Assembly: GCA_002897735.1 (NCBI GenBank)
Contig: BDTW01000047.1
Span: 1 to 47,255, forward strand
DNA length: 47,255 nt
Source: a bacterium BMS3Bbin13
GTDB taxonomy: Bacteria > Pseudomonadota > Gammaproteobacteria > 21-64-14
Direction: 5' to 3'
The notes under the pieces were generated by a model. It searched no databases. It saw nothing but the letters and a program-made list of their open reading frames with translations, and was not told the origin of the DNA. Shown one piece after another: positions 1 to 47,255 of this stretch. A program made the position numbers and the translations under genes. Numbering within the stretch: position 1 is the stretch's first letter; every line of letters begins with the position of its first letter.

Positions 1-11
1 CGATGCAGGCT

Positions 12-37
12 TGCTACAAAGTGCTACATGTGCTACA
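12..37 (+). promoter_or_regulatory. Three direct TGCTACA repeats before the antitoxin gene
   Basis: The heptamer TGCTACA occurs at 12-18, 22-28 and 31-37, that is at 9-10 bp steps, ending 10 bp before the ATG at 48. Close to one helical turn of spacing is what a cooperatively binding antitoxin would use. Phd/VapB-type antitoxins usually repress their own operon by binding repeats at the start of the gene. The repeats are seen; the operator role is inferred. Confidence 0.5.
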
Positions 38-47
38 GTTGGCGGCC

Positions 48-296
48 ATGAGCAGAATCATCACGCAACGCGAGCTTCGCAATGAGTCCGCGGCCGTGCT
101 CCGAGAAGTGCAGGCGGGGCAATCCATCATCGTGACGCGCAATGGGGTACCGGTTGCCGAACTCCGGCCGATTCAGCCGCGCCGGTTCGTGCCACGGGCG
201 GTAATCGCCGAAGCCGCTACGCGAGCACCGCGGATCGATGGAAATCGGTTCCGTGCCGATCTGGACGCCGTGATCGACCAATCCGTCGATGGCTAA
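48..296 (+). CDS. Phd/YefM-type antitoxin of a VapC pair
   Basis: This 82-residue protein begins MSRIITQRELRNESAAVL, the usual Phd/YefM fold opening (small strand, then 'ELR' and a helix), followed by the characteristic 'ITRNGVPVAELRPI' type segment around residues 30-45. The family binds operator DNA with its N-terminal half and neutralises the toxin with its C-terminal tail. I chose ATG 48 rather than the in-frame ATG at 3, because the domain starts there and the TGCTACA repeats lie just upstream. The 3' end overlaps the next gene by 8 bp, a sign of translational coupling with the PIN-domain toxin. The toxin identity makes this functionally a VapB-like antitoxin of the Phd fold. Confidence 0.85.
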   Translation: MSRIITQRELRNESAAVLREVQAGQSIIVTRNGVPVAELRPIQPRRFVPRAVIAEAATRAPRIDGNRFRADLDAVIDQSVDG

Positions 297-690
297 GCCG
301 AGCCAGGGCCTGCTGGATACATCGGTGGTGATCGACCTTAACGTGATCGATCCCGATCTGCTGCCGGAGGAATCCGCCATCTCCGCCGTGACCCTTGCGG
401 AACTCGCCGCCGGCCCGCACGCCACCCCTGACGCGGAGGAACGCGCGCGGCGCCAGGACCGGCTGCAATGGGCCGCGGCAACCTGGGATGCACTGCCCTT
501 CGATGCCGAGGCCGCCCGCATGTACGGCCGCATCTTCGCGACCACACGAGCAGCGGGACGGTCCAGTCGTGCGCGCTTGGCCGATCTGCTCATCGCCTCC
601 ACTGCGGCCGCCAACGGCCTGCCGCTCTATACCCGCAATCCTTCCGACTTCGCCGTCCTCGGACAACTTCTTACGGTCACTGCTCTCTGA
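289..690 (+). CDS. vapC: VapC-type PIN-domain toxin ribonuclease
   Basis: This 133-residue protein is of normal VapC length. The N-terminal 'LLDTSVVIDL' holds the first PIN aspartate (D10), 'TLAELAAG' near residue 37 holds the conserved glutamate, and 'DLLIASTAA' with 'LYTRNPSDF' near the C terminus gives the remaining acidic residues of the Mg-dependent RNase site. VapC toxins cleave RNA, often initiator tRNA or rRNA, when released from the antitoxin. The start overlaps the antitoxin stop by 8 bp. All catalytic positions appear intact, so the pair looks functional. The RNA target cannot be inferred from sequence. Confidence 0.88.
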   Translation: MAKPSQGLLDTSVVIDLNVIDPDLLPEESAISAVTLAELAAGPHATPDAEERARRQDRLQWAAATWDALPFDAEAARMYGRIFATTRAAGRSSRARLADLLIASTAAANGLPLYTRNPSDFAVLGQLLTVTAL

Positions 691-915
691 TCGGCTCCGG
701 ATGTCCGGTAGAAAGCCTGTTGCCGAACGCGGTCCGGATGCCGGCCCCGGCCTAAAGAATATGCCGGAAAATATTTCCCCGGCGTATCCCGTCGTTGCAC
801 CGGAATGAACCTGCGCTTTCCCCCGGTGAATAGCCGTCCGCAACGACATCGTTGAAGCACCCTTCTCGCGGACGCAGTCGAGGCGGGCCTCGGACACAGG
901 CGACGACCGCCTCCA
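691..915. other. Gene-free spacer between two convergent toxin genes, with one hairpin
   Basis: No gene is supported here. At 759-787 there is an inverted repeat, ATATGCCGG, then 11 nt, then CCGGCGTAT, with a single position that would be a G-U pair in RNA. It lies between the ends of the two convergent toxin genes and could act as a terminator in either direction, although there is no clear T-run after it. Confidence 0.45.
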
Positions 916-1242
916 TCACCCACCGAGCAGACGTCGCGCGAGCAACGTCTGCATGTCTCGTCGGCCGTCGACGATGAGATAAAGGTAGACGCGCCTCCCT
1001 ACGACCCGGTAGATCATGCGATATGGCTTGAAAAATGTCTGGAGGTACTCACGTACGCCGAGCGCCAGGAGTTCCCTCGGGTAAGACCTGCGCGCCGGGT
1101 TTGTAGTCAAACCTTCGATGGCCGTTTCCAGACGTTCAAGCACATGAACCGCCCTGGCGGGATCGTCGTGCTCATTGATGTAACCATAGAGTTCTTCGAG
1201 GTCCCGCGCCGCATCCTCAGTCAGTAGCACCTCGAATCGCAT
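916..1242 (-). CDS. RelE/ParE-family toxin
   Basis: The 108-residue product begins MRFEVLLTEDAARDLEEL, typical of the ParE/RelE superfamily (first strand, then a helix with 'A..DLEEL'). It continues with a region like 'LGVREYLQTFFKPYRMIYRV' and ends in 'VYLYLIVDGRRDMQTLL', which matches the last strands where the family's catalytic or gyrase-binding residues lie. RelE members cleave mRNA on the ribosome and ParE members poison gyrase; I cannot tell which applies. The ATG shares one base with the antitoxin stop (TGATG), so the two are translationally coupled. ATG 1242 was chosen for this coupling and the domain start. Confidence 0.85.
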   Translation of the reverse strand: MRFEVLLTEDAARDLEELYGYINEHDDPARAVHVLERLETAIEGLTTNPARRSYPRELLALGVREYLQTFFKPYRMIYRVVGRRVYLYLIVDGRRDMQTLLARRLLGG

Positions 1243-1517
1243 CAGTCGCTTCTTTGTCCGCGAAGGCGCTTGAAAGCGACCTTGGCCCGGACCACCCTGC
1301 CTTCCTCGATCTGGCGATTGCCGAGGGCGAGGATCTTGAGCAGCGCCAACGTTTCCTGAGTTTCTTCGTAGGATACGACATCCTGGATCACGGCCTTGGC
1401 CTCTCCGTTCTGGGTAATGACCAGCGGTCGGCGCTGCTCGGAGAGTTCGCGCATGATCTCGGCGGCGTTCGCCTTGAGATAACTGATGGGTTTGATCTGC
1501 GTCGAGTACTTCATCAT
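1242..1517 (-). CDS. Phd/YefM-type antitoxin of the RelE/ParE pair
   Basis: This 91-residue protein begins MMKYSTQIKPISYLKANAAE, very close to the common YefM/Phd opening 'IKPISYLKANAAEI', followed by 'PLVITQNGEAKAVIQDV', the classic antitoxin signature. A GAGGGG ribosome-binding site precedes the double ATG at 1512-1517. It should bind operator DNA and hold the toxin inactive through its C-terminal helix. A much longer upstream open frame exists but lacks family features and overlaps the csb2 relic, so it was not used. This is the second complete toxin-antitoxin module within 1.5 kb. Confidence 0.88.
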   Translation of the reverse strand: MMKYSTQIKPISYLKANAAEIMRELSEQRRPLVITQNGEAKAVIQDVVSYEETQETLALLKILALGNRQIEEGRVVRAKVAFKRLRGQRSD

Positions 1518-1603
1518 CGCCCCTCGTCTTGAATAGGCCCAAATATCGTCTTTTAATGGTCTATCGGCAATCTTCGGCAACGATTGACGTCCAACCCCCG
1601 CGC

Positions 1604-2410
1604 TCAACCGCCTCGCCCGAACAATCCCAGCCCGAAATGACAGGCAAAGCCCAGCGCAAGGGGGCCTTGAACGGGTCCGGCAAACTCGATACGCCAGAAG
1701 CCACCGCGGGTGTCGGGCCGCACAAGACCGCGCTTCGCGCGGAAGCGATGGAAGTGAATGGGGCGAAGTTCGCGGTCCTGCATTTTTATCAAGGGCAATC
1801 GCGCCAGATGCCTGATCTCCGGCAGGGCGCGCTCCTTGCATTCGCGCAGAATCTGATCCGTAACCGTGAATTTCTTCTTCATGTGCCGGGGATGGAGATA
1901 GACCGTGACGGACGTCCAACACTTTCCGATCCCAAAGAGCGTGCTTGATCCCGCGAAGACGTTCGTGTCGGAAACTGCTTCCAACAACACCCGCCACGAC
2001 CACCCCTCCCGCGTCCACAGGCGAGTGAGCCGCACCAGCACCCGATGGCATTCCTGGTCGACCCCACCGGGCACGTATGCCGTGAGATGATCGATGCGCC
2101 CATCACCATCGGCATCCTCTGCCAAGTAAAGCGCGTGACCATGCCGATTGCCCGCCGGCAGATCGTGGCCGGAAAGCACGGCCGGAATCCTGGTGTTGCC
2201 CAACGCCTTCCCTGCTAGGCTCATTACCGCTGGGCGGAGACACTCACCCACACACAGCGTATCTTCGACCGGCGGCAACGGTGGACCAACTAGAGCGAAC
2301 CGCGCCGCCGTCGCGCCGTACACTGCCGCCAACACCGGGTAATCGCGCTCGACGATTTCCTCAAGCATTTTGACCGAAATCGGCTCGCCCTCGAGCACCA
2401 TGCTCCGCAC
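1604..2410 (-). pseudogene. C-terminal fragment of a second Csb2 (Cas5/Cas6-type) protein
   Basis: This open frame encodes about 268 residues from a GTG at 2410 and matches only the C-terminal part of Csb2. It carries 'SGHD' at residues 80-83, 'HGHALYLAEDADGDGRIDH' around 90-108 (a common Csb2 signature) and the glycine-rich RAMP end 'GPLALGFACHFGLGLFG'. Frame and family-like sequence continue upstream of the GTG to a TAA at 2486-2488, so the true 5' part, including the Cas5-like N-terminal half, has been lost. It differs clearly from the full-length csb2 just upstream and is therefore not a recent duplicate. Alternatives are a stand-alone Cas6-like processing protein started at GTG 2410 or ATG 2401. 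I favour a relic of a replaced type I-G locus. Confidence 0.65.
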
Positions 2411-2485
2411 GACCTTTCGTGGAAGACCAAAAATGTGACGACGATGCTGCTCTTCGTAAGGAAGGGCTCGCCATTCGAGGATAGT

Positions 2486-2621
2486 TTACTTCCAAGCGAT
2501 CGCGCCTATTTGGCCTGCGTATTGCACTCTTCAATGACATCTCTCGCTTGGCGTCCGTAAACATCTAGAGGTCGAAGTGATAGCCTAAAGCAAACGCGAT
2601 GGCAATGAGGACAGTTTCGAG
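2486..2621. other. Junction between csb2 and the csb2 relic
   Basis: This short A/T-richer stretch separates the stop of the intact csb2 from the truncated Csb2-like frame. I see no recognisable coding remnant, repeat or insertion-sequence end. It is the likely recombination junction where one csb2 replaced or displaced the other. Confidence 0.4.
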
Positions 2622-4823
2622 CTACCTGACGCCGACGAAGAGCCCACTTCCGAAGTTGCAGGCCTTTCCCAGCAATAACGGCCCTCCGATGGCCGTCGAG
2701 AATACCAACCTCAGTTGGGCGCTGAGGCCGCCCCCCGGCCCGCGACACACACTTATCTTGTCGATGCCCGCCGGTATCGGAAATCCACGGCGACGTAGTT
2801 CAAGCCCTACATCAGCGATAATCGCCTGTTCAGGTGTTGCACCTTTACTATATCGCGTTGGAAAATAGTCTGTCTGGGTAATCCAGGTCTTCGCACACAC
2901 AAAAATCGGATCGTCATCTTCGACAATGGTCGAAGGCTCCAGCCGGAGTAGACCCGCGGACCCCGCACGCAATTCGCGAAAGTCGGAGAGCGCAGCATCA
3001 AGAAGTCTCAGATTCTCGCATTCCTCTTTGCGTGGCTGCCGCCTTCCCAGCAAATGGGGAGCGATGACAAGCAGCCTCTGTCTGGCTTGATCGAAAGCAA
3101 AGGCCAAATGCGACCTGCCACCCCGGCGCGCCGGAGAGCCGTCTGCTTCATGGCCGCTGAAGAACGTGGGCAGCTTGGTCTGTTGCCCAAGCCGGTTCTG
3201 CACAAGTGACATCACGGCCCGGCGTAAAGCGCGCGTTACCGATTGCGAGCTGGCAAGAAGTGACAAACCGTCGACTACAACGAAGGAGAGGGCTCCCTCT
3301 ACCCGCTTGACCGGCCTCATCAGGCCGAGGCCCAAATATCTGCCATCGCCAGCAAGCAAAGGACCGACAATGGGTTGTGTGAAGTTGATTTCAACATGCC
3401 ATAGTCGAGCAGAAACGAAACGTGTCCCGATGGCGAAATTTTCCGCGCGCACGCCCTTCGCATCGAGCGGCTCGCGCTGAACACGGATAGACGCGGGCTT
3501 GAACGTGATCTCGACGTGACGTAGCGCCTGGGTAACAGCCGCCGCCGCACCGCGCTCGATGTCCACACGTTCGGTTCCTTCTTTTCGACCATGCGGTCGC
3601 GCGACCGGAAGGGCCATGGGCGTTACCGTGCGCCAGCACCGAAATCCGACCTGATTGTCATTACCAATACCATACTGGTTGAGCATCCCTCCTTTCTCAG
3701 TGGAGACGAGCATCCAAGATATTTCTCCGGTTGACTCATTGAAGCCTCTAGTTACGGAAAAGGCCCAAGCGATATCATTGGCGGCAACGGGACAGTCACG
3801 TGGGATTTCAACTAGCAGGCGCCGGATTCCGTGATCGGCATGCTGATGCCCAATGGATGGCAAAGGGATGATACGGATACGACCGGCTTTGTCGGCCTCG
3901 GTCGTGTCTCGACAAAGGCCAAACATCCGCACGATAGTATCGGCCTTTCCGGGCAACTCCTCTTTGAGTCTTGTCGCTGCACCATTGCGTACGGTCTCTA
4001 CAAGCCGCACTGCTTCCATAAGCGGCCAGGGAAGAAAACCGGCGCTTTCCGTCATGTCGCGCAATTCGTAAAGAAACCGTACCGGCGGGTTATCGTAGGA
4101 AACTTGGCGGAAGCGTGGTTTTGGCGGCTGCGAAAGAGTTTGGCCCGTCACCTTTCTCCCAGATGGATCTTTTTTCGTTGGGGCCGCCTCTCTCCTTGTC
4201 TTGAACCGGGTTTGACCTTTCTTATAGCGGTCAAATAAGCTGTTGAGCGATCCCGGAAGTGGACATGAAAGCGCGCGGCCACCACCATTCGCGACAGGGT
4301 AATGGATAGCGCCGGGATGACTAGAAAGCCTAGCCTCGGCTTCATCCGCATCGAGAACCTCGGCGACTGCCCAGGCCATATCGACTCCTCGCCCTAATTG
4401 GTAGAGCCGTTCAGCGACATCGCACATCCTTTCAGCATGCTCCGCGCCATGCTTGAACGACCACACATAGAGGAAAGGCGCTCCCAGATCAAAAATCTGT
4501 GGGTGGAATCGCTTGGTTGCCGTTCGAATCTCACCGATGCGTGTGGGATCACCACCGACGGTGTCAAGATCATTGTTCGGCATGAAGTGCCTGAAAGACT
4601 GGCCCTTGCGCACAGCGGGCGCCGCGATGACCGGTGCATCGAGCTGCTCCAACCACGCAAGTGCGTCCCGGTCCTCTTTGCAAAGAACCGCCCCTTTGGC
4701 AACACCAGCGACAAATGCCTGGAACAGCCGCGCCGGCGATGGCGGCCACTCCGAGCGACCTTCTGTATTAAGTCCGTGATAGCGGCCATCGTGAAAGCAT
4801 ATAGCAACAAGAAGGCAAGGCAT
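2622..4823 (-). CDS. csb2: Type I-G CRISPR protein Csb2 (Cas5-Cas6 fusion, GSU0054 family)
   Basis: The 733-residue product opens with a Cas5-like RAMP domain, including the strongly typical 'EWPPSPARLFQAFV' at residues 25-38. Around 556-562 comes 'SGHEADG', followed by a histidine at 572. The protein ends in the glycine-rich RAMP loop 'GGPLLLGKACNFGSGLF' at 713-729, fitting the Cas6-like half. In type I-G, Csb2 combines the crRNA 5'-end binding of Cas5 with the pre-crRNA cleavage of Cas6. Its ATG lies 3 bp after the csb1 stop, so it is the last gene of the cas3-csb3-csb1-csb2 transcript. The length is somewhat above the commonest forms. Codon use is less GC-biased than in the housekeeping genes further on. 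Confidence 0.88.
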   Translation of the reverse strand: MPCLLVAICFHDGRYHGLNTEGRSEWPPSPARLFQAFVAGVAKGAVLCKEDRDALAWLEQLDAPVIAAPAVRKGQSFRHFMPNNDLDTVGGDPTRIGEIRTATKRFHPQIFDLGAPFLYVWSFKHGAEHAERMCDVAERLYQLGRGVDMAWAVAEVLDADEAEARLSSHPGAIHYPVANGGGRALSCPLPGSLNSLFDRYKKGQTRFKTRREAAPTKKDPSGRKVTGQTLSQPPKPRFRQVSYDNPPVRFLYELRDMTESAGFLPWPLMEAVRLVETVRNGAATRLKEELPGKADTIVRMFGLCRDTTEADKAGRIRIIPLPSIGHQHADHGIRRLLVEIPRDCPVAANDIAWAFSVTRGFNESTGEISWMLVSTEKGGMLNQYGIGNDNQVGFRCWRTVTPMALPVARPHGRKEGTERVDIERGAAAAVTQALRHVEITFKPASIRVQREPLDAKGVRAENFAIGTRFVSARLWHVEINFTQPIVGPLLAGDGRYLGLGLMRPVKRVEGALSFVVVDGLSLLASSQSVTRALRRAVMSLVQNRLGQQTKLPTFFSGHEADGSPARRGGRSHLAFAFDQARQRLLVIAPHLLGRRQPRKEECENLRLLDAALSDFRELRAGSAGLLRLEPSTIVEDDDPIFVCAKTWITQTDYFPTRYSKGATPEQAIIADVGLELRRRGFPIPAGIDKISVCRGPGGGLSAQLRLVFSTAIGGPLLLGKACNFGSGLFVGVR

Positions 4824-4826
4824 GGA

Positions 4827-6008
4827 TCAGGCCCCGCTTTCTTCTTCATCGGTCTTTTTGGCCAAAAGCTTTTTGGCTTCCTTCAAATCAAACTTGTGCA
4901 TAAGCTCCTCCGGCCAATTCGCCTTGAACGGTTCGACCGCGGCTTCAGCATATTTGAGAAGTTCCTTCCGAGCATTATCTGATTCCAGGTCGACACAAAC
5001 GCGTTCACCGCGACGAGGCACCGAAACCCACCGATCCTCGCCCGCAACCCTTAGATGGCAACCTTCGCGCAGATAGAGATCGAAGTCGGCTGTCGCCGCG
5101 AGCAAGGCAATTGATAGGATATAATGCCGAACTTCCTTTGTCTTTTGATCATCCTCACCTTCTAACTTTCGGAGCGCAACAAGGTTGACAGTAACGTCTC
5201 GCTCAATCGGTCCTGATGTTAGGACACCGCCCAAGACGCGACGTTCCGGATTGGGCAGACCGTCCCTAAACTCATGCATGTGCCCAGCGGCGCCCTGACT
5301 CACCTTTCGGAACGTTGCGGGAGCATCCGCAAAACCTTTCTCAGAAAGTTTCGTTTTCTTTGCCTCGGCTTCCTTCTTTAATTCGGCCTTCTGACTATTA
5401 TCGAGTTCTTTCCAGATAGAATTGAATTGTGCTGCCGCATAGAGGGGTTGGACGTCCCAGGCACGAATGATCGAGCGAACTAGGCGGGGACGTTTTTCGC
5501 CCGTACCACCACGGGAGTCCCAAACACCGAACAAAAGCGAGGTCGGCGCAAGTCTACAGATCGGTCCGGCATCTCCTCGCTGCTTCAACGCGAGGAATGC
5601 CTTCGAGACGTCGGGCGCCAATGTCGGCGTCGATTGAATGACCGCATCAGCAATCCGATGCGCCAGATCAAGTAGCGAACGTTTCACAACATACTTATTG
5701 TCATCGCCTTCTTCTTCAGATAGTTCGATTTCAATCTGCGGCACAAACGAAGAATACGGCTCTTCCTTGAAGATTGGTTCTATGCGATTAGCTTGGGAGC
5801 CGACACTGTCGATGGTAACGACCTTCGTTCCGTTCGACAGTATATCAATATTGTAGCCGATATCAGCATAGGTGGGCGGGAAGATCACCGTGTACTCGCC
5901 CTCCTCGACTGGCTCGAGATTCTGCTTCAGGTGGATAGCGACCGGGCCGTCCTGATCGTCGGCCCAGGAATTGATGAGGTCATGCGTCAAGGTCATTGCT
6001 TCGGCCAT
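4827..6008 (-). CDS. csb1: Type I-G CRISPR protein Csb1 (Cas7, GSU0053 family)
   Basis: This 393-residue protein has the Csb1 hallmarks: 'FPPTYA' at residues 43-48 and 'DSVGSQANRIE' at 67-77, the near-invariant family motif. Csb1 is the Cas7 backbone subunit that polymerises along the crRNA in the interference complex. A lysine/glutamate-rich helix (about residues 208-225) and an acidic/lysine-rich C terminus are visible. The gene begins 2 bp after the csb3 stop and ends 3 bp before csb2. MTLTHDL at residue 5 is an alternative start. The product appears intact. Confidence 0.9.
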   Translation of the reverse strand: MAEAMTLTHDLINSWADDQDGPVAIHLKQNLEPVEEGEYTVIFPPTYADIGYNIDILSNGTKVVTIDSVGSQANRIEPIFKEEPYSSFVPQIEIELSEEEGDDNKYVVKRSLLDLAHRIADAVIQSTPTLAPDVSKAFLALKQRGDAGPICRLAPTSLLFGVWDSRGGTGEKRPRLVRSIIRAWDVQPLYAAAQFNSIWKELDNSQKAELKKEAEAKKTKLSEKGFADAPATFRKVSQGAAGHMHEFRDGLPNPERRVLGGVLTSGPIERDVTVNLVALRKLEGEDDQKTKEVRHYILSIALLAATADFDLYLREGCHLRVAGEDRWVSVPRRGERVCVDLESDNARKELLKYAEAAVEPFKANWPEELMHKFDLKEAKKLLAKKTDEEESGA

Positions 6009-6010
6009 GG

Positions 6011-6988
6011 CTAAATATCCTCTTCAGCGAAAGTGACGATTTTGTTCTTACCGGAAGAACCAAGTACAAAATGGAAACGTCTTATTGATAATGAAGGAAT
6101 GCTTCCGGTCAGCGCAACGCGTGCAAGTATTGGAGATAACACCATCCCCCAAGCCGCATAGCGAACTTGCCGATCCCTGAAGAGTTTGGGTCGCGCATGC
6201 TCAAGACCCCACGCTGCGAGAAATTCGACAACTGGGGACGATTCTACGCCATGTTTAGGTTTTTGATCGTTCGGTGAATAACCTGCGTCTATTGCCGTCC
6301 AGGTTCCGCGCGGATCAAAATTGAAACTACCACCTATCGGAGTAAGGACGTTAAGTGGATCTTCTGTCAGCTTTCTATGATCTTCGTCCCATAGCTGCGT
6401 AAGGCCTCTTGATTTTAGATCACCGGGCTGATTATTCTGTCTCTGCTTTTTCGATGGCTTTCTGCGCACTCCTTTCAACATCGCCCGAGCAACACTGTCT
6501 GCAGAACGGTTACCCGAATAAAGCTTGAAGGTTTCGCGGCCAGACCCATCAGCCCAGTGGTCAAGTTCGACAATGTGTTGGTTGCCACTGGAGATGCGGA
6601 TAGGAAGTGTCATTCGATCCCCTTTCCCTGCGCAAAAAGTCTCAGACAAGTCTATCACGGAGCCCTTAGCTTCCGATTCGGAGTCTGGCTCATCATCCCC
6701 ATCACTATCGTGTTGAGCCAGGCTCCCTTTCCCTTTCTTGGACGGAGGATCGGCATAACCTACCGGTCCAAACCGCTTGATCTCCGCCTCCGCCAAAAAC
6801 GCCAGCACAACTGCGAAGGGGTTCTTGTCGTCCTTGGCGCGCAGGCAGAATCTTACATCCCCCTCGTCGCACCAGTCGAACCCGCCTTCGGCGTCCCCGA
6901 GTAGAATATCTGCGGCTTCGAGGAAACCGAGACAGGCGAAGACTTGGCCTGGATTGAAGAGATCGACAGGAATGTCAGATTCCGCCAT
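6011..6988 (-). CDS. csb3: Type I-G CRISPR protein Csb3 (Cas8u2-like, GSU0052 family)
   Basis: I place the start at ATG 6988, which has a strong AAGGAGG site just upstream and overlaps the cas3 end by 14 bp. The longer in-frame frame to 7171 lies inside cas3. The 325-residue product begins 'MAESDIPVDLFNPGQVFACL', and 'FNPGQVFACLGFLEAAD' is the characteristic opening of the GSU0052 family. Csb3 is regarded as the putative large-subunit-like component in type I-G loci that lack Csx17; its exact role is less established than those of Csb1 and Csb2. Serine/aspartate-rich linkers occur near residues 95-115. No Csx17 gene is present in the window, consistent with the Csb3-containing variant. Confidence 0.82.
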   Translation of the reverse strand: MAESDIPVDLFNPGQVFACLGFLEAADILLGDAEGGFDWCDEGDVRFCLRAKDDKNPFAVVLAFLAEAEIKRFGPVGYADPPSKKGKGSLAQHDSDGDDEPDSESEAKGSVIDLSETFCAGKGDRMTLPIRISSGNQHIVELDHWADGSGRETFKLYSGNRSADSVARAMLKGVRRKPSKKQRQNNQPGDLKSRGLTQLWDEDHRKLTEDPLNVLTPIGGSFNFDPRGTWTAIDAGYSPNDQKPKHGVESSPVVEFLAAWGLEHARPKLFRDRQVRYAAWGMVLSPILARVALTGSIPSLSIRRFHFVLGSSGKNKIVTFAEEDI

Positions 6989-9611
6989 TGGCACCCCTCC
7001 TTCGGTCGTTCTCACGTGACGATTCCTGGTCGGCGGCGCGCAGTAGCGCCTCCCACCAAGCGAGCCCCCAGGGTCCCCAACGTTTCTGTAGCCGTGCGAA
7101 GCGCAAGGCCGTCTCGCGTACGCGTGTTTCGAGCAAGGATGGCGGCGCATCGTCACAGCCTTCGGTTCCAATCACCGGCCGCGCGCGGCCATGATGGGCG
7201 GCGATCAAGTGCAATACGAGTTCTTGCAGATCGGACGGCAATCCCTTGAACGCTTCGTCACGTTCCGCATGGAGCAGTGACCCGAACTCATGGCGGTAAC
7301 CGCTGAGACGGGGCCGGACAAGCGGCCCCCTGGTCTTTGCATAAATGCCGTCTTTCCGTGCGTTGAAGGCTCTCTGCCAGCGCACGGCCTTCTTACCCTC
7401 GTCGTGCAGACGCGCAGCGATAGCGAGGGCTTCTGCATAATCGTCGGGGAGATCGATCACCTTGGCAATCCGGCGTACTTGCTTTTCCGTCCAGGAATGA
7501 TGTTCGTCCAGCAATTGCGGTCGTGGAGACGTGGATCGACTTTCTTCCGTCGTTTCCGTTTCGACGAGAAGGCGCTCGACATCTTCACCTTCTCCGGAGA
7601 GTCTTGTCGCAAAAGAATATGTGATGCAACCGGTAGAATCCAGGGCATTATCTCCCGTAACAGTGCGGATACGAAAGCGAATATCGACCGGCCATTCGAG
7701 GCCATCGTCAGCGGTGCGGACGTCTTCGCCATCCGCATCGCCATCGAGCAACCCATCCTTCAACCCACCAAACCGCACATCAACAACGAGCGTCGCCTCC
7801 GCAAGATCCTTTTCGAGCTCCTTTCTTCGCTTCTTGTCACCGTCGCATTCTGAAAGATCACGAAGGTGATAGTGCTTGCGCAGTTCACCGTCAGGGGCGA
7901 GCGCAAAGGCAACGATATCATCGCCCCCAAGTTCTCTAGCCTTCCATAACCTTCCAGCTCGCGCCACCATCCAGGTGACAACACGCCATGATTCAGTTTC
8001 GAGCTTCTCACTCAGATGCGGCGGAGCCGCTTCGAAGAAGTCTTCCACTTCTTTCTTCGTTGACTCACCTCCTTCGGTGCGCACTGGCATGAACTTGCGC
8101 CAGATAACAGTGGACTGCGGCGCATCATCCACAATCCAGCCGCGTAACCAAGGTGGAACTTCCGGCCGTCCGGTATGCCTTTCCAGGGATGTCATCGACC
8201 AAGCGTCGACTAGTGCGCGGGAGAGCGCCGGATAGAGCGGTGGCGGTGTCGTCGACGATTCCACCTCCTTCTGAAGCTTGGAATCTTTTTCTGCGCGTAG
8301 TTTAAGCTCCCTCAAAGCACCAGGGCTCACGTCAATACTGTTGCTTTTCGGTAGGTTGCCGAGAAGTTGCAAACCACACCAAGCAATCATTGCGCGCCGT
8401 TCATCTGGTTTTGGGTCGTCCGGCTTCTTCGGTTTTGGTTCCCCCCCATGAACCAGAATGACTTGTGCGTCCCCGTTCCCAAGCCTGTTGACACGCCCCA
8501 GCCGCTGGACCATGCGTTCCCAAGGAACCAGGTCGCAGACCATGTGATCTGCATCAAGGTCGACACCCACCTCTCCCGAGGAAGTGGCGATAAGGAAGGT
8601 AGGTCTTTTGAGCTTGACATCGCTGCCCGCGAGAAATCCGAGCATCTTCAACCTTCCGGCGGCATCGACCCGCTCTTTGACTCGCCGTGCGCCGACGAAA
8701 AGTTCGGTTTCAATATTGGTCTTCGGGATGTCATTCTTTCTGTCACCCTTCGCCTTAACTTCAATTTCTTTCTTTGTCTTATCCGACACTTCTCGGCTGT
8801 GGCAATAGATAAGAACGCGAACGGCCGTCTTTCCTTCACCGGAAAGCGCCCAAGCCCGTTCAGCGAGCGCATTTTCCAACTTTTCACCATCTATTGGTTC
8901 GATGGTCAACTGTTTTTTTGCGCTAAGACGAGCTTTGACGACATCATCATCAAGATCTCCCTTCTCTTTCTCTAGGCGAAAAACTATTCCCTTGCGTTCC
9001 CGCCCAGTTGCGGACAGAGAGAGAAGCCTGAATGGAGGCACGATTCCACGATCCGCCTTGTCGTGCGTTCCGAGGAGCTCGGCGCCGGTTTCAATCGCCT
9101 CAAGCAGCCGCTCGAAGGGCGGTACAAGATGCGATTCGTCGAGCACGACCAGCGTATCTGCTCCCAACATTCCTGCATGATAAGGACGCATCTTGTGTGA
9201 CACGCCATATCCGGAAAACAGGAGGCGGGACCCGATCATATCGACAGTACCGACAATAATGGCAGGCGCGGTCGGATCTTCAAGCCATTCCCGTTTGTCC
9301 ACATGCTGTCCGCGAAGCGTGCTCACCCGCAATTCTTCGTCGGCCGACCTTGTCTTGATCTCGTCGGCAACCGTCGTCGCTTGATCAACCACGGCTCGAC
9401 GATCCACCACATAGACCAGACGCCGCGACAAGTCCGCGCCTGCTTTCAGCGCCAAGTACCAGATCGCCATGACTGAGGTCTTGCCAAGGCCGGTGGGAAT
9501 ATCGACGGTAGCCGGGATCATCCCTAAAGCAAAATATTCTGCATACAAGCGAGACTGCCACTTCAATGGTTTGAAACCAGTAAGCCTTTCAAATTCGTTT
9601 TCAAAGTCCAT
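6975..9611 (-). CDS. cas3: Type I-G Cas3 helicase with C-terminal HD nuclease
   Basis: This 878-residue protein is the target-degrading enzyme of the type I-G system. The helicase part has Walker A 'PTGLGKT' at residues 39-45, a DEAH-box variant 'DESH' at 158-161, motif III 'SAT' at 200-202 and motif VI 'QRLGRVNR' at 369-376. The HD nuclease lies at the C terminus, as is typical of this subtype, with 'LHDEGK' (H736, D737), a further histidine in 'RHEFGS' near 774 and 'AAHHGR' near 806. All motifs look intact. A GAGGA site lies six bases before ATG 9611. It is the first gene of the cassette. Upstream is a broken gene of the pRiA4b ORF-3 family, and a second Cas3 tail survives at 11.0-11.2 kb. 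Confidence 0.92.
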   Translation of the reverse strand: MDFENEFERLTGFKPLKWQSRLYAEYFALGMIPATVDIPTGLGKTSVMAIWYLALKAGADLSRRLVYVVDRRAVVDQATTVADEIKTRSADEELRVSTLRGQHVDKREWLEDPTAPAIIVGTVDMIGSRLLFSGYGVSHKMRPYHAGMLGADTLVVLDESHLVPPFERLLEAIETGAELLGTHDKADRGIVPPFRLLSLSATGRERKGIVFRLEKEKGDLDDDVVKARLSAKKQLTIEPIDGEKLENALAERAWALSGEGKTAVRVLIYCHSREVSDKTKKEIEVKAKGDRKNDIPKTNIETELFVGARRVKERVDAAGRLKMLGFLAGSDVKLKRPTFLIATSSGEVGVDLDADHMVCDLVPWERMVQRLGRVNRLGNGDAQVILVHGGEPKPKKPDDPKPDERRAMIAWCGLQLLGNLPKSNSIDVSPGALRELKLRAEKDSKLQKEVESSTTPPPLYPALSRALVDAWSMTSLERHTGRPEVPPWLRGWIVDDAPQSTVIWRKFMPVRTEGGESTKKEVEDFFEAAPPHLSEKLETESWRVVTWMVARAGRLWKARELGGDDIVAFALAPDGELRKHYHLRDLSECDGDKKRRKELEKDLAEATLVVDVRFGGLKDGLLDGDADGEDVRTADDGLEWPVDIRFRIRTVTGDNALDSTGCITYSFATRLSGEGEDVERLLVETETTEESRSTSPRPQLLDEHHSWTEKQVRRIAKVIDLPDDYAEALAIAARLHDEGKKAVRWQRAFNARKDGIYAKTRGPLVRPRLSGYRHEFGSLLHAERDEAFKGLPSDLQELVLHLIAAHHGRARPVIGTEGCDDAPPSLLETRVRETALRFARLQKRWGPWGLAWWEALLRAADQESSRENDRRRGANGGI

Positions 9612-9734
9612 TCTTTATCCTCGAAACCACGCAACAGCGAATCCTTCCGTTCAAAACATTAAAGCTGATGGCTCAAGGCCGGATATAACTAGGGCCAAAC
9701 ACCAACGCGCAACACTTGGACCAACCTTCCCGCC

Positions 9735-10060
9735 AATATCGAAACCCCTAATCTGGCCATTCCAGCAGTCCCTCATGTTCTTCGTGTTTCGGGTTTTTGA
9801 TGGCCCTGGGCAGATCAGCTCAGCGTAGCCCCACGGGCTACCGCAGTCCTCCGGCGGGCAGGCGCGCTTTCCCTTGGTACAGCGCGGGTAGTGCATGCTT
9901 TCCTACTCCGAAAAAATCCTCTCGATCTTGAGGTCATATTCCCAACTGTCGCCGAAATCGCAATCGTAGACGAGGGTCTCGCCTTCGCCGGCAATTTCAT
10001 CCAGGCGCAGGGCAACCTTGATCCGGTATACGCCTACATTGGTTCGTTTGCCAGTACCAT
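9735..10060 (-). pseudogene. Broken pRiA4b ORF-3-family gene upstream of cas3
   Basis: Read downwards from about 10060, one frame gives 'LVYDCDFGDSWEYDLKIERI', the core of the plasmid pRiA4b ORF-3 family. It is then interrupted by an in-frame TAG and resumes with 'MHYPRCTKGKRACPPEDCG', the family's cysteine motif. After 'GYAEL' the homology jumps to another frame ('NPKHEEHEGLLEW') and meets another stop. At least one nonsense codon and one frameshift therefore inactivate it. It lies immediately upstream of the intact cas3, in the same relative position as the second family copy at 11.2-11.8 kb has to the cas3 relic. The original start is not recoverable. Confidence 0.75.
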
Positions 10061-10359
10061 ATTCTTACGTCGCACATACGGCTACATATCATCATCGCAC
10101 CCCCATGTCGTGAGTCTCTAATCGGTCTCATCGGCAAGGTTAGTGCTCCGGCCTCTTACGCAGATACCCGACATCAATACTGCCTGCTTGCGCACGCTGA
10201 TATCCACTTCCACGATGCTCGCGATATGTACCAGATGAAACATCTCCTCCACGATCATAGAGCCGGTCGGCATGTATTCACGTCGGCACGTTGGCAGTGA
10301 ACCGCACCCGCCCCCACGAACTGGGATCGTTCTTCAGCCTCACGACGCCCCTCCCGCCG
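10061..10359. other. Degenerate stretch without a convincing gene
   Basis: I find no recognisable gene. A 51-codon open frame runs on the minus strand from ATG 10273 to a TAG at 10118-10120; its predicted peptide contains 'EEMFHLVHIASIVEVDIS' and looks protein-like, but I do not recognise it. Its location among broken genes suggests another decayed fragment of the older CRISPR-associated locus. Confidence 0.3.
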
Positions 10360-10515
10360 TCAGACCGTTATCCAGCCGATATGCCACCGCCTCGTTTTCG
10401 GCTCGTGGGACATGGGCGTGATTAGCGCCGGAACGGGGGGCTGCGGGGGGGCGCAACCGACAGCAGGGTCCAGGGCGAGACCGGAGAGGGCCTTGATAAA
10501 CGATCGGCGTTGCAT
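10360..10515 (-). pseudogene. Short peptide with a Tat-like signal, probably a gene remnant
   Basis: From ATG 10515 a 51-residue peptide starts 'MQRRSFIKALSGLAL', an RR-x-F-(I/L)-K/hydrophobic pattern typical of twin-arginine signal peptides. It then runs into proline-rich sequence and stops without any mature domain. This is most likely the 5' end of a lost exported (perhaps cofactor-containing) protein. No partner Tat substrate is identifiable nearby. Confidence 0.35.
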
Positions 10516-10809
10516 GGCGGCCTCGCATAGGTTGCTCTTCGGCCCTTTATACCACCGGCGGTGGCTCACCGGTTGAGCCTGTGACGCAGGGTGCGGGGTC
10601 CGTGCGGCTTCGCAGAACCGACGGGCGGCGCCCGATGGTCGCACCTTGCGCCCTCACCGGCGGCCGGCAATCGCGGGCACCAGATCGCCGCAGATGCAGA
10701 GATACAGATGGGATTCTGTGCAGGGGACGAACCGCGAACTGCCGTTCGCCGATGGCGATTTCGGCCAAGCTTACCCGCTCCGCAAGGTACGGCGCGAGTT
10801 GCTGGTAGC

Positions 10810-11019
10810 TCAGGATGTCGAGCTGGGTTTCGAGGGATCGGGTGGCGGAATGAGGTGAGCGAGTCGTTCCCGGAGGTAGGTCTCGTCCACGGGCTCTCCT
10901 TCCATCGCCATGGAGCGGGCCACGTGGCGCGGTATCGCTTGCAGATGGCGCCGCTTGCGCTCCCCAGGAGACAATGTACGCCAGTGCTGAATCGCTTCTT
11001 TCCAGTTCATGCTTTTCAT
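10810..11019 (-). CDS. Small uncharacterised protein overlapping the Cas3-tail relic
   Basis: A 69-residue protein starts at ATG 11019, six bases after a GGAGG site. It begins MKSMNWKEAIQHWRTLSP and contains 'IPRHVARSMAMEGEPVDE', a compact basic/acidic helical pattern that looks conserved, although I do not know its function. The good ribosome-binding site and codon pattern support expression. Its ATG lies in sequence that, in another frame, is the end of the cas3 relic, so it was probably the next gene of the older locus. An antitoxin-like or accessory regulatory role is possible but not supported by a recognised domain. Confidence 0.5.
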   Translation of the reverse strand: MKSMNWKEAIQHWRTLSPGERKRRHLQAIPRHVARSMAMEGEPVDETYLRERLAHLIPPPDPSKPSSTS

Positions 11020-11224
11020 TGTCGGCCTCCAACACAGGGTCTGCAACGGATATTCTCAATGCATGCTGGTCGGCGGCGCACAGCGGGGCTTCGAGCCAAG
11101 CCAAGGTGAATGGGCCGTGCTGCGCGAGCAGGCCCCGCACGCGGTCGGTCCAGCTCGGGCCGGGCGAGTGCTTACGGGGCGAGGTCGAGGTGACTTTGGG
11201 GGCCGATTCATTACCCGCGCCGGA
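11020..11224 (-). pseudogene. C-terminal tail of a second type I-G Cas3 (relic)
   Basis: One minus-strand frame encodes 'GPFTLAWLEAPLCAADQ', which aligns without gaps to 'GPWGLAWWEALLRAADQ' at the end of the HD domain of the intact Cas3 (about half of 24 positions identical). The frame opens directly after the stop of the upstream pRiA4b ORF-3-like gene and ends near the start of the small 69-residue gene. The helicase and the rest of the HD domain are missing, so this is a deletion remnant. It indicates that the locus once held another cas3, divergent from the present one. Confidence 0.6.
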
Positions 11225-11766
11225 TCAGCGCAGCCGCCAAAGGATCCGGTTGACCTTGGCCGGATCGAAGGCCTCCGGGTCGAACGAGGGTCCGGCCCAC
11301 TCGCGGATTTCCTCGTGTCTCGGGTGCGCCGGGTCCTGCAAGGCGGCGAGCAGGTCTTCGTAACCGGGCGGTCCGCCGCAGTCCTCCGGCGGGCAGGCGC
11401 GCTCGCCGGCCAGGCAGCGGGGATAATGCACGGCGGGATCGGCGGGCAGCGCCTTTTCAATCCTGATCTCGTGGGTCCAGCCGTCGCCGAAATCGTATTC
11501 GTATGGGAAGGCGTCGCCCGGCCCGGCTACCTTGTCGAGGGGGATGACGCGCCCGCTCTGCGCGAGGTCGGGGGAATCGGGGTGGGGCACACCGTAGGTC
11601 ACATCGCCGATGCGAAAAGCGTGCAAATGGCTGTCGGTCCACCCATGGCCGCCTGCAGCACGCGGTGGAACTTGCCGAGGCGAATGTCCGCGGGAACCTG
11701 GATGCGGCGCCAGATGAGCGGCTGGATGTCTTGCAATGTGACCTTGATCTCGAACACGTCCATAAC
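11225..11766 (-). pseudogene. pRiA4b ORF-3-family protein, frameshifted
   Basis: The natural start is ATG 11766 with 'MDVFEIKVTLQDIQPLIWRR', the standard family N terminus, running to '...VLQAAMG' near 11641. Downstream the family sequence continues in another frame as 'WTDSHLHAFRIGDVTYGVP', 'YEYDFGDGWTHEI' and 'HYPRCLAGERACPPEDCGG'. A single base is missing at about 11640-11645 (ATG GG-TGG). Apart from this, the whole ~180-residue domain is present, so the loss is recent or a sequencing error. The biochemical role of the family is unknown; members are often near mobile or defence genes. It lies 15 bp after the WYL regulator gene and directly before the cas3 relic. Confidence 0.8.
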
Positions 11767-11781
11767 GTATTTCCTCCCTTG

Positions 11782-12762
11782 TCATTTCGATTCGCCGGGG
11801 GTGCCGTCATAGCGCGCCGAGGCGGCGCGCAGGCGCTCGGCCACCAGGGCGCGCAGGAACTCCGGGGCCAGTACCTCGACGTCGGGACCGTACTTGAGAA
11901 TGTCCATCAGCAATTCGCGGGGATCGGAGTAGGGAATCTGCAACTCGTACATCCCCCCTACCCACTGGCCGATCTGGTCCGGGTGCCAACGCTCGTCGGC
12001 GACCCAGCGGGCCCGCTCGGCGGTGAAGCGCAGTACGGCCCAACTCGCGGCCTCTCCGGTGAAGATGCCGAAGCTGGCGCGCAGATGGCGGTCCAGGGCC
12101 GCGTCGTCGGCCGGACGAACCGGCCGACCGGTATCGGAGGCCTCGCGAATCCGATCCAGGGAGAAGGTGCGCATGTCCTGCGCCCGCTCGCACCAGGCCG
12201 CTACGTACCAGTTGTCCCGGTAATGCAGGAGGCGGTAGGGGTGGATGCGCCGGTCGCTGACCGCTTCGCGTTCGCGGCCGTGGTAGCGAATGTCCAGGAT
12301 GTGTCCACCGAGAACGCCGGTCGAAATGCATCCGAAGATGGAATCATCCACGGTCCGGCTGGCGAACGGCCGGAGCAGGACCCGTGAGGTAACGGTCTCC
12401 GCGGCATGCCCGCTCTGCTCCAGCAGCTTCCGGATGCGGGCCTTGAGCGGGCCGATATAAGGGCCCAGTAGGCCGGGTTGTACGGCTTCGAGGAGCTGTT
12501 CGCTCGCCAGCAGCGCATAGAGTTCGCTGTCGTTGAACCACAGCCCGGGAAGCTGGAACTCGGGGGCATCGGGGTCGTAGTGGTGACCATTGCGCTCCCG
12601 ATCGTAAAGGATCGGCGCTCCCATGAAATCGCGCAGGTAGGCGATGTCGCGCACCACGGTCGCCCGGGAGACACCGAGGCGGTCGATCAGCGTAGACAGG
12701 GGGACGGGACGTCTCCCGGAGAGTGCGGCGTGGAGCCGGTAGATGCGCTCCGCGCGATTCAT
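11782..12762 (-). CDS. WYL-domain transcriptional regulator
   Basis: The 326-residue protein has an N-terminal winged helix (residues about 1-60, 'LSTLIDRLGVSRATVVRDI') followed by a WYL domain. The WYL domain contains 'HPYRLLHYRDNWYVAAWC' (174-191), where WYV stands for the WYL triplet, and the matching arginine-rich 'RTFSLDRI'. A C-terminal WCX-type extension is present. WYL regulators bind ligands, in some cases nucleic acid or nucleotides, and often control defence loci. It is transcribed toward the pRiA4b ORF-3 gene and the cas region, making it the likely regulator of the original CRISPR operon. The protein appears intact even though the next genes are broken. Confidence 0.85.
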   Translation of the reverse strand: MNRAERIYRLHAALSGRRPVPLSTLIDRLGVSRATVVRDIAYLRDFMGAPILYDRERNGHHYDPDAPEFQLPGLWFNDSELYALLASEQLLEAVQPGLLGPYIGPLKARIRKLLEQSGHAAETVTSRVLLRPFASRTVDDSIFGCISTGVLGGHILDIRYHGREREAVSDRRIHPYRLLHYRDNWYVAAWCERAQDMRTFSLDRIREASDTGRPVRPADDAALDRHLRASFGIFTGEAASWAVLRFTAERARWVADERWHPDQIGQWVGGMYELQIPYSDPRELLMDILKYGPDVEVLAPEFLRALVAERLRAASARYDGTPGESK

Positions 12763-12941
12763 CCTGCCGATTTCGCGTACATTGTTTCTTTCCGAAGGCG
12801 CCGAAGAGCTCTTCTCGGATCCAATATAGCACGCGGGAAATAATGTTATTGCCGCCGGGGGAAGGGCGGGAATATCGGGCGGTTCGGCTGGCCAAGGTCC
12901 GCCGGTCGTGATGCGCGCCGCAGCGTTGGGACATCCAGCGA

Positions 12942-13016
12942 CGTCGGCCGGGCGAGCCCGGCCCTACGGGTGGGTGTGATCACCGATACGCGCGGGCTGG
13001 CCCGGCCCCTACGGGT
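12942..13016. repeat. REP-like palindromic repeats at the 3' end of bioA
   Basis: CGTCGGCCGGGCGAGCCCGG followed by CCCTACGGG lies at 12942-12970, and a variant CGGGCTGGCCCGGCCCCTACGGG at 12992-13014. The core is a GGCCGGGC/GCCCGGCC hairpin with a CTAC tail. The second copy overlaps the stop codon of bioA: the TAG at 13009-13011 is part of the repeat. Related copies occur around 26.8, 27.0, 29.0 and 38.5-38.9 kb. Confidence 0.75.
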
Positions 13017-14382
13017 CATGGGTGGCGAGGTCGATGCCCTCGCGGGCGACTTCGGCCATGAGGTCGATCTCGGCATCGGTGACGATATAGGGAGGCATGA
13101 AATAGACGACGTCGCCGAGCGGGCGCAGGAGCACGCCGCGGCGCAGGCCGTGACGGTAGACGGCGAGGCCGCGCCGTTCCTGCCAGCGGTAGGGTTCACG
13201 ACGCGCCTTGTCGCGGACCATCTCGATGGCGAGGATCATGCCGGTCTGGCGGACCTCGGCGACGTGCGGGTGATCGGCGAGGTCCGCGGTGGCCCGCGCC
13301 ATGCGCGCCGCACGGCGACGGTTGTCTTCGAGTACCGGCGTACGCTCGAACAGATCGAGGGTGGCGAGCGCGGCGCGGCAGCCGAGGGGGTTTCCGGTGT
13401 AGCTGTGCGAGTGCAGGAACGCGCGCAGGCTCCGGTGGTCGTCGTAGAAGGCCTCGTAGACCGTGTCCGTGGTGAGCACGACGGACAGCGGGAGATAACC
13501 GCCGGTCAGCCCTTTCGACAGGCACAGGAAGTCGGGCCGGATACCGGCCTGCTCGCAGGCGAACATCGTGCCCGTGCGCCCGAAGCCCACGGCGATCTCA
13601 TCGGCGATGAGGTGCACGCCGTAGCGGTCGCAGGCCGCGCGCAGCAGTTCCAGGTACACGGGGTGGTACATGCGCATGTGCCCGGCGCACTGCACCAGCG
13701 GCTCGATGATCACCGCACAGAGCGATGCGGCGTGGCGTTCCAGCGCGGCCTCCATGTGCCGGAACATCTCACGGGTGTGCTCCTCCCAGGAACGCCCCGG
13801 CGCGCGCGCAAAGCAATCCGGAGACGGGACCGTGACCGGTTCGAGCAGCAGCGCCCGGTAGGTGTCCTTGTAGAGTGCCACGTCCCCGACCGCCAGCGCT
13901 CCCAGGGTCTCGCCGTGATAGCTGTTGGACAGGTTGAGGAAGCGCGTCTTGCCGCTCTGCCCGAGGTTGCGCCAATAGTGGAAACTCATCTTGATCGCGA
14001 CTTCGATCGCGGAGGAACCGTTGTCGGCGTAGAAGCAGCGGCTCAGGCCGGGCGGCGCGATGCGCACCAGCCGCTCGGAGAGTTCCACCACCGGCCGGTG
14101 CGTGAAGCCCGCGAGCAGTACGTGTTCCAAGGTGTCGAGTTGCTCGCGCAGCGCGGCGTTGATGTGCGGATTGCAGTGACCGAACAGGTTCACCCACCAG
14201 GAACTCACCGCGTCCAGATAGCGGTTGCCGTCGAGGTCCTCCAGATAGGCACCCGCGGCGCGGCGCACCGGGATCGGCGGCAGCGTCTCGTGGTCCTTCA
14301 TCTGGGTGCAGGGGTGCCACAGGACCGAGAGGTCGCGGCGGATCAGTTCGTCGTTGTCCATAGGCGTGTCGACCGGCTTCAT
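13009..14382 (-). CDS. bioA: Adenosylmethionine--8-amino-7-oxononanoate aminotransferase
   Basis: BioA transfers an amino group from S-adenosylmethionine to KAPA, giving DAPA in biotin synthesis. The 457-residue product shows the class III aminotransferase layout: 'LWHPCTQMKDHE' near residue 21 (typical of BioA), 'SSWWVNLFGHCNPHI', the cofactor aspartate in 'LIADEIAVGFGRTG' and the PLP lysine in 'LCLSKGLTGGYLPL'. ATG 14361 (MDNDEL) is an alternative start. Placement after metK-ahcY-metF is notable because this enzyme consumes SAM. The stop codon lies in a REP-like repeat. No other bio genes are visible in the window. Confidence 0.95.
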   Translation of the reverse strand: MKPVDTPMDNDELIRRDLSVLWHPCTQMKDHETLPPIPVRRAAGAYLEDLDGNRYLDAVSSWWVNLFGHCNPHINAALREQLDTLEHVLLAGFTHRPVVELSERLVRIAPPGLSRCFYADNGSSAIEVAIKMSFHYWRNLGQSGKTRFLNLSNSYHGETLGALAVGDVALYKDTYRALLLEPVTVPSPDCFARAPGRSWEEHTREMFRHMEAALERHAASLCAVIIEPLVQCAGHMRMYHPVYLELLRAACDRYGVHLIADEIAVGFGRTGTMFACEQAGIRPDFLCLSKGLTGGYLPLSVVLTTDTVYEAFYDDHRSLRAFLHSHSYTGNPLGCRAALATLDLFERTPVLEDNRRRAARMARATADLADHPHVAEVRQTGMILAIEMVRDKARREPYRWQERRGLAVYRHGLRRGVLLRPLGDVVYFMPPYIVTDAEIDLMAEVAREGIDLATHDP

Positions 14383-14458
14383 TGCCGAAAAATGGCTCGC
14401 GGGTCGGGAACGCCGGCGGCGGAATGCGGAGTCGCCCTCCGAAGAGCCAAAAGACCCC

Positions 14459-14488
14459 CTCTCCCTGTCCCTCCCCGGAGAGGGAGAG
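14459..14488. repeat. CTCTCCCT/AGGGAGAG inverted repeat
   Basis: An 8-bp perfect inverted repeat lies between metF and bioA with a 14-nt loop. This resembles the dispersed CTCTCCC...GGGAGAG palindromes common between genes of GC-rich proteobacteria. It could weakly attenuate readthrough from metF to bioA, but no T-run follows. Confidence 0.5.
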
Positions 14489-14572
14489 AACGTTTTGCGC
14501 AGGGGTGGTACCGACGAGGATATGCCGTCGGTATTTCCCGCGGCGGCGGATTCACCGCCGCCGCGGCGCCCG

Positions 14573-15469
14573 CTATGGTCGGTGTGCGCTCGGCGAGCCG
14601 GCGGTATCGATGCGCCCGAGCCCGAGGTTCTCCCAGATCGCCAGGCTCGGAGCGGCTTGGTTGAGGGTGTAGAAGTGCAGTCCCGGTGCGCCCGCCTCCA
14701 GCAGGCGCCGGCACAGATCGCTCACCACCTCGGTACCGAAGGCGCGGATCGAGTCGCGATCGTCACCGAAGTCCTCGAGGCGTTTGCGGATCCAGCGCGG
14801 GATCTCGGCTCCGCAGGCGTCGGAGAAGTGCGCGAGCCGGTTGTGGTTGGTAATCGGCATGATGCCCGGCACGATCGGCAGGTCGAGGCCCCGCGCCTCG
14901 CACTCGTCCACGAACCGGAGATAGGCGTCGGCGTTGTAGAAGTACTGCGTGATCGCGCCGTCGGCACCGGCCTCGACCTTGCGTTGGAAATTCAGCAGGT
15001 CCGCCCTGGCACCGCGCGCCTGGGGATGGACCTCGGGGTAGGCCGCCACTTCGATGAAGAAGTGGCGGCCGGTCTCGGCGCGGATGAAGGCCACCAAGTC
15101 GGCGGCGTAGCGGAACTCGCGCGGGCCGCCGGTGCCGCTGCCCGAGGGCAGGTCGCCTCGCAGGGCGACGATGTGGCGTATGCCCTCGTCCCGGTAACGG
15201 CTCAGGATCGCGCGCACGCCTTCGCGGGTGGCCTCGATGCAGGAAAGGTGCGGCGCGGCCTCGATGCCGGATTCGCGCTGGATCTCGGCGACCGTCTCGA
15301 AGGTGCGCTCGCGGGTCGAGCCGCCCGCCCCGAAGGTGACCGAGAAGAAGCGCGGTCCGAGTACGGCCAGGCGGGCACGGACTCGACGCAGCTTCTCCAC
15401 CCCTTCCGGCGTCTTCGGCGGGAAGAACTCGAAGCTGTATACCGGATTGTGCCGCTTCTGGGATTCCAT
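14573..15469 (-). CDS. metF: 5,10-methylenetetrahydrofolate reductase
   Basis: MetF reduces methylene-THF to methyl-THF, the methyl donor for methionine synthesis. The 298-residue protein begins MESQKRHNPVYSFEFFPPKT, containing the near-invariant 'FEFFPPK' of the TIM-barrel family. It continues with 'HIVALRGDLP' and 'EVAAYPEVHP', which line the FAD site, and later 'PIVPGIMPI'. ATG 15469 was chosen because it places this motif at the right distance from the N terminus; the longer upstream frame overlaps ahcY. It lies 37 bp after ahcY in the same direction, completing a methionine/SAM recycling unit. Confidence 0.95.
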   Translation of the reverse strand: MESQKRHNPVYSFEFFPPKTPEGVEKLRRVRARLAVLGPRFFSVTFGAGGSTRERTFETVAEIQRESGIEAAPHLSCIEATREGVRAILSRYRDEGIRHIVALRGDLPSGSGTGGPREFRYAADLVAFIRAETGRHFFIEVAAYPEVHPQARGARADLLNFQRKVEAGADGAITQYFYNADAYLRFVDECEARGLDLPIVPGIMPITNHNRLAHFSDACGAEIPRWIRKRLEDFGDDRDSIRAFGTEVVSDLCRRLLEAGAPGLHFYTLNQAAPSLAIWENLGLGRIDTAGSPSAHRP

Positions 15470-15506
15470 GCGCACACGCCGCCCCGCGCCCCGGCGGCGC
15501 CGAGGC

Positions 15507-16826
<1,320 letters not shown>

Positions 16827-16859
16827 CGACTCCTCAACGGTTATCCGTGCCGCGGCGGC

Positions 16860-18029
16860 TCAGCCGACGGCCTTCACTGCGGCGGCATCGCGCAACAACC
16901 CGGCGCGATCGGTGGCCTCCCAGGGGAAGCCCGCATCCTCACGACCGAAGTGACCGTAGGCGGCGGTCGCGGCGTAGACCGGGCGCAGCAGGTCGAGCAT
17001 GCGAATCAGCCCGCCCGGACGCAGATCGAAGTGCTCGCGCACCAACCTCACCAAACGATCGTCGTCCACCTTGCCCGTGCCGAAGGTCTGCACGCTGATC
17101 GAGGTGGGCTCGGCCACGCCGATGGCGTAGGAGAGTTGGATCTCGCAACGTTCGGCAAGACCCGCGGCGACGATATTCTTCGCTACGTACCGACAGGCAT
17201 AGGCCGCGGAGCGGTCCACCTTGGATGGATCTTTCCCGGAGAAGGCGCCGCCGCCGTGGCGCGCCATGCCGCCGTAGGTATCGACGATGATCTTGCGCCC
17301 GGTCAGCCCGCAGTCGCCGAGCGGCCCGCCGACCACGAAGCGCCCGGTGGGATTGATGTGCACCTTGGTCTCGCGCCGCAACCACTCCGGCGGCAGGACC
17401 GGGCGGATGATCTCCTCCATCACCGCCTCGTGCAGTGCCCGCTCGCCGATGTCCGGGGCGTGCTGAGTGGAGAGCACCACGGTATCGATGCCCACCGGGC
17501 GGTCCTTCTCGTAGCGTATGGTCACCTGGCTCTTGGCATCCGGACGCAACCAGGGCAGCACCCCGCTCTTGCGCACCTCGGCCTGGCGACGCACCAGGCG
17601 ATGCGCATAGGTGATCGGCGCGGGCATCAGCACGTCGGTCTCGCTGGTCGCATAGCCGAACATCATGCCCTGATCCCCGGCACCCTGGGCCTCGGCCGTG
17701 CCCCGGTCGACGCCCTGGGCGATGTCCGGAGACTGCTTGCCGATGCCGGAGAGCACCGCGCAGGTGGCCGCGTCGAAGCCCATCTCCGAACTCGTATAGC
17801 CGATGCGCGCGATGGTCTCGCGGGCCAGCGCCTCGGCGTCGAAGGCTGCGGTGGTGGTGACCTCGCCGGCGAACAACACCATTCCCGTCTTGATCAGGGT
17901 CTCGCACGCCACATGCGCGTGGGGATCCTGGGCCAGGATCGCGTCCAGGATGGTATCCGAGAGCTGGTCCGCCATCTTGTCCGGGTGGCCCTCGGACACG
18001 GATTCGGAAGTAAAGAGATAGTTGTTCAA
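16860..18029 (-). CDS. metK: S-adenosylmethionine synthetase
   Basis: MetK makes SAM from methionine and ATP. The N terminus reads '(M)[17 protein letters not shown]', the invariant family opening; further motifs are '[12 protein letters not shown]' and '[20 protein letters not shown]', the P-loop-like site. I place the start at the TTG at 18027-18029, six bases after an AAGGAG site at 18036-18041. The earlier in-frame TTG at 18033-18035 touches the AAGGAG directly and would be poorly spaced. A TTG start is unusual for such a highly expressed gene and may limit translation. The gene heads the metK-ahcY-metF unit. The leader did not match the known SAM or SAH riboswitch consensus on reading. 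Confidence 0.95.
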
Positions 18030-18041
18030 TTTCAACTCCTT

Positions 18042-18950
18042 GGAGCCGATACACCCATTCTGTCGGGGCCTTCCTCACCGGGGGCCGCGCGCCGCGCAGG
18101 CCCGCGACGCGCGCAGACGGCCCTAAGAGTCTGTCGGACTTGGGATGGCTCTACTGCGGCGGCGGGAGATCGGCCCATTTCTCCGATCGTTTTCGTTGAA
18201 AACAGTGTCCCTATTCACCTCAGACGATCGAAGAACGATACTCGGTCTTCCACTCGCCTCGCTACGAACCCCTACGCCCGATCGCACCCTAGTGTACCGG
18301 CTTCGCGCGCATTGTCCACGATCCGCCGCCGCATCGGTCCAATGCCCCGTATGCCCGATACGATGTCATAGTAAGGTATCGACTCCGAGGACGCCGCCGA
18401 TGCAGGTGCGCGAGACCTTATCTTCGCCCGGCAACCCTGTCCCGGGACCGCGCCGCACCGGACGATCCGATACCCTGCAAATTGGTACGCTATCCGCCCG
18501 GCGCGGCGGACACCTTGCACCGGCTGCAAAGCGAGTTTTCACACGCTTCGCACGATCCGGCATCGCGAAGACACGCCGTCGACATCCCCGCAAAACCCGT
18601 GATCCTGGTTTGCGAACCCTATGAACCAAAAGGATAATCAGCCCGGATTTCTCCTGTCGCCCATGGGATTTCCTCCCGCAGCCACACGCCGGGCGAATTA
18701 ACGGTTGCCCCCCGAGACCAAGTTGGGGAAAATAGCGCGCCTGCGTACCCAGGGCTCCGGGAACAATCAGCGGCCTGGAAAACGGCCGAAACTCCTCGCA
18801 CCCCCACCCGTCAGGCGAGCGGTCATTCGGCCCTCAGAAGGCTACCGGGGCGATGCGTCGGGGCCACGGCGCGTGCGCGCGCGCCCCAGACAACACGGGT
18901 TTGTCTTTCCAGATTTCCTGACGGCTTCGTCTTTAACGGGGACTTGAGTC
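18042..18950. other. Long divergent intergenic region between metK and tkt
   Basis: About 900 bp separate the divergent metK and tkt genes. Open frames on both strands are present but lack family features and show no coherent codon bias, so I call no gene. The A/T-richer portions (about 18180-18260 and 18590-18730) may hold promoters. I cannot identify a riboswitch, insertion-sequence end or RNA gene by eye. Confidence 0.5.
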
Positions 18951-20972
18951 ATGAAAATGAGCCAGCCTAAGCAGTCCGTGCTCTCGCGCCGAGAGCTTGC
19001 CAATGCGATCCGCGCCCTGAGCATGGACGCGGTACAGAAGGCCAACTCCGGCCATCCGGGTATGCCCATGGGCATGGCGGATATCGCCGAGGTGCTGTGG
19101 AACGATTTCCTGCAGCACAACCCCGCCAACCCGAAGTGGTTCGACCGTGACCGTTTCGTCCTCTCCAACGGCCACGGCTCGATGCTCCACTACGCCCTAC
19201 TCCACCTGACGGGACACGACCTCGGCATCGAGGACATCAAGCAGTTCCGGCAGTTGCACTCGCGCACGCCCGGGCATCCGGAATACGGCTACACGCCGGG
19301 GATCGAGACCACCACCGGACCGCTCGGCCAGGGCCTGGCCAACGCCGTGGGTATGGCGCTCGCCGAACGCCTGCTGGCGGCGAGGTTCAACCGCGACGGC
19401 CATGAACTCGTCGACCACCACACCTATGTCTTCCTGGGCGACGGCTGCCTCATGGAAGGCGTCTCGCACGAGGCCTGCGCGCTCGCCGGCACCTGGGGTC
19501 TGGGCAAGCTGATCGGCTTCTACGACGACAACGGCATCTCCATCGACGGACACGTCGAGGGCTGGTTCACCGACGATACGCCCCGACGCTTCGAGGCCTA
19601 CCACTGGCACGTCATCCCCGGTGTGGACGGGCACGACCCGGAGGCGGTGAAGCAGGCGATCGTCGAGGCGCGCTCGGTCACCGACCGCCCGACGCTGATC
19701 TGCTGCAAGACCGTCATCGGATACGGATCTCCCAACCTGTGCGGCAGTCACGACGTTCACGGCCAGGCGTTGGGCGAGAAAGAGGTCGCGGCCACGCGCG
19801 AGCACCTGGGCTGGAAATACGGGCCGTTCGTGATCCCGGACGAGATCTACGCCGCCTGGGACGCCCGCGAGAAGGGCCGGCAACTCGAGCAGGCGTGGAA
19901 CGCGAAGCTCGCGGCCTACCGCGAGGCGTATCCGGAACTCGCCGCCGAGTTCGAACGCCGCGTGGCGGGCAGGCTGCCGGAGAATTGGGGGCGCACCGCC
20001 GGGGCCTTCATCGAGAAGGTCGCCGCCGAGGGCAAGGACATGGCCACCCGCAAGGCCTCGCAGGCGGTCATCGAAGGCCTGGCGCCCGAACTGCCCGAAC
20101 TGCTCGGCGGCTCCGCCGACCTGACCGGCTCCAACAACACCAACTGGTCCGGTTCCAAGACGATCACGAAGGACGATCCGCAGGGCAACTACCTGCACTA
20201 CGGCGTGCGCGAGTTCGGGATGACCGCGATCATGAACGGCCTCACCCTGCATAGCGGGTTCATCCCCTACAGCGGGACCTTCCTGGTGTTCTCCGACTAC
20301 GCGCGCAACGCCCTGCGCATGGCGGCGCTGATGAAGGTGCGCAACCTGCTCGTCTACACACACGACTCGATCGCCCTCGGGGAGGACGGCCCCACCCACC
20401 AGCCGGTCGAGCACGTGTCGGGCCTGCGCCTGATCCCCAACATGAACGTCTGGCGCCCATGCGACATAGTCGAATCCGCGGTCGCCTGGCAGGCGGCCAT
20501 CGAGCGCGAGGACGGGCCGAGTTGCCTGATCTTCACCCGCCAGACCACCGCCTTCCAGAAGCGCGATGCCGGCGTCATCGGCAACATCCGCCGCGGCGGC
20601 TACGTGCTCTCCGACTGCGAGGGCAAGCCGCAGGCGATCCTCATCGCTACCGGCTCCGAAGTCGGGCTTGCGATGGACGCGGCGCGGGCGCTCGCCGGGA
20701 AGGGCATTCGCGTTCGGGTCGTGTCCATGCCCTGCTGCGAGGTGTTCGACGCGCAGGACGAGGGCTATCGCGAGTCGGTGCTGCCGGGTGACGTGCGCGC
20801 GCGCGTGGCCGTGGAGGCCGGCCTCACCGGCTACTGGCAGAAGTACGTGTGCCCGGCGGGAAGGGTCATCGGCATCGACCGCTTCGGCGAATCGGCCCCG
20901 GGTGGTGTGCTGATGAAGGAGTTCGGGTTCACCGCCGAGCATGTAACCGACGTCGTCGAGGAGATTCTGTAG
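18951..20972 (+). CDS. tkt: Transketolase
   Basis: Transketolase moves two-carbon ketol units between sugar phosphates in the Calvin and pentose phosphate cycles. The 673-residue protein has the expected features: '[18 protein letters not shown]' near the N terminus, '[16 protein letters not shown]', the TPP-binding '[13 protein letters not shown]' and, in the Pyr domain, '[12 protein letters not shown]'. Length is normal. ATG 18960 is an alternative start. It opens a plus-strand series with gap, pgk, pyk and fba, all serving carbon flux around triose phosphates. Gaps of 75-215 bp between the genes suggest several promoters or processing sites rather than one tightly coupled operon. Confidence 0.96.
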
Positions 20973-21107
20973 CAGACGAGTCGTCGCGCGGGCGTGCGCG
21001 AGGCAGGGCCTCCGCGGAACCCCGCCAAGGGGGGAGGCGGGACCCGCCGAATTGGCGCCCCACGGGGCACAATCCGCCTTTATCACTCAATAGACGGAGA
21101 CAGGGAA

Positions 21108-22121
21108 ATGGCGATCAAAGTGGCTATCAACGGCTACGGCCGGATCGGACGCAACGTGCTTCGCGCCCTCTATGAGGCCGGGCGGACCGATGAGATCCGG
21201 ATCATGGCGATCAACGACCTGGGCGACGCCGACACCAACGCGCACCTCACCCGCTATGACACGGTGCACGGCAAGTTTCCGGGTACGGTGGCCGTCGAGG
21301 ACGGATACCTGAACGTCAACGGCGACAAGATCCAGGTGCTCGCCGAGCGCGACCCGGCCCGGCTGCCGTGGGGCAAGCTCGGCGTGGACGTGGTCCTGGA
21401 GTGCACCGGCCTGTTCACCAGCAAGGAGAAGGCCGGAGCGCACCTGCGGGCCGGAGCCAAGAAGGTGATCATATCCGCCCCGGGCGGCAAGGACGTGGAC
21501 GCGACCATCGTCTATGGCGTCAACCACGACATACTGAAGGCGTCCCACACGGTAATCTCCAACGCCTCGTGCACCACCAACTGCCTGGCACCGCTGATCA
21601 AGCCGCTGCACCACTCCATCGGCCTGGTGCGCGGTCTCATGACCACCATCCACTCCTACACCAACGACCAGGTCCTCACCGACGTCTACCACAAGGATCT
21701 GCGCCGCGCACGCTCGGCGACCATGTCCCAGATCCCGACCAAGACCGGCGCCGCCGCCGCGGTCGGCCTGGTGCTGCCGGAGCTGAACGGCAAGCTCGAC
21801 GGCTTCGCGATCCGCGTGCCGACGATCAACGTCTCGGTGGTGGACCTGACCTTCGAGGCGGCGCGCGAGACCTCCAAGGACGAGATCGACACGATCATGA
21901 AGGAAGCGGCCGACGGCGAACTCAAGGGCATTCTCGCCTACAACGACGAACCGCTGGTCTCCATCGACTTCAACCACAGCTCCGTATCCTCCACGTATGA
22001 CGCATCGCTCACCAAGGTGAACGACGGCAAGCTGGTGAAGGTGCTGGCCTGGTACGACAACGAATGGGGGTTCTCCAACCGCATGCTGGACACCACCATC
22101 GCCCTCATGGAGGCCAAGTAG
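21108..22121 (+). CDS. gap: Glyceraldehyde-3-phosphate dehydrogenase
   Basis: The enzyme interconverts glyceraldehyde-3-phosphate and 1,3-bisphosphoglycerate; in an autotroph it works in the reductive direction. The 337-residue product starts [20 protein letters not shown] (Rossmann loop), has '[13 protein letters not shown]', the active-site '[13 protein letters not shown]' and ends '[15 protein letters not shown]'. ATG 21108 was chosen because the Rossmann strand begins there; the longer upstream frame is not conserved. Coenzyme preference (NAD or NADP) cannot be read safely. It lies between tkt and pgk, as in many cbb clusters. Confidence 0.97.
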
Positions 22122-22300
22122 TCCGTGGGCGGGCATCCGGTACGCCGGGTGCCCACCCATTACGCCCCGTATCCACAAAACGCCGGGGCGCCGGGCCGCG
22201 CCCGCCGGAGCGTCCCGTCGATCGAGAGGCATTGGATGAGACCCGGATTTCATCCAATCCCTCTTTCCTATTCCGACCCTTTCGAACTCGGGAGATCCCC

Positions 22301-23479
22301 ATGTCCGTGATCAAAATGGCCGACCTCGATCTCGCGGGCAAGCGCGTCTTGATCCGCGAAGACCTCAATGTACCCCTCAAGGACGGCAAGGTAGCCGACG
22401 ACACCCGCATCCGTGCGAGCCTTCCAACCATCCGGCAGGCGCGCGACGCCGGCGCGCGGGTGATACTGATGTCCCACCTGGGCCGACCCGAAGAAGGCGT
22501 CTACGACGAAAAGGCGTCGCTGATGCCGGTGGCCGAACACCTGAGCGGACTGCTGGGCACGCCCGTGCGCGTGGTCCGGGACTACCTCGACGGTGTGGAG
22601 GTCGACAAAGGCGAGGTCGTCCTGCTCGAGAACGTGCGCTTCAACAAGGGCGAGAAGAAGGACGACGATACGCTCGCCCGCCGGCTCGCCGCGCTGTGCG
22701 ACGTCTTCGTCATGGACGCCTTCGGCACCGCACACCGCGCGCAGGCATCGACCCACGGGGTGGCGAAATACGCGCCTGTGGCCTGTGCGGGACCGCTGCT
22801 CGCCGCCGAACTCGAGGCCCTGGGCAAGGCGCTCGGCGATCCGGCGCGGCCGATGGTGGCGATCGTCGGGGGATCCAAGGTCTCCACCAAGCTCACCGTG
22901 CTCGAGGCACTCTTGCGCAAGGTCGACCGGCTGATCGTCGGCGGCGGCATCGCCAATACCTTCATCGCCGCGGCGGGCTACAATGTCGGCAAGTCCCTGT
23001 ACGAAGCCGACCTGGTCGAGAAGGCCAGGCGCCTGACCGAACAGGCCGCCGCGCGCGGCGCGGAGATCCCGGTACCGGAGGACGTGGTGGTCGGCAAGGA
23101 GTTCGGAGAGACCGCCAAGGCGACGCTCAAGCCGGTGGCCGAGGTGGCGGACGACGAGATGATCTTCGACGTCGGGCCGCAGACCTCGGAGCACTTCGCC
23201 GAGATCCTCGCGACGGCCGGCACCATCGTCTGGAACGGCCCGGTCGGGGTGTTCGAGTTCGACCAGTTCGGCGAGGGCACCCGGCACCTGGCGACGGCGA
23301 TCGCCAAGAGCGGGGCGTTCTCCATCGCCGGCGGCGGCGACACGCTTGCGGCGATCGCCAAGTACGGCATCGCCGACCAAGTCTCGTATATCTCGACCGG
23401 TGGCGGCGCCTTCCTGGAGTTCCTGGAGGGCAAGGAACTGCCCGCCGTGGAAATCCTGGAGGCCCGCGCCAAGGGCTGA
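22301..23479 (+). CDS. pgk: Phosphoglycerate kinase
   Basis: Pgk phosphorylates 3-phosphoglycerate, the RuBisCO product, or makes ATP in glycolysis. The 392-residue protein shows '[14 protein letters not shown]', '[13 protein letters not shown]', '[15 protein letters not shown]', '[13 protein letters not shown]' and the nucleotide loop 'GGGDTLAAI...[14 protein letters not shown]', all normal for the family. The ATG at 22301 precedes [17 protein letters not shown]. It sits 179 bp after gap and 76 bp before pyk on the same strand. Confidence 0.97.
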
Positions 23480-23555
23480 AGGGCGCGCACCGCTTCCTCA
23501 TCCACACCATTCCGATCCCCGTCACGGGGACCGGGAACCGGGAAAACAACCCATC

Positions 23556-25007
23556 ATGCTCAGACGCACCAAGATCGTCGCAACCCTCGGCCCCGCCACC
23601 GACGGCCCCGGCGTGCTCGACGCCGTGATCCAGGCGGGCGTGGACGTCGTACGCCTCAACTTCTCCCACGGGACGCACGAAGAACACCTGCGTCGCGCCG
23701 AGGAGGCCCGCGACCACGCGCGCGCCCACGGCCGCCACCTCGGGATCATCGCCGACCTGCAGGGTCCCAAGATCCGCATCGAACGATTCAAAGACAAGAA
23801 GGTGGTACTCCAGGAAGGCGGCCAATTCATCCTGGACACCCATCTCGGCCCCGACGAGGGTACCGAAGAGGCGGTCGGCATCACCTATAAGCCCCTTCCG
23901 AACGACGTGAGGCGAGGCGACACCCTGCTGCTGGACGACGGACGGCTCGCCCTGTGGGTGGAGGACGTCTCCGAGGGGCGCATCATTTGCCGGGTGGTGG
24001 TGGGCGGCGAACTCTCCAACAGCAAAGGCATCAATCGCCAGGGCGGAGGACTGTCGGCCACCGCACTCACCGAGAAGGACCGCGCCGACATCAAGGCCGC
24101 CGCGGAGATGAGGGCGGACTATCTGGCCGTGTCCTTCCCGCGCAACGCCGAGGACATCGAGGAGGCACGGCGGCTGCTGCGCGCCGCGGGCGGGCACGGC
24201 GCCATCATCGCCAAGATCGAACGCGCCGAGGCGGTGGAATCACTGGACGGCATCCTGCAGGCCACCGACGCGGTGATGATCGCGCGCGGCGACCTCGGCG
24301 TGGAGATCGGTGATGCGGAACTCACCGCGGTGCAGAAACTCATCATTCGCCGGGCGCGGGCGATGAGCCGCGTGGTGATCACGGCGACCCAGATGATGCA
24401 GTCCATGGTCGAGAACCAGATCCCGACGCGCGCCGAGGTCTTCGATGTGGCCAACGCCGTGCTCGACGGCACCGACGCGGTGATGCTCTCCGCCGAGACC
24501 GCCACCGGGAAATATCCGGCCAAGGCGGTAGCGGCCATGGATCGTATCTGCCGCGGCGCGGAGCGTCACCGCATCAACACCCCCGTCGTCGATCCGCGCG
24601 TCGAGGGCCAATCCAGCCGTATCGACGAGGCCATCGCCATGGCCGCCATGTACACGGCCAACCACCTGGCGGTACGCGCGATCGCGGCACTGACCGAATC
24701 CGGCGCCACCAGCCTGTGGATGTCGCGCGTGAGTTCGGGAATCCCCATCTACGCGCTGACCCGACACGTGGAGACACGACGCAAGGTGACGTTGTACCGC
24801 GGGGTCTACCCCATCACCTTCGACGTCACCACCAAGGACCATGCCCTGGTCAATCGCGAAATCATCGACGAGTTGATGCGCCGCGGGGCGGTGCGCGAAG
24901 ACGGGGACCTGGTGATCATCACCAAGGGGGATCTGACGGGAGTGAGCGGCGGGACCAACGCCATGAAGATCGTGCGCTCCGGCGACATGGTGCTGCCGGA
25001 GGATTGA
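23556..25007 (+). CDS. pyk: Pyruvate kinase
   Basis: Pyruvate kinase converts phosphoenolpyruvate to pyruvate with ATP formation. The 483-residue product begins MLRRTKIVATLGPATD and has 'VRLNFSHGTHEEH', 'DLQGPKIRI', the catalytic lysine in 'IIAKIERAEAV', 'MIARGDLGVEIG', 'TQMMQSMVENQIPTRAEV' and 'DAVMLSAETATGKYP'. The C-terminal allosteric domain ends with 'GTNAMKIV'. Its place beside tkt, gap, pgk and fba links it to drawing off fixed carbon from the Calvin cycle. A strong hairpin lies about 90 bp after the stop. Confidence 0.97.
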   Translation: MLRRTKIVATLGPATDGPGVLDAVIQAGVDVVRLNFSHGTHEEHLRRAEEARDHARAHGRHLGIIADLQGPKIRIERFKDKKVVLQEGGQFILDTHLGPDEGTEEAVGITYKPLPNDVRRGDTLLLDDGRLALWVEDVSEGRIICRVVVGGELSNSKGINRQGGGLSATALTEKDRADIKAAAEMRADYLAVSFPRNAEDIEEARRLLRAAGGHGAIIAKIERAEAVESLDGILQATDAVMIARGDLGVEIGDAELTAVQKLIIRRARAMSRVVITATQMMQSMVENQIPTRAEVFDVANAVLDGTDAVMLSAETATGKYPAKAVAAMDRICRGAERHRINTPVVDPRVEGQSSRIDEAIAMAAMYTANHLAVRAIAALTESGATSLWMSRVSSGIPIYALTRHVETRRKVTLYRGVYPITFDVTTKDHALVNREIIDELMRRGAVREDGDLVIITKGDLTGVSGGTNAMKIVRSGDMVLPED

Positions 25008-25090
25008 CGCGTTGCGGACCGGTATCCGGCCACGCGCCCTCAAACAAAACGGGGGGCTTTTCCGGCCGGCCGGCGCGGGGTCCCGCGCGA

Positions 25091-25137
25091 TGCACGGATC
25101 CAAAGCCGCCTTTCAGGGTGGCGGCTTTGGGAGTGCA
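25091..25137 (+). terminator. Strong hairpin between pyk and fba
   Basis: CCAAAGCCGCC (25100-25110) and GGCGGCTTTGG (25120-25130) form a perfect 11-bp stem with a 9-nt loop; an outer TGCAC/GTGCA pair at 25091-25095 and 25133-25137 extends it. No T-run follows, so it may act as a partial terminator or an RNA-stabilising element that sets pyk and fba levels separately. Confidence 0.55.
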
Positions 25138-25156
25138 CGGGTATTCCTGCTAGAAT
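25126..25156 (+). promoter_or_regulatory. Candidate fba promoter (extended -10)
   Basis: TGCTAGAAT at 25148-25156 fits an extended sigma-70 -10 (TGn-TAGAAT, -10 at 25151-25156). A -35-like TTTGGG at 25126-25131, in the descending arm of the hairpin, is weak and about 19 bp away. The start point would be near 25163, about 60 bp before the fba ATG. Confidence 0.4.
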
Positions 25157-25223
25157 ACGCGCCTCAGCCTTCGACCCCACCCCCTTCCTACATTAAAGAC
25201 TTGCCCACGGGAGAGAGATCGCC

Positions 25224-26288
25224 ATGGCCTTGATCACGCTGAGACAGTTGCTGGACCACGCCGCCGAGTACGGCTATGGCGTACCCGCCTTCAACGTCAA
25301 CAATATGGAGCAGATCCACGCCATCATGGAGGCCGCCGACGAGACCGACAGCCCGGTGATCGTCCAGGCGTCGGCAGGCGCCCGCAAGTACGCCAAGCCC
25401 CATTTCCTGCGACACCTGATCCTCGCCGCCTCCGAGCAGTGGCCCCATATCCCCATCGTCATGCATCAGGACCACGGCGCCTCGCCGTGGGTCTGCCAGC
25501 GATCCATCCAGCTCGGGTTCACCTCCGTCATGATGGACGGCTCGCTCCTGGATGACATGAAGACCCCGGCCACCTACGAATACAACGCCGACGTCACGCG
25601 GCGCACGGTGGAGATGTCCCACGCCTGCGGCGTGTCCGTGGAGGGCGAACTGGGCTGCCTGGGATCCCTGGAGACCGGCATGGCGGGCGAAGAGGACGGC
25701 TCCGGCGCCGCGGGGAAACTCTCGCACGACCAGCTCCTCACCGACCCCGAACAAGCCGCCGACTTCGTCAAGCAGACCGGCGTCGACGCGCTCGCCATCG
25801 CCATCGGCACCAGCCACGGCGCCTACAAATTCACCCGCCCGCCGACCGGCGACATCCTGGCCATCAACCGCATCAAGGAGATCCACGCGCGCATCCCGGA
25901 CACGCATCTGGTGATGCACGGCTCCTCCTCTGTACCCCAGGACTGGCTCCGGATGATCAACACCTACGGCGGCGACATGGGCGAGACCTACGGGGTGCCC
26001 GTCGAGGAGATCCAGGAGGGCATCCGGCACGGGGTACGCAAGGTCAACATCGACACCGACCTGCGCATGTCCTCCACCGGTGCGGTGCGCAAATTCCTGG
26101 CCGAGAACAAGAAGGAATTCGACCCGCGCAAGTGGCTGACCGCCGCCACCAATGGCATGAAGGCGATCTGCAAGGCTCGCTACGAGGCCTTCGGCACCGC
26201 CGGCAACGCATCCAAAATCAAGGTCGCGAGCATCGACGATATGGTCCTGCGCTACGAGAGCGGCGAACTGGACCCGCGGGTCAACTGA
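25224..26288 (+). CDS. fba: Class II fructose-bisphosphate aldolase (Calvin-cycle type)
   Basis: The 354-residue zinc aldolase joins triose phosphates to fructose-1,6-bisphosphate; in Calvin-cycle bacteria the same enzyme also makes sedoheptulose-1,7-bisphosphate. '[19 protein letters not shown]', 'MHQDHGAS' with the catalytic/zinc region, '[14 protein letters not shown]', '[14 protein letters not shown]' and the second zinc histidine in 'MHGSSSVP' are all present. Length and motifs match the CbbA-type (class IIB) enzymes. A GAGAG site precedes the ATG. It closes the tkt-gap-pgk-pyk-fba series. Confidence 0.96.
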
Positions 26289-26463
26289 ATAACCACAATC
26301 CGATGGTCGCCGCAAAGGACGCGGGGACCCGGACGTGGCGGCGGGCGGGGCGACGCACGAACCGCACAATGGATCGGCCCGGAGGGGGCTTGGGCGTGCG
26401 GTTGCTTGCGCGTCTCCGGCAGGGCCGGGCGCCGATACGCGCTCACGAGCGAAAGGAGTCGCA

Positions 26464-26772
26464 ATGTATACAACCGCACCCCTCCCCGTCGCCCGCCGGC
26501 GGCTCGCCCGCCGCGTGCGCCTGCTGCGCATCGCCCGCGGTTGGTCCCAGGAGGTGCTGGCCGGGCTGAGCGGCCTGCACCGCACCTACATCGGCGCCGT
26601 GGAACGCGCCGAGCGCAACATCAGCCTGGACAACATCGAAAAGATCGCCCGCGCCCTGGACATCCCCATCCCGGCACTGCTCGACGACGCCGAGCCGGCG
26701 GCACTCCGCGACCTTGCGCCCCGGCGCATCGAGGAACGCAGCCTCGCCTACCATTTCCGGGCGGCCCTGTAG
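26464..26772 (+). CDS. XRE-family HTH regulator (copy 1)
   Basis: The 102-residue protein has a single XRE/Cro-type helix-turn-helix: 'LRIARGWSQEVLAGLSGLH' (helices 1-2) and 'TYIGAVERAERNISLDNIEK' (recognition helix onward). The C-terminal ~30 residues have no known domain. Its core is closely related at protein and DNA level to the second HTH gene 670 bp further on. The TAG stop lies inside a REP-like repeat, so insertion of the repeat may have set the present C terminus. The target is unknown; such small XRE proteins often control their own and adjacent genes. Confidence 0.85.
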   Translation: MYTTAPLPVARRRLARRVRLLRIARGWSQEVLAGLSGLHRTYIGAVERAERNISLDNIEKIARALDIPIPALLDDAEPAALRDLAPRRIEERSLAYHFRAAL

Positions 26773-26863
26773 GGCCGGGCTCGCCCGGCCGACACCGTGG
26801 ATCTGCGCACCGGCGGTGTTGGAATCGCGCGGCGACGACGGCGGGGCGAGCCCCGCCCTACAG
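26769..26863. repeat. REPIN-like composite palindrome, copy A
   Basis: Two inverted REP arms (TGTAGGGCCGGGCTCGCCCG at the left and CGGGGCGAGCCCCGCCCTAC at the right) enclose a central segment containing 'CCGTGGATCTGCGCACCGG' and 'TGTTGGAATCGCGCGG'. The same ~95-bp plan recurs at 28964-29057 in the opposite orientation and, without its right arm, at 26982-27058. The left arm supplies the stop codon of the first XRE gene. Confidence 0.75.
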
Positions 26864-26981
26864 GTGCCGGTGTTGGCGACGGGCTTACCCGGCCGGGACT
26901 GCCCGAACGTCCGCCGGCGGTGTTCGTCGGGCTGACCCGATAACCCGACGTGCCAAGGTTCGCCCTCCGGGTCCCGTTGTC

Positions 26982-27058
26982 TGTAGGGCCGGGCTCGCCC
27001 GGCCGACACCGTGGATCTGCGCACCGGCGGTGTTGGAATCGCGCGGCGTTGTCGGCGG
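26982..27058. repeat. REPIN-like composite, copy B (right arm missing)
   Basis: The left REP arm and central segment are almost identical to copy A over about 65 bp, but the sequence diverges after 'GTCGGCGG' where the right arm should continue. It is therefore a truncated copy. It lies between the two XRE genes, within the spacer upstream of the second one. Confidence 0.7.
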
Positions 27059-27136
27059 CCTGTTGCCACTTATCTGCGCCATATTGATACGTTTTTCCCG
27101 TCGACAGCGACCCCGATTCTTCATGCAATACGGGGT

Positions 27137-27382
27137 ATGGAGGATCGCGCCCGAACCCGCCTGGCCCAACGCATCCGGTTCCTGCGCCGCTGCCGCGGCT
27201 GGTCCCAGGAAGTGCTCGCGGAACTGAGTGGCCTGCACCGCAGCTACATCGGCTCCGTGGAGCGCGCCGAGCGCAATATCAGCCTGGACAACATCGAGCG
27301 CATCGCGCACGCGTTGGGCGTCCCGATCCCCGACCTGCTGGCGGAACCGGAGGGCACGCCGCCCGCGGAGCGCGGCTCGTGA
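27137..27382 (+). CDS. XRE-family HTH regulator (copy 2)
   Basis: The 81-residue protein starts MEDRARTRLAQRIRFLRRCR and has the same HTH core as copy 1 ('GWSQEVLAELSGLHRSYIGS', then 'VERAERNISLDNIE'). DNA identity over the HTH is high, which points to a duplication. I chose ATG 27137, where homology begins. Its stop overlaps the GTG start of the next gene (GTGA), so the two are probably co-translated and the small regulator may control or act with that hypothetical protein. Confidence 0.82.
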   Translation: MEDRARTRLAQRIRFLRRCRGWSQEVLAELSGLHRSYIGSVERAERNISLDNIERIAHALGVPIPDLLAEPEGTPPAERGS

Positions 27383-27780
27383 AACCGGTGCCGCCGTGCC
27401 CTCCGGGCACCGGGGTGCGTCGCTGGCCGAGGCAGGCATTGGATGCCATGGCGGAGACGGTCGCGGCACAGTCCGGTGGGCGAGTGATGGACTGGGGGGT
27501 CGTACCCCACTCGCAGGCCGATGATCCGGCCGGTCACACGCTGTTGTACGTCACCGTGGGTACCCACCAGGATTCGCGCCCCGTGATCACCACGGTGACC
27601 GCCAGCTTGGCGGGCAACTTGGTCCCCGGCCCCGGATGGCACAACGAGGCGGAAGCACCGCCGTTCGCCGCGGTCCGCCGACACAGCTTCGAATACTTGT
27701 TCTGGCACTGTCACAGCGCCGATCCGGAACCGCTGCTCGAATACCTGCGCTGCTGCGGTGTCCTCGTCCTCGACCACTGA
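27379..27780 (+). CDS. Hypothetical protein coupled to an XRE regulator
   Basis: A 133-residue protein begins at GTG 27379, overlapping the HTH stop by 4 bp. I do not recognise the family. Visible features are a well-formed central region ('TLLYVTVGTHQDSRPVITTV', 'ASLAGNLVPGPGWHNEAEAP') and 'RRHSFEYLFWHCHSADPEPL' with several histidines and cysteines near the C terminus. There is no signal peptide or membrane segment, suggesting a soluble cytoplasmic protein. The pairing with an XRE gene resembles toxin-antitoxin or regulator-effector pairs, but no toxin fold is evident. Confidence 0.65.
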   Translation: MKPVPPCPPGTGVRRWPRQALDAMAETVAAQSGGRVMDWGVVPHSQADDPAGHTLLYVTVGTHQDSRPVITTVTASLAGNLVPGPGWHNEAEAPPFAAVRRHSFEYLFWHCHSADPEPLLEYLRCCGVLVLDH

Positions 27781-27846
27781 CCCCGGGGGGCCGGCGGGAC
27801 TCATGACCGGGTTCTCCGGAACGTCCTCCCCCGGATTCCGCTCCAG

Positions 27847-27960
27847 CCAGGCTACATCGTAGCCTGGATGCAGGCCGAAGGCCGAAATCCGGGAATTGCG
27901 GTGCCGGGAGAAACCCCATCCCCGGATTGCGCTTCGCTTTATCCGGGCTACATCGATGGC
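27847..27960. repeat. Intergenic palindromic repeat (GGCTAC/GTAGCC type)
   Basis: A perfect palindrome CCAGGCTAC-ATC-GTAGCCTGG lies at 27847-27867. It is followed by 'GAAATCCGGGA' and an inverted relative, 'CCCGGATTGCGCTTCGCTTT' then 'ATCCGGGCTAC', ending near 27953. This is a second class of dispersed intergenic palindrome, different from the REP copies. It sits between a plus-strand gene and the end of purC and may serve as a bidirectional transcription stop. Confidence 0.6.
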
Positions 27961-27993
27961 CCGGTGGGCATCGACGGGTCCATCAGCGGGAAT

Positions 27994-28881
27994 TCAAACG
28001 CCCGTGAGGCGTTGCTGCGCCTCACGGTATTTCTCCGCGGTACGGCGGATCACCTCCGCAGGCAGCGACGGGCCGGGTGCCGTCTTGTCCCAGTCGAGGG
28101 TCTCCAGATAGTCACGCACGTACTGTTTGTCGAAGCTCGGCGGACTGCTCCCGGGCCGATATTGATCGGCCGGCCAGAAGCGCGAGGAGTCCGGGGTAAG
28201 CACCTCGTCCATCAGCGTGAGCCGGCCCGTCTCGTCGAGGCCGAACTCGAACTTGGTGTCCGCAATGAGGATGCCGCGTGCGCGGGCGTAATCGGCCGCC
28301 TCGCCATAGATCCGCAGGCTGACCTCCCGTACCCGCTCCGCAAGATCCCGCCCCAACAGTTCGACGGTCCGTTCGAAGGCGATGTTCTGGTCGTGTTCAC
28401 CGGTCCCCGCCTTGGTGGACGGCGTGTAGATCGGCTCGGGGAGCCGGTCGGCCTGGCGCAGCCCGGCCGGGAGTTCGATGCCACACACGGCGCCGCAGCT
28501 TTGGTAGTCCTTCCACCCGGAACCGATGAGATAACCACGCACGATGGCCTCGACGGGTAACGGCTCGAGCCGGCGCACCACCACCGCCCGCCCGTCGATC
28601 GCGGCGCGCTGCGCGGCGTCGGCCACCACCTCTGCGAGGGGGGTATCCGTCAAATGGTTCCCGATCAGATCCTGCGTGCGGCGGAACCAGAAGTTGGAGA
28701 CCGCGGTCAGGACACGCCCCTTGCCGGGGATCGGGTCCGGAAGGATCACGTCGAAGGCCGAGAGCCGATCGGTGGTGACGATCAGCAACCGATCATCGCC
28801 CACATCGTAGAGGTCGCGCACCTTTCCCCGATGAAGCAACGCAAGGCCCTCCACCTCCGACTCGAACAGCGCGTCCACCAT
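27994..28881 (-). CDS. purC: Phosphoribosylaminoimidazole-succinocarboxamide synthase
   Basis: PurC joins CAIR and aspartate with ATP in purine synthesis. The 295-residue product has '[19 protein letters not shown]' at the N terminus, '[18 protein letters not shown]', '[19 protein letters not shown]'-like sequence and '[10 protein letters not shown]', all family signatures, and is of the longer SAICAR synthase type. An AGGAG site lies just before the ATG. It is transcribed away from the RuBisCO operon remnants and appears to be a single-gene unit; its link to the neighbours is not functional in an obvious way. Confidence 0.96.
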
Positions 28882-28963
28882 GGCTCCTCTCGCATCCTCA
28901 GTCCGCTGATCCGAACACCGCCGCGCGACCCGTCACCGGCCGCATCACCAACACCGGGCCACC

Positions 28964-29057
28964 TGTAGGGCGGGGCTCGCCCCGCCGACAACGCCGCGCG
29001 GTTCCACACCGCCGGTGCGTAGATCCACGGCGTCGGCCGGGCGAGCCCGGCCCTACA
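28964..29057. repeat. REPIN-like composite palindrome, copy C (inverted)
   Basis: This is the reverse-oriented counterpart of copy A: GGGCGGGGCTCGCCCCGCC, a central segment with 'CACCGCCGGTGCGTAGATCC', then CGGCCGGGCGAGCCCGGCCC. It fills the spacer between cbbO and purC. Both arms are intact and could fold into one long hairpin. Confidence 0.75.
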
Positions 29058-29096
29058 GACAACCGGGCCCGGCGGGTGAACCCTCGGCGCGCCGGG

Positions 29097-31442
29097 TTAC
29101 CGCGTCAGCCCGACGAACACCGCCGGCAGGCGTTCAGGCAGGCGCTGCACGTGATCGACCACGCTGTAGCCCCGCGGGCCGAAGATCCTCGGCACGTATT
29201 CGTCGGCGTCGCTGTCCAGGGTCAGACAGTAGGTGAACACGCCGCGCGTGGCGAGTTCCTCGACCGCCTTCTTGGTATCCCGGCGCAGATATTGCGGGTC
29301 GCGGACGTCGATGTCCGCCGGTTCCCCGTCGCTGACCAGGAGCAACAGCTTCTTGCGTTCCGGGCGTCGCAGCAGGAAGCCGGCGGCGTGGCGCATCGCG
29401 GCCCCCATACGTGTAGAGAGCCCCCCGCGCATACCCGCGAGCCGCGCCTTCACCTTCTCGTCGTAGGGCTGATCGAAATCCTTGAACCGGAAATACTGAA
29501 CGTCGTGTCGCCCGTCCGAGGCAAAGCCGTGCACGGCGAACGGATCGCCGATGCCGTCGATCGCCCAGGCGAGCAGGACGGTGGCCTCGCGCGCGAGTTG
29601 TACTACCGGGCGGTCGCTGTCGCCGAGCGTCTCGTTGGTCGACTCCGAGAGGTCCAGCAGGACGAGCACGGCGAGGTCCCGGGTCTTGCGGATGTGGCGG
29701 AGGTGGATCCGCGTATCGGGGCTTTGCCCCATACGCAGGTCGACCATGGCGCGAATCGCGGCGTCCAGGTCGATCTCGTCGCCGCTCTCCTGGCGGCGCA
29801 GGCGGATCACGCCCTCGGGCTGGAGGCTGTCGATCACGTGTTTGATTCGCGAGGCCAGCGGTTTGTATTCGTCGAGCACGCGGTCGATATCCGCCGGGTC
29901 GCCGCGCGGCTGGCGCTTCTCCAGCACCGTGACCCAGTCGGGGCGGTGGAGCTGGATCCGGTAGTCCCACTCCGGGTAGTGGTGGGGCTCACTGACCGGC
30001 TCGCGACCCTCCAGCCGGTTGATACTAACCCCTTCCGGATCACCGTCGCGGAAGAACTCGGTCTCCAGGGTCCAGATCTCCTGGGCGTCGTCGCCGGCCA
30101 GTTCGCAGTCGAGTTCGTTGGCCATCTCCACCACCGAGACGGTACGCCGCACCTGTCGTTGGCTGGCCGGCACATACTCCACCCCCTCGTCCCAGACGTT
30201 TTCCGCGAACGACCAGATGAAGCGGTTGTCGTCGCGGTAGGGGATCGCCAGCGACTCCAGCACCCTCAGGCCCGGAATCGCGGCGTGCCCGCCCAGCCGG
30301 TTGATGAAGATCACCCCCAGGTCCCAGCTCAGGGCGTTGTCGCGCGGACGCACTGCGAATTCCGTACGGAACGCCGAGGCCGCCTCACGCACCCAGGGGT
30401 CCGGGTCCTCGTAGGATTCATCCAGGAGCGCGTGGGCGCAGCGCTCGATGAGGTCCACGACGGGATCGGTCGGGCAACCCACTTCGCGCGCCTTTTCGTG
30501 GAAGGAGATCCACAACGGTCCCAGGCCCGGGAATTCGCGGATCGCTAAGCGTTCGATGCGCGCGTCCTCGAACAGCCCGATGAAGACCATCTGCGTCGGC
30601 GTCAGGGCCTCGGCGTCGATCGGGCGCTCGGTATAGGCGATGTGCGCCGCTGCGTGGGCGGCCGCCGCACGGTAGAGCAGCGCACCCGGGATACCCGCGT
30701 AGTCGTCGTAGGCGTCCGGCAGGTGGATCACCCGGTGCTCGATGAACGGCCGGTAGCCCTCGCGCGCTTCGTAGTCCCCGGAAGTCGGGCGCAGAAAGAA
30801 ATCCCGTCCCCACAGGGCGCGCAGATAGAAGTTCAGGCGCCGGTGCTGATCGACGAACAGCGTGCCGCGCCGCTCCTGCTGGAGCACCGCGCGGCTGTCG
30901 CTCGATTCCAGCGCGAAGTAGTCGACCTGCGTCGTAAAATCACGGGCGTGGGCCTGCGCGCCCCAGTTGGCCCAGCGGCGCAATCCGCCAAGGGTGAGCT
31001 TGGTCAACAGGGCGTCGAGATGCTCGAGCATGGGCCGCAGCCCGCGCGGCACCTTGGCGGAGAGTTGGTGGATCAGCCCGAGATAGGAGCGCAGCAGTTG
31101 CGCGTCGGCGAGACGCCGCGCGGCGATCGGGAGCGTGGCGAACAGCAGCGCGATCACCTGCCCGCTCACCATCGAGGAGAGCTTCATCGCGGCCGTGACG
31201 CAGTCCGGGATGATGTCCTCGCCGACGGCGTTGACCACGGCGGGCATCGTCTCCAGATACGAGATAACCAGATCGGTGCCGCGCCCCAGTTCGCACAGGG
31301 CGCGCGCGCCTTCGAGATAATTGCGCACGCCCGTCGGCGACATCACCCGCGCCGCTTCGGTGAAGCTCGCGTCGAAGGTGTCGCGCACCGCCGGCGTGAC
31401 CTTTTCCAGGAACGGGCGGTAGTCCTCGAGATCGATGCTCAT
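29097..31442 (-). CDS. cbbO: CbbO, von Willebrand A subunit of the RuBisCO activase
   Basis: CbbO works with the AAA+ protein CbbQ to strip inhibitory sugar phosphates from form I RuBisCO. The 781-residue protein has a long helical N-terminal part and a C-terminal VWA domain with an intact MIDAS 'DLSES' (D597, S599, S601), a later 'VSDGEPADI' and a conserved end 'PERLPAVFVGLTR'. The VWA domain is thought to contact RuBisCO and the N-terminal part the CbbQ ring. It is the last gene of the cbbLSQ-cyt-cyt-cbbO series. A decayed duplicate of its 5' portion survives upstream between the cytochrome genes. Confidence 0.93.
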   Translation of the reverse strand: MSIDLEDYRPFLEKVTPAVRDTFDASFTEAARVMSPTGVRNYLEGARALCELGRGTDLVISYLETMPAVVNAVGEDIIPDCVTAAMKLSSMVSGQVIALLFATLPIAARRLADAQLLRSYLGLIHQLSAKVPRGLRPMLEHLDALLTKLTLGGLRRWANWGAQAHARDFTTQVDYFALESSDSRAVLQQERRGTLFVDQHRRLNFYLRALWGRDFFLRPTSGDYEAREGYRPFIEHRVIHLPDAYDDYAGIPGALLYRAAAAHAAAHIAYTERPIDAEALTPTQMVFIGLFEDARIERLAIREFPGLGPLWISFHEKAREVGCPTDPVVDLIERCAHALLDESYEDPDPWVREAASAFRTEFAVRPRDNALSWDLGVIFINRLGGHAAIPGLRVLESLAIPYRDDNRFIWSFAENVWDEGVEYVPASQRQVRRTVSVVEMANELDCELAGDDAQEIWTLETEFFRDGDPEGVSINRLEGREPVSEPHHYPEWDYRIQLHRPDWVTVLEKRQPRGDPADIDRVLDEYKPLASRIKHVIDSLQPEGVIRLRRQESGDEIDLDAAIRAMVDLRMGQSPDTRIHLRHIRKTRDLAVLVLLDLSESTNETLGDSDRPVVQLAREATVLLAWAIDGIGDPFAVHGFASDGRHDVQYFRFKDFDQPYDEKVKARLAGMRGGLSTRMGAAMRHAAGFLLRRPERKKLLLLVSDGEPADIDVRDPQYLRRDTKKAVEELATRGVFTYCLTLDSDADEYVPRIFGPRGYSVVDHVQRLPERLPAVFVGLTR

Positions 31443-31478
31443 GGCATCGCGACCCTCACACCCCGGTCGATTCGGGTC

Positions 31479-31841
31479 TTACTTGGTGTCGAGACCGAGA
31501 ATCATCTCGGCGAGCTTCTTGGCCTGGGCCGGGGTGGTCTGACCCGGGGGCATCGGGAGCGAACCCCAGATGCCGGAACTGCCGCCGGCGATACGTTTGG
31601 CCACCTCCGCGACCGCCCCCGCCTTACCCTTGTACTTCTTGGCCACGGAGATCCACGACGGCCCCACCACCGTATAGTCGAACGCGTGGCAGCCCGTGCA
31701 CACGAGCCCGTTGGCCTCTAGGTAGGAATCGATCTTGGCGGCAGCCGCCCGGTTCCCCCCCGCCGCGATCGCCGGCTGCAGGAAGGCGGCAAAGGTCAGC
31801 GCCCCGGCCACTGCGGTGAACCTCGTACGAAACCTGCTCAT
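31479..31841 (-). CDS. Exported monohaem cytochrome c (copy A, next to cbbO)
   Basis: The 120-residue protein has a signal peptide (about residues 1-27, 'AGALTFAAFLQPAIAAG'), a haem site C48-T-G-C-H52 and a C-terminal 'LPMPPGQ' that supplies the likely axial methionine, as in class I c551/c552-type cytochromes. It would be a small periplasmic electron carrier. It starts after an AGGAGG-like site and ends 36 bp before cbbO. The gene is a tandem duplicate of the cytochrome at 32189-32545. Its position within a RuBisCO operon is unusual: a link between respiratory electron supply and carbon fixation is plausible but unproven. Confidence 0.9.
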   Translation of the reverse strand: MSRFRTRFTAVAGALTFAAFLQPAIAAGGNRAAAAKIDSYLEANGLVCTGCHAFDYTVVGPSWISVAKKYKGKAGAVAEVAKRIAGGSSGIWGSLPMPPGQTTPAQAKKLAEMILGLDTK

Positions 31842-31865
31842 GGTAGGTCCTCCGATCGAGGTGCA

Positions 31866-32052
31866 TTCCCCGGAAATCGGCCGTAAGAAGAAATCCCCGC
31901 CCCAAAGGGCACTCAGACAGAAACTCAGGCGCCGGTGCTGATCGGAGAACAGCGTGCCGCGCCGCCTCGGTAGCTCGCGCCGAAGGCGTCACGCACTACC
32001 GGCGCGATCTTCCCCGGGAACGGGCGGTAATCTTCGGGATCGAGACTCGCGG
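31866..32052 (-). pseudogene. Decayed cbbO fragment between the two cytochrome genes
   Basis: Bases 31866-31962 match cbbO 30775-30888 and bases about 31963-32052 match cbbO 31353-31440, in the same orientation, each with scattered substitutions. The two parts are joined by a deletion of about 460 bp at a short shared CGCGCCGC. The cbbO start codon is lost. This is the remnant of a second cbbO 5' region left by tandem duplication of a cbbO/cytochrome unit. Confidence 0.8.
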
Positions 32053-32188
32053 TGTTGCGGGCGAATCGCGGCCCCACACCCCGGCCGACCTTCGGTCCCG
32101 GCCCGGGCGGACACCCCGCCGGGGCTCGTTCATCGCAGTGAGCGGCACGGGGCCGCCCCGGGCGGGGCGGCCCCGGCCGATCCGGGCC

Positions 32189-32545
32189 TTAGTCGAGACT
32201 GAGAATCATCTCGGAGAGCTTCTTGGCCTGGGCCGGGGTGGCCTGACCCGAGGGCATCGGGACCGAACCCCAGACGCCGGAACTGCCGTCGGCGATACGC
32301 TTGGCCACGTCCGCAGTCGCCCCCGCCTTACCCTTGTACTTCTTGGCCACGGCGTCAAAAGCCGGCCCCATCACCTTGTGGTCGATCGCGTGGCAGCCCA
32401 TGCACGAGAGTCCGTTGGACTCCACATAGGAGTTGATCTTGGCGGCATCCGCCTTGCTCACTCCGGCCATGGCCGCCGGCTGCAGGAAGGCAGCAAGTGC
32501 CAGTGTCCCGGCCGCCGCGGTGAACATCGTACGAAACCTGCTCAT
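32189..32545 (-). CDS. Exported monohaem cytochrome c (copy B, next to cbbQ)
   Basis: The 118-residue protein begins MSRFRTMFTAAAGTLALAAF, has a signal peptide to about residue 27, a haem motif C48-M-G-C-H52, and 'SVPMPSGQATP' with the probable axial methionine. It is the closest relative of copy A (nearly the same signal peptide and C terminus). The start ATG 32545 was chosen for the signal peptide and the GGAGG-type site upstream. It lies 168 bp after cbbQ. The haem-proximal residues differ somewhat between copies (CTGCHAFD versus CMGCHAID), so redox properties may have diverged. Confidence 0.9.
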   Translation of the reverse strand: MSRFRTMFTAAAGTLALAAFLQPAAMAGVSKADAAKINSYVESNGLSCMGCHAIDHKVMGPAFDAVAKKYKGKAGATADVAKRIADGSSGVWGSVPMPSGQATPAQAKKLSEMILSLD

Positions 32546-32713
32546 GGTATATCCTCCGATTAGAAGTAGATGCTCCACAAAAGCATAGGTTACCACCCGC
32601 GCCGGCGCGACCGCGGCACGCAACCGCAACGCCCCGCCAACACCAAACGATTCATCATACCAGCCTCTCCGCGCCCGGGCACTTGGCCGGGATCAATTCC
32701 CGGCGAGTGCCTA

Positions 32714-33514
32714 TCAGAAATACGTCCCGACCGCCGCATCCAGCGTGTCGCGCATGTCCGGGTCGTCGGTGATCGGGCGCACCAGCGTCATCCGACACGC
32801 GACCCTGGGGGCGATCCCCTTGGCGATGAGTCGGCCCGCGTAGACCAGCAGCCGGGTGGAGATCCCCTCGTCCAGCCCGTGGCCCTTGAGGTTGCGGGCC
32901 CGGTGGGAGATCGATACCAGCTTCCCGGCCAGCTCTGCGTCGATGCCGGCCTCGTGCGCCACGATCTCCGCCTCGACCTCGGCCGGCGGGTAGTCGAAGT
33001 CGAGCGCTCCGAAGCGCTGCTTGGTCGACTGCTTGAGGTCCTTCATCAGGCTCTGGTAGCCGGGATTGTACGAGATGACGAGCTGGAAATCCGGGTGCGC
33101 CGTCACCACCTCGCCCTTCTTCTCCAGCGGCAGCGTGCGCCGGTGGTCGGTGAGCGGATGGATCACCACGGTGGTGTCCTGGCGCGCCTCGACGATCTCG
33201 TCGAGATAGCAGATCGCGCCGATGCGCGCCGCGACCGTCAGCGGGCCGTCCTTCCAGTGGGTGCCATCGGCGTCCAGCAGATAGCGCCCGACCAGATCCG
33301 AGGCGCTCATGTCTTCGTTGCAGGCCACCGTGATCAGCGGACGCTCCAGCTTCCAGGCCAAGTACTCCACGAAGCGGGTCTTGCCGCAGCCCGTGGGACC
33401 CTTGAGCATGACCGGCATGCGCGCGGCATAGGCGGCCTCGTAGAGTTCGATCTCGTCGCCCACCGCCCGGTAATAGGGCTCTTCCGGGATTCGGTATTGT
33501 CCCACCTCGGACAT
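32714..33514 (-). CDS. cbbQ: CbbQ, AAA+ subunit of the RuBisCO activase
   Basis: CbbQ is a MoxR-type AAA+ ATPase; hexamers with CbbO remodel inhibited RuBisCO. The 266-residue protein starts [15 protein letters not shown], has Walker A 'GPTGCGKT' at 39-46, Walker B 'ICYLDEI' (D105, E106) and sensor region 'VISYNPGYQ'. ATG 33514 was chosen because it has an AGGGGG site six bases upstream and gives the normal family length; earlier ATGs at 33529 and 33568 are in frame. It follows cbbS by about 190 bp, a spacer that contains a strong hairpin. Confidence 0.95.
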
Positions 33515-33654
33515 GAAGGCCCCCTGCATCTGCGTAGGTAAAAAATCCTTGCGAGCAACCCCGATCACGGGGAAGCAAGCACGGCGCGTCCACCTGTTTC
33601 CATTCGACCGCCCGACGCGCCGTACACGCGGACGTCGCGGCGCCCCGGCAAGAG

Positions 33655-33685
33655 GGCCCCCACCCGGCAGGTCCGGACGGGGGCC
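33655..33685 (-). terminator. Hairpin between cbbS and cbbQ
   Basis: GGCCCCC (33655-33661) pairs with GGGGGCC (33679-33685), with an inner CCGG/CCGG pair in the loop. There is no T-run. Such hairpins after the RuBisCO small-subunit gene usually stabilise the cbbLS mRNA or reduce readthrough, which would explain much higher levels of CbbLS than CbbQO. Confidence 0.5.
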
Positions 33686-33707
33686 GCGGAGACGGCCCGC
33701 CGTCAGA

Positions 33708-34067
33708 TCACGTCTTGATCGGCCCCCGGTAGATCACCATCGCGGCGCCCTGGGACTGCTTATAGGTATCATAGCCGACGAGCCGCACATGGTGGGTCGG
33801 ATTGGCCTTGTGACAGGCCTCCGCCTCGGCCAGGATGCGGTCCACATCGGTCTCGCCGAACATGGGCAGCTTCCACATGTACCAGTAGTAGCCGGTGGCG
33901 TTCTCCGGCTCGGTATGCTCGATCGCCGGATTCCAGCCCTTCTTCACGATGTACTCCACCTGCTTGTGGATCTTTTTCTTGTCCATCTCCGGCAGGTAGG
34001 AGAAGGTCTCGAACTTGCGGCTGGCGGGGTCGCTCAGCCGCGACGGGTAATCCTGCAATTCGCTCAT
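33708..34067 (-). CDS. cbbS: RuBisCO small subunit, form IA
   Basis: The 119-residue small subunit begins [20 protein letters not shown] and includes '[20 protein letters not shown]', '[11 protein letters not shown]', '[15 protein letters not shown]' and '[16 protein letters not shown]', all standard for form I small subunits. ATG 34067 follows an AGAGGA-type site and gives the normal length; the upstream in-frame ATG was not used. It assembles with CbbL as L8S8 and lies 76 bp after cbbL. Confidence 0.97.
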
Positions 34068-34143
34068 CTCGATGCTTCCTCTTCCAATCGGTTCGGCGCC
34101 GTGCCGCACGCCCGCTGCCCCGGGGTACGGCACGGTGCGGGGA

Positions 34144-35568
34144 TCACTTGTGGGCGACGTCCAGCTTGTCCACGGTGTCGAACTCGAACTTGATCTCCTT
34201 CCAGGTCTCCATCGCCGCCTTCAGCTCCGAGCTGTGCTTGGCCGCGGCGGTGAGGATCTCCTTACCCTCCTTTTCGAGTTCCCGGCCCTCGTTGCGGGCC
34301 TCCACGCAGGCCTCCAGGGCCACGCGATTGGCCGCGGCGCCCGCGGCGTTGCCCCACGGATGCCCGAGGGTGCCGCCGCCGAACTGGAGCACCGAGTCGT
34401 CCCCGAAGATGCTCACCAGGGCCGGCATGTGCCAGACGTGGATGCCGCCGGAGGCCACCGGGAACACGCCCGGCATGGAGCCCCAGTCCTGGTCGAAGAA
34501 CAGGCCCCGGCTGCGGTCCTCCTTGATGAAGCGATCGCGCATGATGTCGATCCAGCCGAGCGTCGCGGCCCGGTCGCCCTCGAGCTTGCCCACGACGGTG
34601 CCCGAGTGCAGGTGATCGCCCCCCGACAGGCGCAGGATCTTGGTCAGCACCCGGAAGTGGATACCGTGCTTGGGGTGGCGGTCGAGCACCGCGTGCATGG
34701 CGCGGTGGATGTGCAGCAGCATGCCGTTGTCCCGGCACCAGTTGGCCAGGCCGGTGTTGGCACAGAACCCGCCGGTGATGTAATCGTGCATGATGATGGG
34801 CATGCCGAGTTCCTTGGCGTACTCGGCCCGCTGGTACATCGCCTCCGGAGTCGGCGCGGTCACGTTGCAGTAGTGACCCTTGCGCTCGCCGGTCTCGGCC
34901 TCGGCCTTGTGGATAGCCTCGGCCACGAACAAGAAGCGGTCGCGCCAGCGCATGAACGGCTGCGAATTGACGTTCTCGTCGTCCTTGGTGAAATCCAGGC
35001 CGCCGCGCAGACACTCATAGACGGCGCGGCCGTAATTCTTCGCGGACAACCCGAGCTTCGGCTTGATCGTGCAGCCGAGCAGCGGACGGCCGTACTTGTT
35101 GAGTTTGTCACGCTCGACCCGGATGCCGTTGGGCGGCCCGCCGCAGGTCTTCACGTAGGCGATCGGGATACGCAGATCCTCCAGGCGCAGGTGGCGCAGG
35201 GCCTTGAAGCCGAACACGTTGCCCACCAGGGAGGTGAACACGTTCACCACCGAGCCCTCCTCGAAGAGGTCGATGGGGTAGGCCACGAAGGCGTAGAAAG
35301 ACTCATCGTCGCCCGGCACGTCCTCGATACGGTAGGCGCGGCCCTTGTAGTAGTCGAGATCGGTCAGCAGATCGGTCCACACCGTGGTCCAGGTCCCGGT
35401 CGAGGACTCGGCCGCCACCGCCGCAGCGGCCTCCTCGCGCGCCACGCCCGGCTGCGCGGTAACCTTGAAGCAGGCCAGGATGTCGGTATCGGAGACCGGG
35501 TAGTCCGGTTCCCAATAGGTTTCGCGGTACTCCTTGACGCCCGCCTGATAGGTTTTCTTGGTCGACAT
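34144..35568 (-). CDS. cbbL: RuBisCO large subunit, form IA
   Basis: The 474-residue subunit carboxylates ribulose-1,5-bisphosphate. Active-site parts are all present: '[16 protein letters not shown]' (K169, K171), the carbamylated lysine in '[11 protein letters not shown]' (K195), 'HIHRAMHAV' and '[15 protein letters not shown]'. Pairing with cbbQ and cbbO and the absence of carboxysome genes fit the IAq (non-carboxysomal) class. The start ATG 35568 is preceded by a GGAGGA site. The frame stays open in the opposite direction of cbbR and ilvD, but that is an antisense artefact. The promoter at 35702-35729 gives a leader of about 125 nt. Confidence 0.98.
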
Positions 35569-35701
35569 GTGTCTTCCTCCGTCATCACGAGATGTTCGGT
35601 CCGCGCCGCGCCGGGCTGCACAAACCGGGAATTTGCGGGTCCGGCCCCGTGATCCACGGAAACGGCCGAGCACGATATCCATGCCAGTGTTCGTGATCGC
35701 C

Positions 35702-35729
35702 AGTATAAATCGGCGAACCATAATGTAAA
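35702..35729 (-). promoter_or_regulatory. cbbL promoter (sigma-70 type)
   Basis: On the minus strand TTTACA (35724-35729; five of six consensus bases) and TATACT (35702-35707; five of six) are separated by 16 bp. This is the best promoter in the window. The surrounding ~70 bp are very A/T-rich in an otherwise GC-rich region. Confidence 0.65.
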
Positions 35730-35760
35730 CTAAATTAATCTGATCATTATGATAAACTTT
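35730..35760. promoter_or_regulatory. Candidate CbbR operator
   Basis: Upstream of the cbbL -35 element lies a perfect 11-bp palindrome ATCATTATGAT (35743-35753) within A/T-rich sequence that offers several T-N11-A matches. LysR-type activators such as CbbR bind this kind of site next to the target -35 and near their own promoter. The role is inferred from position and symmetry. Confidence 0.5.
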
Positions 35761-35769
35761 CACTGATGC

Positions 35770-35775
35770 TATAAT
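35770..35775 (+). promoter_or_regulatory. -10 element of cbbR (near-leaderless)
   Basis: A perfect TATAAT lies only 9 bp before the cbbR ATG, so transcription would begin within a few bases of the start codon. A weak TTATGA could serve as -35 at 35747-35752, overlapping the palindrome; binding of CbbR there would explain autoregulation. No Shine-Dalgarno site is visible before the ATG. Confidence 0.5.
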
Positions 35776-35784
35776 CGTTTGGTC

Positions 35785-36726
35785 ATGCACCTGACCCTGC
35801 GCCAGCTCCAGGTCTTCGAGGCCGTGGCCCGACACCGCAGCTATACTCGCGCGGCCCGCGAGCTGCACCTGACCCAACCGGCAGTCTCCATGCAGATCAA
35901 GCAGTTGGAGGAATCCCTGGATCTCCCCCTGTTCGAGCAGATCGGCAAGCGGATCTACCTGACCCAAGCCGGGCGTGAGATGGACCACTACGCCCGGGGG
36001 ATCGCCCGGCAGCTCGCCGACGCGGAGGCGGTACTCGAGGACCTCAAGGGTCTGAAACGCGGTCATCTGGCCCTGGCCGTGGCCAGCACCGCGAACTACT
36101 TTGCGACCCGGCTGCTGGCGAACTTCTGCAACCGCTACGAAGACGTCACCTTCAGCCTCGACGTCACCAACCGCGAACGCCTGCTCGGGCATCTCGAACA
36201 GAACGACACCGACCTGGTGATCATGGGGCACCCCCCCGAGCGGTTGCCCCTGGCCGCGGAGGCGTTCATGGAGAACCCGCTGGTGCTGATCGCCCCGCCG
36301 GACCACCCTCTCGTGGGTCGTCGGTGCATCCCCCTGGCGCGGCTCCGGCAGGAGCGCTTTCTGGTCCGCGAGCGCGCCTCGGGCACGCGCAGCGCCATGG
36401 AGCGGTTCTTCACCGAGCGCGGCGTAACCCTGGCCAGCGGCATGGAGATGAACAGCAACGAGGCCATTAAGCAGGCCGTGCAGGCCGGGCTCGGGCTCGG
36501 TATCGTCTCGCTGCACACCCTGGCGCTGGAACTGCACAGCGGGGTGCTGACCACGCTCGACGCAAAGGGCTTCCCGATCCTCCGCCACTGGTACCTGGTG
36601 CACCGGCAGGGCAAGCGCCTCTCGCCGATGGCCGCGACCTTCCGCCGCTTCGTGCTCGACGAGGCCCGGCGACTGGTCGAGCCCGCCCCCGGCCCGAATC
36701 GGACCGGTCTCCCGCCGCCGCAGTAG
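35785..36726 (+). CDS. cbbR: CbbR, LysR-type activator of the RuBisCO operon
   Basis: The 313-residue regulator has a LysR HTH (residues 1-60: '[20 protein letters not shown]', '[17 protein letters not shown]') and an effector domain with '[20 protein letters not shown]', '[10 protein letters not shown]' and '[18 protein letters not shown]', typical of CbbR. Effectors in this family are phosphorylated Calvin-cycle intermediates or NADPH. It is divergent from cbbL, separated by 216 bp with a candidate operator. I start at ATG 35785; a TTG two codons earlier is possible. Its product should activate cbbLSQ and the downstream genes and may also act on the tkt-fba cluster. Confidence 0.94.
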
Positions 36727-36785
36727 AACCTCCCGAATCCGACAGGCTCCCGGCGCGGAGGATGCGGGCGCGGCGTGGTTGGCCC

Positions 36786-36791
36786 TATAAT
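36786..36791 (+). promoter_or_regulatory. -10-like TATAAT before ilvD
   Basis: A consensus TATAAT lies 58 bp before the ilvD ATG. No good -35 is visible 16-18 bp upstream (GC-rich sequence), so it may depend on an activator or be chance. Confidence 0.35.
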
Positions 36792-36849
36792 CGGCTTTTT
36801 CGTCGCGCCCGTCGGCGCCGTCACCCGCATCGAGAAAAAGGATCGACCC

Positions 36850-38535
36850 ATGTCCGACAATCCACGCAGCCGCAGGATCACCGAGGGCGTCAAGCGCACC
36901 CCCAACCGCGCCATGCTGCGCGCGGTCGGCTTCGGCGACGACGACTTCTCCAAACCGATCGTCGGCGTGGCCAACACCTACAGCAACCTGACCCCCTGCA
37001 ACGTCGGCATCAACGAACTCGCCGAAGGCGCCGTCGAGGCCCTGCACGCGGCCGGCGCCATGCCGCAGGTCTTCGGGACCATCACCGTCTCCGACGGGAT
37101 CGCGATGGGCACCGAGGGCATGAAGTACTCGCTGGTCTCGCGCGAGGTGATCGCCGACTCGATCGAAACCGTGTGCAGCGCCCAGAGCATGGACGGCGTG
37201 CTCACCTTCGGCGGCTGCGACAAGAACATGCCCGGGGCGATGATGGCCATCGCACGCCTCAACATCCCCGGGATCTTCGTCTACGGCGGCACCATCGAGC
37301 CGGGCCATTACGAAGGGCGCGACCTGACCATCGTCAGCGCCTTCGAGGCGGTCGGCCAGTTCGCCGCGCACCGCATCGAGGAGCGCGAGCTGGTCGAGGT
37401 CGAGCACCGCGCCTGTCCCGGCCCCGGCGCATGCGGCGGCATGTTTACGGCCAACACCATGTCCGGCGCCATCGAGGCGATGGGCATGAGCCTGCCCTAC
37501 TCTTCCACCATGTCCGCCGTGGACCACGAGAAGGCCGAGAGCGCGGTGCGCTCGGCCGAAGTCCTCGTCGAGGCCATCCGCCGCCAACGCCTGCCGCGCT
37601 CGATCCTCACCCGAGAGGCGTTCGAGAACGCCATCGCCGTGGTCATGGCGCTCGGCGGCTCGACCAATGCCGTGCTCCACCTGCCCGCGATCGCGCACGC
37701 CGCGGACGTCGAACTGGGTCTCGATGACTTCGAGCGCATCCGAACGCGCGTGCCGGTACTCTGCGATCTCAAACCCTCCGGGCGCTTCGTCACCGCCGAT
37801 CTGCACCGCTCCGGCGGCGTACCGCAGGTCATGAAGATGCTGCTCGAACACGGCGTGCTGCACGGCGAGTGCCCGACCATCACCGGGCAAACGATCGCCG
37901 AGGTGTTGCGCGAGATTCCCCCGGCGCCGCCGCCCGGCCAGGAGGTCATCCGGCCGTGGGACGACCCGGTCTATCCGCAGGGCCACCTGGTGATCCTGCG
38001 CGGCAACCTCGCCACCGAGGGTGCGGTGGCCAAGGTCACCGGCGAGAAGAGCCCGAGTATCACCGGTCCGGCCCGGGTCTTCGAGTCCGAGGAGGAGTGT
38101 CTGGAGGCGATCCTCGCCGGGCGCATCCGCCCCGGCGACGTACTGGTCATCCGCCACGAGGGCCCGCGCGGCGGACCCGGGATGCGCGAGATGCTCGCGC
38201 CCACCTCGGCGCTGGTCGGCGCCGGCCTGGGCGGCAGCGTCGGACTCATCACCGACGGGCGCTTCTCCGGCGGCACCTTCGGCATCGTGGTCGGACACGT
38301 CGCTCCGGAGGCGGCGGTCGGCGGGACCATCGCGCTGGTGCGTGACGGCGATTCGATCATCATCGACGCGCACCGCCACCTGCTGCAGCTCGACGTCGGC
38401 GACGAGGAACTCGCGCGCCGGCGCGCCGCCTGGCGCCCCCCCGCGCCGCGTTACACGCGCGGCGTGCTCGCCAAATACGCGCGACTGGTCTCCTCGGCGG
38501 CGCGCGGCGCGGTGACCGACCTGGACTTGGCCTGA
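36850..38535 (+). CDS. ilvD: Dihydroxy-acid dehydratase
   Basis: IlvD dehydrates dihydroxy acids in isoleucine and valine synthesis. The 561-residue product has an Fe-S cysteine in '[10 protein letters not shown]', another in '[19 protein letters not shown]' and conserved '[10 protein letters not shown]', '[15 protein letters not shown]' and '[11 protein letters not shown]'. The start at ATG 36850 ([13 protein letters not shown]) fits the family better than the longer frame from 36775. It is co-directional with cbbR but not obviously in one operon; a candidate -10 lies in the 123-bp gap. The length is that of the longer subgroup common in proteobacteria and archaea. Confidence 0.96.
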
Positions 38536-38552
38536 GCGGGTGTTGCGCAGCG

Positions 38553-38950
38553 CCGTCGGCCGGGCAAAGCCCGGCCCTACGGGTGAGCACGCTCAGCGAG
38601 ATGCGCGCAGGAAAGGCCGCCCCACGGGGCGCGGCGGCATCCCCTGTGCGGGGTCCGTCCCGCCGGCGACGCCCGATCGAGGGTGCCGGCAACAGTCGTC
38701 GGCAGGGCAAGCCCGGCCCTACGGGACCATATCTCCCGGTACGCCGTGTTCGCGCGCATGGCGACAGCCGTCGGCCGGGCGAGCCCGGCCCTACGGGTGA
38801 GTGCAATTACCGATGTGCGCGCAGAAAGGCTTTCGCCCCGCCGGTGACAATCGGGATTCCGAACGCCGTCCTGGATTTCGACGGCCCAGGCCGGGAAAAC
38901 CTCACCCTACAAAGGGCACCGGTAGGGCGGGGCTCGCCCCGCCGACGACG
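38553..38950. repeat. Cluster of four REP-like elements after ilvD
   Basis: Copies lie at 38553-38583, 38697-38725, 38768-38798 (all CGTCGGC(C/A)GGGC..GCCCGGCCCTACGGG) and, inverted, at 38921-38950 (GGTAGGGCGGGGCTCGCCCC). Each can fold into a short GC-rich hairpin. No gene is supported in 38536-38980; the frames seen there are shadows of these repeats. Confidence 0.75.
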
Positions 38951-38983
38951 CTGAACCCGCCGGGAACCAATCGCAGTCGCGGC

Positions 38984-39015
38984 TTGACTCGGTACTACGG
39001 TGCAAGGTTTAGGAT
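38984..39015 (+). promoter_or_regulatory. MerR-family-type promoter before the copper efflux genes
   Basis: TTGACT (38984-38989) and TAGGAT (39010-39015) are separated by 20 bp, longer than the 17-bp optimum. The spacer CGGTACTACGGTGCAAGGTT contains an imperfect dyad (ACTCGGTAC / GTGCAAGGT). The overlong spacer with a dyad is the hallmark of promoters twisted into activity by MerR-family metal sensors. No merR gene lies nearby, so the regulator would act from elsewhere. Confidence 0.5.
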
Positions 39016-39048
39016 GCGCGCCGGCAGGTAGTGCGCAAGTGATCCATA

Positions 39049-39077
39049 TTGCACCACCCCCCGATCCGGGGTATATA
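39049..39077 (+). promoter_or_regulatory. Second candidate promoter with a CsoR-like dyad
   Basis: TTGCAC (39049-39054) and TATATA (39072-39077) are 17 bp apart. Between them is CCCCG-ATC-CGGGG, a perfect 5-bp dyad followed by GTAT, resembling the C-tract/G-tract operators of CsoR/RcnR copper and nickel repressors. The dyad abuts the -10, so a bound repressor would block RNA polymerase. The assignment is tentative. Confidence 0.35.
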
Positions 39078-39120
39078 TCCACCGATACCGGTCCGGCCCG
39101 CAACGCGGCCCGAGGAGCCT

Positions 39121-39579
39121 ATGATCCGCCGACTGCACCGGCAACGCCGTTTCCTGGGGCGCGCCCTGTTCGCCCTGCTGGCGTTCGCCTTGGGCAGCGT
39201 GCTCCTGGCGCCGTGCACCACGGCCATGGCCGCGCCCGCGCCCGCGCGCGGCACTACGGCCCAGACCGGCCCTCGGTCCGGTCCTCAGATCGGGCCGCGT
39301 TGCGACGAATCGTACCCGATGCCCCATTGCGCCGGCGGCGGCGATTCCCGGACTTGCACGCAAGGGTGTGCGGCCCAGGCATGTGAGGTCGGGCACACCA
39401 CTCCCGCCCCGCTTGCGGCGGCCACCTCGATTCCCGCGGCACACATGGCGCCCGCGCTCCACGCGCTCGCAATGCCCGCCTACGAGGCCTCGCCCCGCGC
39501 GATTCCCTTCCCCCCGGCCGCGAACCGTCCCCCGCCGCGGCCCGTACCGCACCGAAGCTTCGCCATCCTGTTGATCTGA
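39121..39579 (+). CDS. Exported Cys/His-rich protein, CopL-like
   Basis: The 152-residue protein has a basic N terminus and a signal peptide ending near 'TTAMAAPA' (residues 40-47). The mature part has several cysteines and histidines ('RCDESYPMPHCAGGG', 'CTQGCAAQACEVGH'), then a proline-rich tail ('PFPPAANRPPPRPVP'). This plan resembles CopL-type metal-binding regulatory proteins that precede copper resistance operons. A GAGGAG site lies before ATG 39121. It is first in the operon with cusCBA. Metal binding is likely; a regulatory function is inferred only from similar arrangements. Confidence 0.6.
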   Translation: MIRRLHRQRRFLGRALFALLAFALGSVLLAPCTTAMAAPAPARGTTAQTGPRSGPQIGPRCDESYPMPHCAGGGDSRTCTQGCAAQACEVGHTTPAPLAAATSIPAAHMAPALHALAMPAYEASPRAIPFPPAANRPPPRPVPHRSFAILLI

Positions 39580-39630
39580 TCGCCCCCTGCGGAAGGTCCC
39601 GTTCGACCATTTTCCCGTAGGAGACCGATC

Positions 39631-40929
39631 ATGTCCCGTTGGTTTGCGGCCCTCACCGGGCCACTTTTGCTGGCGTTCGCCGCCGCGGCTGCGGCCGTGC
39701 CGCCCCCTGGCGTGCCGATCGCGGCGGTGCTCACCGTACAGGCGGCGGTACACACCGCGCTCAAACGCAGCCCGGCCCTGGCCGGGGTACGCGCCGAGGC
39801 GCGCGCCCTCGCCCAGGTCCCCGCGCAGGTCGGCTCGCTGCCGGACCCGCGGCTCAGCTTCAATGCCGTCAACCTGCCCACCGACACCTTCGACACCGCC
39901 CGGGAGCCCATGACCCAACTCCGGGTGGGAGTGAGTCAGGCGATCCCATTCCCCGGCAAGCTCGGCCTGCGCGCCGACGCCGCGCGCTTCCGGGCGCAGG
40001 CCGCGGACCAGGCGGTTTCCGAGAGGCGCCTGCGGCTCATTCGCGACGTGCGCCGCGCCTGGTGGCAGACGTTCTACCTGGACCGTGCCCTCGACACCGT
40101 GGCGGGAAACCTCGATCTCATGCGCCAGTTCGTGCAGATCGCGCAGACCAAGTACCGGGTCGGGCGCGGGCTGCAACAGGATGTGCTGCTGGCGCAACTG
40201 GAACTCTCGCGGCTGCTGGACCGGCAGGTGCGGCTGCGGGCCGCGCGCCGCGCACAGGCGGCACGCCTCGATGCACTGCTGAACCGTCCCACCGACACGC
40301 CGGTCCGGCTGCCGCGGCGCTCCGCCACCGATCTGCCCGCGCCGCCGCCCGAGCGGGCGCTGCTCGCGGACGCCGACCGTGACCGCCCGTTGCTGGCCGC
40401 CCAGCGCCGGCTCATCGCGGCGGCGGGTTCGCGTGTGGCGCTGGCGCGCCGGGATTACCTGCCCGACTTCACGCTCGGTGCGGCCTACGGCCTGCGCGCG
40501 GGTCGCAATCCCAACGGCACCGGACGGGTGAACCTCGCCACCTTCATGTTCAGCATGCGCATACCACTGTACGCCGCCACCAAGCAGGCACGCGCGGTCG
40601 ATCAGCGCGACGCCGAACTGATCGCCGCCCGCCACACCTTCGAGGACCTGCGCGACCGCGTCCATGCCCAGGTCTCGGTGAGCCTCGCCGACTACCGGCG
40701 CAGCCGCGAGGAATTCGTACTGTTCCGCACCGGTATCCTGCCGCAGGCGCGCCAGACCGTGCAGGCGATGCTCGCCGGCTACCAAGTGAGCAAGGTCGAC
40801 TTCCTCAACCTGGTGCGCGCCCAGACCACTCTCTACAACTACGAGACCCGCTACTGGCAGAGCCTGGCGAATGCACGCCGCGCCCTTGCCGACCTCGACG
40901 CCGCCGTCGGCAAGGAGAATCTCCCATGA
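39631..40929 (+). CDS. cusC: Outer-membrane efflux protein (CusC/CzcC, TolC family)
   Basis: The 432-residue protein has a signal peptide and the repeated TolC helical-hairpin architecture; 'LPDPRLSFNAVNLPTDTF' and 'VGVSQAIPFPGKLGLRADAA' (about residues 70-120) are typical of CusC/CzcC, and the C-terminal half repeats the pattern. It would form the trimeric channel through the outer membrane. It overlaps the cusB start by 4 bp (ATGA), a sign of coupling. The metal cannot be fixed by this subunit alone. It lies 51 bp after the CopL-like gene. Confidence 0.9.
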   Translation: MSRWFAALTGPLLLAFAAAAAAVPPPGVPIAAVLTVQAAVHTALKRSPALAGVRAEARALAQVPAQVGSLPDPRLSFNAVNLPTDTFDTAREPMTQLRVGVSQAIPFPGKLGLRADAARFRAQAADQAVSERRLRLIRDVRRAWWQTFYLDRALDTVAGNLDLMRQFVQIAQTKYRVGRGLQQDVLLAQLELSRLLDRQVRLRAARRAQAARLDALLNRPTDTPVRLPRRSATDLPAPPPERALLADADRDRPLLAAQRRLIAAAGSRVALARRDYLPDFTLGAAYGLRAGRNPNGTGRVNLATFMFSMRIPLYAATKQARAVDQRDAELIAARHTFEDLRDRVHAQVSVSLADYRRSREEFVLFRTGILPQARQTVQAMLAGYQVSKVDFLNLVRAQTTLYNYETRYWQSLANARRALADLDAAVGKENLP

Positions 40930-42386
40930 GCCCTCATACACCGCAACCGCAGGACTCGATCAACGCGGCCGAAGGCCGTCACCGTTTCCCGCCGCGCCAG
41001 GACGGCCGCTGGGCGGCGGGCCCGGGCGCCCTCGTCGCCGTCCTTCTCGCATTGGGTGTCGGTGCAGCCGTCGGCTACTGGTACGCGGCGCGCACGGCGG
41101 ATACGTCCCCCGCGAAAACCGCCATGGCACCTTCATCCCCGCCGGCGTCCAAGGCGCGCCGGATCCTCTACTACCGCAGCCCGATGAACCCGTCCGCCAC
41201 CTCGCCGGTCCCGACCAAGGACTCCATGGGCATGGACTACGTGCCGGTATACGCGGACGAGGCACAGGCCGCGGTGCCGGGCACCGTACGCATCGACCCG
41301 GTGATCGTGCAGGACATCGGTGTGCGCACCGCGACGGTGGTACGACGCACGATCAGCCGCCGGGTGCGTGCGGTGGGTCGGGTCACCTACGACGAGGACC
41401 TGCTCACGCGGCTGCACCCGAAGATCGAGGGATGGGTGCAGCGCACCTACGTCGATCGGACCGGCCAGAAGGTGGCGAAGGGCACCATCCTGCTCAGCAT
41501 CTATTCGCCGCAACTGGTCACCAGCGAGCAGGAGTATCTGCTGGCCCTGCAGAATCGCCGGGTGCTGAAGAACAGCCCGTTCCCGGACATCCGCCGCGGC
41601 GCCCGCGAGCTGATGCGCACCGCGCGCGAGCGACTGGCCCTGCTCGACATGCCGGCCGCGCAGATCCGTCAACTGGAACGCACCGGGCGGGTCCTGCGCG
41701 ACGTGCAGATCCGGTCCCCGTTCAACGGCTACGTCATGCGGGTCGGCGCGCGCGACGGCCAGTACGTGACCCCCGCCACCGAACTCTATGCGATCGCCGA
41801 CCTGCACAAGGTCTGGGTGTATGCCTACATCTACGAATACGAGATCCCCTGGGTGCGCAAGGGCGACGAGGCCGACCTGCACCTCGCGGCACTGCCCGGC
41901 AAGACCTTCCGCGGGCGCATCACCTACGTGTACCCCAGCCTCGACATGAAGACCCGGACGCTGCGCGTGCGGTTTGAATTCGACAACCCGAACCTGGAAC
42001 TCAAACCCATGATGTTCGCGAACGTCTCTATTCACGCGGCGCCGAGGCGCAACGCCGTGGTGGTGCCCTCCCAGGCGGTGATCCGCACCGGCACCCGGAA
42101 CGTGGTGTTCGTGGTACGCAGCCCGGGCAAGTTCGAACCCCGCGATGTGCGCCTCGGCGTCACCAGCGAGGGTCTCACGCAGATCCTCTCCGGTCTGCGC
42201 CCCGGCGAGCGGGTCGTGACATCGGCCGAGTTCCTGATCGACTCCGAATCGAACCTGCGCGAGGCGGCGGCGAAGATGCTCGAACCCGCAAAGTCGCCGG
42301 GGGCGGGATCGGCGACCGCCGAAGAACCGGCCCCGGCCGGGTCCGGCGTAAAGGGCGGCGCGAAGAAGGAGGCGGGCCATGATTGA
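40926..42386 (+). CDS. cusB: Periplasmic adaptor of a heavy-metal RND pump (CusB)
   Basis: The 486-residue membrane fusion protein has an N-terminal transmembrane anchor (about residues 34-55) and a heavy-metal-binding segment, 'YYRSPMNPSATSPVPTKDS' then 'MGMDYVPVY', at residues 82-109. Methionines here are the copper/silver ligands of CusB. Then come beta-barrel, lipoyl and helical hairpin domains ('FNGYVMRVGARDGQYVTP'). It links CusC and CusA. The Met-rich signature favours Cu(I)/Ag(I) over Co/Zn/Cd. It overlaps cusA by 8 bp. Confidence 0.92.
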   Translation: MSPHTPQPQDSINAAEGRHRFPPRQDGRWAAGPGALVAVLLALGVGAAVGYWYAARTADTSPAKTAMAPSSPPASKARRILYYRSPMNPSATSPVPTKDSMGMDYVPVYADEAQAAVPGTVRIDPVIVQDIGVRTATVVRRTISRRVRAVGRVTYDEDLLTRLHPKIEGWVQRTYVDRTGQKVAKGTILLSIYSPQLVTSEQEYLLALQNRRVLKNSPFPDIRRGARELMRTARERLALLDMPAAQIRQLERTGRVLRDVQIRSPFNGYVMRVGARDGQYVTPATELYAIADLHKVWVYAYIYEYEIPWVRKGDEADLHLAALPGKTFRGRITYVYPSLDMKTRTLRVRFEFDNPNLELKPMMFANVSIHAAPRRNAVVVPSQAVIRTGTRNVVFVVRSPGKFEPRDVRLGVTSEGLTQILSGLRPGERVVTSAEFLIDSESNLREAAAKMLEPAKSPGAGSATAEEPAPAGSGVKGGAKKEAGHD

Positions 42387-45300
42387 GGCGATCATCAGCG
42401 CCTCGCTTCGCAACAAGTTCCTGGTCGGCGTCGCCACCCTGGTGCTGGTGGCGGCGGGCATTTGGGCGGTGCGCACCATCCCCCTGGACGCCATTCCCGA
42501 CCTCTCGGACGTGCAGGTGATCGTCTTCACCCGCTACCCCGGACAGGCCCCGCAGGTGGTGGAGGACCAAGTGACCTACCCCCTGACCACCGCCATGCTT
42601 GCGGTGCCCAACGCCAAAGTAGTGCGCGGCTACTCGTTCTTCGGCCTGTCGTTCGTCTACATCCTGTTCAAAGACGGCACCGACATGTACTGGGCGCGCT
42701 CGCGGGTGTTGGAGTACCTGAACTATGTGAGCAAGCAGCTCCCGCCGGGGGTGACGCCGACGCTGGGACCCGACGCGACCGGGGTGGGCTGGATCTACGA
42801 GTACGCCCTGGTGGACCGTAGCGGCCGGCACGACCTCGCGCAATTGCGCTCCCTTCAGGACTGGTACCTGCGCTACGGGCTGGAGACCGTGCCCGGGGTC
42901 GCCGAGGTCGCCTCCATCGGCGGCTACGTCAAGCAGTATCAGGTGGAGGTCGATCCCAACGCGCTCGCCGCCTACGGCATCCCGCTCTCGCGCGTCAAGC
43001 GCGCCATCCGCCGATCCAACAACGACGTCGGCGGCCGACTGCTGGAGATGTCGGAGACCGAGTACATGGTGCGCGCCTTGGGCTACATCCACTCGATCCG
43101 CGACCTCGAGGACATCCCCCTGGGCGTGGACCGCAACGGCACCCCGATCCTGCTGCGCCAGGTGGCGCGCGTGCACCTCGGCCCGGAGTTGCGCCGCGGC
43201 GTCGCCGAGCTGAACGGGCGGGGCGAAGTCGCCGGGGGCATCGTCATCATGCGCTTCGGCGGAAACGCCCTGGCGACCATCCGAAAGGTACGGGCCAAGC
43301 TCGCCGAACTGGAAAAGGGCCTGCCGAAAGGCGTCGAGGTGGTCCCGGTCTACGACCGCGGGGGACTCATCGAGCGCGCCGTACACAACCTGAGCGAGAA
43401 ACTGGTCGAGGAGTTCATCGTCGTCAGCGCGGTGTGCATCCTGTTCCTGCTGCACGCCCGTTCCGCGTTGGTCGCGATCCTGTCGCTGCCCATCGGCTTG
43501 CTGCTCGCATTCCTCGCCATGCGCTGGCAGGGCATCAGCGCCAACATCATGTCGCTGGGCGGACTCGCAATCACCATCGGCGCGATGGTGGACGGGGCGA
43601 TCGTCATGATCGAGAACGCCCACAAACACCTCGAACAGGCCGCCCACGACAAGGGCGCCCTCTTGACCGACACCGAACGTTGGGCCGCGATCTCGGTGGC
43701 CGCCCGGGAGGTCGGCCCGGCGCTGTTCTTCTCGCTGCTGATCATCACCGTTTCCTACGTGGTCATCTTCGCCCTCCAAGCCCAGGAGGGGCGGCTGTTC
43801 AAGCCGCTGGCGTTCACCAGCAGCTACGCGATGGCGGGGGCCGCCCTGCTGGCGGTGACGCTGGTGCCGGTGCTGATGGGCTACTTCATCCGCGGGCGGA
43901 TCCTGCCGGAGGCACGCAACCCGGTGAACCGGCTCCTGCACTTCCTGCACGCGCCGGCCCTGAGCACGCTCTTGAAGTGGCGCCGCACCACCCTCGTCGT
44001 GGCGCTGGCGCTGCTGGCGGCGACTTACTATCCGATCTCACGGCTCGGCAGCGAATTCATGCCGCCCCTCAACGAGGGCGACATCCTCTACATGCCCTCC
44101 CTGTTCCCGGGGATCTCCATCACCAAGGCCAAGGAGGTGCTGCAACAGACCGACAAGATCCTCAAGACCTTCCCGGAGGTGAAGACCGTGTTCGGCAAGG
44201 CCGGGCGCGCCGACACCGCCACCGACGCGGCGCCGCTGTCGATGATCGAAACCATCGTGCAACTCAAACCGCACGCGCAGTGGCCGGACCCGTCGCTGAC
44301 CGTGCACGGACTGATGCGCAAGATGGACGCCGCGATCCATTTCCCGGGTATCGCCAATGCCTGGACCTACCCCATCAAGACGCGCATCGACATGCTCTCC
44401 ACGGGCATCAAGACCCCGGTCGGGATCAAGATCGCCGGTCCGAACCTGTCGGTACTCCAGCGCCTGTCCAAGCAGACCGAGGAGGCGATGAAGACCCTGC
44501 CGGAGACCCTGTCGGCGTTCGGGGATCGGTCGGTGGGCGGTTACTACCTCGACATCCGCATCAAGCGTCGCGCCGCGGCACGCTACGGGCTGACGGTCGG
44601 CGATATCGAGGACGTGATCCAGAGCGCCATCGGCGGCATGAACGTCACCGAGACCGTGGAGGGCCGGGAACGTTACCCGGTGAATGTGCGCTATCCGCGC
44701 GGACTACGCGACAGCCTGCCGCGCCTGAGGCGGGTGCTCATCCCCACGCCCACCGGCGCCCAGGTCCCGCTGGGCTTGGTCGCGACGCTGAAGTTCGATC
44801 GCGGCCCGCCGGTGATCAAGACCGAGGAGGCTCGACCCACGGCGTGGGTGTACGTCGATATCCGCACCTCGGACGTGGGCGGCTTCGTCGCCAAGGCGAA
44901 GCGTGTGCTCGCCCGCGAGGTCAAGCTGCCCCCCGGCTACACGGTGACTTGGTCCGGGCAGTACGAATACATGGAGCGCGCCGCCAAGCGCATGCGCATC
45001 GTGATCCCGCTCACGCTGCTTGCGATCTTCGTGCTGCTGTATCTCAACTTCCGCAACCTCACCGAACCGCTGCTGGTCATGCTGTCGGTGCCGTTCGCGC
45101 TGGTGGGCGGGTTCTGGCTGGTCTACTGGTACGGATTCAATCTGTCCGTAGCGGTCGCCGTCGGGTTCATCGCACTGTCCGGCGTCGCGGTGGAGATCGG
45201 CGTGCTGGTGCTGACCTTCATCGACCGCAAGCTCGCCGAGCGGAATCACGCGCAGAGGGGCATGTTGGACCCGCGGGCGATCGGGAACGCGGTACACGAC

Positions 45301-45528
45301 GGGACCTCGGAGCGGGTGCGCCCGATCGCCATGACCGCCATCGCGGTGATCGCGGGACTGGTGCCCATCATGCTCGGTTCCGGGACCGGCTCGGAGGTCA
45401 TGCAACGTATCGCCGCCCCCATGCTCGGGGGCATGGTCACCGCCACCCTGCTCAGCCTGCTGGTACTGCCGGTGCTCTATGCGTGGATCCTGCAGTGGCG
45501 CGAGGAACGGCGACGGCGCCGGGGTTGA
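42379..45528 (+). CDS. cusA: Inner-membrane heavy-metal RND pump (CusA/CzcA family)
   Basis: The 1049-residue protein has the RND layout: an N-terminal membrane helix, periplasmic domain 1 ('YPGQAPQVVEDQVTYPLTT'), six helices with the proton-relay motif 'GAMVDGAIVMIENAHKHLE' near residue 405, periplasmic domain 2 with 'RIDMLSTGIKTPVGIKI' (methionine M665 region of CusA), and the C-terminal helix bundle. The 'MLSTGI(K/R)TP(V/I)G' motif is characteristic of CusA-type copper/silver pumps, including the metal-binding methionine. It is the terminal gene of copL-like-cusCBA. The transport direction is from periplasm to exterior, powered by protons. Confidence 0.94.
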   Translation: MIEAIISASLRNKFLVGVATLVLVAAGIWAVRTIPLDAIPDLSDVQVIVFTRYPGQAPQVVEDQVTYPLTTAMLAVPNAKVVRGYSFFGLSFVYILFKDGTDMYWARSRVLEYLNYVSKQLPPGVTPTLGPDATGVGWIYEYALVDRSGRHDLAQLRSLQDWYLRYGLETVPGVAEVASIGGYVKQYQVEVDPNALAAYGIPLSRVKRAIRRSNNDVGGRLLEMSETEYMVRALGYIHSIRDLEDIPLGVDRNGTPILLRQVARVHLGPELRRGVAELNGRGEVAGGIVIMRFGGNALATIRKVRAKLAELEKGLPKGVEVVPVYDRGGLIERAVHNLSEKLVEEFIVVSAVCILFLLHARSALVAILSLPIGLLLAFLAMRWQGISANIMSLGGLAITIGAMVDGAIVMIENAHKHLEQAAHDKGALLTDTERWAAISVAAREVGPALFFSLLIITVSYVVIFALQAQEGRLFKPLAFTSSYAMAGAALLAVTLVPVLMGYFIRGRILPEARNPVNRLLHFLHAPALSTLLKWRRTTLVVALALLAATYYPISRLGSEFMPPLNEGDILYMPSLFPGISITKAKEVLQQTDKILKTFPEVKTVFGKAGRADTATDAAPLSMIETIVQLKPHAQWPDPSLTVHGLMRKMDAAIHFPGIANAWTYPIKTRIDMLSTGIKTPVGIKIAGPNLSVLQRLSKQTEEAMKTLPETLSAFGDRSVGGYYLDIRIKRRAAARYGLTVGDIEDVIQSAIGGMNVTETVEGRERYPVNVRYPRGLRDSLPRLRRVLIPTPTGAQVPLGLVATLKFDRGPPVIKTEEARPTAWVYVDIRTSDVGGFVAKAKRVLAREVKLPPGYTVTWSGQYEYMERAAKRMRIVIPLTLLAIFVLLYLNFRNLTEPLLVMLSVPFALVGGFWLVYWYGFNLSVAVAVGFIALSGVAVEIGVLVLTFIDRKLAERNHAQRGMLDPRAIGNAVHDGTSERVRPIAMTAIAVIAGLVPIMLGSGTGSEVMQRIAAPMLGGMVTATLLSLLVLPVLYAWILQWREERRRRRG

Positions 45529-45560
45529 ATCCAGACCCGGTTGACTCGGTGCGCGGCAAG

Positions 45561-45580
45561 CCCCGCCGTTGAGGGCGGGG
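45561..45580. repeat. Left-end hairpin of an IS605-type element
   Basis: CCCCGCC (45561-45567) and GGCGGGG (45574-45580) form a 7-bp stem with loop GTTGAG. It precedes a TnpB-like start codon by 70 bp, the usual place for the left-end hairpin of an IS200/IS605-family element. Confidence 0.6.
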
Positions 45581-45649
45581 AAGGATAGCGCGGACGGCGT
45601 AGCCGTCCTTGGTTATCGCGCATAGAACCGGAAAGGGTAGAATTGGGTT

Positions 45650-45811
45650 ATGCAACGACTCCAAGCCTTCGAATTCGCGGAGTTTTCCGCTATGGTGAGT
45701 GTTCTAAGGGCGGGACACGCCCGGTTCGCCTGTGAAGTGAGTGGTGCGGTAATGCCGCCAGCAGCAGGAACCCGCCGAAGCGACTCAGGGGCGGCTCGAT
45801 GCCGCCCCTGA
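45650..45811 (+). pseudogene. Internally deleted tnpB (IS605/IS1341 type)
   Basis: A 53-codon frame starts MQRLQAFEFAEF, the standard TnpB N terminus ('MQRLQAFKF'). It then goes directly into 'VLRAGHARFACEVSGAV', the end of TnpB that follows the last catalytic aspartate region ('D.NAA.N(I/V)LRAGHA'). About 350 residues between are missing, yet the reading frame is kept. The product cannot be a nuclease. The deletion left the 3' coding end and the right end, where the guide (omega) RNA scaffold of TnpB elements is encoded. Confidence 0.75.
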
Positions 45812-45855
45812 GCGCCGTAGGAATCTCCAGCCTTCAGGCCGGGGAGGATGTCAAC
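45784..45855 (+). ncRNA. Possible omega-RNA scaffold of the tnpB relic
   Basis: In TnpB elements the guide RNA is transcribed from the 3' end of tnpB through the right end and continues into flanking DNA. Here this segment is intact, with a 12-bp hairpin and the right-end stem CTCC/GGAG around 45824-45846. If transcribed, the guide would be the sequence after about 45856. No TnpB is encoded here, so activity would need a relative elsewhere. Confidence 0.4.
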
Positions 45856-45881
45856 GAGATCAAAAACACAAGGTTGCAGCG

Positions 45882-46160
45882 AGTGACGGATTCTCCCGTC
45901 GTAGAAGGGAGGCGACCGGCCGCGTACGCAGTGCGCGGCCGGTCGCCCACCGGGAGGTCAAGAACCATGCGGACTTGGGAGACGGGTTCCATGAACCCCG
46001 CCGGATCCAAGGGTGTTCGGGGCGGCGAGAGCCGCGGCTACATCCTGCGGACGAGCCACCTGCCCCGGGAGAACGCCAAGTTCACCCTGCAAGTACACGG
46101 GCCACACCTCGTTCGACGACGCGAGCACCGGCGCCTCGGACAATAACTCGCTATACCTGC
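45882..46160 (+). ncRNA. Candidate structured RNA region downstream of the tnpB relic
   Basis: Several stems follow one another: GACGG/CCGTC (45882-45897), a perfect 14-bp hairpin GGCGACCGGCCGCG/CGCGGCCGGTCGCC (45911-45924 with 45934-45947), and GCGGC-GAGA-GCCGC, a GNRA-capped hairpin (46022-46035). An AGGGTG/CACCCT pair (46007-46092) may enclose the last. An intrinsic terminator closes the region. I do not recognise the RNA family. A 59-codon frame (45967-46146, with a GGGAGG site) overlaps and may instead be coding. Confidence 0.35.
45967..46146 (+). CDS. Small hypothetical frame
   Basis: ATG 45967 lies nine bases after a GGGAGG site and opens a 59-residue frame containing 'RGYILRTSHLPRENAKFTLQ'. 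I do not recognise it. It would sit between the 14-bp hairpin and the terminator, so the hairpin could be a leader controlling it. No signal peptide or domain is visible. It may equally be chance within a structured RNA. Confidence 0.25.
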   Translation: MRTWETGSMNPAGSKGVRGGESRGYILRTSHLPRENAKFTLQVHGPHLVRRREHRRLGQ

Positions 46161-46200
46161 TCGTTTGGTTGATATACCGATCCCCTGCAGGGGAAAAGGG

Positions 46201-46223
46201 CCGCGGCACGCCGCGGTTTTTTT
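46201..46223 (+). terminator. Rho-independent terminator
   Basis: CCGCGG-CACG-CCGCGG is followed directly by seven T residues (46217-46223), a textbook intrinsic terminator on the plus strand. The transcript it ends is either the candidate RNA/short frame from about 45.86 kb or readthrough from the tnpB relic and cusA. Confidence 0.8.
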
Positions 46224-46313
46224 CTCGCCTGATCGCTTGACCGCCGGGGGATCCGCGCGCGATCCTCGTCTCGAACGTTCCTGAAGACTTCGATGACCTC
46301 CGAGGAATCCACC

Positions 46314-46892
46314 ATGGAACCGCGAGCAACCCCCCGATCCCCCGTCTCCCGCCTCCGCGGCGCGCTCGCCTGCGCGGCGCTGATCCTGCTGCCCGCGCTC
46401 GCCTGCGCCGCAGCGCCCGCCCCCGCCGGCAGCGGCAATCAGGCGGTGCTGCAGCACCAGATCGAGACCCTGCAACGCACCACGCAGCGGCTCGACCTGC
46501 AGCGACAGATCGAGGTACTGCGGCGCACCGTGCAGCAGCTCGAACGGCGGGTGCATGCCCTCGAGACCCGCCCGGCGCCCGGCGCCGCGGTGCCGGCCCG
46601 CCCGGCCGCGCCGGCCGAGCATCCCGCCGCCCCTGCCGCGGCGGCACCGGCGCAGCCTGCCGGACCCCGCCTCACGGCGCAGACCAAGGCCAACTGGGGC
46701 GCCCTCAAGCACGGTATGAGCGCCGACCAGGTACGTGCCCTGCTCGGCCCGCCTACGAGCGAAGGGGAGATCAACCCGGGCCAGCGGCTCTGGTACTACA
46801 CCTATCCCGGCCCGCGTAGCGGATCGGTGATGTTCTCCCGCGACGGCGTCGTATCGAGCTGGCAGCAGCCGCCGTTCGGCTGGTTGTGGTGA
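46314..46892 (+). CDS. Exported coiled-coil protein with a BamE/SmpA-like C-terminal domain
   Basis: The 192-residue protein has a signal peptide ('GALACAALILLPALACAAAP'; the 'LAC' does not form a perfect lipobox, so lipid attachment is uncertain). A heptad-type coiled coil (about residues 45-83, 'VLQHQIETLQRTTQRLDLQ', 'LRRTVQQLERRVHALE') and an Ala/Pro linker follow. The C-terminal ~70 residues contain 'WGALKHGMSADQVRALLGPP' and 'LWYYTYPG', matching the SmpA/OmlA (BamE) fold. It is probably a periplasmic or envelope protein. ATG 46314 has a GAGGA site; ATG 46293 is an in-frame alternative. The role is unknown. Confidence 0.75.
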   Translation: MEPRATPRSPVSRLRGALACAALILLPALACAAAPAPAGSGNQAVLQHQIETLQRTTQRLDLQRQIEVLRRTVQQLERRVHALETRPAPGAAVPARPAAPAEHPAAPAAAAPAQPAGPRLTAQTKANWGALKHGMSADQVRALLGPPTSEGEINPGQRLWYYTYPGPRSGSVMFSRDGVVSSWQQPPFGWLW

Positions 46893-46936
46893 TCGGCACG
46901 GGCGCCGGGCATCGGAAGGCCTTTCGCCGCTTCCGA

Positions 46937-47030
46937 GGTTGACCTGTCTCAACCGTGCGCCGCACGCACTGTGGTCCAATTTGCAGGAATCGCGCGGAAC
47001 ACCCGCGTGATACGTTTCCGTCTTGGACCA
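46937..47030. promoter_or_regulatory. Dyads upstream of the last gene
   Basis: GGTTGA-CCTGTC-TCAACC (46937-46954) is a perfect 6-bp dyad that includes a -35-like TTGACC. TGGTCCAA (46972-46979) and TTGGACCA (47023-47030) form a perfect 8-bp inverted repeat 43 bp apart, the second copy just before the next start codon. These are candidate operators or a leader hairpin; there is no direct evidence. Confidence 0.35.
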
Positions 47031-47035
47031 CGGTT

Positions 47036-47255
47036 ATGGTCGAATCACGCGGCCCGACGACCGGGCGCGGCCCGCTCGCCGCGTCGGCGCACCGCGCCCG
47101 GCGTGCGGGTCGTCTGCTGCTGGTGGAACCCGATGCCGCGGCCCTCGCGGCCCTCGGCACCGAGGGCTACCGGGAGCAGCGCGAACTCGATGCATTGCGC
47201 ATCGAATTCGCCGAGCGCCTCTGCCATCCCGCATCCGCCCGCTACATCGCCCCCT
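47036..47255 (+). CDS. Start of an unidentified protein, cut by the window end
   Basis: From ATG 47036 an open frame encodes at least 73 residues, including 'RAGRLLLVEPDAAALAALGT' and 'RELDALRIEFAERLCHPASA', and runs off the window. The strong coding bias and dyads upstream support a real gene. I do not recognise the family from this fragment. No signal peptide is apparent. Confidence 0.5.
   Translation, partial: MVESRGPTTGRGPLAASAHRARRAGRLLLVEPDAAALAALGTEGYREQRELDALRIEFAERLCHPASARYIAP

Follow-up and report, generated by a model that had tools for sequence, protein, structure and literature searches.

The window analyzed here, a stretch of 47,255 nucleotides, carries two copies of a gene of the pRiA4b ORF-3 family (PF07929), each followed by sequence of a type I-G cas3 gene, which raises the question of what this family does beside CRISPR-Cas operons. 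A sequence-only reading of the window had taken the repeated pairing as a sign of functional association with type I-G Cas3. The results below instead place PF07929 in a segment that is led by a WYL-domain regulator and common to several type I subtypes.

An intact type I-G operon and the remains of a second locus

The minus strand of the window contains an intact operon of cas3, cas8g2, csb1, and csb2 (9611 to 2622), all of which scored above the NCBIfam cut-offs and thereby place the system in type I-G. The cas3 gene (6975..9611), encoding a helicase with a C-terminal HD domain, matched TIGR02621 at 578.8 bits (cut-off, 400); cas8g2 (6011..7021) matched TIGR04106 at 157.9 bits (cut-off, 125); csb1, or cas7g (4827..6008), matched TIGR02570 at 104.3 bits (cut-off, 38); and csb2 (2622..4823), of the Cas5-Cas6 kind, matched TIGR02165 at 310 bits (cut-off, 45). 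No array-like repeat family was found within the 47-kb window. The far side of the operon is also flanked by remnants of another I-G locus (1604..2494, minus strand), in which a small-ORF relic (2494-2357; 48% identity, E 2e-9 by tblastn) leads into a further csb2 reduced to its C-terminal half (2410-1604; TIGR02165 at 75.6 bits, profile positions 252 to 489). Beside these remnants, at the window edge, ORF reading suggests two toxin-antitoxin-like pairs (3-690 and 916-1542), a Phd-like gene with a PIN-like gene and, as the second pair, a RelE/ParE-like gene with its antitoxin. Elsewhere in the window there are long direct repeats that resemble duplicated genes or gene segments (31488-31787/32192-32491, 85% identity, and 26490-26694/27148-27352, 77% identity) and a dispersed, intergenic, REP-like G+C-rich palindromic repeat, GTAGGGCCGGGCTCGCCCGGCC, with copies at 12942, 26767, 26981, 28963, 29031, 38555, 38769, and 38920, including near the WYL gene described below.

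Just upstream of the intact cas3 is PF07929 copy B (about 9757..10061, minus strand; 78.8 bits), which is broken: its N-terminal ~72 residues are gone, and it has one internal TAG and a frame change near 9816. Copy A (11225..11763, minus strand; 163.7 plus 47.7 bits) is full length bar one frameshift at ~11641-11644, which may be real decay or an assembly error, and aligned with intact relatives at 65 to 66% identity. At 163.7 and 78.8 bits, both copies pass the Pfam gathering cut-off of 26.6 bits. The two copies and the position of the intact cas3 behind a broken ORF-3-like gene were thus as the sequence-only reading had described them, but a third partner had been overlooked. This is an intact gene for a WYL transcriptional regulator (11785..12762, minus strand), the first gene of what is here called remnant locus A, which ends ~20 bases from copy A. 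Its product has an HTH_11, WYL, and WCX architecture (PF13280 at 71 bits, PF25583 at 55 bits, and PF08279 at 34.5 bits) and is 42 to 77% identical to the WYL proteins that adjoin PF07929 in other genomes.

Behind copy A, a scrap is all that is left of another type I-G cas3 (11060..11170, minus strand); it encodes the last 37 residues, or ~5%, of Cas3. A plain pairwise comparison gave E 0.06, and a profile of 15 I-G Cas3 proteins gave E 9e-10 in the window, with the scrap covering profile positions 768 to 804 of 814. The scrap is supported as real by the ORF behind it, an intact 69-residue ORF of an unnamed family (10813..11019, minus strand), which is homologous to the small ORF behind cas3 in several relatives. 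The cas3 relic previously proposed at this position is thus supported, as a C-terminal deletion leftover. The accompanying statement that only a stop codon separates it from ORF-3 was misleading. The stop (11227-11225) is the natural C terminus of ORF-3, since relatives likewise end in "..LWRLR", and about 54 bases intervene between it and the scrap, so that the arrangement is not a broken ORF-3/Cas3 fusion. A probable remnant of a HIRAN gene of the Tat-like signal peptide type (10363..10515, minus strand), weak on its own, showed 51% identity over 32 residues (E 0.005) to the HIRAN protein of a relative, in which the domain was confirmed; that gene sits between PF07929 and cas3 in genome G055.

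Because the 69-residue ORF identifies the scrap, locus A is what survives of a second WYL-ORF3-cas3 locus after the deletion of almost the whole cas3 gene, and we infer the adjacency of copy A to a whole cas3 from this deletion remnant. The window thus holds a decayed WYL-ORF3-cas3 locus, consisting of the WYL gene, a frameshifted ORF-3, and a cas3 tail, beside an intact I-G operon with its own broken ORF-3.

PF07929 genes upstream of cas3 in several type I subtypes

A sample of 369 genomes of the window's class, which gene content suggests to be the Gammaproteobacteria, contained 38 PF07929 genes (E 0.001 or better, copies counted) in 34 genomes, and their neighborhoods were read in regions of up to 20 kb. 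With the window counted once, cas3 was located just downstream on the same strand, within about 3 kb, of 9 of the 38 genes, representing eight genera, whereas uniform placement would lead to an expectation of 0.015. Chance neighborhood draws on the small number of cases but is refuted in the sampled class by this excess, and its probability is negligible. The cas3 genes concerned are of type I-G in the window, G156, G055, and G040; of type I-C in G170 and G014, where Cas8c or Cas5c was confirmed; of the I-C kind by sequence in G327, where the contig ends; and of type I-E in G125, where Cse1 was confirmed. In G368, a cas3 HD fragment at the contig end was recognized by sequence reading. The gene order is PF07929-WYL-cas3 in G040 and G368 and WYL-PF07929-cas3 in the rest.

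The enrichment beside cas3 in other genomes that was expected from the window alone was therefore borne out in its class, but the unit that recurs is a WYL-PF07929-cas segment found in several type I subtypes. A partnership in which PF07929 functions with type I-G Cas3 specifically would fit the two copies in the window and the 4 of 21 class genomes with a I-G cas3 in which PF07929 is immediately upstream. It is contradicted by the same arrangement with I-C and I-E cas3 and by the observation that PF07929 is never found at cas3 without a WYL gene. In addition, when 84,980 species were scanned for the closest relatives of the Cas3 encoded in the window, 79 loci were obtained, mostly from other classes, of which 62 had 1.5 kb or more of upstream sequence; PF07929 was present near none of the 79 by the same profile that does find the window copies and known positives. 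Specificity for type I-G was rejected on the basis of the I-C and I-E cases and the wide scan, and the tie to I-G Cas3 as such, as first proposed, is very doubtful.

The association is a feature of particular lineages of the window's class. Twenty further loci from a phylum-wide PF07929 sample included none with the WYL subfamily of the window or with cas3, and seven PF07929 relatives on viral contigs included none with WYL or cas3. The WYL subfamily was found on only four plasmids, Variovorax megaplasmids, at 44% identity. PF07929 is common on plasmids (621 records, all below 60% identity), and IS1096/ISAzba1-type transposons carry pRiA4 ORF-3-like genes (PMC3942029), both of which would fit an account in which PF07929 traveled as a passenger of such elements and came to its position by an accident of insertion. 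However, no transposase was recognized among the ORFs from WYL to cas3 in the window and four other loci, the same-strand position is repeated in eight genera, and the linked copies form a clade of their own, making a transposon passenger highly improbable.

A WYL regulator as the constant partner

A WYL gene of one subfamily, intact or broken, is present in every PF07929-cas3 pairing. Roughly 100 cas3 loci from the class were read up to 8.5 kb upstream, and those offering 2.5 kb or more of upstream sequence, 80 in all, were scored. WYL genes of the window's subfamily were upstream on the same strand in 33 of these 80 loci, distributed as 12 of 20 for I-G, 9 of 33 for I-C-like, 10 of 23 for I-E or other, and 2 of 4 unassigned loci, the subtype labels being approximate as they come from small custom profiles. 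PF07929 occurred in 6 of the 33 cas3 loci with WYL versus 0 of the 47 without it (Fisher p = 0.004). Viewed from the regulator, the subfamily comprised 103 members spread over 96 genomes, and PF07929 was a neighbor of 9 of 39 WYL genes near cas3 versus 2 of 64 elsewhere (hand tally, p = 0.002).

The subfamily extends beyond the subtypes in which PF07929 was seen, as type I-F cas1 adjoins the WYL gene in 4 of 18 WYL loci that were read and lack cas3. Its range thus covers four or more of the type I subtypes, with the gene lying upstream of cas3 in I-C, I-E, and I-G or of cas1 in I-F. Its HTH, WYL, and WCX architecture and its position beside cas genes are those of the WYL-HTH proteins that are known to control CRISPR and other defense operons and to respond to nucleic acid ligands (PMC4012209, PMC9122601, PMC10693628). 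In the window, G055, and G327, the WYL gene and PF07929 are on the same strand and are separated by about 6 to 20 bases, and the location of PF07929 between WYL and cas3 is well supported. WYL-PF07929 pairs without cas genes are also present in two genera (G337 and G260). A palindrome and shared-word scan of eight regions upstream of WYL genes identified no conserved operator.

Other genes in the WYL-cas gap

PF07929 is not the only family found between the WYL and cas genes. HIRAN genes occupy this gap in G123, G033, G192, and G055 and, in type I-F, in G322; a nucleotidyltransferase-like gene was found in G205, DUF1016 nucleases in G091 and, in type I-F, in G242, and an ORF6N gene in G341. 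Since other small genes share the gap, restraint is called for, as position alone is no proof of regulation by PF07929. As a separate observation, the HIRAN proteins that recur from WYL to cas3 (I-E, I-C, and I-G) or to cas1 (I-F) mostly have a Tat-like signal peptide; they were seen in five loci and as the window remnant at 10515-10363.

The 69-residue ORF belongs to a different small family, with a consensus around "IPRxVARSMAFEGEPV", that in many genomes is encoded close to type I-G cas3 or immediately after it. Homologs were found in eight loci at 44 to 61% identity (tblastn), and further members are in three other loci and at two places in the window (11019-10813 and 2494-2357). The ORF had no match in Pfam or NCBIfam, and the family looks like an unnamed, conserved small gene of I-G systems.

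A CRISPR-linked branch of PF07929 and its predicted fold

In a tree of the sampled proteins, the cas3-linked PF07929 copies complete enough to be placed, including window copy A, form one clade (support, 0.91) spanning I-C, I-E, and I-G, and copies from other contexts fall outside it; the broken copy from G156 was too short for inclusion. The same clade also holds the PF07929 proteins of G337, which is linked to WYL in the absence of cas genes, and of G290, which lies at a contig edge. Of two proteins from outside the sample, that of G759 is closely related to the I-E copy and that of G760 is more distant; both come from contigs that lack WYL and cas, the G759 contig being short. A protein with a SEC-C metal-binding motif is often fused to, or encoded just after, PF07929 of this clade (five loci). 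PF07929 itself has a conserved Cys/His motif, YPxCxxGxRACPPEDCGG. Across eight pairs, WYL and PF07929 distances showed no correlation (Mantel r 0.05, p 0.39), indicating that the two genes came together on more than one occasion or were reshuffled. Joint inheritance of WYL and PF07929 as one cassette was therefore unsupported. Several PF07929 copies are broken (window and G156), and the gene is thus dispensable.

These histories bear on the possibility that the gap behind WYL in CRISPR loci simply gathers small defense or stress genes, with PF07929 acting independently and having no direct part in cas regulation. The variety of families in the gap (HIRAN, DUF1016, nucleotidyltransferase, ORF6N, and PF07929) is what would be expected of such a site, as are the lack of congruence between WYL and PF07929, the broken copy beside an intact cas3, and the pairs that exist without cas. 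That PF07929 and HIRAN recur more than the other genes and that the PF07929 genes found with I-C, I-E, and I-G belong to a single clade argue the other way, and on the whole we consider this explanation unlikely, though a serious competitor.

An AlphaFold2 model of a PF07929 relative from a viral contig (49% identical; pLDDT 85) had as its top structural match the solved family member 2I1S (MM3350), at Z 20.5. The next matches were SNAPC3 chains, at Z 7.5 to 9.1 over 134 to 143 residues, a level reachable by shared architecture alone, and these were followed by ubiquitin-like domains, which scored no higher than about Z 6. The resemblance of the modeled fold to SNAPC3 is a weak hint that PF07929 may bind nucleic acid.

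Proposed role of PF07929 and comparison with known systems

The reading that we favor, at a probability of roughly one in two, is that PF07929 is here an optional accessory or helper of a WYL-regulated type I cas operon, perhaps one that binds DNA. The WYL protein would sense a nucleic acid ligand derived from infection or damage and would control transcription of its own gene and of the downstream cas genes. The PF07929 protein would be translated from that same transcript and would modulate this control, with binding to DNA or to the regulator as the likeliest means. The idea of DNA binding comes from the fold, which is closest to the promoter-binding subunit SNAPC3, and the regulatory role suggested for PF07929 is conjecture, drawn from where the gene lies, its operon-like spacing, and the likeness in fold. 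A stronger form of this proposal, in which a dedicated PF07929 branch is a coregulator of CRISPR-Cas expression and forms, together with one WYL subfamily, a control unit reused across I-C, I-E, and I-G operons, can be put forward only tentatively. If it were true, it would give the very widespread orphan family PF07929 its first functional context.

The regulation of CRISPR by WYL proteins is already known. No link of pRiA4b ORF-3 or PF07929 to CRISPR was found in the open-license literature searched, which omits most subscription papers. PF07929, a family without an assigned function, is encoded on hundreds of plasmids and in numerous genomes. Its repeated, same-strand placement from WYL to cas3 in three CRISPR subtypes provides a concrete and testable hypothesis for one branch, and the pattern suggests that a control segment headed by WYL recurs among type I systems whatever subtype follows it.

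Among described systems, the BrxR/CapW-type WYL regulators of BREX, CBASS, and other defense loci likewise sit upstream of a defense operon, a likeness of context, and the accessible portions of the papers, which give CRISPR-Cas neighbors in 10% of the defense associations of BrxR homologs, describe no PF07929 partner (PMC9122601, PMC9122588). The Synechocystis subtype I-D protein Sll7009 is, like the window's regulator, an HTH and WYL protein beside type I cas genes and a predicted ligand-controlled regulator (PMC4012209); this likeness is one of architecture and gene neighborhood, and the regulatory role of the window WYL is likewise predicted. The subfamily of the window differs from Sll7009 in serving I-C, I-E, I-F, and I-G systems, often with PF07929 or HIRAN between WYL and cas. 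The best structural match outside the PF07929 family, SNAPC3 (SNAP50) of the eukaryotic snRNA promoter-binding complex SNAPc, shares about 12% identity at a borderline Z score, a similarity of fold alone. With the pRiA4b ORF-3 and IS1096 TnpR-type passenger proteins, including 2I1S, the proteins described here share family and fold (Z 20.5), but whereas PF07929 is usually found on plasmids, in transposons, or as solitary genes, here it forms a separate clade beside WYL and cas3.
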